Positions 1 through 64,000 of a DNA stretch of 64,000 nt are shown in pieces. The stretch's first letter is position 1. Each line of letters begins with the position of its first letter. This stretch comes from Methylomicrobium agile (GTDB lineage Bacteria > Pseudomonadota > Gammaproteobacteria > Methylococcales > Methylomonadaceae). The DNA is taken from NCBI RefSeq assembly GCF_000733855.1, contig NZ_JPOJ01000001.1:1488001-1552000 (forward strand), given 5' to 3'. The notes below the pieces were generated by a model, which searched no databases, was not told the DNA's origin, and was given only the letters and a program-made list of their open reading frames with translations. The position numbers and the translations under genes are program-made.

Positions 1-1
1 G

Positions 2-700
2 CGCGAGTTTGCCGGGCTCGATGCGGGCGAGGACGCCCTGCCGGATGAAACCACGATCCTCAAGTTCCGGCATCTGCTGGAACGCCATCAGTTAGCACAA
101 ACCCTATTTGATGAAACGGCGGCGCTGTTGGCCGAAAAAGGCCTGTTGCTACGGCAAGGCACGATCGTCGATGCGACATTAATCGCTGCCCCGCCGTCCA
201 CCAAGAACCGGGCGCGCAAACGGGATGCCGAGATGAGTTCGACCAAGAAAGGGAACAATTACCACTTTGGGATGAAGGCGCACATTGGGGTCGATGCCGA
301 GTCGGGGTTGGTGCATACTGTGGAGATGACCACCGCCAAGGTGGCGGATGGGGTCATGACGGAGGCGTTGCTGCACGGCGAGGAACGGGTCGTGCTGGGC
401 GATCGGGCCTATACCCGCAAGGACCGGAATCTGGCGGCGGATCGCCTGGAAGGTGAGCCGGTTTGGGCCTTTCCGTTCAAGCGGGGGAAGGGTGAGGAGT
501 TGCCGGTAGAGCAAGCCCTTCACAACCACATGCTGGCGCCGTTACGCGCCATGGTCGAACATCCGTTCCGGATCGTCAAGCGCCAGTTCGGCTATACCAA
601 AGTGCGTTACCGGGGGCTGTTCAAGAATGCCCAACAACTCTACTTGCTGTTTGCCCTGGGCAATCTTTATCACGTTCGGCAGGCGCTGCAGCCGACCTAG
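2..700 (+). CDS. IS5-family transposase, 5' end cut by window edge
   Basis: DDE transposase that moves its own insertion sequence. The frame is open from base 2, so the N-terminus lies outside the window; the TTG at 128 is internal. Visible family features are the DETTILKFRHLLERH helix, the first catalytic Asp in IVDATLI, a second Asp in VLGDRAYTRKDR, and the C-terminal Glu in RAMVEHPFRIVKRQFGY, which together form the IS5 catalytic triad. The C-terminus looks normal (stop at 698-700). The right end of the element probably lies between 700 and about 840, but without the left end I cannot define the inverted repeats. It differs from the second IS5-type element at 11849-12700, so it is not a copy of it. 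Confidence 0.9.
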   Translation, partial: REFAGLDAGEDALPDETTILKFRHLLERHQLAQTLFDETAALLAEKGLLLRQGTIVDATLIAAPPSTKNRARKRDAEMSSTKKGNNYHFGMKAHIGVDAESGLVHTVEMTTAKVADGVMTEALLHGEERVVLGDRAYTRKDRNLAADRLEGEPVWAFPFKRGKGEELPVEQALHNHMLAPLRAMVEHPFRIVKRQFGYTKVRYRGLFKNAQQLYLLFALGNLYHVRQALQPT

Positions 701-853
701 GGAGACCTTTGTCCTTCGCCCTGGAAAACCGAGAACACTGAGTGAAATCACCCCGATAGCGGGCGCTGCCGGGAAGGATTTGCCCATTTTCGGCGAGGTG
801 CCACGGATGTCGCACGGTGTCGCTTATAAAAACCACTTATTCAGAGCTTCCTT

Positions 854-897
854 AAAATCATTATTAATGATTTTACCGGTTAAAACATTGTTAACCG
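854..897. promoter_or_regulatory. Two perfect palindromes upstream of the ODP operon
   Basis: The gap between the IS5 remnant and the gene at 960 is AT-rich and holds two perfect inverted repeats. The first (854-874) has 10-bp arms, AAAATCATTA and its complement, around one base. The second has 7-bp arms CGGTTAA (877-883) and TTAACCG (891-897) separated by 7 bases. Their spacing fits operator sites for dimeric regulators controlling the sensory cluster downstream. The regulator is unknown; GGTTAA-N7-TTAACC resembles no site I can name with confidence. Confidence 0.5.
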
Positions 898-959
898 TTA
901 AAATACGTCTATCATTTTGATAACGGAAATCAGTCTTTTATAAACTGGATAAAATTCAA

Positions 960-1739
960 ATGCGTAACATCAAATTGTTCGATTCCGGCGAACACAAATT
1001 CATCCTGCTGAATGAAAGCGAACCCGGCGAAGAAAGCGGGATTCGCTCCAATCAATATCTCATCGTGCATGAGGACAGTGGCGTGTTGCTCGATCCCGGC
1101 GGTTTCGGCGTGATGCCCAGCGTATTGACCGAATTGTTGCGCTATATCAAAACCGAACAGATCTGTGCGATCATTCTTTCCCATCAGGATCCCGATATCG
1201 TGGGCGGCTTGTCCACCTGGCTGGAACTGACCGATGCGCCGGTGTATGTATCGAATATCTGGATGCGTTTCCTGCCCCATTACGGTATCGCCAGCATGGC
1301 TCAATTTGTCGGCGTCCCCGATGCCGGGAAACAATGCACTATCGCGCCCGGGTTTCAACTGCAGCTCGTCCCTGCGCATTTTTTACATTCCGAAGGGCAG
1401 ATCAATGTCTACGATCCGCTTGCAAAAATTCTGTTCACCGGCGATATCGGCGCGGCAATGCTGCCGGTCGATCGCGAATATGAATTCGTCGACGATTTTG
1501 CAGCGCATTTGCCTTTTATCGAAGGCTTTCACCGCCGTTATATGGTATGCAACAAAGCCGCGCGGCTTTGGGTGGAAGCCGTATCGAAGCTGGATATTGA
1601 AATACTGGCACCCCAGCATGGGCCGATTTATCGAGGCCAGTCCGTCCCCGATTTTTTGAATTGGTTCAAGGAGCTGAAATGCGGCGTCGACCTGATGACG
1701 CACAGCGGCCATTTCGCGATGGGGAACTGGAATGAATAG
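960..1739 (+). CDS. ODP-type di-iron metallo-beta-lactamase-fold protein (copy 1)
   Basis: A 259-residue stand-alone domain related to the di-iron core of flavodiiron proteins, without the flavodoxin domain. Metal-ligand motifs are visible: SHQDPD (His75, Asp77, Asp79), PAHFLH (His140/143), FTGDIGA (Asp162) and APQHG (His220). Flavodiiron enzymes have H-x-E-x-D-H at the first site; here Glu is replaced by Asp and the last His by Ile, as expected for the ODP (oxygen-binding di-iron protein) group, which includes an O2/Fe sensor tied to chemotaxis in Treponema denticola. A sensing rather than reductase role is therefore inferred. The stop overlaps the start of the GGDEF-EAL gene by 8 bases, so the two are probably translationally coupled. 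A paralogue lies at 4618. Confidence 0.85.
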   Translation: MRNIKLFDSGEHKFILLNESEPGEESGIRSNQYLIVHEDSGVLLDPGGFGVMPSVLTELLRYIKTEQICAIILSHQDPDIVGGLSTWLELTDAPVYVSNIWMRFLPHYGIASMAQFVGVPDAGKQCTIAPGFQLQLVPAHFLHSEGQINVYDPLAKILFTGDIGAAMLPVDREYEFVDDFAAHLPFIEGFHRRYMVCNKAARLWVEAVSKLDIEILAPQHGPIYRGQSVPDFLNWFKELKCGVDLMTHSGHFAMGNWNE

Positions 1740-3891
1740 CGTTAAAGACACTGCGGCTTATCCTCATCATATCGAGGATTTACGCATACGCTTGATGAAC
1801 CAGCTCTTTTCCCTGCTGGAAAGCCAAAGCCGGACGCGGAGCTTCGCTTCGTCCATCAGCACTTTGGTCAAACGCCTTCACGGCAAGGGACTTGAAGAAT
1901 TCGAACGCGGTTTGGCGCGTATCGACGATCCATTAACCGTCGAAATGTTCCGGAATGCGATTACGGATTTTCGAAATCTGGATCTGGCATTCGATAAACT
2001 CGTCGATGAACGTCAGCGGCAATGGTATAAAAACGGCAAATACCTGAAGCAGGTGATCGACGAGCTTACCGAAACGACCGATTACCTGGCTTCGATTCTG
2101 GTCGAAAAAAGCCTGCTCGAACGGCAGAGCCAGGTTCTGGAAAACATCATCCTTTCGCACGAAAAAGTTTCGCAATGGAAGGAATTCGTTCAGGAAATAC
2201 TGGCCGGATTCCACAAGATTTTTCCATTCAATTTTTTTTTCATCGCGTTTGCCGAAGAACACGGACTGTCGTTGTATTTCTATTACATGGGCGAATACAA
2301 GGAAGAGGAAAAGCGCCAGGTCCGCATCCAGCTCGGCCAAAAAATGCTGCGGCAGCTGAATTTACCGAAGGATGTGCTTCTCGACATCGAGGAATACCAG
2401 ATTCCGGGCCACCTTCGGACCGCCGACCTTTCCGATATCAGGATGCTCACCGTGCCCGTTCCCGACCACGCTTACGGCCTGGATGGACTGCTCGGCGTTG
2501 CCTATGCTTCGGTCAATACCCTGACCGCGCAGGAACGGACGATCATAAGATCACTGCTCTCGGTTATGGTCATGGTGGTCGGGTCCAGCAAGGTGTTGAG
2601 CAGAACTTTGTCCGAACTCGAATACTATTCGGTCCACGATCCGTTGACCGGCATTCATAATCGCCGTTATTTCAACGAAATGCTGGAATACGAAGTGGGG
2701 CGTTCGTCGCGTCATCACCATCAGTTCGCGGTGTTATTGCTCGACCTCGATGATTTCAAGGAGATCAATGATACCTATGGCCATCCGTTGGGCGATGAAG
2801 TATTGAAGAAAATCGCCGAATCGATCACGTCCCACCTGCGCAAGGGCGATATCGCCACCCGCATGGGCGGCGACGAATTCGCGGTCATTCTCCCGGAAAC
2901 GCCGCCCGAGGGCGCCAAAATCGCCGCCGAGTCGATTCGGGCCAATTTGGAGAGCCTGGCTTTCAAATCGCCGAACGGCAAGGATTTTCACGTCACCACC
3001 TCGGTCGGCATCGTCAGTTATCCCAGGGACATGCAGACTGTCGAGGATTTGATGTCGGGCGTGGATGTCGCGCTGTACCAGGCAAAAGGTCTGGGTAAAA
3101 ACGAAGTATGCGAGTTCGATGCCGCCGCGCATTTAAAGCAAATCATGCGCGACAGTCGCTCCGTCGCCGAGGAATTGCGCCGGGCATTGCGCGAGGAACG
3201 CATTCAGCCCTACTTCCAACCGATCGTCGATTGCAAAAGCGGCGAAATATTCGCCTACGAATCGATCGCCCGGCTGCTTGAAACGGACGGCCGCGTCACG
3301 GTAGCCGGCCAATTCATCGAGACAATCGAGAAATACGGAATGGGACGCGAACTGGACCGGATCATGGTACGGAAAGTGATCGAAGCCAATCGGCAGATCA
3401 TTCATTCCCAAGGCAAACCCAAACGCTTGTTTATCAATTTGTCCGCCCAGGAAATCCAGGGCCGGGGCATTTTAGGCTACGCCGAAGAATTGTGCGCTCA
3501 GTTGGAAGTGCCGCCAAGCAGCATCGTGTTCGAAATTCTCGAGCGCGACGCGATCAGCGATATCACGCATATGGGCAAGTTCCTGACCAATCTCCGGAAA
3601 AAAGGCTTTGCGTTCGCGCTGGACGATTTCGGCAGCGGCTACAATTCGTTTCACTATCTTCGGGAACTGCGTTTCGAATATGTCAAGATAGACGGCGCCT
3701 TCGTACGCAATATCCTCAACTCGAAAATCGATCGGGCCTTGGTGCACAACCTGTCCCGTTTATGCCAGGAACTCGATATTTTGACGATCGGCGAATTCGT
3801 CGAATCTCAGGAAATCTTCGATCTATTGAAAGACATGGGCATCAACTTCGGACAAGGCTTTCATATCGGGCTGCCGCTGAACACTTTATGA
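1732..3891 (+). CDS. GGDEF-EAL c-di-GMP turnover protein
   Basis: A 719-residue cytoplasmic protein. Residues 1 to about 290 form a helical and probably GAF-like sensory part with no membrane segment. GGDEF follows at about 305-465 with an intact MGGDEF signature near residue 380, then an EAL domain from about 480 to the end. The EAL signature reads YESIARL, so the EAL triplet is ESI with the Glu kept. Other EAL residues are present: FINLSAQE, FEILERDAI, DDFGSGYNS and KIDGAF; the last loop is GEFVE instead of AEGVE. Diguanylate cyclase activity is likely; phosphodiesterase activity is possible but may be weakened. It starts inside the preceding ODP gene and its stop overlaps the next start (ATGA), so the three genes form one unit. 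Confidence 0.92.
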   Translation: MNSVKDTAAYPHHIEDLRIRLMNQLFSLLESQSRTRSFASSISTLVKRLHGKGLEEFERGLARIDDPLTVEMFRNAITDFRNLDLAFDKLVDERQRQWYKNGKYLKQVIDELTETTDYLASILVEKSLLERQSQVLENIILSHEKVSQWKEFVQEILAGFHKIFPFNFFFIAFAEEHGLSLYFYYMGEYKEEEKRQVRIQLGQKMLRQLNLPKDVLLDIEEYQIPGHLRTADLSDIRMLTVPVPDHAYGLDGLLGVAYASVNTLTAQERTIIRSLLSVMVMVVGSSKVLSRTLSELEYYSVHDPLTGIHNRRYFNEMLEYEVGRSSRHHHQFAVLLLDLDDFKEINDTYGHPLGDEVLKKIAESITSHLRKGDIATRMGGDEFAVILPETPPEGAKIAAESIRANLESLAFKSPNGKDFHVTTSVGIVSYPRDMQTVEDLMSGVDVALYQAKGLGKNEVCEFDAAAHLKQIMRDSRSVAEELRRALREERIQPYFQPIVDCKSGEIFAYESIARLLETDGRVTVAGQFIETIEKYGMGRELDRIMVRKVIEANRQIIHSQGKPKRLFINLSAQEIQGRGILGYAEELCAQLEVPPSSIVFEILERDAISDITHMGKFLTNLRKKGFAFALDDFGSGYNSFHYLRELRFEYVKIDGAFVRNILNSKIDRALVHNLSRLCQELDILTIGEFVESQEIFDLLKDMGINFGQGFHIGLPLNTL

Positions 3892-4502
3892 ATCATCAAA
3901 CCAAAACACAGTTCATTGCGGTGGCTTCCATCACCTCTGAATTAACCGCCGTTATATCGATATCGAAGGAAATTTCATTGGCTGCCGCAAACGCCAAAGC
4001 CATCGCATTCCGTGCCGGAGACAAAGCCAGGGGATTTCAGCCGATTACCGATTTCATCAATGATTTGGCGAAAGAGATGATACAAAATATCGAGATTATC
4101 AACGAACTGGCAACATCATTATGCCGGATAACGATCAAGGAATATCGAAAAACGGAAGCTTTCAATAAATTTGAATTGATTACCACCACGTGCGGCTCGG
4201 CGGTTCATGCCCATTCCATGCAAAAACCCTTGGCCGACGCGAAGGCTATAGTACAGAATTGTCAGCTGCAATTTAAGCGCGACGTCGCCCTGCTGATGGA
4301 TCATCTGGATACAGTAACGCAACATGCCAAAACGGCAGGAATTATTGCGACATACTCCAGAATCGAAGCGTCTCAGGCAGGCGAATACTTACAAAGTCTG
4401 CAAACCGTATCGAAAAGCGTGGATAACGCCGCCCGCAAAATACACGACCATGTACAACGCTGCATCATAGCCCTATCCCGGTTTGGTTCAGCCAACAAAT
4501 AA
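3888..4502 (+). CDS. Small soluble protein with two MCP-tip-like motifs
   Basis: A 204-residue all-helical protein starting at the ATG that overlaps the GGDEF-EAL stop (ATGA). There is no signal peptide, membrane segment, HAMP or ligand domain. Near residue 37 the stretch NAKAIAFRAGDKARGF resembles the NAAIEAARAGE-GRGF hairpin tip of methyl-accepting chemotaxis proteins, continuing as DFINDLAKEM like DEVRKLAEE. A second, more diverged copy (ATYSRIEASQAGEYLQSLQ) lies near residue 160. The tip is what binds CheA and CheW, so an adaptor or array-docking role is conceivable, but this is inference from motif resemblance. No che genes are in the window. It sits between the c-di-GMP gene and a second ODP gene. 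Confidence 0.6.
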   Translation: MNHQTKTQFIAVASITSELTAVISISKEISLAAANAKAIAFRAGDKARGFQPITDFINDLAKEMIQNIEIINELATSLCRITIKEYRKTEAFNKFELITTTCGSAVHAHSMQKPLADAKAIVQNCQLQFKRDVALLMDHLDTVTQHAKTAGIIATYSRIEASQAGEYLQSLQTVSKSVDNAARKIHDHVQRCIIALSRFGSANK

Positions 4503-4617
4503 AAGCTTGCCGCCCGTTGCACGGGTAACGGGTCGTCTTTCGAACTTGGGCGCCGACCTCGGTCAGGCCTTATCGGACATACATTATTAATCTGCCAAAA
4601 ACAGAGCCTCTCGTACC

Positions 4618-5349
4618 ATGAAATCGATCAATATTTATGAAGGATCTCAGCATCAATGGATCATGTTCGGCCGGGACAAAAACAAACCCGATAACATCAT
4701 CGATTCCAACCAATATATGGTACGTACGGCCAACCGCTGCCTGTTGCTCGATCCCGGAGGCTATGAACTGTTTGCTCCCATGATGGCGGCGGTTTTGCAT
4801 CATGCGCCTGTTGAACAAATTACCGATCTGTTTGCTTCACATCAGGACCCGGATGTCATTTCGTCGCTGAGTCTCTGGGATCAGGCACTGCCCCACGCCA
4901 AACTTCATGCTCCGAAAATCTGGGAGGGATTTTTACGGCATTACGGGTGTGAATCGATCGAATATGTTCCGATTGCCGATAATGGCGGCAGCCTCAAACT
5001 GGAGGCGATTGAGCTGCAGTTTATCCCGGCGCACTATCTGCATTCCTCGGGCAACTTTCACGTGTATGATCCGGAGGCAAAGATTTTGATGAGCGGCGAC
5101 ATCGGCGCCGCGCTCGAACCGGGGGAGGCGCCGCTATTCGTCGATGATTTCGAAGCGCATACGGAAAAAATGCGTTATTTCCACCAGCGTTGGATGCCCT
5201 CCAACCCAGCCAAAAAGACCTGGATCGAACGGGTTAGAAAACTGGATATCGAGATTCTGGCTCCGCAACACGGACGCATGTTCAAAGGTGACGATGTGGG
5301 GCGTTTCTTAGACTGGTTCGATGCTTTACAGGTCGGCATGGCAGTCTGA
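4618..5349 (+). CDS. ODP-type di-iron metallo-beta-lactamase-fold protein (copy 2)
   Basis: A 243-residue paralogue of the protein at 960 with the same ligand pattern: SHQDPD (His75, Asp77, Asp79), PAHYLH (His139/142), SGDIGA (Asp161) and APQHG near residue 219. The Ile after HQDPD in copy 1 is Val here, so this copy also lacks the sixth canonical flavodiiron ligand. A 115-base gap separates it from the MCP-tip protein, so it may have its own promoter. The divergence between the copies suggests different ligands or affinities (O2, NO, peroxide) rather than a recent duplication. A role as an oxygen or redox sensor is inferred from the ODP family. Confidence 0.85.
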   Translation: MKSINIYEGSQHQWIMFGRDKNKPDNIIDSNQYMVRTANRCLLLDPGGYELFAPMMAAVLHHAPVEQITDLFASHQDPDVISSLSLWDQALPHAKLHAPKIWEGFLRHYGCESIEYVPIADNGGSLKLEAIELQFIPAHYLHSSGNFHVYDPEAKILMSGDIGAALEPGEAPLFVDDFEAHTEKMRYFHQRWMPSNPAKKTWIERVRKLDIEILAPQHGRMFKGDDVGRFLDWFDALQVGMAV

Positions 5350-5642
5350 CTCTTCCAGAGAAAAAGCTTTATCGGCGTGGCCAAGGCGATCGCCCTCGCC
5401 GATCCGGGCGCGGTTTTCTGGTGCCGGGGCGCGACGTCGACGCCCGGCCGCCTGACAAGCGCCAGCTTCTATTTCAAAAAATGATTACTTCCCTACTCGG
5501 AAATCTCTGTGATGCGGCTTCAAATTCATGAGACAAGCAAGAGAATTGTGCAAAATTTCATCTAAAATTAAAGACATGGATGGAACCCTGGAGGGTTTGC
5601 CTATCTGAAGAATAAATGAGATTTTTTAATAAGGATGAAAGA
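5350..5642 (+). other. Gap between ODP copy 2 and HDOD gene, possible gene fossil
   Basis: About 290 bases without a convincing gene. A short open stretch on the plus strand near 5365-5483 has a coding-like composition (AKAIALADPGAVFW) but no start, and could be the relic of a lost gene. The last 130 bases are AT-rich and probably hold the HDOD promoter. Confidence 0.25.
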
Positions 5643-6494
5643 ATGAAATTAGCTTCACTTGAAACCGCCATTGATGTTATCAGTAACGAATTGGTAAACA
5701 ACAGTCCTTATCTGCCGACGCTACCCGACGTTGCCATCAACATTATGAACGCGGTTTCCAAAGAGGAAACTTCACCTAAGGATCTGGCTGCAATTATCCT
5801 CACCGATCCGGCGATATCGGCTCGTCTCATACGTGTGACGAACAGTCCGAAATTTCGGGGAAGAACCGAAATCTCCAATGTGCAGATGGCGGTGTTAAGG
5901 CTAGGCAACAACACGATCCGCACATTGGTCAGCAGCATGATCACCCAGCAACTGTTTGCGCCCTCCTCGAAATTTCTGGAAAACGAATTCAAGCAAATCT
6001 GGGAGCTGAGCAGGAATGTCTCTGCCGCCAGCCATTTCCTCTGCTCGTTTGCGCCTCACCTCGACCCCAATGAGGCCATACTTGCCGGACTCATTCACCA
6101 AGTAGGGAAATTGCCCATACTCATGATGATTGATCAATCCCCCGAATTTGAAGAGTTCAAAGAAAGCCCCACCCTCGTCGGTTTGCTGCTCGAACAAGCG
6201 CACGGCACCGCCGGCAAAATCGTGATGGATAAATTGAACTTTCCGGCGACGATAAAGCCGGTCGCCTCGGAATACAACAATTTCCGATACGATGCGGGAG
6301 CCAAGGCTGATTATGTAGACGTTGTGCAAGTCGCCTTTTTACAAAGCATTGCCGGAACCGACCATCCGGCCTGTCGAGTCGATTGCTCGATAGTGCCCGC
6401 TTTCGCCAAACTCGGACTCAGCTTCGACACCGAAACGATCACGCTCGAGAATATTTCGGACAACATCGAATTAGTCAATAGCCTTTTTGGATAA
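5643..6494 (+). CDS. HDOD-domain signalling protein
   Basis: A 283-residue protein made almost entirely of an HDOD domain, a catalytically dead HD relative found in bacterial signal transduction, often beside c-di-GMP and chemotaxis genes. Typical features are SPYLPTLPDVAINIMN near the N-terminus, the LAAIILTDPAISARLIRVTNS helix pair, MAVLRLGNNTIRTLV and the AGLIHQVGKLPI region where true HD proteins have catalytic His-Asp. An in-frame ATG lies 27 bases upstream, but the start at 5643 is preferred because AAGGA stands eight bases before it. It closes the ODP/GGDEF-EAL/MCP-tip cluster and may be an output or scaffold partner. Confidence 0.88.
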   Translation: MKLASLETAIDVISNELVNNSPYLPTLPDVAINIMNAVSKEETSPKDLAAIILTDPAISARLIRVTNSPKFRGRTEISNVQMAVLRLGNNTIRTLVSSMITQQLFAPSSKFLENEFKQIWELSRNVSAASHFLCSFAPHLDPNEAILAGLIHQVGKLPILMMIDQSPEFEEFKESPTLVGLLLEQAHGTAGKIVMDKLNFPATIKPVASEYNNFRYDAGAKADYVDVVQVAFLQSIAGTDHPACRVDCSIVPAFAKLGLSFDTETITLENISDNIELVNSLFG

Positions 6495-6612
6495 TCAATC
6501 CTAGCCGCCTGCCCAACGAGCAATCTGACAAACGCTTCCGGAGCCGCTTCGACAAGATCGCCGCTTTTTTTGTTTGGCGGGAATGCCGCATCCCCGCATC
6601 CTCTTGCCGTAT

Positions 6613-6679
6613 TTATTTTTTAATCGAATCATGAATTTTTTTCGCCAGCGCCTCGATGCCTCGCTGCGAAACTTTTTCG
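6613..6679 (-). pseudogene. 3' end of the DUF3280-like gene, cut off by IS66
   Basis: On the minus strand this stretch reads VSQRGIEALAKKIHDSIKK and then a stop at 6613-6615. It joins in frame to the gene body at 9139-9577 if the IS66 element and one copy of the 8-bp target repeat are removed (ELKGSHEK followed by VSQRGIEAL). It is therefore the original C-terminus of that protein, about 2.5 kb away from the rest. Confidence 0.9.
6672..6679. repeat. Left target-site duplication of IS66 (CTTTTTCG)
   Basis: The 8 bases CTTTTTCG directly precede the left end of the IS66 element and are repeated exactly at 9139-9146 after its right end. Eight-base duplications are characteristic of the IS66 family. 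Confidence 0.95.
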
Positions 6680-6757
6680 GTAAGCGTCCATCCGAGCCAC
6701 CTATAAAATAGTTTTCGTCTGCGGCATCCTGTGATTTTTTTGATCAGGAGTTTTAGC

Positions 6758-7045
6758 ATGGCCATCACAGCGAAATGGCGTCAGCATATCGAAGCGTGGC
6801 AACGCAGTGGTTTGTCGCAAGCCGCGTATTGCGCAGCACAGCAACTCAATGTCCGTACGTTCACAGCACGGCTGAGCGATTATCGCAAATTACCCAAGCA
6901 GGATTCGACGGCCTTGATACCGGTGCAGATTCAACCGGCTGTCACTGAGGTCATTGTCTTTACCCATGCTCAGGGCCATCGCCTGGAACTGCCGGCTTCG
7001 ATGCCGGCGAGTTGGCTCGCGGAGCTGTTGCGATGCCTGGCCTGA
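6758..7045 (+). CDS. tnpA: IS66 accessory protein TnpA (Orf1)
   Basis: A 95-residue protein with an N-terminal helix-turn-helix typical of IS66 Orf1: AKWRQHIEAWQRSGLSQAAYC followed by a downstream beta-rich tail. It is needed together with TnpB for transposition in IS66 elements, though its role is not well defined. The start at 6758 is chosen over the GTG at 6731 because AGGAG stands seven bases before it. Its stop overlaps the start of tnpB by 13 bases. Confidence 0.9.
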   Translation: MAITAKWRQHIEAWQRSGLSQAAYCAAQQLNVRTFTARLSDYRKLPKQDSTALIPVQIQPAVTEVIVFTHAQGHRLELPASMPASWLAELLRCLA

Positions 7046-7383
7046 TCGCGAGCCCGGCACAGATTTGGCTGGCGGTGGCGCCGGTCGACATGCGGCGCGG
7101 CCTGGATGGCTTAACCACGATCGTGCAGCAGAGCCTGGGTCATTCGCCGTGTGCTGGGTCGGCCTTCATCTTCCGCAACCGTGCCGGCAACCGCTTGCGC
7201 CTGTTGCTGTGGGACGGCAATGGCGTGTGGCTCTGTCAGCGGCGCTTGCATCGAGGCAGTTTTGTCTGGCCCCAGGCCTCTGATCCGGTGTTTGCGATCA
7301 GTCCGGCCCAGTGGCAGTGGTTGGCCGCCGGTGTCGATTGGCAACGGTTATCGGCTCAACCCTCGGCGGAATGGCGAGTCTGA
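7033..7383 (+). CDS. tnpB: IS66 accessory protein TnpB (Orf2)
   Basis: A 116-residue member of the IS66 Orf2 family. The hallmark IWLAVAPVDMRRGLDGL is at residues 11-27, followed by the AFIFRNRAGNRLRLLLWDGNG segment and a conserved RRLHRGSFVWP block. The first ATG (7033) is preferred to an upstream TTG at 7012. Together with TnpA it assists the TnpC transposase. It lies 74 bases upstream of tnpC. Confidence 0.92.
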   Translation: MPGLIASPAQIWLAVAPVDMRRGLDGLTTIVQQSLGHSPCAGSAFIFRNRAGNRLRLLLWDGNGVWLCQRRLHRGSFVWPQASDPVFAISPAQWQWLAAGVDWQRLSAQPSAEWRV

Positions 7384-7457
7384 TGTTAACGATAAAATCC
7401 TCTTGAACATCAGTCATATCAAGGCTTTCAGGGGATGAGTGCGGTATAATATCCCCC

Positions 7458-9092
7458 ATGAATTTGCTCGCTGAACTCGATCAACTCAACCTGGAACCGG
7501 CCGCTAAAGCCCAAGTCGCGGCAATGCTTCAGACGCTTGTCGAGCAAGCGGCGCAGGATGCTCAAACCATTGCGAATCAGCAGCAACTCCTGCAAACGAA
7601 GGACGCCAGCCTGCAAGCCAAAGAGGTCAAAATCGCCGCGCTGACGCACGAGTTGGCCTATTACAAGCGCATCCGTTTCAGTACCAAGAGCGAAGCCTTG
7701 GCTCCGCTGCAGCGGGATGTCTTCGAGGAAACCTGGAACACGGATATTTCGGCGATTGAAGCCGAAGTCGAGCAACTGCAGGATGACAGCCCTTGTGCAA
7801 CGGTGGCTCGTCCGAAACGCCTGCGTGCCGGTCGTCAGCTGTTGCCCGCTCACTTGCCCCGCGTCGAGCACCGGCATGAACCCGAGTCCTGCACCTGCGG
7901 GCACTGCGGCCGGGACTTGGTCAAGATCGGCGAGGATGTGACCGAGCAACTGGACGTCGAGCCGGCCAAGTTCTTCGTGCATCGGCACATCCGCCCGCAA
8001 TATGCCTGCCGGCGCTGTGAAACCGTGACCGCGGCGCCGATTCCGCCGGCGGTGATCGATGGCGGCATGGCGGCGGTCGGTTTGTTGAGTTGGGTGATGA
8101 TCAGTAAATTTCTGGATCACCTGCCGCTGTACCGGTTGGAACAGATCGCTGCCCGCGACGGCGTAACCTTGTCCCGCTCCACCCTGGCCGACTGGGTCGG
8201 ACGCCTCGGCGTCGCCTTAGAGCCTTTGGCAGACCGTCTGGCCTGGCACCTCTTGCAACGCGATTGCCTGCATGCGGATGAGACGCCGGTGCCGCAATTG
8301 GATCCCGGCAACGGCAAAACGAAAAAGGCCTATTTGTGGGCGTATCGCAGCAACGACTTGCAGCCGGGACCGAAGATCCTCGTCTTCGACTATCAAGCCG
8401 GCCGCAGCGGCCGGCATGCGCAGCAGTTTCTGCAAGACTGGCAAGGCCACCTCGTCGTCGACGACTATGCCGGCTACAAAGCCCTGTTTGCGGCCGCCCG
8501 CGCGCATCCCGAGGATCAACGCCTGCTTGAACCGTGCATCGAGCTCGCCTGTTGGGCGCATGCACGGCGGAAATTCTTCGACTTGTTCCAGGCCAGCCAG
8601 AGCCCGATCGCGCACGAAGCCTTGAACCGCATCGCGGTGCTGTATGCGATTGAAGCCGAAGGGAGTGACCTAACGCCCGATGGGCGCCAAGCCCTGCGTG
8701 TCGAAAAAACGCTGCCGACCTTGGCAGCCTTCCACGACTGGCTTCAGCAAACCCGTTTGCGCACCGCGCCCGGCAGTGCCACCGCCAAAGCGATCGACTA
8801 CAGTTTGAAGCGATGGGCTGCGCTCACGCGCTACGCCGAGACTGGTGATCTGCCGATCGACAATAACCCGATCGAAAACAGCATTCGTCCGATTGCATTG
8901 GGCAAAAAAAACTGGTTGTTCGTAGGCTCCGAACGCGCCGGCCAGCGTGCCGCCATCATTCAAACCTTGCTCGGCACCGCCAAGCTCAACGGGTTCGATC
9001 CAGCGGTATGGCTAAAAGAAACCCTGGAAAAGCTCCCAACTTGGCCCAACAGTCGCATCGACGAGCTTCTGCCTCTTCGCTTCGCGGATTAA
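7458..9092 (+). CDS. tnpC: IS66-family transposase TnpC
   Basis: A 544-residue full-length transposase. Residues 1-90 form the N-terminal coiled-coil/leucine-zipper region. A zinc-binding domain follows (CTCGHCGRDL near 141 and CRRCET near 184), then the DDE core: LHADETPVPQLD (first Asp), HLVVDDYAGYKAL (second Asp), and NNPIENSIRPIALGKKNW carrying the catalytic Glu. The C-terminal IS66 segment ending LLPLRFAD is present. No frameshift or stop is visible, so the enzyme should be functional. Confidence 0.97.
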   Translation: MNLLAELDQLNLEPAAKAQVAAMLQTLVEQAAQDAQTIANQQQLLQTKDASLQAKEVKIAALTHELAYYKRIRFSTKSEALAPLQRDVFEETWNTDISAIEAEVEQLQDDSPCATVARPKRLRAGRQLLPAHLPRVEHRHEPESCTCGHCGRDLVKIGEDVTEQLDVEPAKFFVHRHIRPQYACRRCETVTAAPIPPAVIDGGMAAVGLLSWVMISKFLDHLPLYRLEQIAARDGVTLSRSTLADWVGRLGVALEPLADRLAWHLLQRDCLHADETPVPQLDPGNGKTKKAYLWAYRSNDLQPGPKILVFDYQAGRSGRHAQQFLQDWQGHLVVDDYAGYKALFAAARAHPEDQRLLEPCIELACWAHARRKFFDLFQASQSPIAHEALNRIAVLYAIEAEGSDLTPDGRQALRVEKTLPTLAAFHDWLQQTRLRTAPGSATAKAIDYSLKRWAALTRYAETGDLPIDNNPIENSIRPIALGKKNWLFVGSERAGQRAAIIQTLLGTAKLNGFDPAVWLKETLEKLPTWPNSRIDELLPLRFAD

Positions 9093-9138
9093 ATCATAAC
9101 GTTTTAGTCCTGGCTATGTGGTTCCGCTGGCCGCTTAC

Positions 9139-9146
9139 CTTTTTCG
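9139..9146. repeat. Right target-site duplication of IS66 (CTTTTTCG)
   Basis: Exact copy of 6672-6679, immediately outside the right inverted repeat. One of the two copies belonged to the interrupted minus-strand gene before insertion. Confidence 0.95.
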
Positions 9147-9577
9147 TGGCTGCCTTTCAGCTCGATCGCATAGCCGGCGGCTAACGCGCGATTTTTGACA
9201 TCAACCAGATTCGCGATCAAATAAGAGAACAAAAAGCTGGGCTTGCTGTGCCGGCCGACAACCACCCAATCGGCGCCGGCCTGCTCGCCGAGCCTGGCGG
9301 CAAGCTCGGGAAAACGGAACAGATAACCCAAACCCGCATCGGCGGCCGCCTGGTCTTCGGCATCGACCCGAACCATTTCGTAATCGCCCGTCCGCTTCAG
9401 CGCCTGTTCCAGCAAAGGCCGGAAGGAGGCGGTACGCCGCCGCTCTTCGGGAGTATAGGGCAAAGAGGTCAGATCGTTCAGTTCGAAATCCAAAACGGCG
9501 ATCCGTTCCGCAGCCTGTGCCGTATAACCGGCGAGCAGCTTAAAAACCAACACTACGAATATTGTCGAGCGATACAT
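9139..9577 (-). pseudogene. DUF3280/DUF2380-like secreted protein, interrupted by IS66
   Basis: The minus-strand frame starts at 9577 with a signal peptide (YRSTIFVVLVFKLLAGYTAQA), then AERIAVLDFELNDLTSLP and TPEERRRTASFRPLLEQALK, the pattern of the small secreted DUF3280/DUF2380 proteins often annotated in methylotrophs. At GSHEK it runs into the IS66 end and continues as element-encoded residues to a stop at 9104. Removing the IS rebuilds a 165-residue protein ending IHDSIKK, with the missing tail at 6613-6679. The molecular function is unknown. The signal peptide and most of the fold are intact, so a slightly altered protein may still be exported. Confidence 0.88.
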
Positions 9578-9600
9578 GCGATTTCTCCCAAAACCCGCTA

Positions 9601-10032
9601 TTACTGCATTCGACGGCTGTGCAAATCGATAAAGTCCTGCATGCTCAAAGTAGCCACCCCATTCAGGTCATCGTCCAGAATCTCATAGAGCACGCCATCG
9701 CTGCCGCGAATGCTAAAAAAGACGATCGCGTCTTCGTCGCCGCCGCCTTCCCGGTGCGGCTCGTCGCTGGCAGGACTGACGGTATAGCGGCCGACCGGCC
9801 TGATTTCCTTCAGGCTTCCGTCGGCCTCGTACAGGCGGTGTTCGCCCTGAATCACCAGCATGTGGTTCAACACCTTATGCCGGTGCAGAACGATCTGCGC
9901 CTGCGCGGCGAATTTGAAGAGTACATCGATAATCCTGTTCTGCCGGTCGATGTCCAGGATCGCATACTGCAAATGCGCGATATTTTCCAGGGTTTGCCAT
10001 GCAATGGCGCGGTCGAAAAGAAGCGGGTTCAT
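9601..10032 (-). CDS. Cupin-like protein
   Basis: A 143-residue protein with a single cupin-like barrel: FAAQAQIVLHRHKVLNHMLVIQGEHRLYEADG carries the H-x-H and the second strand, followed by RPVGRYTVSPASDEPHREGGGDED and FFSIRG. A metal site (HRH plus the later His) is plausible. The start at 10032 is preferred to the longer frame because AAGGA lies just upstream on the minus strand and the cupin begins right after it. It lies 23 bases upstream of the interrupted DUF3280-like gene and is divergent from the histidine kinase, so it may share their regulation. Function inferred only at family level. Confidence 0.7.
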   Translation of the reverse strand: MNPLLFDRAIAWQTLENIAHLQYAILDIDRQNRIIDVLFKFAAQAQIVLHRHKVLNHMLVIQGEHRLYEADGSLKEIRPVGRYTVSPASDEPHREGGGDEDAIVFFSIRGSDGVLYEILDDDLNGVATLSMQDFIDLHSRRMQ

Positions 10033-10132
10033 GCGGTTTTTCCTTAGGGTCAGTGTGTAGAATCGCACGGGAGAACGGCTCCCTGCACTCGCCCTTACTC
10101 GTGAGGCATTCGGGGCAGGCCTCAGTCTATGA

Positions 10133-10208
10133 CAAAAAAAATCCGCCGTAAGCCGAAATCCGCCCGGAAAGCACGGGCAATTTGCCTGCTTTCGTTCCGG
10201 CGGCTTTT
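10133..10208. repeat. Large imperfect hairpin in the divergent cupin/kinase promoter region
   Basis: A run of eight A followed by TCCGCCG (10142-10148) faces CGGCGGCTTTT (10198-10208), enclosing a smaller imperfect stem around GAAAGC and GCTTTC. The structure looks like a bidirectional terminator but lies between two divergent genes, so it could instead be a regulatory or attenuating structure. Confidence 0.35.
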
Positions 10209-10270
10209 CACCGCGCCGGCCGTCACCTAAAATGCAGCCATCTTCGGACAAAAGGCCGGCAGGCTTGCCC

Positions 10271-11683
10271 ATGAATCTACAAAGCCATTTGCTGTTCCGT
10301 ATCGCGGCCGTCGCGCTGGCATGCCTCCTGGCCGACTCCGTCTACGTGCTGCAGAAAAGCCATCGGCAAACCCTGCAGACGATTCAGACCACCGCCGAAT
10401 CGCTGGGCAGACAGTTGGAATTTCAGTTGTTGCGCATCGATGCCGGCTTCGGCCAACCCCGGACGTTTCCGGACTTCTCGCTCTGGAAAGAGACTGCCGG
10501 CGTTCCCGGCTTGTGTATCCGTTTCGAACCCGCAGACAATACCGCCGTTAAAAGTTTGTGCAACGGCGCGAAACTGTCCCCGCACGGCTCGCCGGAGAGC
10601 TTCGCCAGCCTGTACCGGGCGTTGTTCGCTCCCGGCCTCGAGATAGCGCGGCCGGTAGCCTTCAAGGGCCGCATCCAGGGCACGCTGGCCGTATCGTCCA
10701 GCGCCGAAATGGACATTGCGCAGGCCTGGAGCGATGTCAGGAATCTGCTGGGACTTTCCGCGCTGACCATCCTGGCCGTCTGCCTGCCCGTTTACCTGAG
10801 CGTCAATCGGGCATTGCGGCCGGCCGGCGTCATCGTCGCCGGATTGGAAACCCTGAGGGAGGGCAACTTGGCTCATCGCCTGCCCATGTTCGAACCGAGA
10901 GAATGGGCGCAGACCGCCGCCGCGATCAACCAGCTGGCGGCCGCTCAACAGCAGTTGCTAGCGGAGCGCCAAAAGCTCGCCGTCCAGCTGATCGATCTAC
11001 AGGAACAAGAACGCCGCGACTTGGCCCGCGAACTGCACGACGAATTCGGCCAATGCCTGGCCGCGATCAACGCGGTCGCCGCCTCGATCATCCATACGGC
11101 GGAGCGGGAATGTCCGGAACTGATCGAAGAAGCCACCCGCATCGTCCGGATCAGCGAACACATGATGACTCATGTGCGCAGCCTGCTCGGAAGCCTCAGG
11201 CCCGCCGAGTTCGACGAACTGGGGCTTGCCGCCAGCCTGAACAGTATGATAGCGGGATGGAACAAACATGGCGCCGGCAAAATCCGTTACGAATCGAACA
11301 TCAGCGGCGACTGCGGGACCTTGCCGGAGCCGCAGGCGATCGCGCTGTTCCGGATCGCCCAGGAATGCCTGACCAATAGCGCGAAACATTCGGCGGCCAA
11401 TCATGTGGAAGTTACGCTGACGGTGGCCGAAGAGCGGGCGACTTTAACCGTCCGCGACGACGGCATCGCCGACACGCTGCCTTTTCCGGAAGGCCCCGGC
11501 ATCGGCCTGCTCGGAATTCGCGAACGGGTCGCCGCCTTGCAGGGACAACTGACGCTGTCCATCGCCGAACCTCATGGATTGAAGATTGAAGTCGTATTGC
11601 CGATGCCCAGGGCGGCCGAGCCAAGCTGCGCGGCAATGGCAGCGAGCGCGGCTGGCTCCTTTTCGCCTTGGCGGGAAAGCTGA
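10271..11683 (+). CDS. Sensor histidine kinase, NarL/UhpB class (HisKA_3)
   Basis: A 470-residue membrane kinase. TM1 is at about 8-25, a periplasmic sensor region follows to about 160 with two Cys (LCIRF and SLCNGA), and TM2 is at about 165-185. A HAMP-like linker (LRPAGVIVAGLETLREGNLAHRL) leads to the HisKA_3 dimerisation helix with the phospho-acceptor His in ERRDLARELHDEFGQ. The ATPase domain follows, with AQECLTNSAKHS (N box) and DDGI and GIGLLGIRERV (G boxes). The LuxR-type regulator at 12743 is the obvious partner. In methanotrophs a kinase of this class (MxaY) controls methanol dehydrogenase choice; identity with it is not shown here. Confidence 0.9.
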   Translation: MNLQSHLLFRIAAVALACLLADSVYVLQKSHRQTLQTIQTTAESLGRQLEFQLLRIDAGFGQPRTFPDFSLWKETAGVPGLCIRFEPADNTAVKSLCNGAKLSPHGSPESFASLYRALFAPGLEIARPVAFKGRIQGTLAVSSSAEMDIAQAWSDVRNLLGLSALTILAVCLPVYLSVNRALRPAGVIVAGLETLREGNLAHRLPMFEPREWAQTAAAINQLAAAQQQLLAERQKLAVQLIDLQEQERRDLARELHDEFGQCLAAINAVAASIIHTAERECPELIEEATRIVRISEHMMTHVRSLLGSLRPAEFDELGLAASLNSMIAGWNKHGAGKIRYESNISGDCGTLPEPQAIALFRIAQECLTNSAKHSAANHVEVTLTVAEERATLTVRDDGIADTLPFPEGPGIGLLGIRERVAALQGQLTLSIAEPHGLKIEVVLPMPRAAEPSCAAMAASAAGSFSPWRES

Positions 11684-11714
11684 AAGGGAATAAGGATTGC
11701 GTCAAAAACAACTA

Positions 11715-11788
11715 CCCCCTTTCAAAAAGGGGGATCGAGGGGGATTTGTCGGATCAATCTCCCCCTCCTCTCTTTTTCAAAGAGGGGA
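11715..11788. repeat. Cluster of three hairpins (CCCCCTTT/AAAGGGGG type)
   Basis: Between the kinase and the IS5 element lie three small inverted repeats: CCCCCTTT 11715-11722 with AAAGGGGG 11726-11733, GAGGGGG 11737-11743 with CCCCCTC 11761-11767, and CTCTTT 11770-11775 with AAAGAG 11779-11784. This is a widespread kind of intergenic palindromic repeat. It could terminate kinase transcription or simply be a repeat element. Confidence 0.6.
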
Positions 11789-11848
11789 GTGAATCATCCG
11801 CTTTTCAAAATAATCAACATTCGGGAAGTTATTTCCTACCGGACCCTA

Positions 11849-12700
11849 GATAGTGTCGTCACAAGATAAGTCTTTGTCAGGTATAATACGGAGATTGTCG
11901 TTGCTGATGAGATTAAAGAGCCATGTCCCAACCTGCCCACCGCCGCCATGACATTTCCGATACGGTTTGGAGCTTACTGGAACCCCATCTGCCCGGCCGT
12001 GCCGGGGCCTGGGGCGGAAAAGCGCGAGACAACCGCTTGTTTATCAATGCGGTCTTCTGGATTTTGCGTACCGGTGCGCCATGGCGCGACCTGCCACCTG
12101 ACTATGGCGATTGGAAGAACACCCATCGCCGGTTTTGCCGTTGGCGAGATCACGGCGTCTGGGAAGCCCTGTTGGAACAGTTGGTCACCGAACCCGACTA
12201 TGAATGGTTGATGATTGATGCCAGCCACATCAAAGTCCATCCGCATGCGACCGGCGCGCAAGGCGGCAATCAGGGCATGGCGGTCACAAAAGGGGGCTCA
12301 ACAGTAAGATACATCTGGCCGTGGATGCGCATGGTATGCCGGTCAGAATCCTTATTACAGCAGGTACCACAGCAGATTGTTCGCAGGCTTCAGCCTTGAT
12401 CGAAGGCGTGGATGCTCAGTACTTATTGGCGGACAAAGGCTACGATAGCGATGCTATCGTAGCCCAAGCCGAAGCAAATCAGATGACGGTGGTCATTCCG
12501 CCACGCCGCAATCGAAAACAACCCCGCGACTACGATCGCGACCTGTACAAACTGCGGCATTTAGTAGAAAACGCGTTCTTGCACCTCAAGCGCTGGCGAG
12601 GTATTGCCACACGCTATGCCAAGAACACCGCATCGTTCCTGGCCGCTGTGCAGATCCGGTGCATCGCCCTGTGGACAGCTATCTTATGACGACACTATCT
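11849..12700 (+). mobile_element. IS5-family (IS427-like) insertion sequence
   Basis: An 852-bp element with near-perfect terminal inverted repeats: GATAGTGTCGTCACAAGATA at the left and the complement of GATAGTGTCGTCATAAGATA at the right, one mismatch in 20. A TA dinucleotide stands on both sides (11847-11848 and 12701-12702). It carries one transposase split over two overlapping frames. It lies between the histidine kinase and the response regulator and does not break either gene. Confidence 0.93.
11923..12689 (+). CDS. IS5/IS427-type transposase, two frames joined by -1 shift
   Basis: The first frame (11923-12399) encodes the N-terminal domain (ISDTVWSLLEPHLPGR, FWILRTGAPWRDLP) and the first catalytic Asp in WLMIDASHIK. 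The second frame (12321-12689) carries LADKGYDSD and the Glu in LVENAFLHLKRWRG. Near 12289-12299 an A4G5 run would allow a -1 shift giving TKGGLNSKIHLAVDAHG, the usual family sequence. Two-frame transposases expressed by frameshifting are normal in the IS427 group, so this is probably functional rather than a mutation. The shift itself is inferred. Confidence 0.88.
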
Positions 12701-12742
12701 AAGCTTTTAACTCAACAAAATGACGGAGGAGGCCGGAAATCG

Positions 12743-13411
12743 ATGATCAACATCCTGCTGGTAGACGACCATGCGATCGTCCGCGAGGGCTACCGCGCGC
12801 TGTTGGCCAAGCAAACCGGCCTGCAGGTGATCGCGGAAGCGGCGGACGGCGCGGAGGCCTATCTCCGCTTCAAGGAATGCAAGCCGGACCTGATGGTGAC
12901 CGACCTGTCGCTGCCGGGCATCGGCGGCCTGGCATTGATCGGGCGGGTCAGGCAGCGCTGTCCGGACGCCAAAATCCTGGTGTTCAGCATGCATCAGAAC
13001 CCGAGCTTCGCGGTCCAGGCCAGCCGCGCCGGCGCCCTGGGCTACGTCACCAAAAGCAGCCCGCCGGACGTGCTGCTGCGCGCGATCTTCGAGGTCCATG
13101 CGGGCCGCCATGCGTTGAGCCCGGATATCGCCCAAGCGCTGGCGCTGGAAAAACTCGGCAGCGAGCGGATGGCGCTGGAGGCGCTCACGGTGCGGGAGTT
13201 CGAAATTCTGCGCCTTTTGGTCGAAGGCCGGCCGATCGAGGCGATTGCGCAGACGCTCAACATCAGCCAGAAAACGGTCTGCAACAGCCATTACCTGATC
13301 AAACGCAAACTCGGCGCGGCCAGCGACATCGAGCTGACGCGGCTGGCGATCCGGCTGAACGTGATCGATCTGCTGGAGTTGACGGACGCGGGGAAAGCCG
13401 AAAGTCAATAG
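12743..13411 (+). CDS. LuxR/NarL-type response regulator
   Basis: A 222-residue regulator. The receiver domain covers residues 1-120 with the acidic pair DDH near the start, the phospho-acceptor Asp in MVTDLSLPG, the conserved Ser in ILVFSMH, and Lys in YVTKSS. A LuxR-type helix-turn-helix fills about 150-210 (LTVREFEILRLLVEG, ISQKTVCNSHYLIKRKLG). The start at 12743 has GGAGGA about 12 bases upstream; the longer frame begins inside the IS. It is the likely partner of the kinase at 10271, now separated from it by the IS5 element, so co-transcription may be lost. The last 7 bases overlap the convergent hdeD-like gene. Confidence 0.92.
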   Translation: MINILLVDDHAIVREGYRALLAKQTGLQVIAEAADGAEAYLRFKECKPDLMVTDLSLPGIGGLALIGRVRQRCPDAKILVFSMHQNPSFAVQASRAGALGYVTKSSPPDVLLRAIFEVHAGRHALSPDIAQALALEKLGSERMALEALTVREFEILRLLVEGRPIEAIAQTLNISQKTVCNSHYLIKRKLGAASDIELTRLAIRLNVIDLLELTDAGKAESQ

Positions 13412-13986
13412 CTGACTTTATGATGCAGGCCGATTTTGGCCAACGCCGCGCCCAGGAAAAGCATATTGATGCCCAGGAACAGGCCCAGCAGCCATTGCGA
13501 AGTTTCGGGCCAGGCGATCACGACGATCAACGCAAAAGCCAATCCCGTAATGCCGTTGAACAAAATCATCCTCCAACTGGGTAAAGGGCGCATCCTGAAA
13601 GCCAAAGAAATTTTGGCAATGCCTTCCAGGGCAAAATACAACGTGATCAGCATCGTTAAGGTGAGTATCCCCGAGGCAGGCCGGACAATGAACAGATAGC
13701 CCAACACCGCCTGTAAAATACCGATAAACAGCCACAATCCGAAACCGGGCATTCCGGAAAACAGCAGAGCGCGGCTGATATGCACGATCCCGCCGAACAG
13801 AATCAGCCAGCCCAAAAAAATCACCACGGCCACGGAGAAAAACCGGGGGACGACTATGGCGCAAAATCCAAGCAGGATGAAAATTATCCCTTCCGCCAGG
13901 AACAGTTTCCAATGCCTGTGGAAATAGTGCTGCATTCGTTCCTGAATGAGCCGGATTTCAATATCGATGTGTTCTTTCGTATTCAT
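13405..13986 (-). CDS. HdeD-family membrane protein
   Basis: A 193-residue protein with six predicted membrane helices in three pairs, the HdeD (DUF308) pattern: WKLFLAEGIIFILLGFCAIVVP, VVIFLGWLILFGGIVHI, GFGLWLFIGILQAVLGYLFIV, ILTLTMLITLYFALEGI and a final pair near the C-terminus. HdeD is linked to acid resistance in enteric bacteria; the role here is unknown. The start at 13986 follows GGAG on the minus strand; a longer frame to 14094 has no supporting site. It is convergent with the response regulator. Confidence 0.82.
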   Translation of the reverse strand: MNTKEHIDIEIRLIQERMQHYFHRHWKLFLAEGIIFILLGFCAIVVPRFFSVAVVIFLGWLILFGGIVHISRALLFSGMPGFGLWLFIGILQAVLGYLFIVRPASGILTLTMLITLYFALEGIAKISLAFRMRPLPSWRMILFNGITGLAFALIVVIAWPETSQWLLGLFLGINMLFLGAALAKIGLHHKVSY

Positions 13987-14113
13987 GATCTTCTCCAACT
14001 GCAAGCCATAACGAATCCTCTGCGCGAACAAAGTTCGCGTATTTATCGATAGACCATGAATTCCGCGAGTCGTTTTGGATAGCGATGCGGGCAAAGAGCC
14101 TGCCGGCCGCCGT

Positions 14114-14241
14114 GTAGGTCGGGCACGCTTTTTGTGCCCGAACTTTTTCGATGCGGCAGTATGAGGTCACGGTTACGGATCATCGAACGGCCTCTTCGCC
14201 GCCCAAATGTCGGGCAACGGTGAAGCGGTTGCCCGACCTAC
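14114..14241. repeat. Inverted-repeat element, GTAGGTCGGGCA ends
   Basis: GTAGGTCGGGCA at 14114-14125 and TGCCCGACCTAC at 14230-14241 are perfect inverted copies 104 bases apart. Inside lies a tight hairpin (GGGCAC...GTGCCC) and GGGCAAC...GTTGCCC. It occupies much of the 393-base gap between the hdeD-like and pit genes. It belongs to the GTAGG...CCTAC-bounded elements also seen at 20931, 21025, 22531 and 29361. No coding function is visible; the rest of this gap shows nothing clear. Confidence 0.75.
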
Positions 14242-14379
14242 CAGGCTTGCCGACTGTCGGGAAGATTCGGCAAGGTAACCGCCCCGGTCGGCAAAAGTCC
14301 GGAGGCGGCAAACTTTGAATATCGGCCTGAAGCAGGCCGGATAATAATAAGGAAGGGATACCGGATGAGGAATTTAGGC

Positions 14380-15492
14380 CTACCGGAACAGCAACAGCAG
14401 GCTTACCATGCCCCAGGCCAGGCCGCCTGCGGCCGGAATCGTCAGAATCCAAGCCCAGACGATCCGCTCGATCACGGAATGTTTCAGTGCGTGAGGATTT
14501 TTCGCATAACCTACGCCCATGATCGCGGTAGAAATGCTGTGCGTGGTGGAAACCGGCATCCCGAAGTGGGCCGCCGTCAGCAAAATGGTCGCCGAGCTGG
14601 TTTCCGCAGCGAAACCGTTGATCGGGTGCAATTTGACCATTTTATGGCCCAGCGTCTTGATGATCCGCCAGCCGCCGATGGCGGTGCCCATCGCCATCAC
14701 CAGCGCGCAGGTCAATACGATCCAGGTATCGATATCCTTCTCGCCTCCGTCCGGCCGCAGGAATTCGGCCCAGGCCGGCAATTGGTCGAGAGTGCCCGCG
14801 CTGTTCGCGGTAAAAAGCGACAAGGCAATGATGCCCATGGTTTTCTGGGCGTCGTTCGTGCCGTGCGCAAACCCCATGTAGCCGGCCGAAACCAGCTGGG
14901 CTTTACCGAACGCGACATTGATCCATTTCGGACGGACGCTCCGCGCCAACGCCCCGCCCAGCGAATTCATCCCACTGATCACGGCCATCAATGCTCCCAT
15001 GATCACGATACCCAGCGAAAATCCGGCAATCGGCGAACTGACCATAGGAATCAAGACTTTCCAGAGCAGCCCCTTGTTCTCCGTCCAGACGTCCGCGGTT
15101 TTCGACCAGATCAGCACATCGAAATCATTGTGGCCCGCCGCCAGCGCCGCGCCGCACAAGCCGCCGATCAGCGCATGGCTGGAAGAGGACGGCAGTCCCA
15201 GCGCCCACGTGATCAGGTTCCAGATGATCGCGCCGACCAGCGCGCAGATCAACACTTCGGAGGAAATGGCCACCAGACTGGTATCGACCAGCCCCGAGGA
15301 AATGGTTTTGGCGACGGCGGTCCCGGACAAGGCGCCGAACAGATTCGTGGCGGCCGCAAGCACGACCGCCTGGGTCGGCGTCAGCACTTTGGTGGCCACA
15401 ACCGTGGCGATCGAGTTGGCGGTATCGTGGAATCCGTTGATAAATTCAAAGACAAGCGCTGCCAGGATGACAAGCAAAAGCAGAGTCAGCAT
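14380..15492 (-). CDS. pit: Inorganic phosphate transporter, Pit family
   Basis: A 370-residue membrane permease that takes up metal-phosphate by proton symport. Both PD001131-type signatures are visible: FINGFHDTANSIATVVATK near the N-terminus and GFAHGTNDAQKTMGI in the middle. SSSSHALIGGLCGA and VSTTHSISTAIMGVG are the paired inner repeats. About ten membrane helices are expected. The gene follows the DUF47 gene by 9 bases on the same strand, the standard Pit accessory pairing. The protein is shorter than E. coli PitA (about 500 residues) and closer to the short bacterial Pit type. Confidence 0.93.
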   Translation of the reverse strand: MLTLLLLVILAALVFEFINGFHDTANSIATVVATKVLTPTQAVVLAAATNLFGALSGTAVAKTISSGLVDTSLVAISSEVLICALVGAIIWNLITWALGLPSSSSHALIGGLCGAALAAGHNDFDVLIWSKTADVWTENKGLLWKVLIPMVSSPIAGFSLGIVIMGALMAVISGMNSLGGALARSVRPKWINVAFGKAQLVSAGYMGFAHGTNDAQKTMGIIALSLFTANSAGTLDQLPAWAEFLRPDGGEKDIDTWIVLTCALVMAMGTAIGGWRIIKTLGHKMVKLHPINGFAAETSSATILLTAAHFGMPVSTTHSISTAIMGVGYAKNPHALKHSVIERIVWAWILTIPAAGGLAWGMVSLLLLFR

Positions 15493-15501
15493 GGCGACCT
15501 T

Positions 15502-16131
15502 TTACGAGTTTTTCAAAACGATGTGATAAATGACATTGCCGGCGTCGCGGCAGCGGTCGATCGCCTTTTCCAGAATTTCGAACAAATTCATCTTGATCAG
15601 ATAACGGATCGGATCGGATTCATTCGCGTAGGCATCCCGGTACAATTCGAGGATCTGGCGGTCGGCCTCGCCTTCGATCGCGTGCAGCCGATCGTTCAAT
15701 TTTTTGATCCGGTCCAGATCCATGCCGTACCGCAACAATCCGATCATCTGTTGCAAAACTTCGCAGGCCTGTTCCAGCATGGCGGCGCGGCTCGCGAAAT
15801 CCACGTCGCCGATTCGCGCCAGGGCAAGCGTGTAACGCTCCGCAAATTTTTCCACGATCTTGGGAATTTTATAGAGCGCGCCGTTCAGGGCTTCGATATC
15901 TTCGCGTTCGAGTACGGTAACGAAAGTGTCGACCAGTTCTTCGCTGATCTGCGCGGCCAAATCCTTTTCCTGGCGGCGCGCCTGTTTAAACTTTTCCAGC
16001 GATTGCTGCGATGCGGGCGTACTCAAAAGTTCGATCAGCGCCCTGGTCGACGCACGCGCGGATTCCGCACTGGCTTCGAGGAGGCTGTAAAACTTGTCGC
16101 CTTTGCCGAAGATAGTTTGCAATGAAAACAT
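15502..16131 (-). CDS. DUF47 (TIGR00153) PhoU-like protein
   Basis: A 209-residue soluble helical protein of the DUF47 family, distantly related to PhoU and found beside Pit transporters, where it modulates phosphate uptake. Recognisable parts are FSLQTIFGKGDKFYSLLEA at the start, a helical E/D-rich bundle with TVLEREDIEALNGALYKI, and IHAIEGEADR-like HAIEGEADRQILELYRDA. It is upstream of pit in the same operon. The start ATG at 16131 gives the normal family length. Confidence 0.9.
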   Translation of the reverse strand: MFSLQTIFGKGDKFYSLLEASAESARASTRALIELLSTPASQQSLEKFKQARRQEKDLAAQISEELVDTFVTVLEREDIEALNGALYKIPKIVEKFAERYTLALARIGDVDFASRAAMLEQACEVLQQMIGLLRYGMDLDRIKKLNDRLHAIEGEADRQILELYRDAYANESDPIRYLIKMNLFEILEKAIDRCRDAGNVIYHIVLKNS

Positions 16132-16389
16132 GGTTTCTTCCTTATTTTTGCCCCGTAAGGCTTTGCTAATTCTCTCCCATTATCGCATAACCTGTTGGCT
16201 GAATATGAGAAGTTTTGGGGATGCCGATGCGTGCGAGGGCGAGCAAACGCCACAAGAACTATTGCCGCCGGGAGCAAGCCGGCCGGTCGAATACCCTGCC
16301 AGCCGAAAATAGGCGCTTTTACGGCGCGTTTTGAAAATCAAAGCGGTCGATCGAAAACCATGAACAAGAGGAAAATTTATCGTTGTTTG

Positions 16390-16425
16390 TTTTCAATATT
16401 TCAATCATTGTTGTATAGTTAATAT
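16390..16425 (+). promoter_or_regulatory. Probable promoter/operator of arsR, leaderless start
   Basis: TATAGT at 16414-16419 is a good -10 box, with TTTTCA at 16390-16395 as a poor -35 at 18-base spacing. The -10 box ends only 6 bases before the arsR ATG, and no Shine-Dalgarno sequence precedes it, so transcription probably begins at or near the A of the start codon. The AT-rich partial dyad around ATCATTG..TATAGTT would suit autorepression by ArsR. Confidence 0.45.
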
Positions 16426-16764
16426 ATGGATAAACAACTCGCCACTTCCCTTTTCGAATCCTTGGCCTCCGGCATCCGGCTGGATGTGTTCCGGCTTCTG
16501 GTCAAGCACGCGCCTGCCGGCCTGGTGGCCGGGGAAATCGCCGCACTGCTGGCCCTGCCGCCCACCAACCTGTCTTTCCATCTGAAGGCCATGACCCATG
16601 CGGGCCTGCTCAACGTAACCCAGGAAGGCCGGTATCAGCGTTACCGCGCCAATCTGCCGGTGATGCAGGCGCTGATCGATTATTTGACTGCCGAATGCTG
16701 CAGCGGCCATGCAGAGCAATGCTTCGATGCAGAGCCGGCGAAGACCTGCCGCGGCAACCCCTAA
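16426..16764 (+). CDS. arsR: ArsR-family arsenic-responsive repressor
   Basis: A 112-residue winged-helix repressor. SLFESLASGIRLDVFRLLVKHAPAGL starts the fold, and LPPTNLSFHLKAMTHAGLL is the recognition helix region. Unlike E. coli ArsR there is no Cys pair in the DNA-binding part; instead AECCSGHAEQC at the C-terminus (near residues 91-99) gives the Cys cluster seen in Acidithiobacillus-type ArsR. It would repress the downstream ars genes and release on binding As(III). It is the first gene of a partly decayed ars operon. Confidence 0.92.
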   Translation: MDKQLATSLFESLASGIRLDVFRLLVKHAPAGLVAGEIAALLALPPTNLSFHLKAMTHAGLLNVTQEGRYQRYRANLPVMQALIDYLTAECCSGHAEQCFDAEPAKTCRGNP

Positions 16765-16787
16765 TTTTCATCAAAGGACGAGCTTCC

Positions 16788-17291
16788 ATGAACGTTTTGT
16801 TCTTATGCACCGGCAATTCCTGCCGTTCGATCCTCGGCGAAGCCACCTTCAACCATCTGGCGCCGCCCGGCTGGCAGGCGATGAGCGCCGGCAGCAAACC
16901 GACCGGCAAAGTGCATCCGCGTTCGCTGGCGCTGCTGGAACGCGAAGGGATTTCCACCGAAGGCTATTTCAGCAAATCCTGGAACGCTCTGCCGGCGACA
17001 CCCGACATCGTACTCAGCGTCTGCGGCAATACCGCCAACGAAACCTGCCCGGTCTATCTCGGGCCTGCAGTGCGCAGCCACTGGGGCGTCGAAGATCCCG
17101 CCCATGCCGAAGGCGGCGACGAAGAAATCGACGCCGCCTTTATGAAGGCATATCGCATCTTGCGCTACCGCATCGAGCAGTTTCTGCGGCTGCCTTTAAA
17201 CGCGCTGCAGCAGGATCGTGGCCGCTTGAAAACCGAACTGGACCGCATCGGAACCTTGCTTCCCTCATCGCTTGCCGGAGAATCCGCATGA
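16788..17291 (+). CDS. arsC: Arsenate reductase, low-molecular-weight phosphatase type
   Basis: A 167-residue reductase converting arsenate to arsenite. The phosphatase-like P-loop [10 protein letters not shown] is at residues 6-15 (catalytic Cys near 7), with a second Cys pair further on ([14 protein letters not shown]), which form the disulfide relay of the thioredoxin-coupled class. The Asp loop is VEDPAHAEG. The ATG at 16788 gives the family N-terminus; a longer frame upstream is arsR overlap. The gene looks intact, although the arsenite exporter downstream is broken, so arsenite made here would need another exporter. Confidence 0.93.
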
Positions 17292-17431
17292 AGCGCTTTC
17301 GTCTTCATATCGCCATAGACGATCTTTAACGGAATATCGCTTTCTACAGCGCCCTATTTCAGGCCGAATCCAGCGTAATTCGGGAAGATTACGCCAAATT
17401 CGACTTCCCGATCGGCTCGGTTCCCTCATGA
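17288..17431 (+). pseudogene. Remnant of ArsI/CadI-like glyoxalase-fold gene
   Basis: Starting at the ATG overlapping arsC, the frame reads [13 protein letters not shown], a TAA stop at 17327-17329, then in the same frame [24 protein letters not shown]. This is the N-terminal half of the ArsI/CadI family of vicinal-oxygen-chelate proteins (C-As lyases) of about 150 residues. After DYAKF the match ends and a stop follows at 17429, so the gene has an internal nonsense codon and has lost the rest. It cannot make the enzyme. Confidence 0.8.
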
Positions 17432-18081
17432 ACATACCTCGTTGCCCCGCTCCCCGCTTGTCGTTCCCGGATCGCTTTCTGACGCTCTGGATTTTTATGG
17501 CTATGGCGCTTGGCGTAGGAATCGGATTTCTATGGCCGGAACCAATTCAACAATTCAATCGAGCCGTTTCGGTCGGAACGACCAATCTCCCGATTGCAGC
17601 CGGCCTGATTCTGATGATGTACCCGCCGTTGGCCAAGGCGCGCCACGAAGCGCTGGGCGATGTGTTTCGGGATTGGCGGGTGCTGGGCCTGTCGCTGCTG
17701 CAGAACTGGATCATCGGGCCGGTGCTGATGTTCGCGCTGGCGGTCGTATTTCTGCGCGATTATCCGGAATACATGGCTGGCCTGATTCTGATCGGGCTGG
17801 CCCGCTGCATCGCAATGGTGATCGTCTGAAACGAACTGGCGCGCGGCGATAATGAATACGCGGCCGGTCTGGTGGCGTTCTTGGCGTTTACGGCGGCCAG
17901 CAATAATTTCGAGCTGGCCATTGCCGTGGCGGTAGCGGTATTCGGCATCCACAGCGGCGCCGCCTTTGCGGCAGTCATCGGTCCGCTGATCGAAGTGCCG
18001 GTGATGATCGGACGGGTCAATGTGGCGTTTCTCTTTAAAAAACGGTTATACGGGCGAACATGGCAGCCTATGCACCGATAG
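17428..18081 (+). pseudogene. Decayed ACR3 arsenite exporter
   Basis: The N-terminal half is an ordinary ACR3 carrier: [20 protein letters not shown], a run of membrane helices, and [11 protein letters not shown]. The next codon, Trp in normal ACR3 (MVIVWNELA), is TGA at 17827-17829. Translation after it continues [17 protein letters not shown] and then jumps to [20 protein letters not shown] and [14 protein letters not shown], so about 100 residues in the middle of the carrier are missing. A nonsense codon plus an internal deletion means the exporter is dead. Confidence 0.92.
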
Positions 18082-18294
18082 CCTCTCCGTTGCCGGAACA
18101 GCTTTAAGGCAAAGTTCGCCGATGAATTTGTCGGGCGCCCGTTGGTCTATGGTTTGAAAAATCGCCGATTCTTCGGTAAACCGATGTCCTGGGTGCGGCC
18201 GAGCACCATCGATTGCAATTCTCCGCCTTCCTGTCGATAATGCGGTGACTCGGGGCATTGCCTCCGGTTCCGATCACAACCGCGCATTATTGTC

Positions 18295-19200
18295 ATGCAT
18301 ACAGAGCATCATTCTCACCCACACTCGCACGCGCCGAATTACGGCCGCGCTTTCGCCGTCGGAATCCTGCTGAACTCGATTTTCATCGCCGCCGAAGTCG
18401 TATACGGATTCCTTTCGCACTCCCTGGCGCTAATCGCGGATGCGGGACACAATCTCGGCGACGTATTGGGACTGTTTCTCGCCTGGGGAGCAACCGCGTT
18501 GAGCCGCCGCGCCGCCACCGAACGGCACAGTTACGGCCTGCAGCGCGCGTCGGTGCTGGCCGCACTCGCCAATGCGGTGTTATTGCTGGTCGCGGTCGGC
18601 GCGATCATCCTGGAAGCGGTCCAACGTCTCGAAACGCCCTCCCCGATCGCCGCCGACACGGTGATCTGGGTCGCGGTGGCAGGGATCGTGATCAACGCAG
18701 GCACGGCGATGATGTTCATGTCCGGACGCAAGAGCGACTTGAACATCCGCGGCGCGTTCCTGCACATGGCCGCCGATGCGCTGGTCTCCGCCGGAGTCGT
18801 CGCAGGCGCCGCCGTCATTCTATTCACCGGCTGGCAATGGGTGGATCCGGCGCTCAGCCTCATACTGGCATTGACCATCATCTACAGCTCGTGGCGGCTG
18901 TTGTGGGATTCGCTGAATCTGGCGCTGGACGCGGTTCCCGAAGGCATCGATGCGGCGGCGGTGCGCGCCTACCTGCTCGGACTGCCTGCGGTAACCGATG
19001 TGCACCACCTGCATATCTGGGGCCTCAGTACCACCCAGGCGGCACTGACCGTGCACTTGGTGCTTACCGATGATTCTCGGAGCAATGCTTTGCTGCATCA
19101 GATCAATCACGATTTACATGACCGCTTCGGCATCGGCCACGCGACGATTCAGTTCGAATCCGCCGGCGAAGCCGCCTGCCATTCCGAACAATGTTATTAG
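18295..19200 (+). CDS. Cation diffusion facilitator, CzcD/ZitB type
   Basis: A 301-residue Zn/Cd/Co efflux antiporter. The His-rich N-terminus (HTEHHSHPHSH) precedes six membrane helices. Zn-site residues are visible in LIADAGHNLGD (TM2) and AFLHMAADALVS (TM5), the HDxxD-type pair HNLGD/HMAAD. The cytoplasmic C-terminal domain contains HHLHIWGLSTTQAALTVHLV. The tail has a further Cys/His group (CHSEQCY). It follows the decayed ars genes, suggesting a former metal-resistance island. No metal regulator of its own is visible. Confidence 0.93.
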   Translation: MHTEHHSHPHSHAPNYGRAFAVGILLNSIFIAAEVVYGFLSHSLALIADAGHNLGDVLGLFLAWGATALSRRAATERHSYGLQRASVLAALANAVLLLVAVGAIILEAVQRLETPSPIAADTVIWVAVAGIVINAGTAMMFMSGRKSDLNIRGAFLHMAADALVSAGVVAGAAVILFTGWQWVDPALSLILALTIIYSSWRLLWDSLNLALDAVPEGIDAAAVRAYLLGLPAVTDVHHLHIWGLSTTQAALTVHLVLTDDSRSNALLHQINHDLHDRFGIGHATIQFESAGEAACHSEQCY

Positions 19201-19217
19201 CGGCGGAAGAGACGACG

Positions 19218-19826
19218 TTAGTCATCGAGCAACCCTAACGCATCCTCGACCTGCCGAAGGGTCACGTCGACATCGTGCAGCCGCCTGAACGCCTGCCGCA
19301 AACGGACGGGATCCCGGGTGTCGAGCCGCATTTTCTCGATCAGGCTCGACAGATCTTCATTGACCGCCCAGGGATAGATAATCCACCGCCATTCGCCGAT
19401 CGTCCCGGCATAATGATCCGGCACGAATTCGGAGACGGTTTTCAATTGCATCGCCGCCGTATGCAAGGAACGGGACGTTCCGGATCTACGGAGATGCTCG
19501 ACCGCGACCGCGAAGGTCTCGCCGCTGTCGCACACATCGTCGACCAGCAGCACGTCGCGTCCGTTGATGTCGGCATTCAAAGGATATTTGACCAGCACCT
19601 CGCGCTGTTTTTGCGCGCCGCGGTAATGCTCGATCTTCAAGGCAGTCAGGTCGGAAACGCCCAGCATGTCCGACAACAGCCGCCCCGGAATATACCCGCC
19701 TCGCGCGATCGCCACGATCATATCGACCGGGGCCCCGGCGGTGCGGATCTTCCGCGCCGCCTCCCGGCATAGACGGTAAACTTCTTCCCACGTGACCAGG
19801 GTGCAAGGCATGGTTTCGGGCATCAT
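19218..19826 (-). CDS. Type I phosphoribosyltransferase
   Basis: A 202-residue purine-type phosphoribosyltransferase. VDMIVAIARGGYIPGRLLSDMLG holds the pyrophosphate loop, and DVLLVDDVCDSGETF is the PRPP-binding motif. TAAMQLKTVSEFVPDHYAG and the WIIYPWAVNEDL block match the archaeal/bacterial hypoxanthine or xanthine type. The start at 19826 is preferred to 19874 because GAGGA precedes it. It is separate from the pur genes at 21-24 kb but could salvage purines. Confidence 0.8.
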   Translation of the reverse strand: MMPETMPCTLVTWEEVYRLCREAARKIRTAGAPVDMIVAIARGGYIPGRLLSDMLGVSDLTALKIEHYRGAQKQREVLVKYPLNADINGRDVLLVDDVCDSGETFAVAVEHLRRSGTSRSLHTAAMQLKTVSEFVPDHYAGTIGEWRWIIYPWAVNEDLSSLIEKMRLDTRDPVRLRQAFRRLHDVDVTLRQVEDALGLLDD

Positions 19827-20129
19827 AGACAAATCCTCGTTGTATATAGACCGCGTTCCGGTGACCGATAGCATAACACCGTTGCGTCAAACGGCATCCG
19901 GAGAGAAGGCCGGCAGATTTAAGCGGGGAGCCTGCTTGGCAGGGATTCGGCGCGCGCTTGTCTCCCCGGCAACGGGCCTTTCAGACATCGGCTTTCAGCG
20001 AGTCGAACGTCAGCGAAGCGGAATGGAACGGAAGAATACCGCGATGCGTTGCAGGTGAAACGGGAGGAAAAAATAGGAGAGGAGTCAGGGCGCCGTCACG
20101 CACCCTGAGCGCTCAACGCGGCAGCAGCA
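19827..20129. other. Intergenic region, nothing recognised
   Basis: About 300 bases between the phosphoribosyltransferase start and the mlaC-like stop. I see no gene, RNA or clear repeat. Confidence 0.3.
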
Positions 20130-20762
20130 TCAGGAACCTTTGCCGCTTAACGCTTCGGCGTTACGTTTGGCGAGAGAATCGTTCAGCGCGCTCAACGAAC
20201 CTTTCTTCTGAATGTCCTCGCTGAAACTCGAACGGTAATTGGTCACCAGGCTCACGCCTTCGATGATGATGTCGTACACCTTCCAGCCGCCTTTTCCTTG
20301 AAACATCCGGTAATTGACCTGCACCGGCTTTTGTCCCGGCTGCAGGACTTCGGTTTTGACGACGACCTTTTTGCCGTCGCCTGCATCGATCGGCTGAAAA
20401 TGGAGCGTCCAGTTGGCGTATTCGACGAAGGCCCGGGAATAAGACCGGATCAGCAGCGTCCGGAATTCGTTCTTGAAGCGTTCACGTTCGGCAAGGGACG
20501 CGGTTTTCCAGTGCTTGCCCAAAACCAGAGGCGCGATCACGTCGAAGTCGGCATGCGGGTAGATCACGCCGTCCACGAAGCGGGTCACCTGCGCAAAATC
20601 GCGGGTGAACGCCTTGTCTTGAAAACGCTGGCGCAACTGCTCCGAAACGTTCTGAATCACCTGCTGCGGCTCCTGCAAGCCGCCGGCCGCCGCGTTGGTC
20701 ATCGGGATCAGCCCCAGCATGACCAGGGCGAACAGCGCATATTTTTTTATCAGGTTTTGCAT
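20130..20762 (-). CDS. mlaC: MlaC/Ttg2D family phospholipid-binding protein
   Basis: A 210-residue periplasmic lipid shuttle of the Mla retrograde phospholipid system. The signal peptide is NLIKKYALFALVMLGLIPMTNA. QVTRFVDGVIYPHADFDVIA and HWKTASLAERERFKNEFRTLL are typical, and GWKVYDIIIEGVSLVTNYRSSF is the family hallmark. The rest of the mla operon is not adjacent, so the gene stands alone here. The protein would pass phospholipid between the outer-membrane and inner-membrane Mla complexes. Confidence 0.9.
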   Translation of the reverse strand: MQNLIKKYALFALVMLGLIPMTNAAAGGLQEPQQVIQNVSEQLRQRFQDKAFTRDFAQVTRFVDGVIYPHADFDVIAPLVLGKHWKTASLAERERFKNEFRTLLIRSYSRAFVEYANWTLHFQPIDAGDGKKVVVKTEVLQPGQKPVQVNYRMFQGKGGWKVYDIIIEGVSLVTNYRSSFSEDIQKKGSLSALNDSLAKRNAEALSGKGS

Positions 20763-20930
20763 GATTGATTATCCTGTCGGAATAATGAAAAAATCAGAAA
20801 AATGCTTTTCCAGGCGGAATATACTTCGCCGGCATTAACAGGGACTGAATTTCGGATCATCGTTCGTTAATGGGCCGCGTTTTATCCGCTTGCCGGAAGT
20901 GAGGCCTGCCAGATCTTATTGACAAGCAAT

Positions 20931-21010
20931 GTAGGATGTGCTGAACGAAGGGAAGCGCATCGTTCGCGTTATATCTCGGCCGATGCGCCTCGTTCCTCGG
21001 CACATCCTAC
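20931..21010. repeat. Inverted-repeat element, GTAGGATGTGC ends
   Basis: GTAGGATGTGC (20931-20941) and GCACATCCTAC (21000-21010) are perfect inverted copies at the ends of an 80-base element with an inner stem (GCGCATCG with CGATGCGC). It stands between mlaC and purD, upstream of mlaC. It belongs to the GTAGG...CCTAC set. Confidence 0.8.
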
Positions 21011-21024
21011 GGCTTTTGTAGACC

Positions 21025-21152
21025 TTGTAGGGCGGATTCGCCGCCAGGCAATCCGCCATCACATTCAGCGATCCGTCATCCTGCGGCGGAACCCGGCAGA
21101 GCCGGTTCCGCCTTACGGATTGGCGTTTTGCTATCGCGAAAACGCCCTACAA
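21025..21152. repeat. Inverted-repeat element, TTGTAGGGCG ends
   Basis: TTGTAGGGCG (21025-21034) and CGCCCTACAA (21143-21152) bound a 128-base segment with inner inverted stretches (GGCGGAA/TTCCGCC, GGAACCCGG/CCGGTTCC-like). It directly follows the element at 20931, and the two fill most of the 443-base gap between mlaC and purD. Confidence 0.75.
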
Positions 21153-21205
21153 CACTGCGCTTCATAACGCTTGACGTGAATAACCGTATCTACATCAACT
21201 CTCGC

Positions 21206-22489
21206 CTACAAATTCCGATCGATGGCTTTAAAACCGATATCGGTCCGGTAATAAACGTTGTCCCAATCGATGTTGCGGACCAGGCGATAGGCCTTGTTCT
21301 GGGCTTCGGCGATCGTGTCGCCGAGCGCACAGGCGCAGAGCACGCGGCCGCCGGCGGTGACGATGTCTTTGCCAGATCGCGAAGTGCCGGCGTGGAAGAC
21401 TTTCATGTCCTTATTTGCCGTGGTCTGAAGCCCGCTGATCGCCGCGCCTTTCCGGTAAGCATCGGGATAACCGCCGGCCGCCATTACCACGCCGAGCGCG
21501 GCGCGCGGGTCCCACTCGCTGGTAACTCGATCAAGCCTGCCTTCCAGCGCCGCCTCGCAAAGTTCGACCAAATCGCTCTTCATCCGCATCATGATCGGCT
21601 GGGTTTCGGGGTCGCCGAAGCGGCAGTTGTATTCGAGCACCTTGATCGAACCGTCGGCGGCGATCATCAGCCCCGCGTACAGGAAGCCGGTGTACGGCAG
21701 GCCATCTTCGGCCATCCCTTTCAGGGTCGGCTCGATCACTTCGTTCATCACGCGCCGGTGAATTTCGGGCGTCACGACCGGCGCGGGCGAATAGGCGCCC
21801 ATGCCGCCGGTGTTCGGGCCCTTGTCGCCGTCGTCGCGGGCCTTGTGGTCCTGCGAGGTCGCCATCGCGAGCGCATGCTGACCATCGGCCATTACGATAA
21901 AGCTGGCTTCTTCGCCCTGCAGAAACTCTTCGATCACGACCCGACTGCCGGCTTCGCCGAACACATTGCCGGACAGCATGTCTTCGACGGCGGCGACCGC
22001 TTCGGCTTCGGTCTGCGCGACGATCACGCCTTTGCCGGCCGCAAGCCCGTCGGCTTTTACCACGATCGGCGCACCCTGCTCCCTAATGTAAGCGATGGCG
22101 CGATCCTTATCCGTGAAAGTCTGATAGGCGGCGGTCGGAATCTGGTGGCGGACCATGAAATCCTTGCAGAAGCTTTTCGAGCCTTCGAGCTGCGCCGCCG
22201 CGGCGGGTGGACCGAAACATTTGAGGCCGGCTTCCCGGAAGCGATCGACGATCCCCAGCACCAGAGGCACCTCGGGACCGACGATGGTCAGGCCGATCGC
22301 GTGTTGTTTCGCGAAGTCGAGCAAGCCTGAAATGTCGTCGACCGCGATCGCAACGTTTTCGATGCCGGGCTCCAGCGCTGTACCCGCGTTGCCGGGCGCA
22401 ACGAAGACTTTTTCGGCTTTCGGGGATTGTTTGGCCTTCCAGGCCAGGGCGTGTTCACGGCCGCCGCTGCCGACGATGAGAATCTGCAT
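21206..22489 (-). CDS. purD: Phosphoribosylamine-glycine ligase
   Basis: A 427-residue ATP-grasp enzyme for step two of purine synthesis (phosphoribosylamine + glycine + ATP to GAR). The N-terminus MQILIVGSGGREHALAWK is the standard start, so the ATG at 22489 is chosen over the upstream codon at 22501. The GPEVPLVLGIVDRF, VVKADGLAAGKGV and YNCRFGDPETQPIMMR blocks are all typical; the last is the family signature. It is the downstream gene of the purH-purD pair, with an inverted-repeat element in between. Confidence 0.98.
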   Translation of the reverse strand: MQILIVGSGGREHALAWKAKQSPKAEKVFVAPGNAGTALEPGIENVAIAVDDISGLLDFAKQHAIGLTIVGPEVPLVLGIVDRFREAGLKCFGPPAAAAQLEGSKSFCKDFMVRHQIPTAAYQTFTDKDRAIAYIREQGAPIVVKADGLAAGKGVIVAQTEAEAVAAVEDMLSGNVFGEAGSRVVIEEFLQGEEASFIVMADGQHALAMATSQDHKARDDGDKGPNTGGMGAYSPAPVVTPEIHRRVMNEVIEPTLKGMAEDGLPYTGFLYAGLMIAADGSIKVLEYNCRFGDPETQPIMMRMKSDLVELCEAALEGRLDRVTSEWDPRAALGVVMAAGGYPDAYRKGAAISGLQTTANKDMKVFHAGTSRSGKDIVTAGGRVLCACALGDTIAEAQNKAYRLVRNIDWDNVYYRTDIGFKAIDRNL

Positions 22490-22530
22490 AATGTTCAGCA
22501 AGAAAAGTTATAAACGGTAGAAGAGAAAAA

Positions 22531-22677
22531 ATGTAGGGTGGATTACGGTGCGCACTTGGATGGCATCTATTATGGTCGCGCGCCGTAACCCGCCAGGTTG
22601 CCAGGCGGGTTCGACGCGCGGAAAACTCTGCCTAACTCAGAAGGTAAAGAGCACAGCGCGTCGAACCCACCCTACAT
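22531..22677. repeat. Inverted-repeat element between purH and purD, ATGTAGGGTGG ends
   Basis: ATGTAGGGTGG (22531-22541) and CCACCCTACAT (22667-22677) are perfect inverted ends of a 147-base element lying in the short gap of the purH-purD operon. The inside contains a GCGCGCCG/GCGCG dyad and a GCCTGGCAACCTGGCGGG dyad (AACCCGCCAGG, CCAGGCGGGTT). The transcript would cross it, so it may affect purD expression or mRNA stability. Confidence 0.8.
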
Positions 22678-22685
22678 TTTATCGA

Positions 22686-24245
22686 TTAATGCCTGAAGTG
22701 GCGCATGCCGGTAAAGACCATCGCCATGCCATGCTCGTCGGCCGCGGCGATCACTTCTTCGTCGCGGATCGAGCCGCCGGGGTGAATGACTGCGGTAATG
22801 CCGGCCTGGGCAGCGGCATCGATGCCGTCCCGAAATGGGAAGAACGCATCCGAAGCCATGACCGAGCCGGACACTACCAATCCTTCGTCGGCCGCCTTGA
22901 TCCCGGCGATCTTCGCCGAATAGACCCGGCTCATCTGCCCCGCGCCGATGCCGATCGTCTGCCGGTCTTTGCCGTAGACGATCGCATTCGACTTGACGAA
23001 TTTGGCGACTTTCCAAACGAACAGCAGGTCGCCGAGCTCTTCGGCGGTCGGCGCGCGCTTGCTGACGACCTGGATGTCGTGCACGCCGATCCGGCCGTTG
23101 TCCCGGTTCTGCACCAACAGACCGCCCGCAACGCGCTTGAAATCGAAGCCGGGCGTCTCACTACTTTGCCAGGCGCCGGATTCGAGCACGCGCACGTTCT
23201 GTTTCGCCGCGAGCACGTTCCGCGCCGCCTGGCCGACCGCCGGCGCGATGATCACCTCGACGAACTGGCGCTTGACGATTTCGGCCGCGGTGGCTTCGTC
23301 GAGCTCGCGGTTGAAGGCGATGATCCCACCGAACGCCGAGGTCGGGTCGGTCGCATAGGCGCGGTCGTAAGCCGCAAGCAGCGAATCGGCTTCGGCAACG
23401 CCGCAGGGATTGGCATGCTTGACGATCACGCAGGTCGGCTTTTGGTCGAACGACTTCACGCATTCGAGCGCGGCATCCGCATCGGCGATGTTGTTGTAAG
23501 AAAGCGCCTTGCCCTGCAGTTGCGCCGCCGCCGCGATCGTGCCGGCGGGCGGATTTTTTTCCTGGTAGAACGCCGCGGCCTGATGCGGATTCTCGCCGTA
23601 GCGCATCGTTTCTTTCAGATAAAACTGCAGATTCAGCGTGTCGGGGAACGGCTGTTCGTTGATCTTGGCGAGATAGCTCGCGATCGCAGTGTCGTAGCGC
23701 GCGGTATGCGCGAAACTGGTCAACGACAGTTTAAAGCGGGTCGCCTGGCTCAAGCCATTGTGTTGGGCCTTCAGTTCGGCCAGCACCGGAGCGTAATCGG
23801 CCGGCTCGACCACGACCGCGACATCGTTATAGTTTTTCGCGGCGGCGCGGATCATCGTCGGTCCGCCGATATCGATGTTTTCGATGGCGGTTTCCAGATC
23901 GCAATCCGGCTTGCCGATCGTCTGCTCGAACGGGTACAGGTTGACCACGACCAAGTCGATCGGCTCGATCCCATGCGCGGCCATCACTTGGTCGTCGATG
24001 CCGCGCCGGCCCAGAATCCCGCCGTGAATCTTCGGATGCAGCGTCTTCACGCGGCCGTCCATCATCTCGGGAAAACCGGTATGCTCGGAAACGTCGGTCA
24101 CCGGAATCTTGTTTTCCGCCAAGGTTTTGGCGGTGCCGCCGGTGGACAGGATGACGATGCCGAGCTCGCTGAGTTCGCGGCAGAAATCGACGATTCCGGT
24201 CTTATCGGAAACGCTGACCAGCGCGCGTTTGATCGTTTTATTCAT
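22686..24245 (-). CDS. purH: Bifunctional AICAR transformylase/IMP cyclohydrolase
   Basis: A 519-residue enzyme for the last two purine steps. The IMP cyclohydrolase part is N-terminal ([47 protein letters not shown]), and the transformylase part follows with [25 protein letters not shown] and the Lys-His pair typical of the active site. The C-terminus ends FTGMRHFRH. Standard length. It lies downstream of fis and upstream of purD. Confidence 0.98.
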
Positions 24246-24292
24246 GGGTAATTGAAAAGGTGGAAAAAAATCGAGAAGTAAAAAATTTCGGA

Positions 24293-24619
24293 TCAGGACA
24301 AACCGTATTGCTCCAGCTTTTTGCGCAGCGTGCTGCGGCTCAGGCCCAGCGCCTTCGCGGCTTTGGTCTGGTTATAGCCGCAATGGCGCAAAGCCGACTC
24401 GAGCAAAGGTTTTTCGATTTCGTTCATGACGATCGCATAAAGATTGGCGACGTCGTGATCCTTCATCTGTGCAAAGTACAGATCGATGGCCTGCTTGACG
24501 TGCGCCGACAAGGGAATCGAGTGCGTAGCGTTGGGGTCCAAGTGAGTTTCTCTTTTTTCTAGCTGACCGCTGGGTCCGCGGTCAAATCTGTCTGTGGGGG
24601 AGTTATCGGATGTTTCCAT
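24293..24619 (-). CDS. fis: DNA-binding protein Fis
   Basis: A 108-residue nucleoid-associated regulator. The C-terminal 60 residues are the Fis helix-turn-helix: [22 protein letters not shown], then [20 protein letters not shown]. The N-terminus is longer than in E. coli Fis (98 residues). The gene follows dusB by 19 bases on the minus strand, the standard dusB-fis operon of gammaproteobacteria, and is followed by purH and purD as in pseudomonads. Confidence 0.97.
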
Positions 24620-24638
24620 AAAATGTTCAACCCGACGG

Positions 24639-25607
24639 TTACGTTAAAAAATCCAGCGCCAGATGCATCAAACGCAGTTGCTCTGCGGATTGGGTGGCGG
24701 TATTGATCCTTTGCAGGGTCTCCCGGCCAATCAAGCCGAAAGGCCCCAAATACCAGCCGATGTGTTTGCGGGCGATTCTAACACCGGTCGATTCGCCGTA
24801 GAAATCGTACAATTGCTCGAGATGCGAGACGATCGTGTCCTTGATTGCCGCGGCGGACGGCTCCCAGCGCTTCTCGCCGCTCTCGAAAAAACGCAGGATC
24901 TGTTCGAATATCCAAGGATTGCCGCAGGCGGCGCGGCCGATCATGAGGCCGTCGGCCCCTGTCCTATCGAGCACGAACCGGGCCTTTTCGGGGCTGTCGA
25001 TGTCGCCGTTGGCGATCACCGGCATCCGGACCGCCTGCTTGACCGCCGCAATCGTGTCGTATTCCGCCTCGCCGTTGAACTTGCAGGCGCGGGTGCGCCC
25101 GTGTACGGTCAATGCCGCGATGCCGGCGTTTTCGGCAATCCGGGCAATCGCGACCGCATTCCGGTTCTGCGCATCCCAGCCGGTCCGGATCTTCAGCGTC
25201 ACAGGAACGCAGGCCGCCGCAACCACCGCATCGAGAATGCTGCCGACCCGCTTCTTGTCTCTCAGCAGCGCGGACCCGGCCGCCACCGAGCAGACTTTCT
25301 TGGCGGGACAGCCCATGTTGATATCGATGATATGGGCGCCGCGGTCGACGTTAAACCTGGCGGCCTCCGCCATTTGCGCGGGATCGGTGCCGAGAATCTG
25401 CACCGAACGCACGCCGCTTTCGCCTTCGCCATCCGATTTCAGCAGCGTTCGGGCATGCTGCCTGAAGGCCGGATTCGACGCGGTCATTTCCGAAACGGTC
25501 AGACCCGCGCCGAAGCGCTTGCAGGTCTCGCGGAAAGGGCGGTCGGTAATGCCCGCCATCGGCGCCAAAACCAGATTGTTAGCGAGTTGGTAAGGACCTA
25601 TCCGCAT
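24639..25607 (-). CDS. dusB: tRNA-dihydrouridine synthase B
   Basis: A 322-residue flavoenzyme reducing uridine in tRNA. The start RIGPYQLANNLVLAPMAGITD is the family N-terminus (ATG at 25607; a TTG at 25625 is less likely). Hallmarks are the catalytic Cys block NMGCPAKKVCSVAAGSALL, the FMN-binding VTLKIRTGWD and GADGLMIGRAACGNPWIFEQ. Standard length. It leads the dusB-fis operon. Confidence 0.97.
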   Translation of the reverse strand: MRIGPYQLANNLVLAPMAGITDRPFRETCKRFGAGLTVSEMTASNPAFRQHARTLLKSDGEGESGVRSVQILGTDPAQMAEAARFNVDRGAHIIDINMGCPAKKVCSVAAGSALLRDKKRVGSILDAVVAAACVPVTLKIRTGWDAQNRNAVAIARIAENAGIAALTVHGRTRACKFNGEAEYDTIAAVKQAVRMPVIANGDIDSPEKARFVLDRTGADGLMIGRAACGNPWIFEQILRFFESGEKRWEPSAAAIKDTIVSHLEQLYDFYGESTGVRIARKHIGWYLGPFGLIGRETLQRINTATQSAEQLRLMHLALDFLT

Positions 25608-25821
25608 CGGGTTCCACACGAACAAAAAAACAGAAAGTAAAACCCGCGGCAGCGGTGGAAAATCAAGCTAGTGCGCAGCGCCTCTGCGATGCGGGCGGCT
25701 GCGCCAGTGGGTCGGGATACGGCAAAACCCTGCCGGTATCTAAAATTCGATGTCGGAAGCGGCTGCCTCCGGGCACCGCTCCCTGATTGGCCGGCTCATT
25801 ATCGGCCGAACCTGAGCTCGA

Positions 25822-26379
25822 TCAGACAGAGGGGCCGGTCGCAGCCTGTTTGGCCGCCTCGGCTTCTTCATTCCAGATCGGATTGTCGAGGTCTTCCTTG
25901 TTCAGTTTGACGCGGTCTTCAGGATAAATATGCCAGAAAGACTGGTCGATCTTCGCATTGCTGTAGCCTTCCTTCTTTTCGTGAGTGAAAGGGCACCACC
26001 AGTTCTCGACGATCTTGACCATGTAGGCGTGCCATTCGAACACCGCGACGCTGACCGGGCAATACCAAGTGCAATTCAAAATCCAGTACAGCTTCGACTG
26101 CGACAGGCTGGCCTTGAAGGAGCCGTCCATCGTGATCTGGCTTTTCAGGTTATAGCGGTGGCTGTCCTTGGCGGGCAGAAATGCCGAGAAAGGCTTGATG
26201 TTGCGGCCGCCGATCAGGTGCAAATGAAAATAAACCATGTAGGCGCTCAGGAATACGAACGGCAAGGTCACGATCGGCAGATACACGAACACGAGGCCGA
26301 CCGCCCGGCGCCAGACCGGAACCTGTTTATGATATTTGCCGATCTCGGCGCGGCCGGAACATGATTCACAAGCTTTCAT
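25822..26379 (-). CDS. Conserved Cys-rich membrane protein of unknown function
   Basis: A 185-residue protein I do not recognise as a named family. It starts with a CxxC (ACESCSG), has one clear membrane helix (AVGLVFVYLPIVTLPFVFLSAYMVYFHLHLI, about 29-59), and a Trp/Cys-rich stretch ILNCTWYCPVSVAVFEWHAYMVKIVENWWCPFTH near 106-139. The Cys and His residues suggest metal binding. It starts 2 bases after the small metal-binding gene at 26382, so they form one unit. My association with methanotrophs is from memory and unverified. Confidence 0.6.
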   Translation of the reverse strand: MKACESCSGRAEIGKYHKQVPVWRRAVGLVFVYLPIVTLPFVFLSAYMVYFHLHLIGGRNIKPFSAFLPAKDSHRYNLKSQITMDGSFKASLSQSKLYWILNCTWYCPVSVAVFEWHAYMVKIVENWWCPFTHEKKEGYSNAKIDQSFWHIYPEDRVKLNKEDLDNPIWNEEAEAAKQAATGPSV

Positions 26380-26381
26380 TG

Positions 26382-26576
26382 TTATTCTTTATCCTCGTTT
26401 TTATGGGTTGATGTGCTTGTCGATACCGTATTGTTATCGTTAAGCAGTTGATAGATACTCAGGCAGCCGGCGCAGCAAAACTTCAACATCCCTTCGGGGG
26501 TTTGCAACGTAAAGCCTTCGATTTCAACAGGCTGGCCGCAGAGAACGCAAAAGTCGCGATATTCTACCTTGGTCAT
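26382..26576 (-). CDS. Orphan metal-binding domain, CcoI/FixI N-terminus type
   Basis: A 64-residue protein with CVLCGQPVEIEGF, then FCCAGCLSIYQLL, matching the short Cys-rich module at the N-terminus of copper P-type ATPases such as CcoI/FixI, but without the ATPase. The ATG at 26576 is used; the frame has a TTG one codon earlier. It probably handles copper or another metal for the adjacent Cys-rich membrane protein. Function is inferred from the motif only. Confidence 0.72.
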   Translation of the reverse strand: MTKVEYRDFCVLCGQPVEIEGFTLQTPEGMLKFCCAGCLSIYQLLNDNNTVSTSTSTHKNEDKE

Positions 26577-26594
26577 CAAGATGCCTCAATGACT

Positions 26595-27791
26595 TTATAA
26601 AGCGGACGAAACCGAACAAAAAAAGGTTTTCAAATACTGAGTCTCCGGAATCGCGGGATCGATCGGATGATCGGGCCCCTGGCCCCCCTGGGCGATAAAA
26701 GTCAGATGCCGGTCGATATGGCGTCCGGACGAACGCAGGATTTCGTGCAGATCTTCGCGGCTCAGATGGAACGAGCAGGAGGCAGAAATCAATAGGCCGT
26801 TTTTCGCGAGTACCTGCAGCGCCAAATGATTCAAACGCCGATAGGCCTCGTAACCTTGCGGGTAATCCTTCTTGCGTTTGATCAGCGCGGGCGGGTCGAG
26901 CACGATCATATCATAGAGCCGGCGTTCCTGGCGCGCCTGTTTCAAAAAATCGAACACGTCGCTGTGCGCGAACCGCATCCTGTCCTCGACGCCGTTCAAG
27001 GCGGCATTTTCGCGCGCCAGCTGCAGCGCCGCTTCGGAGGCGTCCACGCAGATCACTTCCAGTGCGCCGGCCCGCGCCGCCGGAATCGACCAGGCCCCGG
27101 TGTACGAAAACAAATCCAGAATGCGCTGCCCATTGGCGATCCGGGCCAGTTCCGCCCGGCTCATCCGGTGGTCGTAAAACCAGCCGGTCTTCTGGCCGCT
27201 CAGGATGTCGATCCGGAATTTTGCGCCGTTTTCCTCGATGACCAAAGGATCGGGCAATTCGCCGTAGGCGACGACCGATTCCATCGGCAAGCCTTCGAGC
27301 TGGCGCTGGCTGTTGTCGTTTTTCAGCACGATCGCGGCCGGATTCAGCAATTCGACCAGCGCGGCCAGCACGGCCTCCTTGCGTTGTTCGATCCCGGCCG
27401 TGGTAATCTGCGCGGACAAAACGTCGCCGAAACGGTCGATCACCAGTCCCGGCAGTCCGTCGCTCTCGCCGAACGCCAACCGGTAATAGGGTTTGTCGAA
27501 CACTTTTTCGCGCTTTGCCAGCGCGGTGCCGATCCGATCCTTGAAGAAATTCGGCCCGCATTTCAGATTCGGCTTGCGCGACAGCAGGCGCGCGCAAATC
27601 AGCGCATTCGGATTCACATAGGCGGTGCCGAGCGGCTTGCCGTCATGCGCGGCCACCTGCGCCAGGTCGCCGGGCGCAAAGCGGTTCAGCGGCGAGCGCT
27701 TGATGTCGACTTCATTGCTGAATATCCACAAGTGCCCGAGGCGTAGGCGCTTGTCTTCGTTTTTCTTGAGAAAAAGTTCGGGAATGTCCAT
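26595..27791 (-). CDS. RlmI-like rRNA cytosine methyltransferase
   Basis: A 398-residue class I SAM methyltransferase with an N-terminal PUA domain, matching 23S rRNA m5C methyltransferase RlmI and relatives. PUA: RLRLGHLWIFSNEVD and APGDLAQVAAHDGKPLGTAYVNP. Methyltransferase: GQRILDLFSYTGAWSIPAARAGA (SAM motif I), VICVDASEAAL, LDPPALIKRKKD (catalytic PP), and SASCSFH with the catalytic-type Cys. Length agrees with E. coli RlmI (396). Downstream of the DUF3426 gene by 3 bases. Confidence 0.87.
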   Translation of the reverse strand: MDIPELFLKKNEDKRLRLGHLWIFSNEVDIKRSPLNRFAPGDLAQVAAHDGKPLGTAYVNPNALICARLLSRKPNLKCGPNFFKDRIGTALAKREKVFDKPYYRLAFGESDGLPGLVIDRFGDVLSAQITTAGIEQRKEAVLAALVELLNPAAIVLKNDNSQRQLEGLPMESVVAYGELPDPLVIEENGAKFRIDILSGQKTGWFYDHRMSRAELARIANGQRILDLFSYTGAWSIPAARAGALEVICVDASEAALQLARENAALNGVEDRMRFAHSDVFDFLKQARQERRLYDMIVLDPPALIKRKKDYPQGYEAYRRLNHLALQVLAKNGLLISASCSFHLSREDLHEILRSSGRHIDRHLTFIAQGGQGPDHPIDPAIPETQYLKTFFCSVSSAL

Positions 27792-27794
27792 GTC

Positions 27795-28451
27795 TTAATC
27801 ACTGAGATCGAAATGAAAACCGCCGACCTTCGTTTGCGTCGGGGCGATTTCAAGACTGATTTCGGCCGCGCCGTTCGCGGCCAATTGCGCATTTTCCGGC
27901 TGCCCGGCCAGATATTCGCCCGGCTGAAACAACCGGTATGCAAACGGCTGGCCGCCATAAGAGAGCAGGGTCAGACCGATGGCCGGATAGCGCATCGAAA
28001 ATGACGACTCGTTGTTCAGCACCAGCTTGAACGCATAATGCCGGTTCGGCAGTTCGTCGAACGAATTGTGCAGGACGCTGAGTTCGGCCAGGTTTCGGTA
28101 GTCGGGCAACCGGCAATGCAAGGCTCCGCAGAGGTTTTCCAGGGCCGTACGCAATTTCGGGTTTTGCAAAGCGCGGACGCCTTCGAAATAGACGCCTTGC
28201 ACAATCAGCAGGAAGAGGCCGGTAAAAAACCCGAAGCGCCACACCCGCGGGCTGCGCGTTTTTTTTTCGGCCCACGGTTCATCGTCCGGCGGCGCATCGG
28301 CAACCGCCTGCGTTTCGGTTTCGGCCAGGGTCGCCAGCGCATCGAACATCACCGCGCAGCGGCTGCAGCGCACCATGCCCCGGCCGCTGCGCAGCGCTTC
28401 CGGCGTCACAGCCTGCGTCGTCAGACATTCGGGGCAGCGGGTAAACATCAC
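27795..28451 (-). CDS. Zinc-ribbon DUF3426 membrane protein
   Basis: A 218-residue protein that begins with the MJ0042-type zinc finger (RCPECLTTQAVTPEALRSG, VRCSRCAVMFDAL), followed by a charged linker, one membrane helix near residue 85 (FGFFTGLFLLIVQGVYF) and a periplasmic beta-rich DUF3426 domain ending VGGFHFDLSD. DUF3426 is common next to prmA in gammaproteobacteria. Function unknown. It lies 3 bases from prmA and 3 from the RlmI-like gene. Confidence 0.85.
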   Translation of the reverse strand: MMFTRCPECLTTQAVTPEALRSGRGMVRCSRCAVMFDALATLAETETQAVADAPPDDEPWAEKKTRSPRVWRFGFFTGLFLLIVQGVYFEGVRALQNPKLRTALENLCGALHCRLPDYRNLAELSVLHNSFDELPNRHYAFKLVLNNESSFSMRYPAIGLTLLSYGGQPFAYRLFQPGEYLAGQPENAQLAANGAAEISLEIAPTQTKVGGFHFDLSD

Positions 28452-28454
28452 GGC

Positions 28455-29333
28455 TCAACGCTTCATTCCGTCCAGGCGAATCCAGTCTTCCTGCTGCGCC
28501 GGAGCGTTCAATTCGATGGAAGACCGGTAGGCATCCGCGACCTGCCCGGTCTGTTCGGCCAGAATACCGGACAGCACCAGCGCGCCGCCCGGCTTGACCA
28601 GATCGGAAATCCTTTCGCTGAGCTCGCACAAAGGTTTCGCGAGAATGTTGGCCAGCACGATCTCGGCCTGCATCTTCGGCAGTTGTTCCGGCAGATAAAC
28701 CTTGATCCTGTCCTGTACCGCATTTTTTTCGGCATTGCTCAACGTCGCGGTCAGTGCCTGCGGATCGATATCGACCGCATGGGCTTCCTTCGCGCCGAGC
28801 AGCACCGCGGCGACCGCGAGAATGCCCGAACCGCAGCCGTAATCGATCACGGTCTTGCCGGCCGGATCGTGCTCGGCCAGCCATTCCAGACAGAGCGCGG
28901 TGGTTGGGTGGGTGCCGGTGCCGAACGCCAGGCCCGGATCGAGCAGCATGCAGACGGTGCCCGGCTCGTGTTGTTCCTGGCCGGTCGGGCAAACCCAGAG
29001 TTTGTCGCCGAATCTCATCGGATGGTAATACTCCATCCAGGCGCGCTCCCACGCCTGATCTTCGATTTGCTCTACGCGCCAGTCGCGCAGCCGATCGGAG
29101 CCGAAGGCCTTGAGTACCCGTTCGGTCACCGCTTCGAGATGGGTATCGAGTTCGTACAGCGCGATCACCTGCGTATTGCTCCAGATCTTTGTTTCGCCGA
29201 TCGCGGGTTCGTAAACCGGCTCGTCCTCGGCGTCCATATAGGTCACCGATACCGCGCCGAGATCATCGAACAGTTCGGCGACTTGGGGAGCGGTACTCTC
29301 GTCAGTGATTACGGTAATTTGTTGCCAAGCCAT
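28455..29333 (-). CDS. prmA: Ribosomal protein L11 methyltransferase
   Basis: A 292-residue SAM methyltransferase that modifies L11. The start MAWQQITVITDES gives the normal N-terminal substrate domain; the longer frame upstream is spurious and enters a repeat. Motifs: FGTGTHPTTALCLEWL, TVIDYGCGSGILAVAAVLLGA (SAM loop) and VLANILAKPLCEL (catalytic NI/NPP-like). First gene of prmA-DUF3426-rlmI-like. Confidence 0.95.
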   Translation of the reverse strand: MAWQQITVITDESTAPQVAELFDDLGAVSVTYMDAEDEPVYEPAIGETKIWSNTQVIALYELDTHLEAVTERVLKAFGSDRLRDWRVEQIEDQAWERAWMEYYHPMRFGDKLWVCPTGQEQHEPGTVCMLLDPGLAFGTGTHPTTALCLEWLAEHDPAGKTVIDYGCGSGILAVAAVLLGAKEAHAVDIDPQALTATLSNAEKNAVQDRIKVYLPEQLPKMQAEIVLANILAKPLCELSERISDLVKPGGALVLSGILAEQTGQVADAYRSSIELNAPAQQEDWIRLDGMKR

Positions 29334-29360
29334 ACGGAGAGAAAGGTAAAAAAACAAGAT

Positions 29361-29576
29361 GTAGGGCGGATTAGACGCGCTCCATGTTGCGCTTTCCGGC
29401 TTAGCGGAGCTTTCCGCGCGTCGTAATCCGCCGAATGAAGGTGACTCCCAATGGCGGCGGATTACGACGCGCGGAAAGGACAATGAAACCGGAGAGTACA
29501 TAGGAAAGCGCGTCTTCGGCAACCGCTCCATGCGTTGCCCTCTCTCCTGCATCCGTGCAGTCGTAATCCGCCCTAC
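29361..29576. repeat. Compound inverted-repeat element, GTAGGGCGGATTA ends
   Basis: GTAGGGCGGATTA (29361-29373) and TAATCCGCCCTAC (29564-29576) are perfect inverted ends of a 216-base segment with several nested copies of GGATTACGACGCGCGGAAAG and its inverse in the middle (about 29410-29480). It looks like two or more smaller units fused together. It occupies the gap upstream of prmA and downstream of accC. Confidence 0.8.
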
Positions 29577-29595
29577 GAATAACCACCTTTACGGA

Positions 29596-30939
29596 TCAAT
29601 ACAAACCCAGCTTCTTTTCCAGGTAATGGATATTCTGCCCGCCGGCCGCGAAGGCGCTGTCGCTCATGATTTCCTGCTGCAGCGGAATATTGGTCTTGAT
29701 GCCTTCGATGATGATTTCGCTGAGCGCGGTATTCATCCGCGCGATCGCGCTCTTGCGGTCTTCGCCGTGCGCGATCAGCTTGCCGATCATCGAATCGTAA
29801 TACGGCGGCACCTTATAGCCGTTATAGATGTGCGTTTCGCAGCGGATGCCGGGACCGCCGGGCATGTGGAACTGCTCGATGGTGCCGGGACACGGCATGA
29901 ACGTCCTCGGATCCTCCGCATTCAGGCGGCATTCGATCGCATGGCCGGTCATCTTGACCTGATCCTGCGTGATCGAGAGCGGCTCGCCGGCCGCAATCCG
30001 CAATTGCTCCTTCACGATGTCGAAGCCGGTGACCATTTCGGTGACCGGATGCTCGACCTGCACCCGCGTATTCATTTCGATGAAATAGAACTCGCCTTTT
30101 TCATACAGGAATTCGAACGTGCCGGCGCCCAGATAGCCGATGTCGATGCAGGCTTTCGCGCAACGTTCGCCGATTTCGCGGCGCTGTTCCTCGGTAATGC
30201 CGGGCGCGGGCGCTTCCTCGACGACTTTCTGGTGGCGGCGCTGCATCGAGCAGTCGCGCTCGCCCAAATGGATCGCATTGCCGTGCGCGTCCGCGATCAC
30301 CTGGAATTCGATATGGCGCGGGTCTTCGAGGAATTTTTCCATGTACACCGTCGCATTGCCGAACGCGTTGGCCGCCTCGGCCTTGGTCATCGCGATCGCG
30401 TTCAGCAGCGCCGCTTCGGTGTGCACGGTGCGCATGCCGCGCCCGCCGCCGCCGCCGGCTGCCTTGATGATGACCGGGTAGCCGATTTCGCGCGCGAGTT
30501 TCAGGTTTTTCTCCTGATCGTCCGGCAGCGGGTCGCCGTTGCCGGGCACGCAGGGAATGCCGGCCGCAAGCATCGCTTTTTTCGCGGAAATCTTGTCGCC
30601 CATCAAGCGGATCGTGTCCGCGTTCGGACCGATGAACACGAAACCGCTCTGTTTGACCTTTTCCGAAAAATCGGCATTTTCGGCCAGAAAGCCGTAGCCC
30701 GGATGGATCGCTTCGGCATCGGTCACCTCGGCCGCGCTGATGATCGCGGGAATGTTCAGATAGCTGTCGATCGACGGCGCGGGGCCGATGCAGACCGACT
30801 CGTCGGCCAGGCGCACATGCTTCAGGTTTCGGTCCGCCTCGGAATGCACCGCGACGACCTTCACGCCGAGCTCCCGGCAGGCGCGCAAAATGCGCAACGC
30901 GATTTCGCCGCGATTGGCGATCACAATTTTGTCGAACAT
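29596..30939 (-). CDS. accC: Acetyl-CoA carboxylase, biotin carboxylase subunit
   Basis: A 447-residue ATP-grasp enzyme carboxylating biotin on Acc[22 protein letters not shown] is the N-terminus, with [13 protein letters not shown], the ATP loop [12 protein letters not shown], the catalytic [18 protein letters not shown] and a C-terminal [14 protein letters not shown]. The ATG at 30939 is the correct start; the longer frame is overlap with accB. Two biotin carboxylases exist in the window; this one has the fatty-acid-synthesis context. Confidence 0.98.
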
Positions 30940-30950
30940 AAGGCGCTCCG

Positions 30951-31397
30951 TTATTCGATCACAAACAGCGGCTGGCCGTATTCGACAGGCTCGGCGTTCT
31001 CGACCAGAATTTTGGTAATGGTGCCGCTTTTGTCCGCTTCGATCTGGTTCAGGATCTTCATGGCCTCGATGATGCAAAGCGTGTCGCCTGCCTGCACCTT
31101 CTGGCCGACGTCGGTAAACGGTTTCGCGCCGGGGGACGCGGAGCGGTAGAAAGTGCCGACCATCGGCGACTTCACGATATGGCCGGTGATGACTTCTTCG
31201 CCGGCAGGCGCGGCGGGAGCGGCCGCGGCAGAAGCAGCCGGCACGGGCGCAGCCGGTTGCGACGCATAGACGACCGGCGCGGGCGCGGCGGAATAGCGGC
31301 TGATCCGGACGAATTCCTCGCCCTCCTTAATCTCGATTTCGGCGATACCCGATTCTTCGATAATCTCAATCAGTTTTTTTATTTTTCTAATATCCAT
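30951..31397 (-). CDS. accB: Acetyl-CoA carboxylase, biotin carboxyl carrier protein
   Basis: A 148-residue carrier. The N-terminal helix [27 protein letters not shown] leads to a Pro/Ala-rich linker ([30 protein letters not shown]) and the biotinyl domain with the acceptor Lys in [14 protein letters not shown]. Shares its promoter with accC, 11 bases downstream, and follows aroQ by 2 bases. Confidence 0.98.
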
Positions 31398-31399
31398 GA

Positions 31400-31846
31400 T
31401 TAATGTCTCTCGGCTAATATCTGATGTGCAGCCCGTAAGGCCAATTCGTATCCTGTGGCTCCCAGCCCGGAAATCACGCCTTTGGCGATATCCGAAAAGT
31501 AGGAATGTTTTCTAAACGGTTCACGCGCGTGCACATTCGACAGATGCACCTCGATGAACGGAATCCGGGTCGCGAGCAGGGCGTCGCGCAGCGCGACGCT
31601 GGTATGCGTGAATGCGGCAGGATTGATGATGATGAAATCCACCCCGTCGTGATAGGCCTGGTGCACCTGTCCGACGATTTCGTGTTCGGCGTTGGTCTGG
31701 TGAAAAACCAGCCGGTGCTGGAATCCTTCGGCCATGTTGGCCAGCGTTTGCCGGATATCGTCCAGCGTCTTGTTGCCGTAATGGCCGGGTTCGCGGATCC
31801 CCAATAAATTCAGATTTGGCCCGTTCAGAACGGCAATCGTCGCCAT
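31400..31846 (-). CDS. aroQ: Type II 3-dehydroquinate dehydratase
   Basis: A 148-residue shikimate-pathway enzyme. [28 protein letters not shown] contains the catalytic Tyr, [15 protein letters not shown] and [17 protein letters not shown] follow, and [20 protein letters not shown] carries the His and Arg. It precedes accB-accC, an arrangement frequent in proteobacteria. Confidence 0.97.
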
Positions 31847-32002
31847 GCGTGCAACCTGCGAATGAAAAACGGCGGAAATTATCCCACAATTTCCGCACGA
31901 TTTGCAGAGTTTAATCCAAATATATTAATTTTCCGGGAAGATAGCGTCATTAAGCCGGAGTTTTGGCGCCATTCGAAAAAAAGCGGGGCAACAAATAGCC
32001 TT

Positions 32003-32518
32003 TTACTCCAGCAGGCCGTCGATGATTTTCGCCAGCTCCGGCTTCGAGAATTTGCCGAGATGCCGGTCCCGGATCATCCCCTGCCGGTCGACCACGACCG
32101 TGAAAGGAATCGCTTCGGCCCGGTTGCCCAATTGGCCGGCCAGCGCCATGCCCTGCTCACCCGCGATCAGGGTCGGATAATTGATCTTGACGGAGTCGAG
32201 ATACTCTTCGACCGGCGCCTTGTCCTCCAGCGCCACCCCGATCACCTGCACGCCCTGCGCCGCATACTGCGTCTGCAAAGCGACCAGGTCGGGCATCTCC
32301 TCGCGGCAGGAAGGACACCAGGTCGCCCAAAAATTGATCACGAGAATTTTGTCTTTCCATTCCCTGACCGAACGATTTTGGCCCGACAAATCGGGCAGCG
32401 TAAATTCGGGCAAAGGCGAAGCCTCGGCTTCCGGGGCGGGATACAGGCTGTAGCGCAGCGCGATGCCGCCGGCCAGCGCCAATAACCCGATGATGATCAC
32501 AATAGCCGCCTGTTTCAT
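32003..32518 (-). CDS. TlpA/ResA-like thiol-disulfide oxidoreductase
   Basis: A 171-residue membrane-anchored thioredoxin. One N-terminal helix (QAAIVIIIGLLALAGGIALRYSLY), then a TlpA domain with NFWATWCPSCREEMPDL (CPSC active site). It starts in the dsbD stop (4-base overlap), so it is made together with DsbD, from which it probably takes electrons in the periplasm. ResA/CcmG-type proteins serve cytochrome c maturation; that role is possible here but no ccm genes are adjacent. Confidence 0.92.
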   Translation of the reverse strand: MKQAAIVIIIGLLALAGGIALRYSLYPAPEAEASPLPEFTLPDLSGQNRSVREWKDKILVINFWATWCPSCREEMPDLVALQTQYAAQGVQVIGVALEDKAPVEEYLDSVKINYPTLIAGEQGMALAGQLGNRAEAIPFTVVVDRQGMIRDRHLGKFSKPELAKIIDGLLE

Positions 32519-34734
32519 GGTTTGATCCGTTGCAAGGTTTCGATGAAGGTGCTGCTGTCCTGATAGCCGATCACGCGCTGCGCGGCCCTTTCCTGCCGGT
32601 CCGGACCGAAGAACAGGATCGCCGGCGGGCCGATCAGTTTGAATTTTGCGAGCAGGGCCTGGTCTTGTTCCGAATTTTCGGTCACGTCGGCCTGCAGCAG
32701 CACAAAATCGGCCAGCGCCTGTTTGACCTTCGGGTCGGTAAAAGTATAGGCTTCCATCTCCTTGCAGGAGATGCACCAGTCGGCGTAAAAATCGAGCATC
32801 ACATAGCGGCCCTGCGCGCTAGCTTCTTCAATCCGCTGTTCGAGCTCCCGAAGATTCGCGACGCGCCGAAAAACGATGCCTTCCTGCCTGGCCCCGGCGC
32901 TGGCCCCGCTGATCAACACGCCCTGCAAAGGCTTGAGCGGATTGGTGGCGCCGCCCGAAACGCCGATCAACAACAATAAGCCGTAAGCCAGCATGATCAG
33001 GCCGACGCCTTTCCAGAGCTTCCGCCAGCCGCTGCTGTGTTCGGGTAAAGGATCGATCGCGCTCAGGTAGATCGACGGAATGATCAAGAGCATCGCCCAC
33101 AACAGCATGCTGACCGCCGGCGGCAGGATCCGGCTCAACATCCAGACCGCCATCGCCAGCATGATTACCCCGAACACGCCCTTGGTCGCGTTCAGCCAGC
33201 CTCCGGCCTTCGGCAGCAGCTTGCCGGCCGAGGCGCCGACCAGCAGCAGCGGCGCGCCCATGCCCATGCCCATCGCGAACAGCGCGCTGCCGCCCAGCAC
33301 CGCATCGCCGGTCTGGCCGATATAGATCAGCGCCGCCGCCAGAGGCGCGGCCACGCACGGCCCGACGATCAGGGACGACAGCGAACCCATGATCGCCGCC
33401 CCCCACAGCGACCCGTCGCGGTGCCGCTCGCTCGAATTGTGCAGTCCGGCCTGCCAGGATTTCGGCAATTCGAGATGGTAAAAGCCGAACATCGACAGCG
33501 ACAGCAGCACGAAAACCGCACTGAAGACCGCAATGATCCAGGGCTGCTGAAAGGTGGTCTGCAGGTTGCCGCCGAACAGCGCGGCAAGGACGCCGAACAA
33601 GGTATAAGTCAGCGCCGAGGCGACCACATAACTGAGCGAGAGCAGAAAGGCGCGCAGCGTGGTGATCGCACGGTGGCCGACGATGATGCCGGACAGGATC
33701 GGAATCATCGGGAAGATGCAAGGGGTAAACGACAACAACAGCCCGAAGCCGAAAAAGCTGGCCAGCGTCATGCCCAGGCTGTCGTGCTTGAGCAGTTGCA
33801 CGATCCGGTCCTGTTCCGACACCGGCGCCTGCGGTTTCGCAGTCGCCGCAGCCATCCGCTGCGCCACGGGCAAGTCCAGCCTCACTGTCTTGCTCATCGG
33901 CGGATAGCAGACGCCACGCTCGGCGCAGCCCTGATAGGAGGCCTTCAGCGTGACCGTCTGCGCGGCCTGGCCGCCGCGCCGCAGCGGCAGATCGAAACTC
34001 AGCTCGTCGTGAAAAACCTCGACCTGCCCGAACTCCGGGTCGTCCTTCGGTTCGCCGCGCGGCATTTCGTAAATGTCCAGCGCAGTGCCGCCCGCCTCGA
34101 TCAATTCGAGTTTCGTCTTGTCCCGGTACATGTAATAGCCGGGCGCGATCCGCCAGTTCACCTGCAAGGTATTCGGATCGCCGACCGCCGCGGAAAATTG
34201 GAAGGCTTGATCGGGCGGCAACAGATCCTCCTGCGCCGAAGAAGCCAGACCGGCGATGCCCTTGACCAGATTCTGGAGCGGATTGGCGGAAACGGCGGCG
34301 GCCACAACCGGTAGCGCGATGTCGAGCGTTTTCTTTTGTGGCGGATAACAGACCCCTTCGTCCGAACAGCCCTGGTAACGCGCCAGCACGCTTACCGAGC
34401 GAATCGCGTCGCCTGCCTTTACCGGCACCGGCACCGTCAGCTTGTTCCGGTAATGCACCGTATCGCCGAGCACTTCGTCATGCAGGGTTTTGCCTTCCGG
34501 CAGGCGAGGCGTGCCGAGTTCGACCCCCTCGGTCCTGGACTCGAAACGCAAATTTTTCCGGTATAAAGAAAAGCCTTCGGCAATGTTCCAGGAAAATTCA
34601 AGCTGGCCACGCGAAAGCGCCAGCGCCGAAACCTTGAACGCCTGGTCGGGCGGCAGCAAGTCTTCGCCGTTCAGGGCGAAGGCCGCGTTTTGGACAGTGA
34701 GCAAACAGAAAAAAATCAGTCGGTAGAGACGCAT
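32515..34734 (-). CDS. dsbD: Thiol:disulfide interchange protein DsbD, with two N-terminal DsbD-alpha domains
   Basis: A 739-residue protein, about 150 longer than usual DsbD. A signal peptide is followed by two tandem DsbD-alpha domains: residues ~24-150 with ARYQGCSDEGVCYPPQKKT, and ~165-290 with ASYQGCAERGVCYPPMSKT, each starting LLPPDQAF. Then eight membrane helices (FFGFGLLLSFTPCIFPMIP and VGPCVAAPLAA hold the transmembrane Cys pair) and a C-terminal thioredoxin domain with FYADWCISCKEME. It moves electrons from cytoplasm to periplasm. The overlapping TlpA-like gene is a likely client. Confidence 0.95.
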   Translation of the reverse strand: MRLYRLIFFCLLTVQNAAFALNGEDLLPPDQAFKVSALALSRGQLEFSWNIAEGFSLYRKNLRFESRTEGVELGTPRLPEGKTLHDEVLGDTVHYRNKLTVPVPVKAGDAIRSVSVLARYQGCSDEGVCYPPQKKTLDIALPVVAAAVSANPLQNLVKGIAGLASSAQEDLLPPDQAFQFSAAVGDPNTLQVNWRIAPGYYMYRDKTKLELIEAGGTALDIYEMPRGEPKDDPEFGQVEVFHDELSFDLPLRRGGQAAQTVTLKASYQGCAERGVCYPPMSKTVRLDLPVAQRMAAATAKPQAPVSEQDRIVQLLKHDSLGMTLASFFGFGLLLSFTPCIFPMIPILSGIIVGHRAITTLRAFLLSLSYVVASALTYTLFGVLAALFGGNLQTTFQQPWIIAVFSAVFVLLSLSMFGFYHLELPKSWQAGLHNSSERHRDGSLWGAAIMGSLSSLIVGPCVAAPLAAALIYIGQTGDAVLGGSALFAMGMGMGAPLLLVGASAGKLLPKAGGWLNATKGVFGVIMLAMAVWMLSRILPPAVSMLLWAMLLIIPSIYLSAIDPLPEHSSGWRKLWKGVGLIMLAYGLLLLIGVSGGATNPLKPLQGVLISGASAGARQEGIVFRRVANLRELEQRIEEASAQGRYVMLDFYADWCISCKEMEAYTFTDPKVKQALADFVLLQADVTENSEQDQALLAKFKLIGPPAILFFGPDRQERAAQRVIGYQDSSTFIETLQRIKP

Positions 34735-35042
34735 GCATCGATCCAGGTCAGGTAATCGGACAGGCCGTGCGCGATGGGCAGGGCAATGATTTCGGGCAGG
34801 TCATAGGGATGCTGCTCGCGTATCGCCTGCTCGACGGCCGGATAGCGGACGCCGGCCGTTTTGATCAGCAGCAGATGCTCTTCGGCCGTTTCCAGACGGT
34901 TTTCCCAGGTGTAAAACGAGGTCAGCCCGGGCAGGATGTTCACGCAGGCGGCCAGCCGGCCTTCGACCAGCCGTTTGGCGAGGGTTTCCGCTGTTTCCCG
35001 GTCCGGGCAGGTGCAAAGAATCAATTGGGCATCGTTCGGCAT
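34716..35042 (-). CDS. cutA: Divalent-cation tolerance protein CutA
   Basis: A 108-residue trimeric protein linked to copper tolerance. LILCTCPDRETAETLAKRLVEGRLAACVNIL and the FYTWENRLETAEEHLLLIKT and HPYDLPEIIALPI segments are diagnostic. Its end overlaps the dsbD start by 19 bases; cutA-dsbD is a known neighbour pair in gammaproteobacteria. Confidence 0.96.
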   Translation of the reverse strand: MPNDAQLILCTCPDRETAETLAKRLVEGRLAACVNILPGLTSFYTWENRLETAEEHLLLIKTAGVRYPAVEQAIREQHPYDLPEIIALPIAHGLSDYLTWIDACVSTD

Positions 35043-35148
35043 GTTTTGCAGGCGAATAAGCGAAAAGCGGATATTATGCTAGAAATCCGCTGTCAATATC
35101 TTTAGTATTGCTGGATTTATCAAGTCAGACCCCAAACCGAGCCCTTAG

Positions 35149-35595
35149 ATGAGAATCTTCCAGTTATTGTTCCTGTTCCTCCTGATCCTTCCGTTCGCGG
35201 AGATTTATCTGCTGCTGACGGTCGGCGGCCTCATCGGCGCCTTTCCGACCATCGCGCTGGTGGTGTTTACCGCGGTGCTCGGTGCATGGCTGCTCAGACG
35301 GCAGGGCTTTCAAACGCTCCGGCGCTTTCAGGAAAACCTGGCGCAAGGCAACGTGCCGACCTACGAAATCATCGAAGGACCGATCCTGCTGGTCGGCGCG
35401 GCCCTGCTGCTGACGCCCGGATTCATCACCGACCTGTTGGGGATGATTTGCCTGATTCCGCCCCTGCGCCAAAAAATCGCCCAGTATATTCTCGAAAAAC
35501 ATATGATCCAGGTAATCCAGTCGAACAGCCCCTTCGGTCCGCGCGGAGCGGCGCGCGGGGATGCGCTGGAAGGGGAATTCCGGAAGGAAGATTGA
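35149..35595 (+). CDS. fxsA: FxsA-family membrane protein
   Basis: A 148-residue inner-membrane protein. Helices LLFLFLLILPFAEIYLLLTVGG and TIALVVFTAVLGAWLLRRQGF, then LLVGAALLLTPGFITDLLGMICLIPPLR, are the FxsA pattern. In E. coli it counteracts F exclusion of phage T7; its native role is unclear. It is divergent from cutA. Confidence 0.88.
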   Translation: MRIFQLLFLFLLILPFAEIYLLLTVGGLIGAFPTIALVVFTAVLGAWLLRRQGFQTLRRFQENLAQGNVPTYEIIEGPILLVGAALLLTPGFITDLLGMICLIPPLRQKIAQYILEKHMIQVIQSNSPFGPRGAARGDALEGEFRKED

Positions 35596-35694
35596 GCGCG
35601 GGCGAATGGGCCACGCTTTACGCCTCCGCAAAGACGAAAGCGCTCGGAAATCAGGCTCAAGACAGGCAGCATACGGTCCCGAGCCTGACGGATA

Positions 35695-35934
35695 TCATTC
35701 GCCGGAGGGAGCCGAACCGGCCGTGCCGCAGGTATTCTTGCCGAGACCGCCATAAACCGGGCAAAAGCCGGAGAAGCCGCTCGCAATCAGCGCGCAGCCG
35801 ACAACCAGCAAAAAGATCGATGCGGTGACGACCGAAAGCACAAACAGCGCGGCGCCGCCGTAAATGCGGTATTTTTTTTCCTTATCGCCGACATTGTGTT
35901 CAAATTTGAACATACGTTTAAAATCAAAACTCAT
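35695..35934 (-). CDS. DUF2892 small membrane protein
   Basis: A 79-residue protein with one or two helices (YGGAALFVLSVVTASIFLLVVGCALIASG) after an FEHNVGDKEKKYR start and ending in a Cys-containing GFCPVYGGLGKNTC. This is the YgaP-tail-like DUF2892 family, here without the rhodanese domain. Function unknown. Confidence 0.75.
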   Translation of the reverse strand: MSFDFKRMFKFEHNVGDKEKKYRIYGGAALFVLSVVTASIFLLVVGCALIASGFSGFCPVYGGLGKNTCGTAGSAPSGE

Positions 35935-36044
35935 CTTCTTACCCTCACTGTGTCATTGTTGTTTTTCCGCCAAGCACGGCCCCTGCCTGTCACGCCCAGA
36001 GCCGAACAAATATACACAGCCACAAAAAATGTGCAAGCAATAAA

Positions 36045-38222
36045 ATGATCGACGTCACTCTCCTTCTCGACCCTCTGAACGACGCGCAGCGCCGGGCCGT
36101 CACCGCGCCTTCGCGGCCCATGCTGGTGCTGGCCGGCGCCGGCAGCGGCAAAACCCGCGTGCTGGTGCACCGGATCGCCTGGCAGATCCAGGTGCAGGGC
36201 GTTTCGCCGCACGGCATTCTGGCGGTCACCTTCACCAATAAGGCCGCCCGCGAAATGCGGGGCCGGATCGAAGAACTGTTGCAGCGGCCGACCCGCAACC
36301 TATGGATCGGCACCTTCCACGGCCTCGCGCACCGGCTGCTCCGCCGCCACGCGAAACAGGCGAAACTGCCGGACGCCTTTCAGGTGATGGATACCGCCGA
36401 CCAGTTGCGCGTGACCAAGCGCGTGCTGCAGGCCTTGAACCTGGACGAGGCGCGCTGGCCGCCGAAACAGGTGCAATGGTTCATCAACGCGCAAAAGGAC
36501 GAAGGCGTCCGCGCCCGGCACATGCCCGAAACCGGCGATCTGTATCTAAGGCAGATGAGCGCGATTTACCGCGCCTACGAAGAACTGTGCGACCGCTCGG
36601 GTCTGGTCGATTTCGCGGAGCTGCTGCTCAGAACGCACGAGCTTCTGCGCGACAATCCCGAGGTGCTGGCCTTCTACCAGCAACGCTTCGAGCAGGTGCA
36701 TGTCGACGAGTTCCAGGACACCAATACGATCCAGTACGCCTGGCTGCGCCTGTTGACCCAGGACCGGAACAACCTGTTCGTGGTCGGCGACGACGACCAG
36801 TCGATCTACGGCTGGCGCGGCGCGCGGATCGAGAACCTCTACAGTTTCCAGCAGCATTTTCCGAATCACGAAGTCATCAAGCTCGAACAGAACTATCGCT
36901 CGACCGGCACCATTCTGAAAGCCGCGAACTGGGTCATCGCGCACAACGAGGGCCGGCTCGGCAAGGAGCTGTGGACCGAATCCGGCGAAGGCGAGCCGAT
37001 TTCGCTGTATGCGGCGTTCAACGAGCAGGACGAAGCCTTTTTCGTAATCGAACGGATCCGCGCCTGGATCGGCGAAGGCTGCGCGCGCCGGGACGCGGCG
37101 ATTCTGTACCGTTCGAACGCACAGTCCAGGCAATTCGAGGAACGGCTGTTCCAGGCCGGCATTCCCTACCGCGTTTACGGCGGCCTGCGCTTTTTCGATC
37201 GCGCCGAAATCAAGAACGCGCTGGCTTATCTCCGGCTGACCGCGAACCGGAACGACGACGTTTCGTTCGAGCGGATCGTCAACACCCCGACGCGGGGGAT
37301 CGGCGAAAAAACGGTCGACGACATCCGGAATGTCGCCCGCGACCGCGGCACCTCGCTCTGGAACGCGGCGGCATCCATGCTCGAACAGCGCCTGCTGAGC
37401 GCCCGCGCCGGCAACGCGCTGGCCGGATTTTTGCAGCTGATCGACCGGATGGCGGCCGAAACCGAAGGCATGGAGCTCTTCGAACAGGTCAAACGGGTCA
37501 TCGAAAAATCCGGCCTGATCGCATTCTATCAAAACAGCAAAGGCGACCAGGGCGAAGAGCGGATCGAAAACCTCGAAGAACTGGTCAATGCGGCCCGCCT
37601 GTTCGATTTCAACGCCGACAACGAGGAAAACCTCGCCCCGCTCGAACTGTTTCTCGCGCATGCGGCCCTCGAAGCCGGCGAGATGCAGGGGGACGATTTC
37701 GACGACTGCGTGCAGTTGATGACCCTGCATTCGGCCAAGGGCCTCGAATTCAAGGTCGTGTTCATGGTGGGAATGGAAGAAGGCCTGTTTCCCTCGCTGC
37801 AGTCGGTCGAAGACCCGCAGCGCCTCGAAGAGGAGCGCCGGCTCTGCTATGTCGGGATGACCCGAGCCATGCAAACCTTATATATGACCTACGCCGAATC
37901 CCGGCGCCTCTACGGCCGCGAAACCTATCCACGCCCGTCCCGGTTCCTGCGCGAGATTCCGGACGAATGCGTCCAGGAAGTCCGACTGCGCGCGAACGTC
38001 AGCCGTCCGGCCGCCGCCTCGCCCGCGAAACCCTCGGCATCCCCGTCCCTGTCGGTTAGCCGGTACAAGCTCGGCCAGCGCGTCAGCCATGCGAAGTTCG
38101 GCGAAGGGATGATCCTGCAGCTCGAAGGCCAGGGCGCCCAGGAGCGCGCGCAAATCAATTTCAAGGGCGTGGGCGTCAAATGGCTGATGCTGGCTTATGC
38201 GGGGCTCGAAACCCTGCCGTGA
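36045..38222 (+). CDS. uvrD: DNA helicase II, UvrD
   Basis: A 725-residue superfamily 1A 3'-5' helicase for mismatch and nucleotide-excision repair. Motif I MLVLAGAGSGKTRVLVHRI, Ia AVTFTNKAAREM, II VHVDEFQDTN, III VVGDDDQSIYGWRGA, IV LEQNYRST, V MTLHSAKGLEF and VI LCYVGMTRAM are all present. The C-terminal Tudor-like tail (YKLGQRVSHAKFGEGMILQLEGQG) binds RNA polymerase in relatives. Full length compared with E. coli UvrD (720). Confidence 0.97.
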   Translation: MIDVTLLLDPLNDAQRRAVTAPSRPMLVLAGAGSGKTRVLVHRIAWQIQVQGVSPHGILAVTFTNKAAREMRGRIEELLQRPTRNLWIGTFHGLAHRLLRRHAKQAKLPDAFQVMDTADQLRVTKRVLQALNLDEARWPPKQVQWFINAQKDEGVRARHMPETGDLYLRQMSAIYRAYEELCDRSGLVDFAELLLRTHELLRDNPEVLAFYQQRFEQVHVDEFQDTNTIQYAWLRLLTQDRNNLFVVGDDDQSIYGWRGARIENLYSFQQHFPNHEVIKLEQNYRSTGTILKAANWVIAHNEGRLGKELWTESGEGEPISLYAAFNEQDEAFFVIERIRAWIGEGCARRDAAILYRSNAQSRQFEERLFQAGIPYRVYGGLRFFDRAEIKNALAYLRLTANRNDDVSFERIVNTPTRGIGEKTVDDIRNVARDRGTSLWNAAASMLEQRLLSARAGNALAGFLQLIDRMAAETEGMELFEQVKRVIEKSGLIAFYQNSKGDQGEERIENLEELVNAARLFDFNADNEENLAPLELFLAHAALEAGEMQGDDFDDCVQLMTLHSAKGLEFKVVFMVGMEEGLFPSLQSVEDPQRLEEERRLCYVGMTRAMQTLYMTYAESRRLYGRETYPRPSRFLREIPDECVQEVRLRANVSRPAAASPAKPSASPSLSVSRYKLGQRVSHAKFGEGMILQLEGQGAQERAQINFKGVGVKWLMLAYAGLETLP

Positions 38223-38353
38223 AAAGCCGTCAAGCGCATCCCGCCCGTCAAAGCCGTGACACTCAGCATACGCACAATGTGCGCATTAATCCTAACCCGC
38301 GCCCATCAAGATACGTTAAAATGATCTTTTCCAAACGATAGAAAAGGTGAATC

Positions 38354-39139
38354 ATGTTAAAGAAGATCCGCACCGCATTGGCCGTGGCATTCGCTTTGAC
38401 CGCCTGCGCCACCAGTCCGACAGGACGTTCACAGCTCATGCTGTTGCCCGACTCGCAGGTCGACCAGATGGGCCTGCAAGCCTTCGAAACGCTCAAACGC
38501 GACAAACCGATCAGCAACGATGCGCGTTTGAATCAAATTGCCAACTGCATCGCCGGCAATATTACCCAAAGCACCACCGGCGGCCGCTGGGAAGTCGTGG
38601 TGTTCGTGGATGATTCGTTCAACGCCTTCGCGTTGCCGGGCAACAAGATCGGCGTTTACACCGGCCTGTTCAATCTGATCGCCAATCAGGACCAGTTGGC
38701 CGCGGTCATCGGCCACGAGATCGGCCACGTACTGGCCAAGCACAGCGCGGAACGGGCCTCGCAGGAACTGGCCGTCAACTCGGGCATGTCGATGATTCAG
38801 GCGATGGGCAATCCCCAGTCGACGCTCGGCCAGGCCGCGTTCGGCATGCTCGGGCTCGGCGCCGAATACGGCGTGCTGATGCCTTACGGCCGGACCCAGG
38901 AAAGCGAAGCGGACATCATCGGCGTCGACCTGATGGCCAAAGCCGGCTTCGACCCGCGCCAAAGCATCAACCTGTGGCAACGGATGAGCCAGGCGACACA
39001 AGGGCAACAGACCGCCGAATTCCTGTCCACCCACCCGTCCAATGAAACCCGGATCCACGACCTCGAACAGCACATGCCCCAGGCAATGGGCTTTTATCAA
39101 CAAGCGCAGGCGATGGGCCGACGCCCCCAATGCCAGTAA
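38354..39139 (+). CDS. M48-family metalloprotease lipoprotein (LoiP-like)
   Basis: A 261-residue Zn protease. The lipobox LTAC near residues 15-18 marks it as an outer- or inner-membrane lipoprotein. FALPGNKIGVYTGLF precedes the zinc motif VIGHEIGHVLAKHSAERASQ (HExxH) and the third ligand Glu in QESEADIIGVDLMAKAGFD. Related to LoiP/YcaL of the outer membrane biogenesis quality control. It lies 3 bases before dapC but is functionally unrelated. Confidence 0.9.
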   Translation: MLKKIRTALAVAFALTACATSPTGRSQLMLLPDSQVDQMGLQAFETLKRDKPISNDARLNQIANCIAGNITQSTTGGRWEVVVFVDDSFNAFALPGNKIGVYTGLFNLIANQDQLAAVIGHEIGHVLAKHSAERASQELAVNSGMSMIQAMGNPQSTLGQAAFGMLGLGAEYGVLMPYGRTQESEADIIGVDLMAKAGFDPRQSINLWQRMSQATQGQQTAEFLSTHPSNETRIHDLEQHMPQAMGFYQQAQAMGRRPQCQ

Positions 39140-39142
39140 ACG

Positions 39143-40339
39143 ATGACGCCGTATCTGCACAAGCTCCAATCGTATCCGTTCGAAAAGCTGGCCGCGCTGA
39201 AGCAGGGCATAACACCGCCGGCCGGTAAGCGGCACATCGCCCTGTCGATCGGCGAACCGGCACATGCGACCCCGCACCTGATCCAGGAAGCCCTGCTGAC
39301 GCACCTGAACGGCCTGTCGAATTATCCGACCACGAAAGGCCTGCCGGAACTTCGGCAGGCGATCGCCGTCTGGCTGGCCCGACGTTTCGGGCTCGCGGAA
39401 GGCCTGTTGAATCCCGAAGCGCAGATCCTGCCGGTCAGCGGCACCCGCGAAGCGTTGTTCTCGTTCGCCCAGTGCCTGATCGACCGCACCGCCGATCCGC
39501 TCGTGGTGATGCCGAATCCGTTCTATCAGATCTACGAAGGCGCGGCCCTGCTGGCGGGCGCGGAGCCTTATTTTCTGAACACGATCGCCGACAACGCTTA
39601 TCTTCCCGATTTCGACGCCGTGCCCGAACACGTCTGGCGGCGCTGCCAGCTGCTGTACCTCTGCACGCCGGGCAATCCGAGCGGCGCGGTGATGCCGCGC
39701 GAAACACTGATCCGGTCGCTTGAACTCGCCGAAAAATACGACTTCGTGATCGCGTCGGACGAATGCTACAGCGAACTGTACGACGACGAAAACAGCCCGC
39801 CGCCGGGCCTGCTCGAAGCGGCGTTCGCGATCGGCAATACCGCCTTCAAACGCTGCGTGGCGTTCCACAGCCTGTCGAAGCGTTCGAACGCGCCCGGCCT
39901 GCGTTCCGGCTTCGTCGCGGGCGATGCGGCGATCCTGCGGGACTATTTCAAATACCGGACCTATCACGGCGCGGCAATGCCGCTGCCGACCCAGCATGCG
40001 AGCATCGCGGCGTGGGGCGACGAGAAACATGTGGCCGAGAACCGCCGCCTGTACCGCGAAAAGTTCGCCGCCGTAATCGGCATGCTGGGCGATGCGGTGC
40101 AACTGTCGAAGCCCCCCGCCGGCTTCTATCTCTGGATCGAAACGCCGATCGACGACACCGAATTTACGCGGCAATTGTTCGCTCGGGAAAACGTGACCGT
40201 GCTGCCCGGCAGCTATTTGTCCCGCGAGTTCGGCGGCCTCAATCCGGGCCGGAACCATGTCCGGATCGCGCTGGTCGCGCCGCTCGAAGAATGCGTCGAA
40301 GCGGCCTTCAGAATCAAAGATTTTCTTCACACACGATAA
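39143..40339 (+). CDS. dapC: Succinyldiaminopimelate transaminase
   Basis: A 398-residue class I PLP aminotransferase in lysine biosynthesis. The N-terminus LHKLQSYPFEKLAALKQGITP is typical of DapC; SIGEPAHATP and LYLCTPGNPSGAV follow, and the PLP Lys lies in FHSLSKRSNAPGLRSGF. It is followed by dapD after 9 bases and, after two small genes, dapE: the succinylase branch is nearly complete here. Confidence 0.96.
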   Translation: MTPYLHKLQSYPFEKLAALKQGITPPAGKRHIALSIGEPAHATPHLIQEALLTHLNGLSNYPTTKGLPELRQAIAVWLARRFGLAEGLLNPEAQILPVSGTREALFSFAQCLIDRTADPLVVMPNPFYQIYEGAALLAGAEPYFLNTIADNAYLPDFDAVPEHVWRRCQLLYLCTPGNPSGAVMPRETLIRSLELAEKYDFVIASDECYSELYDDENSPPPGLLEAAFAIGNTAFKRCVAFHSLSKRSNAPGLRSGFVAGDAAILRDYFKYRTYHGAAMPLPTQHASIAAWGDEKHVAENRRLYREKFAAVIGMLGDAVQLSKPPAGFYLWIETPIDDTEFTRQLFARENVTVLPGSYLSREFGGLNPGRNHVRIALVAPLEECVEAAFRIKDFLHTR

Positions 40340-40348
40340 AAACCAACC

Positions 40349-41167
40349 ATGTCCGATTTAGAAAACCTCATCAACGCCGCGTTCGAACAGCGCGCGGAGA
40401 TCACGCCCGCTACCGTTTCGCCGGAAGTGCGCAATGCAGTGCAGGAGTGCCTGAACCTGCTCGACACCGGCAAGGCGCGCGTCGCCGAAAAAGTGAACGG
40501 CGACTGGGTTACCCACCAATGGCTGAAAAAAGCGGTGCTGCTGTCGTTCCGGATCAACGAAAACCGGCTGATGGACGGCGGCAACACCCGTTACTACGAC
40601 AAGGTCGAATGCAAGTTCGCGAACTACAGCGAAGAAGACTTCGCGAAAGCCGGCGTCCGGGTGGTGCCGAACGCGGTCGCCCGCCGTGGTTCCTACATCG
40701 CGCCGGGCGCGATTCTGATGCCGTCCTACGTGAACATCGGCGCTTATGTCGACAGCGGCACGATGGTCGATACCTGGGTCACGGTCGGCTCCTGCGCGCA
40801 GATCGGCAAGAACGTGCATCTGTCCGGCGGCGTCGGCATCGGCGGCGTGCTGGAGCCCTTGCAGGCCGGCCCCACCATCATCGGCGACAACTGTTTCATC
40901 GGCGCGCGCTCCGAAATCGTCGAAGGCGTGATCGTCGAAGACGGCTGCGTGATTTCGATGGGCGTCTACATCGGCCAGAGCACCAAGATCTACAACCGGC
41001 TGACCGGCGAAATCACCTACGGGCGCATTCCGGCCGGCTCGGTCGTGGTTTCGGGCAACCTGCCGTCCTCGGACGGCAAATACAGCCTGTACTGCGCGGT
41101 GATCATCAAGCAGGTCGACGAAAAGACGCGCAGCAAGACCGGCATCAACGAACTGCTCCGCGACTGA
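40349..41167 (+). CDS. dapD: Tetrahydrodipicolinate N-succinyltransferase
   Basis: A 272-residue hexapeptide-repeat (left-handed beta-helix) enzyme. [64 protein letters not shown] and [35 protein letters not shown] show the repeat. Full length. A clear terminator lies just after the stop. Confidence 0.98.
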
Positions 41168-41175
41168 TCCTCCGC

Positions 41176-41203
41176 AACCGGGACAACTCCGTCCCGGTTT
41201 TCT
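41176..41203 (+). terminator. Rho-independent terminator after dapD
   Basis: Perfect 9-bp stem AACCGGGAC / GTCCCGGTT with a 6-base loop, ending in a T-rich run (TTTTCTT). It suggests that dapC-dapD ends here and the small gene at 41227 starts a new transcript with yffB-like and dapE. Confidence 0.85.
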
Positions 41204-41226
41204 TCCATTTAGCCTACCCCATTCCC

Positions 41227-41471
41227 ATGAGCGAAAATCAACTGACCAATAACGCAATCATCTACGCCCTGCTGTCGCTGAACAGCGAAATCATCCTGCA
41301 GAAGGAATATCTGGAGTCGGACGACGTGCCGGAAGAAGACATCGACAACGAGCAGGACATCCTGGACGATCTGGAACAGGCGTTCATGGAATTCGTCGAC
41401 GTCTACAAAAGCCGCTGCAAGGCCGACAAATCGCTGCCGGATCTCGACGAACTGTTGAACAGCCAGCTGTA

Positions 41472-41472
<1 letters not shown>
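41227..41472 (+). CDS. Small acidic protein of unknown function
   Basis: An 81-residue, very acidic helical protein ([51 protein letters not shown]). No family recognised. Its stop overlaps the start of the next gene (TAATG), indicating coupling. The longer frame upstream is a shadow. It sits between dapD and dapE genes and is separated from dapD by a terminator. Confidence 0.75.
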
Positions 41473-42955
<1,483 letters not shown>

Positions 42956-42964
42956 CAATCCTTG

Positions 42965-42992
42965 CGGTCAGAGACGAAAAGCCCTCTGACCG
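42965..42992 (+). terminator. Hairpin after dapE, no T-tract
   Basis: CGGTCAGAG and CTCTGACCG (9-bp perfect stem, 10-base loop) just after dapE. It lacks a T-run, so it may stabilise the 3' end of the mRNA rather than terminate on its own. Confidence 0.5.
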
Positions 42993-43086
42993 TCGTCCCG
43001 TTCCGCCGGCGCGAATTCATTTTATCGGCTAGGCCGCCGTGTTATCATCCTGAAAAACCGTTTCAGTCGATCGGAGCCTGGCCGCC

Positions 43087-43701
43087 ATGCCCAAAATCAC
43101 CCGCCTGTCCCAATTGGACTTGAATCAGACTTACAGCTATGCCGATTATCTGACCTGGCAGCTGGACGAAACGATCGAGTTGATCAAAGGCAAGATCATG
43201 CTGATGTCTCCCGCGCCGAATGTCGGGCACCAGCGCGTCTCCATCCGTTTGGCAGCCTTGTTATACAATTTTTTCAAGGGGAAAAAATGCCAGGTCTTTG
43301 CTGCGCCTTTCGACGTGCGTTTATATGACCGCAAAAAATCCGTCTTAGCCAGTAAAGACATCCATACCGTGGTACAACCCGATTTATGCGTCATCTGCGA
43401 TACCGCCAAGCTGGATGTTCAAGGCTGCAACGGCGCTCCCGAATGGATCATCGAGATTCTTTCGAAAGGCAATTCCAAAAAAGAAATGCAGATCAAATAT
43501 GAACTCTATGCGGAAAGCGGCGTGGGCGAATATTGGCTGGTCTATCCTTACGAACAGGCGATCTATCAATTCGTATCGGACAATAACGGACGTTATCGAT
43601 TAAACGCCATGTACCCTAACAGCGGCATGGCAAAATCGCATCTATTTCCCGATCTCTCGATCGATTTGAGCGAAGTGTTTGAAGGCTTCGATGACGAATA
43701 A
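43087..43701 (+). CDS. Uma2-family (DUF820) putative endonuclease
   Basis: A 204-residue PD-(D/E)XK-fold protein. RLSQLDLNQTYSYADYLTW, LIKGKIMLMSPAPNVGHQRVSIRL, PDLCVICDTAKL (Asp), and EWIIEILSKGNSKKE with Glu and Lys form the nuclease-like site, then KYELYAESGVGEYWLVYP. Uma2 proteins are abundant in cyanobacteria and some methanotrophs; function unproven. No partner gene seen. Confidence 0.85.
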   Translation: MPKITRLSQLDLNQTYSYADYLTWQLDETIELIKGKIMLMSPAPNVGHQRVSIRLAALLYNFFKGKKCQVFAAPFDVRLYDRKKSVLASKDIHTVVQPDLCVICDTAKLDVQGCNGAPEWIIEILSKGNSKKEMQIKYELYAESGVGEYWLVYPYEQAIYQFVSDNNGRYRLNAMYPNSGMAKSHLFPDLSIDLSEVFEGFDDE

Positions 43702-43751
43702 ATCCGGCGTTCGGGTTGAATGGGCTCAACCCGAACAGTCTAATCCGCCCT

Positions 43752-45677
43752 TTACGGTAACGGCACCGAGACCGCAACCGGCGCACTCACATTCTGTCTG
43801 CGTCCGGCCGCCCAGAGCGGCAGCGCCATCACGCCAAGGCTGCCCAACCACCGCAACATCTGGCAGTTGGTCACCGTATAAAGCAGCGCGGTCTGCAGGC
43901 GGTCGCCGAAATCGGGATGGGCTTCGATGAAATCGTGGCCGATCATAAAGGCATAGGTTTCGCCGACGATCAGCGCCGGCACCGCCAGAATCAATGCGCC
44001 GGCCAGAAACCTCGGCGGCAGGAGGAAAATGACTGCCGCGATCAACAGCACCCAGCCCTGCATCTGGCTGTAAGTCAGTAAAGTGATGAAAGCGGCGTAA
44101 AGCCGGTCCGCGAAAATGGGGTAAGCGGTCGGGAAATTGGTGCCGGTCATCGTCAGATGCACTTCGAAAACGAGCAGCGCCGCGCCGGCCAGCGCCGCCC
44201 AGGCGCTCAGACGGCATGCGCGGAAACGCGAATTTTCCGTACCGCCGAGCATTTCGGCCAAAACCAGCCGCCAGTTGCGCTCCCCGCCGATGGCGCCGAG
44301 CGCGAGCAGCCCCAGCACGCCGATTACTGGAATATAGGTCAAGGGATAGGGAATGTTCAAATAGCGCCCGTTCAAGCCGAGCGCCTGGGCTTTATAGAAG
44401 GCCAGCGCGACAAAGGTCAAAAACAAATACCGGCTCCACACCGGCACGCAGGCGCAACGCTCCGCGCAACGCAGAAGCTCCGCCCCCCGCTGCAGCAACA
44501 GCGCGCCGAGCGCAATGCCCAAGGCGGCAATCGACAGGGCATGAAAGCGCTCCATATTGTTATAGCTAGTGTACCAGAGGTCGGCGGTCTGATTGACCTG
44601 CAGCGCGCTGAGCAAATGCGCGAAGCCGACGAAAGCTAAAAGCGGCAACGCCGAAAGCGCCGCCAGACGCTTCGCGTAAAATCCGACCGCGATCAGGGTC
44701 AGCAAACCCGCAAACAGGACCCGCTTCGGCCACGCCGGATTTTCGACGACCTTGCCTGTCAAGGGAAACACCAGCTTGCGGTCGACCGAATACAGTCCCC
44801 AATTTGCACCGACCACGCCTTCCAGCTTGCTCTTCCAGGGCTGGTTGAAGGCTTCGACGATGTTGATGTCGAAACCGTTCTTGTTCGCGACCTGCACCAG
44901 CGAACGGATGAATTTCGCCTCGTTCACCACGCTCGGCACCGCCCAGCCCCGCTGGCGTCCCGCGCTCGGCCAGCCCGATTCGCCGATCAGAATCGGTTTG
45001 CCGGGATACGCCTCGCGGATGCGCTGGTAATTCTTCACGATATGCTCGGCGGTTTTGTCGACCGGCAGCGGCTCGTCTTCCCAATACGGCAGGATGTGCA
45101 CGGTGAAGAAATCGACTTCCTTCGCAATTTCGGGATAACGCATGTAAAAAGACCAGACGTCCGCATAGGACACCGGCTGCCTGACCACCTGCTTGACCCG
45201 GCGGATGTAGCTCAACAGCTGCTCGGGCTCGAGTTCTCCGCGCAGCAGCACCTCGTTGCCGACGATCACGCGCGTGATCACGTCAGGGTAATCGTTCGCG
45301 GCCTTGATCAAAGCGGTAATCTCTTCCTCGTTTTCCTTCGCGACGGTCGGCCCGCCGATCCAGGCGCCCTGAATCATCTTCAGGCCGTATTTGCGCGCGA
45401 TCGCCGGCACCCCGGTCAATCCTTTCGAACTCGCGTAGGTACGGATCGTATGGGTTTGGCCGGCCAACAACCGCAGATCCTCGTCGATTTCCTGCGAATT
45501 CGGAAAAACCAGCGTCAACGGACTATGATCCTCGCGAAACGGCGCGAACGATACGCTGTTGACCTTGCCGTCCGGTACGTCCACGCCGGCATCCTGCGGC
45601 AGATTGTTCAGCCAGGTAATCAAGACATTGACGATGACTGCCAACGCAACCAACAAAAGAGTCCGGGCAATTTTCAT
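43752..45677 (-). CDS. GH17-type glucanase/transglucosylase with multi-helix C-terminus
   Basis: A 641-residue membrane protein. TM1 is residues 7-24. Residues ~35-330 form a GH17 barrel; candidate acid/base Glu142 in IVGNEVLLRGEL and nucleophile Glu233 in LIGESGWPSAGRQRGW are present. The rest (about 350-630) has some nine membrane helices. The layout resembles NdvC-like beta-(1-6)-glucan synthase proteins that act on periplasmic glucans, so a beta-glucan transglycosylation role is inferred. The start at 45677 follows the family N-terminus; the longer frame upstream is not supported. Confidence 0.82.
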   Translation of the reverse strand: MKIARTLLLVALAVIVNVLITWLNNLPQDAGVDVPDGKVNSVSFAPFREDHSPLTLVFPNSQEIDEDLRLLAGQTHTIRTYASSKGLTGVPAIARKYGLKMIQGAWIGGPTVAKENEEEITALIKAANDYPDVITRVIVGNEVLLRGELEPEQLLSYIRRVKQVVRQPVSYADVWSFYMRYPEIAKEVDFFTVHILPYWEDEPLPVDKTAEHIVKNYQRIREAYPGKPILIGESGWPSAGRQRGWAVPSVVNEAKFIRSLVQVANKNGFDINIVEAFNQPWKSKLEGVVGANWGLYSVDRKLVFPLTGKVVENPAWPKRVLFAGLLTLIAVGFYAKRLAALSALPLLAFVGFAHLLSALQVNQTADLWYTSYNNMERFHALSIAALGIALGALLLQRGAELLRCAERCACVPVWSRYLFLTFVALAFYKAQALGLNGRYLNIPYPLTYIPVIGVLGLLALGAIGGERNWRLVLAEMLGGTENSRFRACRLSAWAALAGAALLVFEVHLTMTGTNFPTAYPIFADRLYAAFITLLTYSQMQGWVLLIAAVIFLLPPRFLAGALILAVPALIVGETYAFMIGHDFIEAHPDFGDRLQTALLYTVTNCQMLRWLGSLGVMALPLWAAGRRQNVSAPVAVSVPLP

Positions 45678-45850
45678 AGATAGTAAGTGGAGGAAAGCGC
45701 TGGTGAAAATTTGTCCGCTATCATAGCGCCCGGGGCCGGGATTGCCAATGAGGATTGTAGAAGAGGACCGACAACCGTTCCCGGCTGATCGACATTCTCT
45801 ATGGCACGAACCCAAAGGCCGACGGAAAAAAGACTTTCGGTGAATAATCG

Positions 45851-46034
45851 TGTGGATTCAAGCGAAGTTAGTTGTGGATAAGGCTGTGTAAAAAATCGCG
45901 TATCGATTTATCCACAAGTTGTGAACAAATTGGCAGGGATTTTAACGACAGCTTACGCCATAAAACAAGTCCTTGATATTTAAATATTAACGACTCTTAA
46001 ACACATAATTTTCCATAGTAGTAATAATAAATAG
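45851..46034. other. DnaA-box cluster and AT-rich segment, candidate replication origin
   Basis: In the 436-base gap upstream of the GH17 gene two perfect DnaA boxes occur: TGTGGATAA (45873-45881, minus) and TTATCCACA (45908-45916, plus). Between them TGTGTAAAA (45885-45893) fits TTWTNCACA on the minus strand; TGTGGATTC (45851-45859), TGTGAACAA (45920-45928) and TTAAACACA (45997-46005) are weaker. An AT-rich tract follows (about 45975-46045) with a trinucleotide run TAG TAG TAA TAA TAA (46016-46030) resembling a DnaA-trio. Whether this is oriC or a DnaA-regulated promoter cannot be decided here; dnaA, dnaN, gidA and rpmH are not in the window. Confidence 0.55.
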
Positions 46035-46113
46035 ATTTTAGTTCCTTTCATCTTGTTATGATTAAAGCCTCGATACTCCGCCGTCACCCGACCCAGGGTT
46101 GAATACGATAGGG

Positions 46114-48786
46114 CTACGAGGAAGCATGGGAAAGCCAAGTCCGTTCAAAATCGTTAGCGGCAAGCGGATGCCCAAAGTGATAGCCCTGTGCAAGCATACA
46201 TCCCAGCGAGAGAAGCGCGTCAACCTGCTCGGCCTGCTCGACGCCTTCGGCAAGCGTTTCCAACTCCATGCTTTTCCCCATCGCGATGATGGTGCTGACG
46301 GTTGCGTAGTCATTGCGGTCAGTCAGCATGTGGCGTATGAAGGAAATATCGATCTTCAATTTGTTTACCGGAAAACGCTGGAGATAGGAAAGTGAAGAAT
46401 AGCCGGTACCGAAATCGTCGATCGAAAGTGCGAATCCGGCGGAGGCCAGCGCACGAGCGATGTCAACGGCGCGCTCAGGGTCACGCATCATGCCGTTTTC
46501 CGTGAGTTCCAGTTCGATGCGGTTGGCGGCAATGCGATGTTCGCGGGCAATGCGCAGCATCCGATCCACGAAATCGTCATCCTCGAATTGCCGAGTCGCG
46601 ATATTAACGGCCACTTTGCCGGGCATTGGGTAATGCCGTTCCTGCCAAAGCCGCACTTGGTGGCATGCTTCGTGGAGCACCCATTCGCCCAAAGTGCCTA
46701 TCAGACCGCGCTCTTCAGCGATAGGAATGAAATCTGTCGGAGAAATGACGCCTAACTGCGCGTCTTGCCATCTGGCCAATGCTTCGGCACCCGCAAGTCT
46801 GCCGTTCGACAAATGTATCTGGGATTGATAGAAGAGCTGTAGGCCGCCGTTCGACAGCGCCGCTTCCAGGCGTTTCGCCACGGCACGTTTCCGGACGAGG
46901 GCTTCGCCCATTTCGGCGCTGTAGAAGCAATAGCCGCCACCGCCGCCCTTGGCGCGGTACATTGCAATATCGGCATGTTTGAGCAATTCTTCGGTGGACC
47001 GTCCGTCTTCCGGAAAGATCGCAATACCAATGCTGGCGGAAATCGCGAAGCTCTGTCCATTGATCAGAAAGGGCGCGGAAAATGCGCGTCCGATGCGCTC
47101 TGCAATGTGGGAAGCGGCTTCGCTGGAATCGGATGCGATGATCACGAACTCGTCGCCGGAAAGTCTTGCCAGGGTCTCCTCCTCGCGCAACGCCAACCTC
47201 AGGCGATGGGCGACCTCCGAAAGCACGCGATCGCCCGTATCGTGTCCCAAGGTATCGTTAATTTCCTTGAAACGGTTGAGATCGAGAAACAGCAGGGAAA
47301 GCCTTTGAGCGCGACGCTCTGCCGCCGCCAGTTCATGTTTGAAGCGATCCATGAACAGGGCGCGATTGGGCAAGCCGGTCAGCATATCGTAAAAGGCCAG
47401 GTTTTCAATCCGTATCTCGGCGGCTTTGTGTTCGGTAATGTCTTGAACGGTACCCACCGCCCGAACCGGCTGGCAATCATCGTCGAACACCAGCGCAACG
47501 CGCTCTTCCATCCAGCGCGTTTCACCACGCGCCACGATGCGGTGCTGAATGCGATAGGGCACGCCCTTGATGGCTGCTTGCCAGGCAGTACGGAGCATCT
47601 CCCTGTCGTCCGGATGAACGTTGGCGAGGAAGGTGTCGTAACTGATCGGCGTATCTTGGGGAGGATCGAAGGGAAGATCGAAAAGGCGCCCAACTTCGGG
47701 CGTCCAGGTCAGCACCCCGGTCTTGAAATCCAACTTCCAGCTTCCGATATGGGTTATCTCCTGGGCGTGCAGCAAGGTGGCCTCGCTCTCTTTAAGGGCT
47801 TGTTGCAAGCGGACCTGCTCGGTGATGTCTTCCACAACGACCAATAACCGTGCTTCTTCCTCAAGGCGCATACCCGAAAGGGTAACGCGCACAGGATGGC
47901 GCGTGGACTCTCCGACCCGTCCCATTTCGAATAATAGGTCGTGCTGGGCCATGCCGGAATCGCACACTTCAGAGAGCTTGGCGCCAAGTCCATCGGCCGC
48001 GATAACGGCAAGCAGAGAGCGTCCGCGCAGATTGGCTTTGGACAAATCGAAGCGGTCGAGAAATGCGCGATTTGCGGAAAGTACGGTGAAATCGGAGGCC
48101 AAAACGCACAGTCCGTCCGGAATGGCGGAGAACACCCGTTCCGCGTACTCTTGGAGCGCCAGGATCATTCGCCTGTCGGTATGGATATAGGTATCGACGG
48201 CAAGCCCCATATCCAGCAGCACGACTTTGAGCAGCGACTGTAAGGCGGCAATGAAAGCCTCGTGATCCGCTCCCAGTTTTTGCCATATTTCAGGCATGAG
48301 ATCGACGAGATATTTGGCATAGGCGCCGAGATACCATTGCGTTTCCAAACCGATGCGCTGATGGGCAATGCCGGCGCGCAAGCGGTTGCGAATATAGTCG
48401 GAGCCGTAATGTCCGGCCGTGAGAGTGCCGAAGTATTCGGCCTGAGCCTGTTGCAGTCGATCCAATATCGACGAGTCTGTAATGAAGCGGCGCGTTTCCG
48501 GGAAACTTAGCATATGCTCGCAGAAGCGCTTGGCGAATGTGGGCCCTCTATCCTCGAACGCTTCATGGAGCTTTTTTAGATGATGGACATCCGCTTCGGA
48601 GAAGCCGAGGAACGCTTTGCGTGTCGTCACCGCCGCCTCGCTCAGGCCGAGCGCGACGATCATGGATTCGACAGCCTCGCTGATTGGCTTTCTTCCTCCG
48701 GTCTTCATCGCCACCCATTCGGATGAAATAAACCTATCGCCGAGCTTGCTTGCTTGCTTGCTTGCGCAATATTTCTTCCATTTCAC
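46114..48786 (-). CDS. Globin-coupled PAS-PAS-GGDEF-EAL protein
   Basis: An 890-residue soluble haem-sensor c-di-GMP enzyme. A globin-coupled sensor (protoglobin-type) domain covers about 55-195, with the likely proximal His142 in RAGIAHQRIGLETQW. Two PAS domains follow (about 210-330 and 345-455; HIGSWKLDFKTGVLTW, NVHPDDREML). GGDEF has LSGDEFVI with the NRFKEINDTLGHDTGD start, so it is catalytically plausible. EAL is complete: AEALARWQ, NIATRQFED, ELTENGM, DDFGTGYSSLSYL, KIDISFI, ETLAEGVE. A GTG at 48786 is the longest start; an ATG at 48708 gives a shorter protein. It follows the GIY-YIG gene by 15 bases. Confidence 0.93.
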   Translation of the reverse strand: MKWKKYCASKQASKLGDRFISSEWVAMKTGGRKPISEAVESMIVALGLSEAAVTTRKAFLGFSEADVHHLKKLHEAFEDRGPTFAKRFCEHMLSFPETRRFITDSSILDRLQQAQAEYFGTLTAGHYGSDYIRNRLRAGIAHQRIGLETQWYLGAYAKYLVDLMPEIWQKLGADHEAFIAALQSLLKVVLLDMGLAVDTYIHTDRRMILALQEYAERVFSAIPDGLCVLASDFTVLSANRAFLDRFDLSKANLRGRSLLAVIAADGLGAKLSEVCDSGMAQHDLLFEMGRVGESTRHPVRVTLSGMRLEEEARLLVVVEDITEQVRLQQALKESEATLLHAQEITHIGSWKLDFKTGVLTWTPEVGRLFDLPFDPPQDTPISYDTFLANVHPDDREMLRTAWQAAIKGVPYRIQHRIVARGETRWMEERVALVFDDDCQPVRAVGTVQDITEHKAAEIRIENLAFYDMLTGLPNRALFMDRFKHELAAAERRAQRLSLLFLDLNRFKEINDTLGHDTGDRVLSEVAHRLRLALREEETLARLSGDEFVIIASDSSEAASHIAERIGRAFSAPFLINGQSFAISASIGIAIFPEDGRSTEELLKHADIAMYRAKGGGGGYCFYSAEMGEALVRKRAVAKRLEAALSNGGLQLFYQSQIHLSNGRLAGAEALARWQDAQLGVISPTDFIPIAEERGLIGTLGEWVLHEACHQVRLWQERHYPMPGKVAVNIATRQFEDDDFVDRMLRIAREHRIAANRIELELTENGMMRDPERAVDIARALASAGFALSIDDFGTGYSSLSYLQRFPVNKLKIDISFIRHMLTDRNDYATVSTIIAMGKSMELETLAEGVEQAEQVDALLSLGCMLAQGYHFGHPLAANDFERTWLSHASS
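48744..48761. repeat. Tetranucleotide repeat (GCTT) x 4.5
   Basis: GCTT is repeated four and a half times at the extreme 5' end of the globin-GGDEF-EAL frame (AAGC on the coding strand). If translation begins at 48786, copy-number change would shift the reading frame; if it begins at 48708, the repeat is in the leader. Confidence 0.85.
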
Positions 48787-48801
48787 AATGATTGTTATTT
48801 T

Positions 48802-50028
48802 TCATGGACTCATCCGATTGCATGGCGGAGGTGCGCCAAACGTCTCGCAGAAAGCATGATACAACTGCCGTTCCAGAAGACGCCAGTTTGTGCTGACGGC
48901 ACGATACCTTACTCTTGCACCTCCCCCCGCCAGAAGATCGGACAATAGTACATTACCGTTATTGCACCGTAAATGATCGGCCAAACGCTTGCGCAAATTT
49001 CGCGTCGAACCGATATATACGATCCGTGTCCGCTCGGCCGCAAGGGCGGCATCCTGCGGATCGGTTTCCTCGCGCAATACCGAGGAACGTATCTCATAAA
49101 CGCCCGGATGCGACGGAATCGATCCGCTCACCGATTGCTGCGTCATCAGCAGCAAGGGGGAAAATCCCTCGGTTGCCGCCAGATAATCTTCCTTTCCGGC
49201 CCGACGGCGCCGGTCCGGGATAGCGAGATAATGTCGAACGGCTGTCACGGAACGTCTCGACAGGGAAACACCCCATTGTTGCGCCAGAAGAGCCGCGATA
49301 GCGGCATCCGACAAGGGATGCTCGATCCGTCCTTCCATCAGCAAGGATTTTTCCCTTTTGATCAGAACATCGACGCGATGGCAATTGAGTAATCGCTCGC
49401 TGGGAAAGAGTGTGCTCAATGGCTGCAGTTTTCCGTCCGCCATTCTGAAGGAGAGGCCGCGAACAAGGCGGGACAGACGACTGGCGTCGGCAACCTTGAG
49501 TAGATCGGCGCGCTCCAGGAGAATTCGCACCATGTGGATTTGCGGCAGAGCCGCCAATGTCATGGGATCGCCCGACATGAGGTAGTCGGCCTGAACATCG
49601 AGCAGGGTCCGGATCAGAGCATGTGTCATCCGGTTACGGTGATTGATGAGGTGAAGCCGATGAATCGTCGCAGCCAACTTCCGTGAGAGAGCGTGTGCCT
49701 GTCGTAGTTGCCCGATGGCAGACTCGTCGAGATGGTACTCGCGGACGAAACTGGGGCGGTAATAAACGAATTCCGGACGACCCGCCAGCAGGCATATTTC
49801 GCCAAGCCCGCCAGCCGACACGGACGGGTACTCGGGCGAATCTTCGTACAGAACGGCTCGGTCGAGCACCGATGCCTTCACATAGGGATGAAGTATCTGA
49901 AAGCAAGGCGAAGCTTCGGTTTTCTCTACACAGCGGTCATAAGTCTTGAGGGGTAGTGACAGGAATCTGGCGAAAACGATTTTGCCAAGGGTAGCCGCAT
50001 CGAGCTTGCAGTTGGTTTTGGAGGTCAA
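48802..50028 (-). CDS. Sigma-54-like domain fused to GIY-YIG domain
   Basis: A 408-residue protein. Residues ~110-275 resemble the core-binding and DNA-binding parts of sigma-54: TLLDVQADYLMSG, a LKVADASRLSRLVRG helix-turn-helix-like stretch, GKLQPLSTLFPSERLL, and HPLSDAAIAALLAQQWGVSL leading to SRRSVTAVRHYLAIP, which lines up with the RpoN box ARRTVAKYR. The N-terminal activator-interacting glutamine-rich region is missing. Residues ~305-400 are a GIY-YIG domain (HPGVYEIRSS, RIVYIGSTRNLRKRLADHLR). The start is TTG at 50028; the same frame is open 35 codons further without a start codon, so the true 5' end is unsure. It precedes the globin-GGDEF-EAL gene by 15 bases. Confidence 0.78.
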   Translation of the reverse strand: MTSKTNCKLDAATLGKIVFARFLSLPLKTYDRCVEKTEASPCFQILHPYVKASVLDRAVLYEDSPEYPSVSAGGLGEICLLAGRPEFVYYRPSFVREYHLDESAIGQLRQAHALSRKLAATIHRLHLINHRNRMTHALIRTLLDVQADYLMSGDPMTLAALPQIHMVRILLERADLLKVADASRLSRLVRGLSFRMADGKLQPLSTLFPSERLLNCHRVDVLIKREKSLLMEGRIEHPLSDAAIAALLAQQWGVSLSRRSVTAVRHYLAIPDRRRRAGKEDYLAATEGFSPLLLMTQQSVSGSIPSHPGVYEIRSSVLREETDPQDAALAAERTRIVYIGSTRNLRKRLADHLRCNNGNVLLSDLLAGGGARVRYRAVSTNWRLLERQLYHAFCETFGAPPPCNRMSP

Positions 50029-50496
50029 AGTATCTCGGGTCGTCTCAGGAATATGGAAAACAAAGCGCGCGAAAGCCGGTTTTAAGGGCTTGCCAGCCCG
50101 AACTTGCCTGCGCCGGTCTTGGCGCCGCTACGCCAAAGGTAAGCGCCGGAGGTCGATGTGTTCCCAAACGCGCGGCGGCAGCAGCGCATCGTCGGCGGTA
50201 CGGCCTGCTATACAGCGTATGCGTAGTCCGTTCCAAATGCAAGCATGTCTGAAACTGCTGCCGACGCTGAATTACTGGACACGTTGAACAACTTGCCCAG
50301 GATGAGGGCTGCCTGATAATTTATGGCCGCCCTTCCGCCAGCGGCCGGTTCCGGTGGCTGGAAGTGCCTGATCGCCGTGCCCGGTAAGTTGGAATCGTGC
50401 AATTCCTTGAAATTGAAAAACGTTCCTGGACAAGCCGAGCCTTTAGGGCATTGGCCGGACACGGATCAATGAAGTCGGATCGAAGTCGCCGATGGT
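50029..50496. other. Intergenic region, no clear gene
   Basis: About 470 bases upstream of the sigma-54-like/GIY-YIG gene. Short frames on both strands have no family signals. Near 50245 a 23-codon plus-strand frame (SETAADAELLDTLNNLPR) has coding-like composition and could be a gene remnant. Confidence 0.3.
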
Positions 50497-51009
50497 TCAG
50501 ATGTCCATGAACATCATCGGCAGCCCATAGGTCAGGACGAAATAGCTGAACGCCAGAATCAGGCTGGCGGCGCGATGGTAGGTGAAAACCCGGCGCAAGA
50601 TGTAGGCGACGATCGCCAGATACCAAAGCACCAGAAAAACACCGATCAAGATCGAAATTTCTTCCGCATTTTCCCGGTGGTTCATCACCATCCAGAAATA
50701 CAGCCCTTCGGTCACGGTCGCCAGCGTCATGATGAAGTTTTCGCAGACGAAAATCGCGGTGAATAGCTGGTAGAAGTATTGCCGTTTTTTGAGCAGCAGC
50801 AATAGAACGGTAATGGACGAAAACGCCATGATGGTCCTCAGCATCACCTCCAGCGAACCGTCCGCCGGATCCGCGATCAGGCCTTCGACGATCATGCCCG
50901 AGATGAGATAAAAAATCACTGTCTTCCACATGAACGACTTGGAAGGGGTCAAATCAAGCGGGTTATTGTGAAACCAGCAAAGCGCCAGATATTTGGTTAA
51001 TAGACTCAT
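50497..51009 (-). CDS. Hypothetical four-helix membrane protein
   Basis: A 170-residue protein with about four or five helices (TVIFYLISGMIVEGLI, TIMAFSSITVLLLLL, IGVFLVLWYLAIVAYILRRV, SLILAFSYFVLTYGLPMMF) and short loops. No family recognised. Good ATG start and hydrophobic periodicity support a real gene. Function unknown. Confidence 0.72.
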   Translation of the reverse strand: MSLLTKYLALCWFHNNPLDLTPSKSFMWKTVIFYLISGMIVEGLIADPADGSLEVMLRTIMAFSSITVLLLLLKKRQYFYQLFTAIFVCENFIMTLATVTEGLYFWMVMNHRENAEEISILIGVFLVLWYLAIVAYILRRVFTYHRAASLILAFSYFVLTYGLPMMFMDI

Positions 51010-51129
51010 GATCTAAATGCCGCACGAAAACAATGGTTATTAAGGGTCAACAAAACTATCCATTATAACGAGAGCGGAAGTTCATGGGTAGCGGTGGGCA
51101 GAAGGGCTGCCGCCTTGGGAAAAATCCGG

Positions 51130-52014
51130 CTAAGCGCCGAGTTCGGAGAGCAATTGCACCGTCATGCTCTCGGCCTGGCGCCGATAGCCATCGCCGAACA
51201 GATTCAGATGGTTCAGAACATGGTAGAGATTATAGAGCGTCTTGCGGACCGGATAGCCGGCATCGAGCGGCCAGCTTTCATTGTAAGCCTGATAGAAATC
51301 CTTGCCGTAGCCGCCGAACAGTTCGGTCATCGCGATATCGGCTTCGCGGTCGCCGTAATAACAGGCCGGGTCGAAAACGACCGGACGGCCCTGGCTGTCC
51401 GTTGCGCTGTTGCCGGCCCAAAGATCGCCGTGCAGCAGCGAGGGCTGCGGCCGATAGCCGTCGAAGAGCCCGGCCAAGACGCCGCACAGCCGTTTGCCCT
51501 GGGCTTGCAGACGGCCGGCGTAGCCGTTGCTGGCGGCCAGCCGCAACTGGTAACCAAGGCGCTGATCGCGCCAGAATGCAATCCAGTCGTCGCTGCGGGT
51601 ATTGACTTGCGGCGTGCTGCCGATCGTGTTGTCCCGATGCCAGCCGAAATAAGGCTGCCGCGGCCGGTGCAAGTCGGCGAGCTGCTGTCCGAGAAGGCGC
51701 TGGGACTCCCGGGTCGAGGCGCCGAACTCCAGATATTCGAGCACAAGGTATGCCTGCGTCCCGGTTTCGCCATGAATGACCGGAGCCGGCGCGCGGATTG
51801 CGCCGACGGCCGCGATCTCCCGAAGGCCGGCGAATTCGGCCGCAAACATGTCCGCCAGCTCGCGCCGGTTCAGCTTGACGAAATACGACCGGTCCCGGCC
51901 TTGCAAACGGTAGGCCGAGTTGATGTCGCCGCCGCCCAGGGGCTGTGCGGCGGCAAAATGAAAGTCGCGGCCGGTTTCGAGACGGATTCGATCGGAAATC
52001 GCCTGCCAGTTCAT
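51130..52014 (-). CDS. Fructosamine kinase family protein
   Basis: A 294-residue kinase of the FN3K/YniA family, which phosphorylates glycation products on protein amines. PLGGGDINSAYRLQGRDRSYFVKLN is the nucleotide-binding part, and LLHGDLWAGNSATDSQGRPVVFDPACYYGDREADIAMTELFGG carries the HGDLWxGN catalytic loop and the DP metal motif. Standard length. Confidence 0.94.
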   Translation of the reverse strand: MNWQAISDRIRLETGRDFHFAAAQPLGGGDINSAYRLQGRDRSYFVKLNRRELADMFAAEFAGLREIAAVGAIRAPAPVIHGETGTQAYLVLEYLEFGASTRESQRLLGQQLADLHRPRQPYFGWHRDNTIGSTPQVNTRSDDWIAFWRDQRLGYQLRLAASNGYAGRLQAQGKRLCGVLAGLFDGYRPQPSLLHGDLWAGNSATDSQGRPVVFDPACYYGDREADIAMTELFGGYGKDFYQAYNESWPLDAGYPVRKTLYNLYHVLNHLNLFGDGYRRQAESMTVQLLSELGA

Positions 52015-52054
52015 TAGCGTTTTTACCCTGCGGAAAAGAATGAAGAGAACTCAT

Positions 52055-52098
52055 AAAAAGAGCCGCGGCGGAAAACCTCGGAATCTCTACCGCAGCTC
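52055..52098 (-). terminator. Rho-independent terminator (minus strand)
   Basis: On the minus strand GAGCTGCGG and CCGCGGCTC form a 9-bp stem with one G-U-type mismatch, followed by TTTTT. It directly follows the gene at 52107-52529. Confidence 0.7.
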
Positions 52099-52106
52099 TC
52101 CAAGGT

Positions 52107-52529
52107 TTATTTCCGAGGGGTTTTGCGTGCTTTCTTTGTCTTGGCCTTGGCCTTGGCTTTGGACTGGATTCGAGGTTTAGCCTGGGTTTTCGCGGCAGCC
52201 TCGTGGTGGCCCTTCGGTTCATGCCGTTCGGTGGTTCTGCCCGCTTCCTGCGCCTCCTGATCGGTCCGCGTTTGCTTGTCGTTGTTGATTTCGCCGGATG
52301 CGGAACCCGGTTCCCGCGGCGTATCGCGAAATCCCCGCCGTTCCTCGGCCCGTGCCCTGCCGCGGACATTATCTTCGTCCCTCGACTGTCTATTGCGGGT
52401 GATTTCGCTCGATTCCCAACCTCCTCTCCTCTCCTGGCCGATATCCTTATCCTGTTGCGCATTAGCGCCGCCGGAAACGGCGAGCAACAAAACAATCCCG
52501 GACGTGGTAAAGCACCGAACAATTTTCAT
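52107..52529 (-). CDS. Secreted basic protein with Lys/Ala-rich tail
   Basis: A 140-residue protein with a signal peptide (VRCFTTSGIVLLLAVSGGANA) and a highly charged, low-complexity body (Arg, Glu, Gln, Asn). The last 35 residues are Lys/Ala/Thr-rich (AKPRIQSKAKAKAKTKKARK), like histone H1 tails, which are also found in some bacterial nucleoid proteins, but here placed on an exported protein. No family recognised. A hairpin terminator follows the stop. Confidence 0.68.
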   Translation of the reverse strand: MKIVRCFTTSGIVLLLAVSGGANAQQDKDIGQERRGGWESSEITRNRQSRDEDNVRGRARAEERRGFRDTPREPGSASGEINNDKQTRTDQEAQEAGRTTERHEPKGHHEAAAKTQAKPRIQSKAKAKAKTKKARKTPRK

Positions 52530-52631
52530 AAAGCCTCCAGTCTAAAATGCTGTTTCCGGAACCCGGCCGAAGCGAAGGCTTGGCAATCGAGAGCGCTATC
52601 CAATTTGAAATTCGATCTATGAAAATTCAAA

Positions 52632-53198
52632 TCACAACGAACCGAAATAAGCCGACAGTGCCTTGATGTCGTCATCCGAAAGCCTGCTCGCCATGCCCTG
52701 CATGGGGCCGCCCTGACGGCTGCCTTCTTTGAAATGTTTCAATTGAGCTTCCAGATAGCCCGGATGCTGTCCCGCCAACCGGGGAATTTGCGCACTGCCT
52801 TGCCCTTGCGCGCCGTGGCAATGGAGGCAGATGCCGGCCTTTTCCTCGCCCGTTTTGGCCAGCGCGGTATCGCCGCCCGCTTTTGCGGCCGGTTGAGCGG
52901 CAAAATGAGCCGCCAGATTTTCGATATCCTGGTCGCTCAGATTCGCGGTCAGGCTTTGCATCATCGGATTTTTGCGGGTGCCGGATTTGAAAGCTTTCAA
53001 TTGTACGGCCAGATAATCGGGTTGCTGGGCTGCCAGATTCGGCCATTGCGGATTGCTGCTTTTGCCGTTCGGGCCGTGGCAGCCGGCGCATATCGCCGCT
53101 TTTTCAGCGCCGGCCGCCGCATCGGCCGCCAGCGCCGGAACGGAATAGGAAGTAGCCAGTACCAGACACGCAGACACGGAATGCTTTAATGAAAACAT
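52632..53198 (-). CDS. Cytochrome c4, dihaem
   Basis: A 188-residue periplasmic dihaem cytochrome. Signal peptide FSLKHSVSACLVLATSYSVPALA, then two haem-binding sites CAGCHG (in AICAGCHGPNGKSSNPQWP) and CLHCHG (in GICLHCHGAQGQGSAQIPRL), with Met-bearing MMQSLTANLSDQDIENLAAHF and PMQGMASRLSDDDIKALSAYF repeats. It carries electrons to terminal oxidases. Confidence 0.95.
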   Translation of the reverse strand: MFSLKHSVSACLVLATSYSVPALAADAAAGAEKAAICAGCHGPNGKSSNPQWPNLAAQQPDYLAVQLKAFKSGTRKNPMMQSLTANLSDQDIENLAAHFAAQPAAKAGGDTALAKTGEEKAGICLHCHGAQGQGSAQIPRLAGQHPGYLEAQLKHFKEGSRQGGPMQGMASRLSDDDIKALSAYFGSL

Positions 53199-53350
53199 AC
53201 TCTACCTCTCATGACAGTTATTATTGGAATTAACTTTGATGGTAAATTTCCAAGCGGAAAGAATCTTTCAAATTCGTTCTCGCAGGTTTCTGGAACGCTG
53301 TGTATGCTTCGGCAACATACCATGTTGATCATTGGCTTACAAGCGGGTAT

Positions 53351-53360
53351 CCGTGCCTGG
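53351..53360. repeat. Left target-site duplication of IS4-type element
   Basis: CCGTGCCTGG, repeated exactly at 54547-54556 beyond the right end of the element. Ten bases is a typical duplication length for IS4-family elements. Confidence 0.93.
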
Positions 53361-54546
53361 CTCATCACCTATCAGTTTCAGATAAACTATCCCCCTCTGC
53401 AACTTTTGATTCAAGGTAAGCTTGGGAACTGTAAGAAAACTGGCGAATGAAGTGGAGCACGGGCTTGCGGGGGCACTTCCGAGGCTGCGCAAGACGGTGG
53501 TAGGGAAATTGGCGCTGGCCGTGGGTGCGATGATCGAAGGCCAGACGCCGAACACCGTGGAACTGGCCAATCTGCTGCCTTTGGAGACCGAGCGGCAGGA
53601 CATGCGCGAACAATGGCTGAGGCGCTTGCTGAAGAATCCCTTGCTGCTCGCCCCGAGGGTGATGGAGCCGTTCACACGGGAGGCGCTGGCTAAGGCCGCG
53701 CGGAACGGCCAGACCGTGCTGCTGGCTATGGACCAGACTGACTTGGGCGACCGGATGGCGTTGCTGGTGGTGGCCCTGAGGGTCGGCGACCGGGCGCTGC
53801 CCTTAGTTTGGCGGGCGGAGGCGGGGCCGGCCAACATCGGCTTCGAGAGTCAGCAAAGGCTGCTGGAGCAGGTGCGGGCCTGGCTGCCTGCGGGGGCGCA
53901 GGTGCTGCTCTCGGCGGACCGGTTCTACCCCTCAGCCGCTCTGTTCGGCTGGGTCCAGACCCACGGTTGGGGTTACCGGCTGCGGCTGAAAGGCAACGTG
54001 CTGGCGGACACCGGACATGGCGACGAGACCATCACCGGTCAGTTGGCACAAGGCGTGGCGGAACGTTATCTGTCGGGGGTGAGGCTGTTCACACAGGGGC
54101 TCATGACGAACCTGGGCATCCTCCACGAAGCCGGGCATCCAGACCCTTGGATCATCGCGATGGACTGCCCTCCGTCGCGGGCGTCGGTGCTGGACTATGC
54201 CGCGCGCTGGGCCATCGAGCCGATGTTCTCCGACTTCAAGGGCCGGGGCTTCGACCTGGGGAGCTCACAGCTTTGGCACGCGGACCGCCTGGAGCGACTG
54301 GTCCTGATCATGGCGCTGGCGATGTACTGGTGCGTCCGCGTCGGCCAGGACGACGCCCTGGCGCGTCCGACGCCGCTCGAAAAAAAACCGGGGAACAAAG
54401 TGACCCCGACCATTGGAGCTTCAGGAAACTCCGCCGCAGCCTGGTCTCCTGGTTCATCCGCGGTCTGCGCCGACTGAAGCGCTGCCTGCAAAACGGCATC
54501 CCTTTGCCCGCCTTTTATGGAACGGGGTAAAGTGATAGGTGATGAG
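53361..54546 (+). mobile_element. IS4-family insertion sequence
   Basis: A 1,186-bp element. It begins CTCATCACCTATCAG and ends with the inverted partner (…TGATAGGTGATGAG), and is bounded by a perfect 10-bp duplication. It lies in the gap between cytochrome c4 and the NUDIX gene and breaks neither. It carries one transposase with a frameshift near its end. Confidence 0.93.
53422..54530 (+). CDS. IS4-family transposase, -1 frameshift at an A8 run
   Basis: A DDE transposase. LLAMDQTDLGDRMALLVVALRVG holds the first Asp, QVLLSADRFYPSAALFGW the second, and YAARWAIEPMFSDFKGRGFDLGSSQL the Glu region. The frame from TTG 53422 continues past ARPTPLEKK into unrelated residues to 54477, while the -1 frame reads TGEQSDPDHWSFRKLRRSL and ends at 54530 with a coherent C-terminus. 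The shift lies at eight A's at about 54380-54387. It is a programmed-frameshift candidate or an inactivating slip; nearly all catalytic residues precede it. Confidence 0.85.
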
Positions 54547-54556
54547 CCGTGCCTGG
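54547..54556. repeat. Right target-site duplication of IS4-type element
   Basis: CCGTGCCTGG, exact copy of 53351-53360. Confidence 0.93.
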
Positions 54557-54586
54557 TAACACGAAAAACTCAGTGGGTGCAAAATC

Positions 54587-55075
54587 GTGCGTAATAAAGA
54601 AAATTCCTCCTTTCCTGAACCGATGATCGGCGTGGGTGGCCTCCTCTTTAACCGGCAGAACCAAGTGCTGCTGATCAAACGCAACAAACCGCCTTCGCAG
54701 GGATTATGGTCGGTTCCCGGCGGCAAACTCGAAGCCGGCGAGGGACTGACCGAATGCTGCCGGCGGGAAATCCGGGAAGAAACGGGACTCGACGTGAATG
54801 TACTGTCGCTGATTGCGGTGGTCGAACGGCGCGTCGAAAACTTCCATTATGTGATCGTCGATTTTCTGGTCGAACTGCGCGATGAATGCGCGAATACTCC
54901 CTGCGCCGCCAGCGATGTCACGGAAGCGCGCTGGATCAACCTCGAAAATCTCGAAAACTACCCCCTGGCCGCCGGACTATCCGAAATCATCCGGAGGACC
55001 GCAGTCCGTCGAAATGAGGGGCTGCTTGCCCCGGAAGATTCGGCCACCGATTTCATCCTGCCAATGGATCGGTAA
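54587..55075 (+). CDS. NUDIX hydrolase
   Basis: A 162-residue pyrophosphohydrolase. The NUDIX box GGKLEAGEGLTECCRREI plus REETGL at about 45-68 matches GX5EX7REUXEEXGU. It starts near the right end of the IS4 element. The substrate is unknown (ADP-ribose or nucleotide derivatives are common). Its end overlaps the convergent SulP gene by 23 bases. Confidence 0.93.
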   Translation: MRNKENSSFPEPMIGVGGLLFNRQNQVLLIKRNKPPSQGLWSVPGGKLEAGEGLTECCRREIREETGLDVNVLSLIAVVERRVENFHYVIVDFLVELRDECANTPCAASDVTEARWINLENLENYPLAAGLSEIIRRTAVRRNEGLLAPEDSATDFILPMDR

Positions 55076-56678
55076 CGGCCTGAGGTTTTTTGCTGCGGCC
55101 GTTTAGCACGACATGGGCTTTGTGCTTTTTGATCTTTTCCTTGCCATGTAGATCAATCAGTTGAACTTTGATATTGTCATCCGGCGCGGTGGTCAAGAAA
55201 CCCTCGATCGTTTCGACGATATCAGGATCGATGAACCCCGCCTTGCTTGCGTCGATCACGACTGTGCTGTCTGCCTCGATACGTAAAATAAATTTGCGCA
55301 GCAACGCCTTGTTCAAGAACGAAACATCCTTATTGAGAGAAAGCACATAATGCGATCCGTCTTGCGTCAGGGTGATCGCGGCATGGTAATTCGCAATGAT
55401 CACGAAAATCAGCCCGACCGCCATGCCGATCGCCATGCCTTCCAACAAGTCGGTTGCCAGAATCGCGCAGACCGTAATCACGAAAGGCAGAAACTGGCCC
55501 CATCCTTTCTTGTAAAAGTGCATGAATACCTTCGGTTTTGCCAGTTTATAACCGGTTTGCAGCAAAATCGCCGCCAGACAGGCCAAAGGGATGTAATTCA
55601 AATATTGCGAAAAGAACAACAAACTGATCAATAAGCACAAACCATGCACGAAGCAGGCGATACGGGTCCTGCCGCCCGCATTGATGTTTGCGGAACTGCG
55701 CACGATCACGGCGGTGATGGGCAGGCCGCCGATAAAGCCGCTGATCATGTTGCCGATGCCCTGCGCCCTCAGTTCGCGATTGGTCGGCGCGATGCGTTTT
55801 AACGGATCGAGTTTATCGACCGCCTCGAGGCTCAACAGGGTTTCCAGACTTGCAATAATGGTCATTGTCACCGCGACGGTATAAATCTGGGAATTGGCGA
55901 GAAAACTCCAATCGGGAAATACAAACTGATCGAAAAACGCGGTCGGATGATCCAAAACGGGCAAAGTCACCATGTGTTTGAGGTTGTTGACCGCCCACTC
56001 CGGAGCGAATTTCATCGCCGCCAGGTTATATCCCACGCCCCAGACCACCGCCACCAACGGCCCGGGGATCAAATTGAAAAGCTTGCGCTTCCTGAACCAG
56101 GATAATTCCCAAATGATCATGATCAGCAGGGCGACCGAACTGATTACGAGCGCGCCGGGCGAGATCGCTCTCAATGAATCGACCATCGCATGCAGGCTGG
56201 ACAAGGCTGTATCGGCCATATAGCTTTCATCGCCCTCGAAACTCGAGTCGTAACCTGCCGCATGCGGCAACTGCTTCATGATCAGGATCAGACCGATTGC
56301 CGCCAGCATTCCTTCTATCACTGAGGCAGGAAAGAAGGAGGCAATGATGCCCGCCCGCAAAAAACCCAGGACCATCTGGAGAAAACCTGCTATGACAAGC
56401 GCCGTCAGAAAGCCTTGAAAGCTGCCGAGTTGCTCGATCGCATTCAGGACGATCACGGTCAAACCGGCGGCAGGCCCCGAAACGCTGAGCTGCGAACCGC
56501 TGAGCCAGGCGATCACGAGACCGCCGACCAGGCCCGCCAGCAAGCCTGAAAACAGCGGCGCGCCCGAAGCGAGCGCTATACCCAGACAGAGCGGCAACGC
56601 CACCAGGAAGACAACGATACCGGAAGGTATGTCCCCCTTCAAATGGCTCGTATAGTATTGAAGGTGTTTGTGTATCAT
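55053..56678 (-). CDS. SulP-family anion transporter
   Basis: A 541-residue transporter with 10-14 helices and a C-terminal STAS domain (about 430-541; VVIDASKAGFIDPDIVETIEGF). GDIPSGIVVFLVALPLCLGIALASG, LSGSQLSVSGPAAGLTVIV and GLPITAVIVRSSANINAGGRTR are family signatures. The substrate may be bicarbonate or sulfate; SbtA-like bicarbonate uptake is a common role in such SulP proteins. The start ATG at 56678 is preferred. Confidence 0.92.
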   Translation of the reverse strand: MIHKHLQYYTSHLKGDIPSGIVVFLVALPLCLGIALASGAPLFSGLLAGLVGGLVIAWLSGSQLSVSGPAAGLTVIVLNAIEQLGSFQGFLTALVIAGFLQMVLGFLRAGIIASFFPASVIEGMLAAIGLILIMKQLPHAAGYDSSFEGDESYMADTALSSLHAMVDSLRAISPGALVISSVALLIMIIWELSWFRKRKLFNLIPGPLVAVVWGVGYNLAAMKFAPEWAVNNLKHMVTLPVLDHPTAFFDQFVFPDWSFLANSQIYTVAVTMTIIASLETLLSLEAVDKLDPLKRIAPTNRELRAQGIGNMISGFIGGLPITAVIVRSSANINAGGRTRIACFVHGLCLLISLLFFSQYLNYIPLACLAAILLQTGYKLAKPKVFMHFYKKGWGQFLPFVITVCAILATDLLEGMAIGMAVGLIFVIIANYHAAITLTQDGSHYVLSLNKDVSFLNKALLRKFILRIEADSTVVIDASKAGFIDPDIVETIEGFLTTAPDDNIKVQLIDLHGKEKIKKHKAHVVLNGRSKKPQAVTDPLAG

Positions 56679-56788
56679 GGATTGACTCCTTATCAAAGAC
56701 GAGGCAGTAAGACCTTGACGTTTAGTATACTAGTTTCGAATCGATACTATAAAGAAAAATTTATATACCTTGTTAATTATATTCTTCT

Positions 56789-57679
56789 TTAGAACAACCA
56801 AGCCTTTGCCTTTTCCTTGATTGCCGTAACACCCGGATGCGAAATTTTACGCTGTAACGAAATTCCATAATACCGAACGATTGCTTCTTCGACCTCGCCG
56901 ATTGCCATCAATTCATGTTTTCTTTCGACCTCGGCCCTGATTGAGGTCGGCGCGGCAATCATGCCCACCCCCGCCTGGGCGAACTCCTTCATCAATGCGC
57001 TATCTTCGAATTCGCCGACAATGGCCGGATGGATGCGCCATTTGTCGAACCAGCGCTGCAAATGCGTCCGGATGCCCGTGTTCGAAGCCGGCAATAACAG
57101 CGGCATATTGTCCAGGCAATAAGGAAATTCGCCCCGCAAGCGCTCCCTCAAAGCCCTTGAGGCGAAAATGCTCAGGCCGGATTCGCCCAAAGGATCGCAA
57201 TAGCCGCGAAAATCCAGATCCGATGAAATCGGGCTGTCCGAAATGACCAGATCGAGTTTATGCAGCAGCAAATCGCTCAGCAAGGCGTCCAGATCGTTTT
57301 CGCGGCAATTGAAATGAATTGCATCCGGAATATGCAGCGCCGGCTCCAATAAACGGTATGCAATCGATTTGGGCACCACGTTGTCGATGCCGATCTTGAA
57401 TGCCAGGGAGGATTTCTTAGGCCGGTGGCGGACCGCGTTTTGCAGTTCGCTGCCCAGCGAAAATATTTCATCCGCGTAGGAAAAGGCCAGCCGTCCGGCA
57501 TCGGTCAGTTCCAGATGGCGGCCGATCCGGTCGAACAATGTCACGCCCATCGCTTCCTCCAGGCAACTTAGCTGGCCGCTGATCGTTTGCGGGGTCAAAT
57601 GCAATTGCGCGCTGGCCTTGACGATGCTTTTTTCCTTCGCGACCATCCAGAAATAATGCAAATGTTTGTAATTGATCAT
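56789..57679 (-). CDS. LysR-family regulator, NhaR-like
   Basis: A 296-residue LysR-type activator. The N-terminal winged helix (NYKHLHYFWMVAKEKSIVKASAQL, LTPQTISGQLSCLEEAMG) is that of NhaR, and the effector domain follows (DLVISDSPISSDLDFRGYCDPLG). NhaR regulates Na+/H+ antiporter genes; here it lies upstream of a SulP gene on the same strand and may control it. The two genes are separated by 110 bases. Confidence 0.88.
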   Translation of the reverse strand: MINYKHLHYFWMVAKEKSIVKASAQLHLTPQTISGQLSCLEEAMGVTLFDRIGRHLELTDAGRLAFSYADEIFSLGSELQNAVRHRPKKSSLAFKIGIDNVVPKSIAYRLLEPALHIPDAIHFNCRENDLDALLSDLLLHKLDLVISDSPISSDLDFRGYCDPLGESGLSIFASRALRERLRGEFPYCLDNMPLLLPASNTGIRTHLQRWFDKWRIHPAIVGEFEDSALMKEFAQAGVGMIAAPTSIRAEVERKHELMAIGEVEEAIVRYYGISLQRKISHPGVTAIKEKAKAWLF

Positions 57680-58233
57680 GACTTAGCCTTTACTTTCCAG
57701 AAAATAAAAACTCCAGGCAGAGACTTTTTATCTTTTTCCCAACAAAAGCAGACTTATCGGACACAGTGCCGACCCCTGGCGAGACTGCCGTCCCATTTTA
57801 TGGCAATGCCGCAGCGCAAACGAATACAAATACAAAATGACCAGACGCTTGAAAAGCAATAATTATATCGGTTCGAAACTATTCGGTTTTGTCGATTATT
57901 ATGCAGTATACACTGACTTGATAAGAGCGCAATTTTGATAATGCATCGAATTTTTCGATCATTTCATTAAAGATATTCTGCTTTCCAAATTTCTCGGGTC
58001 AGGTTAAGTTATGCTCCCATTGATTAACGACACTAACCACGCCGCTTCGAAGGCTTTCCGACACCGGCTAACGCAGCCTTACCCGATCCATGACATCGCT
58101 TATGCCGGCACGGAGCGGCGCTCTCTCGGAAATGCGCCAGTCCGGAAGCCGTATATTGGCAACCCCATTAAATCGACGATTTTTAGCTGCACTTAAAAAA
58201 CTTCTCTTTTTCAGAAATTCAAAGGACTATCCG
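57680..58233 (+). other. Intergenic region, AT-rich, promoter candidates
   Basis: About 550 bases between the nhaR-like gene and the small membrane protein. A 61-codon plus-strand frame at 58011 has no family signal. The stretch 57850-57995 is AT-rich and probably carries divergent promoters; nothing else is recognised. Confidence 0.3.
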
Positions 58234-58692
58234 ATGAGCAAACTGATTGATCTTCTTCTGAAAATTCAATACTTGACTCCATTCCAGCGCAAAACTTACG
58301 TAAGCTCCGGGTTGATCGGCAGCCTTATCCTGGTGCCCGACCTCTATTTGGCCGGCGCCCACTACACGCTGGAATTTCTGCATATCTTCTACGAATCGCT
58401 GTGTTTCATGCTCGAAGAGCTGATCGGACATAGCCTCCACCTCAGCAAGTACCATAGCCAGCTGATCCTGTTTTATGCGCAAGTCGTGATCGTTGCGGGT
58501 TTAGCCTATAAAATATGGCGAACGGCGCCCAGGCTTTATCACCGCACCACTGCGTATCTTCGTGCTTCCTGGCTGAAAACGATCAAGGACGGCAAACAGT
58601 TCTGGACCGAGCTGCCCGGCCGCAAACGGATAAAAGTGCTGGCCGGGTGCATGGCCGGCATGTTCGGCTTGTATTTCTGGGCCACCAGCTGA
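58234..58692 (+). CDS. Hypothetical membrane protein
   Basis: A 152-residue protein. An amphipathic start (SKLIDLLLKIQYLTPFQRKTYV) is followed by helices near SGLIGSLILVPDLYLAGAHY, SQLILFYAQVVIVAGLAYKIW, and a C-terminal VLAGCMAGMFGLYFWA. AAGGA precedes the ATG at 58234. No family recognised. Confidence 0.68.
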   Translation: MSKLIDLLLKIQYLTPFQRKTYVSSGLIGSLILVPDLYLAGAHYTLEFLHIFYESLCFMLEELIGHSLHLSKYHSQLILFYAQVVIVAGLAYKIWRTAPRLYHRTTAYLRASWLKTIKDGKQFWTELPGRKRIKVLAGCMAGMFGLYFWATS

Positions 58693-59159
58693 ATCTTTCG
58701 TCACCGAATTCCCGATTTAAGTTGTTATTGATCACGGTCCCGATCAAGTCCTTCGGCAGGCTCCCCGCGCTTATCGAAGGGTTCGGACTAAGCGGAGCCG
58801 AAGCTTCAGCGGGCCGGCGCAATATCGGTGATCTCCAAGAAACGCGCAGGCAATCACGCTATTGGAGCTTCTGCCTTTTATCGAAGCCATTAAGCCGGTT
58901 TGAAACATTCGAGACAACCTTGCATGACCGCCTTTGGAAACATCCCCAAACGTTACGGACGGGATCATATCCCGTCCGGCATTTGGACCGTTGGCGCGCT
59001 GCGTGGATCTTCGGAAAAAAGGACATAGCGCGATTGCCCTGAAGAAACGCTCCCTATGACGCCAAACCGGTCAAGAATCTGATATATTGGCAGCCTGTCG
59101 CCAATGGCGTCGTTTGTCGGCTCAATAACAACGGTTTCTCCGTTCTCCCACACCCTGTT
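58693..59159. other. Intergenic region, nothing recognised
   Basis: About 470 bases before pycA. Frames on both strands lack family signals or sensible starts. The 3' half probably contains the pycA promoter. Confidence 0.3.
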
Positions 59160-60578
59160 ATGTTACGAAAAATCCTTATCGCGAACCGCGGCGAAATCGC
59201 GGTGCGCATCATTCGCGCCTGTGCCGAGATGGGTATCCGCTCGGTGGCGATCTATTCCGAGGCCGACCGGTTTGCGCTGCATGTCAAGAAAGCCGACGAA
59301 TCCTACTGCATCGGCAGCGAGCCGGTCGCGGGTTACCTGAACGTCTACGGGCTGGTCAATCTGGCCGCCGCCACCGGCTGCGACGCGATCCACCCGGGTT
59401 ACGGCTTTCTTTCCGAAAACGCGCAATTCGCCAAGGCCTGCGCCGATCGTGGACTGATCTTCATCGGCCCTGCGGCCGAGGTGATCGAGCGAATGGGCGA
59501 CAAGACCGAAGCCCGCAAAGCGATGATCGCGGCGGGCCTGCCGGTCACGCCCGGTTCCGCCGGAAACCTCGATACGGTAGACGAAGCGCTCGAAGTGGCC
59601 GAAGCCATCGGCTACCCGGTGATGCTGAAAGCGACTTCGGGCGGCGGCGGGCGCGGCATCCGCCGCTGCGATTCGGCCGAAGAACTTCGGCGCAATTACG
59701 ACCGGGTGATTTCCGAGGCCGGCAAGGCGTTCGGCCGGGCCGAAGTATTTCTCGAAAAATGCATCGTGAACCCGCGCCATATCGAAGTGCAGGTGCTTGC
59801 GGACCAGCACGGCAACACGATTCATCTGTACGAACGCGATTGTTCGATCCAGCGCCGCAATCAGAAACTGATCGAGATCGCGCCGTCGCCGCAGCTCGGC
59901 GAAGCGCAGCGCCAATATATCGGCGGACTTGCGGTGCTCGCCGCCAAAGCGGTCGGTTACACGAACGCCGGCACGGTCGAATTCCTGCTCGACGACCAGG
60001 ACCGTTTCTATTTCATGGAAATGAACACGCGCGTGCAGGTCGAGCATACGATCACCGAAACGATCACCGGCGTCGATATCGTCGAGGAGCAGATCCGGGT
60101 CGCGGCCGGCCTGCCTTTGCGCTTCCGGCAGGAAGAAATTCGCCGGCGCGGCTACGCGATCCAGTTTCGGGTCAACGCCGAAGATCCGCAAAACAATTTC
60201 CTGCCCAGCTTCGGGCGCATCTCGCGCTATTACGCGCCGGGCGGGCCCGGCGTCCGGACCGATACCGCGATTTATACCGGCTATGAAATACCGCCGTTCT
60301 ACGATTCGATGCTCGCCAAGGTAATCGTCAGCGCGCTGAGCTGGGAGGATGCGATCAAACGCGGCGAACGGGCGCTGCGCGACATGGGCCTGTTCGGGAT
60401 CAAGACCACGATTCCTTATTATCTCGAAATTCTGCGCCACCCCGAGTTCCGCTCGGGGCAGTTCGATACCGGATTCGTCGAAAAGCACCCGGAGCTGATC
60501 CATTATTCGCACAAACCCCGGCCCGAAGTACTGGCCAGCGTGATCGCGGCCGCGATGGCCGCGCATACCGGCCTTTGA
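59160..60578 (+). CDS. pycA: Pyruvate carboxylase subunit A (biotin carboxylase)
   Basis: A 472-residue ATP-grasp biotin carboxylase. [68 protein letters not shown] and LFGIKTTIPYYLEIL are present. Its neighbour encodes the carboxyltransferase plus biotinyl domain, so this is the two-subunit pyruvate carboxylase (or oxaloacetate decarboxylase type), distinct from accC at 29596. It would supply oxaloacetate for the TCA cycle and serine-type assimilation. A 179-base gap separates the two genes. Confidence 0.93.
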   Translation: MLRKILIANRGEIAVRIIRACAEMGIRSVAIYSEADRFALHVKKADESYCIGSEPVAGYLNVYGLVNLAAATGCDAIHPGYGFLSENAQFAKACADRGLIFIGPAAEVIERMGDKTEARKAMIAAGLPVTPGSAGNLDTVDEALEVAEAIGYPVMLKATSGGGGRGIRRCDSAEELRRNYDRVISEAGKAFGRAEVFLEKCIVNPRHIEVQVLADQHGNTIHLYERDCSIQRRNQKLIEIAPSPQLGEAQRQYIGGLAVLAAKAVGYTNAGTVEFLLDDQDRFYFMEMNTRVQVEHTITETITGVDIVEEQIRVAAGLPLRFRQEEIRRRGYAIQFRVNAEDPQNNFLPSFGRISRYYAPGGPGVRTDTAIYTGYEIPPFYDSMLAKVIVSALSWEDAIKRGERALRDMGLFGIKTTIPYYLEILRHPEFRSGQFDTGFVEKHPELIHYSHKPRPEVLASVIAAAMAAHTGL

Positions 60579-60757
60579 TTTTAATGTCCACAAAAAGAAA
60601 AATGAGACGGGAGATTGGGTGCAAAAAGCCGGTAGAGCGGGCAGACCGCTTCATCGTTTGCCTACCCTTCACTTGGATCGCTATTCGACGGTACGTGCTG
60701 TGAACGTTTTCGTGCCTTTCGTGGACAATGTTAGTCTCTGCTGATCAAGACCCAACC

Positions 60758-62587
60758 ATGCAAAAAGTTCATATCACCGATGTTATTTTGCGCGATGCGC
60801 ATCAATCCCTGATTGCGACGCGCCTGCGCACCGAAGACATGCTGCCCGCCTGCGCGATGCTCGACGCGATCGGCTACTGGTCGCTGGAATGCTGGGGAGG
60901 CGCGACGTTCGACGCCTGCCTGCGGTTTTTAAAGGAAGATCCCTGGGAGCGCCTCGCCAAACTGAAGGCCGCATTGCCGAAAACCCCGCTGCAGATGCTG
61001 CTGCGCGGACAGAACCTGCTCGGTTACCGGCATTATTCGGACGATGTGGTCAGAGCATTCGTACAGCGGGCCGCCGAAGCGGGCATGGACGTGTTCCGCA
61101 TTTTCGACGCCTTGAACGACATTAGAAACCTCAAAACCGCGATCGAAGCGGTCAAGGCCAGCGGCAAGCATGCGCAGGGCACGATCTGCTACACGACCAG
61201 CCCGGCGCACGACACCGCAAGCTTCGTCGCGCTCGCGAAGGACCTGGCCCAACTCGGCTGCTCTTCGCTCACGATCAAGGACATGGCGGGCCTTTTGACC
61301 CCTTACGCGACTTACGAGCTGGTCAAGGCGCTGAAGGATGCGGTCGACCTGCCCCTGCACCTGCATTCGCACGCGACTTCGGGGCTGGCCGAAATGTGCC
61401 AGTTGAAGGCGATCGAAGCCGGCTGCCGGCATATCGATACGGCCTTGTCGTCCTGGTCCGGCGGCACCAGCCACCCGCCGACCGAAAGCCTGGTGATTGC
61501 ACTGCAAGGCACCTCCCACGACACCGGCCTGGATCTCGACCGGCTTCAGGAGGCGAACCGCTATTTTGCCGAAGTACGCAAGAAATACCGCCGCTTCGAG
61601 AGCGAATTCACCGGCATCGATACCCAGGTGCATATTTTTCAGGTTCCCGGCGGCATGATCTCGAATCTGGCCAACCAGTTGAAGGAACGCAACGCGCTGG
61701 ACCGGATCGGCGAAGTCTACAAGGAGATTCCGTCGGTCAGGAAAGATTTGGGTTACCCGCCGCTGGTCACCCCGACCTCGCAGATCGTCGGCACCCAGGC
61801 GGTGCTGAACGTGCTGACCGGGAAGCGCTACGAATCGATCACCAATGAAGTCAAACGCTACCTGCAGGGCGGCTACGGCAAGGCGCCCGCGCCGGTCGAT
61901 CCGGATTTGCAGAAACGCGCGATCGGCAGCGAAGAACCGATCGACTGCCGCCCGGCCGATCTGCTCAAGCCGGAACTCGACCATCTGCGCGAGGAAATCG
62001 GCCATCTCGCGCTGAACGACCGGGACGTGCTGAGCTATGCGATGTTTCCGGAAGTCGGCAAACAGTTTCTCGAACAACGTTCTTCCGGCAATCTGGTGCC
62101 GGAGCCGCTCGAAATCGAGCCGGCGGCCGAGAGCGGCATCAAAAAGGCGCCGACCGAATTCAATGTCGCACTGCACGGCGAGTCCTACCATGTCAAAGTG
62201 ACCGGCGCCGGTCCGAAGAACCAGATGCTGCGCCATTTCTATTTCATGGTCGACGGCGTGCCGGAAGAGATCGTGGTCGAAACGCTGGATGAAATCGTAC
62301 TGGAAGGCGGCACGCAAGGCGCGGTGCAAAGCAATATCGCCAGCAAACGCCGGCGCCCGACCGAACCCGGCGACGTCGGCGTACGGATGCCCTGCAATGT
62401 GCTGGAGGTTCCGGTCAAGGTCGGCCAGCGGGTCGAGGCCGGCCAGCCCGTGCTGGTCACCGAGGCGATGAAAATGGAAACCGAGGTCACCGCGCCGGTC
62501 GGCGGCATCGTCAAAGCCGTACATGTGGTCAAGGGTGAACCCGCCAACCCGGATGAAGTCCTGATCGAAATCCTACCCAATAATTGA
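60758..62587 (+). CDS. pycB: Pyruvate carboxylase subunit B (carboxyltransferase + biotinyl)
   Basis: A 609-residue protein. The carboxyltransferase barrel is at about 1-290: VHITDVILRDAHQSLIATRL, FRIFDALNDIRNL, LTIKDMAGLLTPYATYELV and LHSHATSGLAE. The middle domain (PGGMISNLANQL, YPPLVTPTSQIVGTQAV) follows, and the biotinyl domain is at the end with LVTEAMKMETEV (the Lys is biotinylated). Homologous to PycB and OadA; without a membrane subunit gene nearby, carboxylation of pyruvate is the likelier direction. The start at 60758 gives the conserved N-terminus. Confidence 0.93.
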   Translation: MQKVHITDVILRDAHQSLIATRLRTEDMLPACAMLDAIGYWSLECWGGATFDACLRFLKEDPWERLAKLKAALPKTPLQMLLRGQNLLGYRHYSDDVVRAFVQRAAEAGMDVFRIFDALNDIRNLKTAIEAVKASGKHAQGTICYTTSPAHDTASFVALAKDLAQLGCSSLTIKDMAGLLTPYATYELVKALKDAVDLPLHLHSHATSGLAEMCQLKAIEAGCRHIDTALSSWSGGTSHPPTESLVIALQGTSHDTGLDLDRLQEANRYFAEVRKKYRRFESEFTGIDTQVHIFQVPGGMISNLANQLKERNALDRIGEVYKEIPSVRKDLGYPPLVTPTSQIVGTQAVLNVLTGKRYESITNEVKRYLQGGYGKAPAPVDPDLQKRAIGSEEPIDCRPADLLKPELDHLREEIGHLALNDRDVLSYAMFPEVGKQFLEQRSSGNLVPEPLEIEPAAESGIKKAPTEFNVALHGESYHVKVTGAGPKNQMLRHFYFMVDGVPEEIVVETLDEIVLEGGTQGAVQSNIASKRRRPTEPGDVGVRMPCNVLEVPVKVGQRVEAGQPVLVTEAMKMETEVTAPVGGIVKAVHVVKGEPANPDEVLIEILPNN

Positions 62588-62591
62588 CTCA

Positions 62592-63599
62592 ATGACCAAA
62601 CCGATAATCGCGGATGATGCCGCGCTCGACCAAGCCGTTCATCTGCTGCGCCAGGGCCGCCTGGTCGCCTTTCCGACCGAAACCGTTTACGGCCTGGGCG
62701 CCGATGCCGCGAATGCGGAAGCGGTCGGCCGCATCTTTGCGGCCAAGGGACGCCCGGCGGATCATCCGTTGATCGTGCATATCAACGGCGCCGGCCGCCT
62801 GGACGACTGGGCCGAGTCCGTACCCGAGGCTGCCCGGCGCCTGGCCGAACGTTTCTGGCCCGGCCCGCTGGCGATCATTCTGAAAAAGCGGCCGCACGTG
62901 CCCGATGCGGTGACCGGCGGCCAGCCGACCGTCGGCCTGCGCGTACCGGGCCATCCGGTCGCGCTGCGCCTGCTCGAAAAATTCGGCGGCGGCATTGCCG
63001 CTCCTTCCGCGAACCGTTTTTGCCGGATCAGTCCGACCACGGCCCGGCATGTCGAAGAAGAACTCGGCAATAGCGTCGATCTGATTCTCGACGGCGGCCC
63101 GTGCAAGGTCGGCGTCGAATCGACGATCGTCGACCTGAGCGGCGCCCGGCCGCGGCTGCTGCGGCCCGGTCGTATCAGCCGGGTTCAGATCGAAGAAGTG
63201 CTGGGAGTCGGCCTTGAGCTTGCCGCGAAAGCCGGGTCGCTCAATGTCCGTGCGCCCGGACTGATGGCGGTGCATTACGCACCCAGTACCACCGCGCTGT
63301 TATGCCCCAGCGGGGATATCTGGGAAACGCTGAGGCAACTGATCGCCCAAGGCCGCCGGGTCGGCCTGATCGCTTACCACCGCGCCGTGCTTCCTCCCGG
63401 TTTGGCCCATACCCTGCTCATGCCTGCGGAAGCGTACGATTACGCCCAAGCGCTTTATGCCGCCCTGCGCGAAACGGATAATCTTGGCCTCGACATGATC
63501 GTAATCGAACAGCCTCCCGAAAGCGAGGCCTGGCATGCGGTGAACGACCGGCTGCGCAAGGCAACCGTGCCCTCCGGTTCGGCGATTCCCGGCTCGTAA
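62592..63599 (+). CDS. Threonylcarbamoyl-AMP synthase, Sua5 type
   Basis: A 335-residue protein with an N-terminal YrdC/TsaC domain (GRLVAFPTETVYGLGADAAN, VGRIFAAKGRPADHPLIVHI, SANRFCRISPTTARHV) and a C-terminal Sua5 extension (about 215-335). It makes threonylcarbamoyl-AMP for t6A in ANN-decoding tRNAs. The start is 4 bases after pycB's stop, so it probably reads from the same transcript. Confidence 0.94.
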   Translation: MTKPIIADDAALDQAVHLLRQGRLVAFPTETVYGLGADAANAEAVGRIFAAKGRPADHPLIVHINGAGRLDDWAESVPEAARRLAERFWPGPLAIILKKRPHVPDAVTGGQPTVGLRVPGHPVALRLLEKFGGGIAAPSANRFCRISPTTARHVEEELGNSVDLILDGGPCKVGVESTIVDLSGARPRLLRPGRISRVQIEEVLGVGLELAAKAGSLNVRAPGLMAVHYAPSTTALLCPSGDIWETLRQLIAQGRRVGLIAYHRAVLPPGLAHTLLMPAEAYDYAQALYAALRETDNLGLDMIVIEQPPESEAWHAVNDRLRKATVPSGSAIPGS

Positions 63600-63668
63600 G
63601 CCCGGTAAGCTCAAATTCCAAATAAGGTACGCGGAGCGTACCCTGCTCCAGGTCTTTCAATATTCAGT

Positions 63669-64000
63669 ATGGCCGACAAAGTTTTCAATTTAGAAGCGGC
63701 GCTCGCCTACGACCGCGATCACATCTGGCATCCCTATACTTCGATGATCGCTCCGGATCCGGTGTATCCGGTCGTTTCAGCGAACGGCGTCATGCTGAAA
63801 CTGGCGGACGGACGGGAACTGATCGACGGAATGTCGTCCTGGTGGGCGGCGATCCACGGCTACAACCACCCCCGCCTGAACGAAGCCGCCATCGAACAGC
63901 TCGGCAAAATGGCGCACGTGATGTTCGGCGGGCTGACTCACCCGGCCGCGATCGGGCTGGTCGAACGCCTGCTGGCCATTTGCCCGCGGGGGCTGGACAA
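63669..64000 (+). CDS. bioA: Adenosylmethionine-8-amino-7-oxononanoate transaminase, cut by window end
   Basis: The first 110 residues of a class III aminotransferase of biotin synthesis. RDHIWHPYTSMIAPDPVYPV is the BioA hallmark, and GMSSWWAAIHGYNHPRLNEA with HVMFGGLTHPAAIGLVERL follow. The remaining about 320 residues lie outside the window. It makes 7,8-diaminopelargonate, and a biotin supply near two biotin-dependent carboxylases is sensible. Confidence 0.95.
   Translation, partial: MADKVFNLEAALAYDRDHIWHPYTSMIAPDPVYPVVSANGVMLKLADGRELIDGMSSWWAAIHGYNHPRLNEAAIEQLGKMAHVMFGGLTHPAAIGLVERLLAICPRGLD

Follow-up and report, generated by a model that had tools for sequence, protein, structure and literature searches.

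The window, a 64,000-nt stretch of the Methylomicrobium agile genome, carries a locus that sequence comparison resolves into two separately conserved sensor pairs which, in the genomes examined, meet only in this genus. In pair 1, the ODP-type protein ODP1 is followed by a GGDEF-EAL protein; in pair 2, a soluble protein resembling chemoreceptor tips (MCPL) precedes a second ODP-type protein, ODP2. According to our overall model, to which we assign a probability of about 0.6, these genes form a genus-level string, probably one operon, that would have arisen from two older two-gene sensor units. A preceding sequence-only reading had described five consecutive same-strand genes at 960–6494, and all five were confirmed there on the + strand. 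The features of the locus are:

2–856, + strand: insertion-sequence copy, with a DDE_Tnp_1 transposase at 2–700
960–1739, + strand: ODP1, 259 aa, stand-alone di-iron ODP domain
1732–3891, + strand: GGDEF-EAL protein, 719 aa
1732–2601, + strand: N-terminal region of the GGDEF-EAL protein, helices followed by strands and helices in the AlphaFold2 model, candidate ODP1 contact
3888–4502, + strand: MCPL, 204 aa, soluble two-hairpin MCP-tip-like protein
3963–4085, + strand: first chemoreceptor-tip motif of MCPL (residues 26–66), from hhalign
4323–4439, + strand: second chemoreceptor-tip motif of MCPL (residues 146–184), from hhalign
4618–5349, + strand: ODP2, 243 aa, stand-alone di-iron ODP domain
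5643–6494, + strand: HDOD protein, called as 5616–6494, with the start at 5643 likelier, as in the sister genome

The gene overlaps described earlier are real as well: ODP1 and the GGDEF-EAL gene share 8 bases (1732–1739), the GGDEF-EAL gene and MCPL share ATGA (3888–3891), and both overlaps recur in G027, the sole other genome of the genus. MCPL and ODP2 are separated by 115 bases, a looser join than among the first three genes, and a gap of 266–293 bases, depending on the HDOD start, follows ODP2. The insertion-sequence repeat ends at about 856, 103 bases 5′ of ODP1. Because positions 851–975 are 92% identical to the G027 stretch before and into ODP1, the native upstream region may persist despite this insertion. 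Scans of the window gave 7 promoter patterns (shuffled mean 5.7) and 6 terminator patterns (shuffled mean 7.2), neither above chance, so these patterns do not fix the transcript borders. No tRNA was found in the 64-kb window.

The two pairs are each highly conserved. The GGDEF-EAL partner adjoins ODP1 in 30/30 fetched loci of the family, the window's own included, and in 40/40 named loci with an identity of at least 52%; six loci are common to both sets. In the named set, the partner of L194 lies in two frames and, like several others, is truncated at a contig end, and the partner alignment starts only at residue 86–105 in L188, L196 and L197. For pair 2, MCPL lies upstream of ODP2 in 29 of the 30 fetched family loci and in all 20 fetched from other families, three of the latter (L123, L132, L134) by a profile match only. 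Both pairs meet in the two genomes of this genus and nowhere else among the genomes examined, and the whole five-gene string is known from these two only. In 43 of the 45 family genomes with both pairs, the two occupy separate contigs or have 60 kb or more between them; 31 of the 43 are split between draft contigs, where nearness is possible in some. The five-gene order suggested as a conserved feature therefore fails outside the genus, and we replaced the idea of a conserved five-gene module with two separately conserved pairs and a loosely attached HDOD gene.

The HDOD protein matches its Pfam family above the cut-off (124.8 bits, E 4.1e-36). Relatives occur in 31 of 61 genomes at E 1e-40, two of them of this genus; in the other 29 (42–58% identity), the gene is on another contig or no closer than 137 kb to either pair. 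Three of these 29 genomes (G028, G054, G056) have an HDOD relative with no ODP pair found. Even within the genus, the ODP2–HDOD spacing differs, with 293 bases in the window versus 524 in G027. HDOD was rejected as a core part since it adjoins the cluster in no examined genome outside this genus, and the protein is, judging from these comparisons, probably a neighbour.

The same distribution bears on the best-surviving alternative, namely that rearrangement made two independent sensor pairs adjacent and that their nearness has no shared purpose. The wide separation in other family genomes, the restriction of the junction to one genus, and the insertion sequences flanking the window copy all speak for it. 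On the other hand, the ATGA junction is retained in both genomes of the genus, and ODP1 and MCPL co-occur within the 161 CheW-containing genomes (7.9e-7) beyond the CheW background. We consider accidental adjacency a serious contender, somewhat short of even odds, and retain the genus-level string as our working model.

To follow the association of the ODPs with their partners, we mapped partner types on an ODP tree of 152 rows. The GGDEF-EAL label required 2 changes (shuffled mean 49.5) and the MCPL label 3 (shuffled mean 36.9), and none of 500 shuffles was as low as the observed values. Rows below 215 aa, alignments below 200 residues, duplicates and loci L035–L062 were left out. A few labels need care: the Aquificaceae row L205 is labelled MCPL, although its near-twin L200 has the downstream MCP; L084 is labelled MCPup, yet MCPL stands upstream of its ODP2; and in L199, which falls within the GGDEF-EAL clade, the two domains lie in separate frames. 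On a separate branch, an HD-GYP protein is encoded downstream of the ODP in 4/4 Oceanospirillum/Marinospirillum-type loci. By this tree, ODP1 and ODP2 each belong to a clade largely keeping its partner type. The sequence-only picture of two ODP-type sensors beside one c-di-GMP-type and one chemotaxis-type output thus holds, with partner fidelity by clade.

MCPL had been read as resembling a receptor tip. The relationship to tips stands, but this description was an understatement, since by profile comparison both halves are related to chemoreceptor tips. Aligned by hhalign to 29 MCP tips, the first motif reached 98.4% (E 4.7e-15, score 79.0; 100 column shuffles at most 18.6) and the second 92.1% (E 6.2e-7, score 39.5; 100 column shuffles at most 17.8, reversed 18.2). 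The second motif is seven residues shorter past the turn, which the model places at 162–164; against a smaller set of 11 receptor tips, the second half had reached 73% (E 3.1e-5). Comparing one half with the other gave 25% and E 7.5e-4, which is weak on its own. The MCPsignal match of MCPL (22.8 bits, E 9.1e-5) lies below the curated cut-off of 34.6, so that MCPL has the receptor-tip hairpin sequence with a sub-threshold family score; the model matches 32/32 aligned members at E 0.01 or better, the best at 1.3e-10. AlphaFold2 predicted four helices (3–47, 50–102, 109–161, 165–203; pLDDT 87.1), arranged as two helical hairpins within one chain. The peak 19-residue hydropathy is 1.42 (family maximum 1.79), hence there is no strongly hydrophobic stretch.

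Whether such a protein would function at the chemoreceptor array was judged from its residues and its surroundings. Alignment counts revealed changes at several tip positions that we take, from well-studied receptors, to contact CheA/CheW or neighbouring receptors, and because of these changes the entry of MCPL into arrays is uncertain. CheW is present in 102/103 genomes with MCPL versus 59/98 without it (Fisher 1.4e-13, ignoring kinship). This near-perfect co-occurrence does not single out MCPL, since all 50 ODP1 genomes have CheW too. Among 15 loci examined in full, the MCPL-ODP2 pair lies directly 3′ of a CheB-like gene in six and further along a che cluster in three more; in five, from two genera, it is beside tol-pal and queCE-like genes, and in one beside neither. 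It is missing from the che cluster of the window genome itself. A distant MCPL-ODP3 pair adjoins che genes in L093, L095 and L112, but not in L097. MCPL could alternatively work outside the arrays, as a tip-derived helical adaptor through which ODP2 acts on another target. The altered contact residues and the tol-pal/que-like neighbourhoods would fit this, as would a fold search with the MCPL model, which returned a generic four-helix bundle: designed single-chain bundles came out on top (VIA Z 17.9, rmsd 2.0, 174 aligned) and the Thermotoga maritima receptor 2ch7 ranked 38 (Foldseek E 0.28). A receptor-tip dimer was not among the results, as expected for a chain-by-chain search. The nine loci in or near che clusters and the tie to CheW argue the other way, and we see the adaptor role as possible, though less likely than not.

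The GGDEF-EAL protein matches both Pfam domains above their cut-offs (175.8 bits for GGDEF, 217.3 for EAL). The catalytic motifs are kept in 20/20 aligned sequences, namely GGDEF and, for the EAL domain, the E of its signature together with DDFG, K and QG; the exact letters EAL occur in three of these, the window protein not among them. An I-site-like RxxD motif is also kept. Residues 1–304 matched no Pfam family at E 0.1. The AlphaFold2 model of this region, weak at pLDDT 70.7 and pTM 0.42, has helices at 12–61 and 67–163 and strands with helices at 168–302, which we read from their order as long helices followed by a GAF-like fold. This region is a candidate contact for ODP1. Twelve partial matches to it lie in open frames of 866–1106 codons, with no ODP in the fetched flanks; among those examined, 8/8 contain a strong membrane stretch and 7/8 a CxxCH motif.

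Both ODPs belong to Pfam family PF19583 with 242.8 and 245.1 bits (curated cut-off 27.2; E 3.6e-72 for ODP1, 6.9e-73 for ODP2) and align by phmmer to 6qrq (1.2e-80 and 8.2e-64, respectively). The predicted ligands of ODP1 are H75-Q-D77-P-D79, H140, D162 and H220. The ligand columns are invariant in all 14 rows of the ODP alignment, with HQDPD and the later H, D and H present and the last flavodiiron His absent; the His of 1ycf and 2q9u is V in ODP2. The sequence-only reading had noticed HQDPD and the lost His correctly but took them for altered ligands; 6qrq and 6qnm, the two closest solved ODPs, show the same, and a novel ligand loss was rejected in favour of the normal ODP signature. Different affinities of the two sensors, also proposed there, are not supported. 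Only ODP and beta-lactamase-type Pfam models matched, with no flavodoxin domain after the di-iron domain in either protein, which sets them apart from flavodiiron proteins. That the ODPs are instead di-iron enzymes, scavenging for example O2, NO or peroxide to protect their partners, is improbable: their distant kinship to flavodiiron NO/O2 reductases would allow it, but the missing flavodoxin domain, the His lost as in solved ODPs, and the strict partnering with signalling genes speak against it.

Under the model of a genus-level string, ODP1 would be a cytoplasmic di-iron protein that signals the O2 (or iron/redox) state to its GGDEF-EAL partner, most likely by docking on the helical and GAF-like N-terminus, and docking would alter the balance between c-di-GMP synthesis and breakdown. 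ODP2 would likewise report to MCPL, which with its two tip hairpins in one chain would enter the chemosensory array or disturb it, and so change CheA output. With one transcript for both pairs, a single gas signal could set swimming and c-di-GMP together. More tentatively, MCPL might be a single-chain mimic of a chemoreceptor-tip dimer with unequal tips (one retaining the conserved Arg, the other the conserved Glu), through which a soluble di-iron O2 sensor could connect to receptor arrays or upset them, and in this genus it would be co-transcribed with an ODP-controlled c-di-GMP enzyme so that one gas reaches both outputs; we hold this to be possible rather than probable.

Should this picture be correct, one family of soluble non-haem O2 sensors would have been coupled to c-di-GMP output on two separate branches, once with GGDEF-EAL and once with HD-GYP enzymes, as well as to chemotaxis via an unusual double-tip adaptor. 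Since methane oxidisers inhabit crossing gradients of O2 and methane, the locus would also offer testable genes for their choice between swimming and settling.

The claim that no described system has this composition was too strong. In literature on ODP, ODP with diguanylate cyclase, methanotroph chemotaxis and single-chain receptors, from which subscription journals mostly fell outside the scope, this composition was not recognisable; still, PMC7319448 credits Muok et al. 2019 with ODPs that share operons with MCP genes, arranged in two orders, or with signalling genes of other kinds. ODP1 with GGDEF-EAL broadly fits the latter group of that TREND case study, whose main text does not contain the term GGDEF. 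Hemerythrin-coupled c-di-GMP enzymes, VcBhr-DGC and Ferrovum Bhr-HD-GYP, are described in PMC8846402, a review where 'diiron' and 'Muok' are absent and 'di-iron' occurs once, for hemerythrin. They would share with the proposed ODP1 pair the control of c-di-GMP by non-haem di-iron O2/redox sensing, but there hemerythrin is fused to its enzyme, whereas ODP1 stands alone and comes from a different family. In Treponema denticola, the ODP TDE2498 is coupled to the soluble MCP TDE2496, a system attributed to Muok et al. 2019 (PMC7666581, PMC6978683); binding of iron and oxygen by ODP and its action on soluble receptors are described in PMC6978683, and a change of CheA order in T. denticola arrays on loss of ODP in PMC7666581. 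MCPL-ODP2 resembles this system in combining a stand-alone ODP with an adjacent gene for a receptor-like protein that has neither membrane nor sensing part. The MCP partners in six T. denticola-type loci are 281–314 aa long and lie downstream of ODP, an order also seen in the relative T. putidum; in four of the six, a single tip motif was located, close to the middle, and L206, the only partner scanned, scores 85.8 bits for MCPsignal, over the Pfam cut-off. MCPL differs in having 204 aa, two tips, a score below that cut-off and a position upstream of ODP. The locus is thus a variation on a known ODP–partner arrangement.

The five same-strand genes of the sequence-only reading were all recovered by gene coordinates and a Pfam scan, and the overlaps it had described are exact, 8 bases and 4 bases:

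960-1739, same strand as the other four genes: ODP1, a stand-alone, predicted di-iron ODP-domain protein (Pfam score far over the cut-off)
1732-3891, same strand: GGDEF-EAL protein (GGDEF and EAL Pfam scores far over the cut-offs)
3888-4502, same strand: MCPL, a 204-aa MCP-like protein (sub-threshold MCPsignal match only, Pfam)
4618-5349, same strand: ODP2, the second stand-alone ODP (Pfam score far over the cut-off)
ending at 6494, same strand: HDOD protein (Pfam score far over the cut-off)

Insertion-sequence genes lie on both sides of this cluster (window 2-856 and 6731-9092), and the upstream insertion-sequence repeat stops 103 bases 5′ of ODP1. In the only other genome of the genus (G027), a gene of 1523 aa and genes reading like dnaN, recF and gyrB are found upstream instead.

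A conserved order of all five genes, as had been proposed, was not found. The string consists of two pairs, ODP1-GGDEF-EAL (pair 1) and MCPL-ODP2 (pair 2), and is not one module. Both pairs are present in 45 genomes of the family, on one contig in 14 and on different contigs in 31, the latter being draft assemblies in some of which the pairs may lie near each other. Among the 14, they are joined in both genomes of the genus (2/2), at about 2.9 kb from start to start, and in no other; in the remaining 12, the coordinates place 60 kb to 3.9 Mb between them (the window genome measures 4.5 Mb). HDOD relatives were detected in 31/61 genomes; those of other genera lie apart from pair 1 and pair 2 alike.

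The association within pair 1 is close. ODP1 matches were obtained in 114 of the 201 sampled family genomes, and 50 carry the ODP1 type itself (≥56% identity, read by eye from the match list). A GGDEF-EAL homologue adjoins ODP1 in 30/30 fetched family loci (L003-L032), the window's own included. A scan of named records returned 80 loci; in the first 40 (L158-L197; ODP1 identity 52-75%), the GGDEF-EAL gene always follows directly downstream on the same strand, with some loci cut by contig ends, one partner split in two frames and six repeating the DNA of family loci. These come from Methylobacter, Gallionella, Ferrovum, Methylotenera, Azoarcus and others, and similar loci were seen in named records of Methylobacter, Methylomonas and other methane oxidisers. 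The GGDEF and RxxD motifs and the inspected EAL-domain residues are kept in 20/20 proteins, the exact letters EAL in only three. The N-terminal 304 residues matched no Pfam family; long helices and a GAF-like fold are predicted there with modest confidence. Among longer relatives (L146-L157), a membrane stretch was present in 8/8 inspected proteins and a CxxCH motif, possibly haem-binding, in 7/8, at residues 139-169.

Pair 2 is similarly stable. MCPL matched in 103/201 family genomes and is followed by ODP2 in 29/30 loci, the contig of the thirtieth stopping 139 bases past the match. Across a class-level sample (369 genomes), 30 loci were fetched; MCPL matched at full length in 22, including two of the home family, and the next gene was an ODP in 22/22; the remaining eight were long receptor-like frames without an adjoining ODP. 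One further full-length match, in genome G427, lies outside these 30. Matches of whatever strength were obtained in 264 class genomes, and 22 of these are set apart by a best E-value of 1e-21 or better; the others reach 6.5e-16 or worse, and the eight fetched from among them were ordinary receptors. A distant MCPL relative occurs in L093, L094, L095, L097, L111 and L112, doubled in the first two; a third ODP type (ODP3) adjoins it in 5/6 loci, L111 stopping before any ODP. MCPL-ODP3 has che neighbours in L093, L095 and L112, not in L097.

Kinship is uncorrected in all of the following comparisons. On a tree of 152 ODPs, the GGDEF-EAL label needs two changes (shuffled mean 49.5) and the MCPL label three (36.9), with near-copies favouring such clustering and a few labels wrong. 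CheW occurs in 102/103 MCPL genomes, the exception being a partial hit, versus 59/98 others, and in 50/50 ODP1 genomes; ODP1 and MCPL also co-occur within the 161 CheW genomes.

We read the surroundings of MCPL-ODP2 in full at 15 loci (L083-L092, L096, L098-L101), naming neighbours from our own reading of the sequences rather than database matches. The pair directly follows a CheB-like gene in six (L088-L092, L096), preceded in the fullest by CheW, ParA-like, STAS, CheR and CheD-like genes, and in three (L083, L084, L100) it is found farther down a che cluster. Five more, belonging to two genera (L085-L087, L098, L099), have it next to tol-pal and que-like genes, and L101 has neither kind of neighbour. 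MCPL-ODP2 is absent from the one main che cluster of the window genome, which encodes CheA and a PAS/poly-HAMP receptor in which hydropathy revealed no strongly hydrophobic stretch. This receptor (L108:14177-16477) is the single MCPsignal match of the genome; because of its architecture and a McpB_HAMP_2 match, it may resemble the McpB/Aer2 type.

MCPL carries two receptor-tip motifs. Against 29 receptor tips, its first half scored 79.0 (98.4%, E 4.7e-15) and its second half 39.5 (92.1%, E 6.2e-7); a smaller set of 11 tips gave 73% (E 3.1e-5) for the second half. The second tip is seven residues shorter beyond its turn. Controls stayed low: 100 column shuffles gave ≤18.6 for the first half and ≤17.8 for the second, reversal of the second half gave 18.2, and two helix-forming segments of the GGDEF-EAL protein gave ≤17.9. 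AlphaFold2 modelled four helices (pLDDT 87.1, pTM 0.77) with turns at 48-49 and 162-164, coinciding with the tip motifs; from the helix order, both tips should lie at the same end. Tip 1 keeps Asn35 and Arg42 with Ile39 in place of the tip Glu of receptors, tip 2 keeps Glu160 with Gln163 in place of the receptor Arg, in 31/31 aligned members. Eight distant MCPL-like proteins have Asn35 and Glu160 (8/8 each), Arg42 in 1/8 and Glu at position 39 in one.

ODP1 and ODP2, about 42% identical, have their best matches in the two ODPs of solved structure, 6qrq and 6qnm. The HQDPD motif and lost His of the sequence-only reading are there, not as an oddity: 14/14 aligned rows, 6qrq among them, have H-Q-D-P-D and, further on, H, D and H without variation, and ODP2 has H-Q-D-P-D-V where the flavodiiron proteins 1ycf and 2q9u have H-x-E-x-D-H. 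Both the loss of His and the replacement of Glu by Asp are thus a family signature.

By analogy with published descriptions of the Treponema system, and from the anatomy of the window genes, ODP1 would act on the c-di-GMP enzyme and ODP2 on MCPL and a chemotaxis array, both by O2 or iron state. A second link from ODPs to c-di-GMP comes from a separate ODP branch, with an HD-GYP protein following in 4/4 loci, which supports the view that c-di-GMP control has acquired ODPs more than once. In these loci (L219, L230, L235, L236, at about 4000-7900; Allopseudospirillum/Oceanospirillum/Marinospirillum, 4/4), two consecutive ODP genes precede the HD-GYP-type protein, which has an HD_5 match and the motif HHExxDGxGYP.

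Treponema-type ODP partners differ from MCPL: the six examined have 281-314 aa, with a G-[RK]-G-F tip motif located in four, at residues 154-188. ODP genes together with MCP genes, and with other signalling genes, have been described before. Within the literature searched, the original ODP-operon paper aside, the two-tip character of MCPL, the deep partnership of ODP1 with GGDEF-EAL and the joining of both pairs in one gene string are new.
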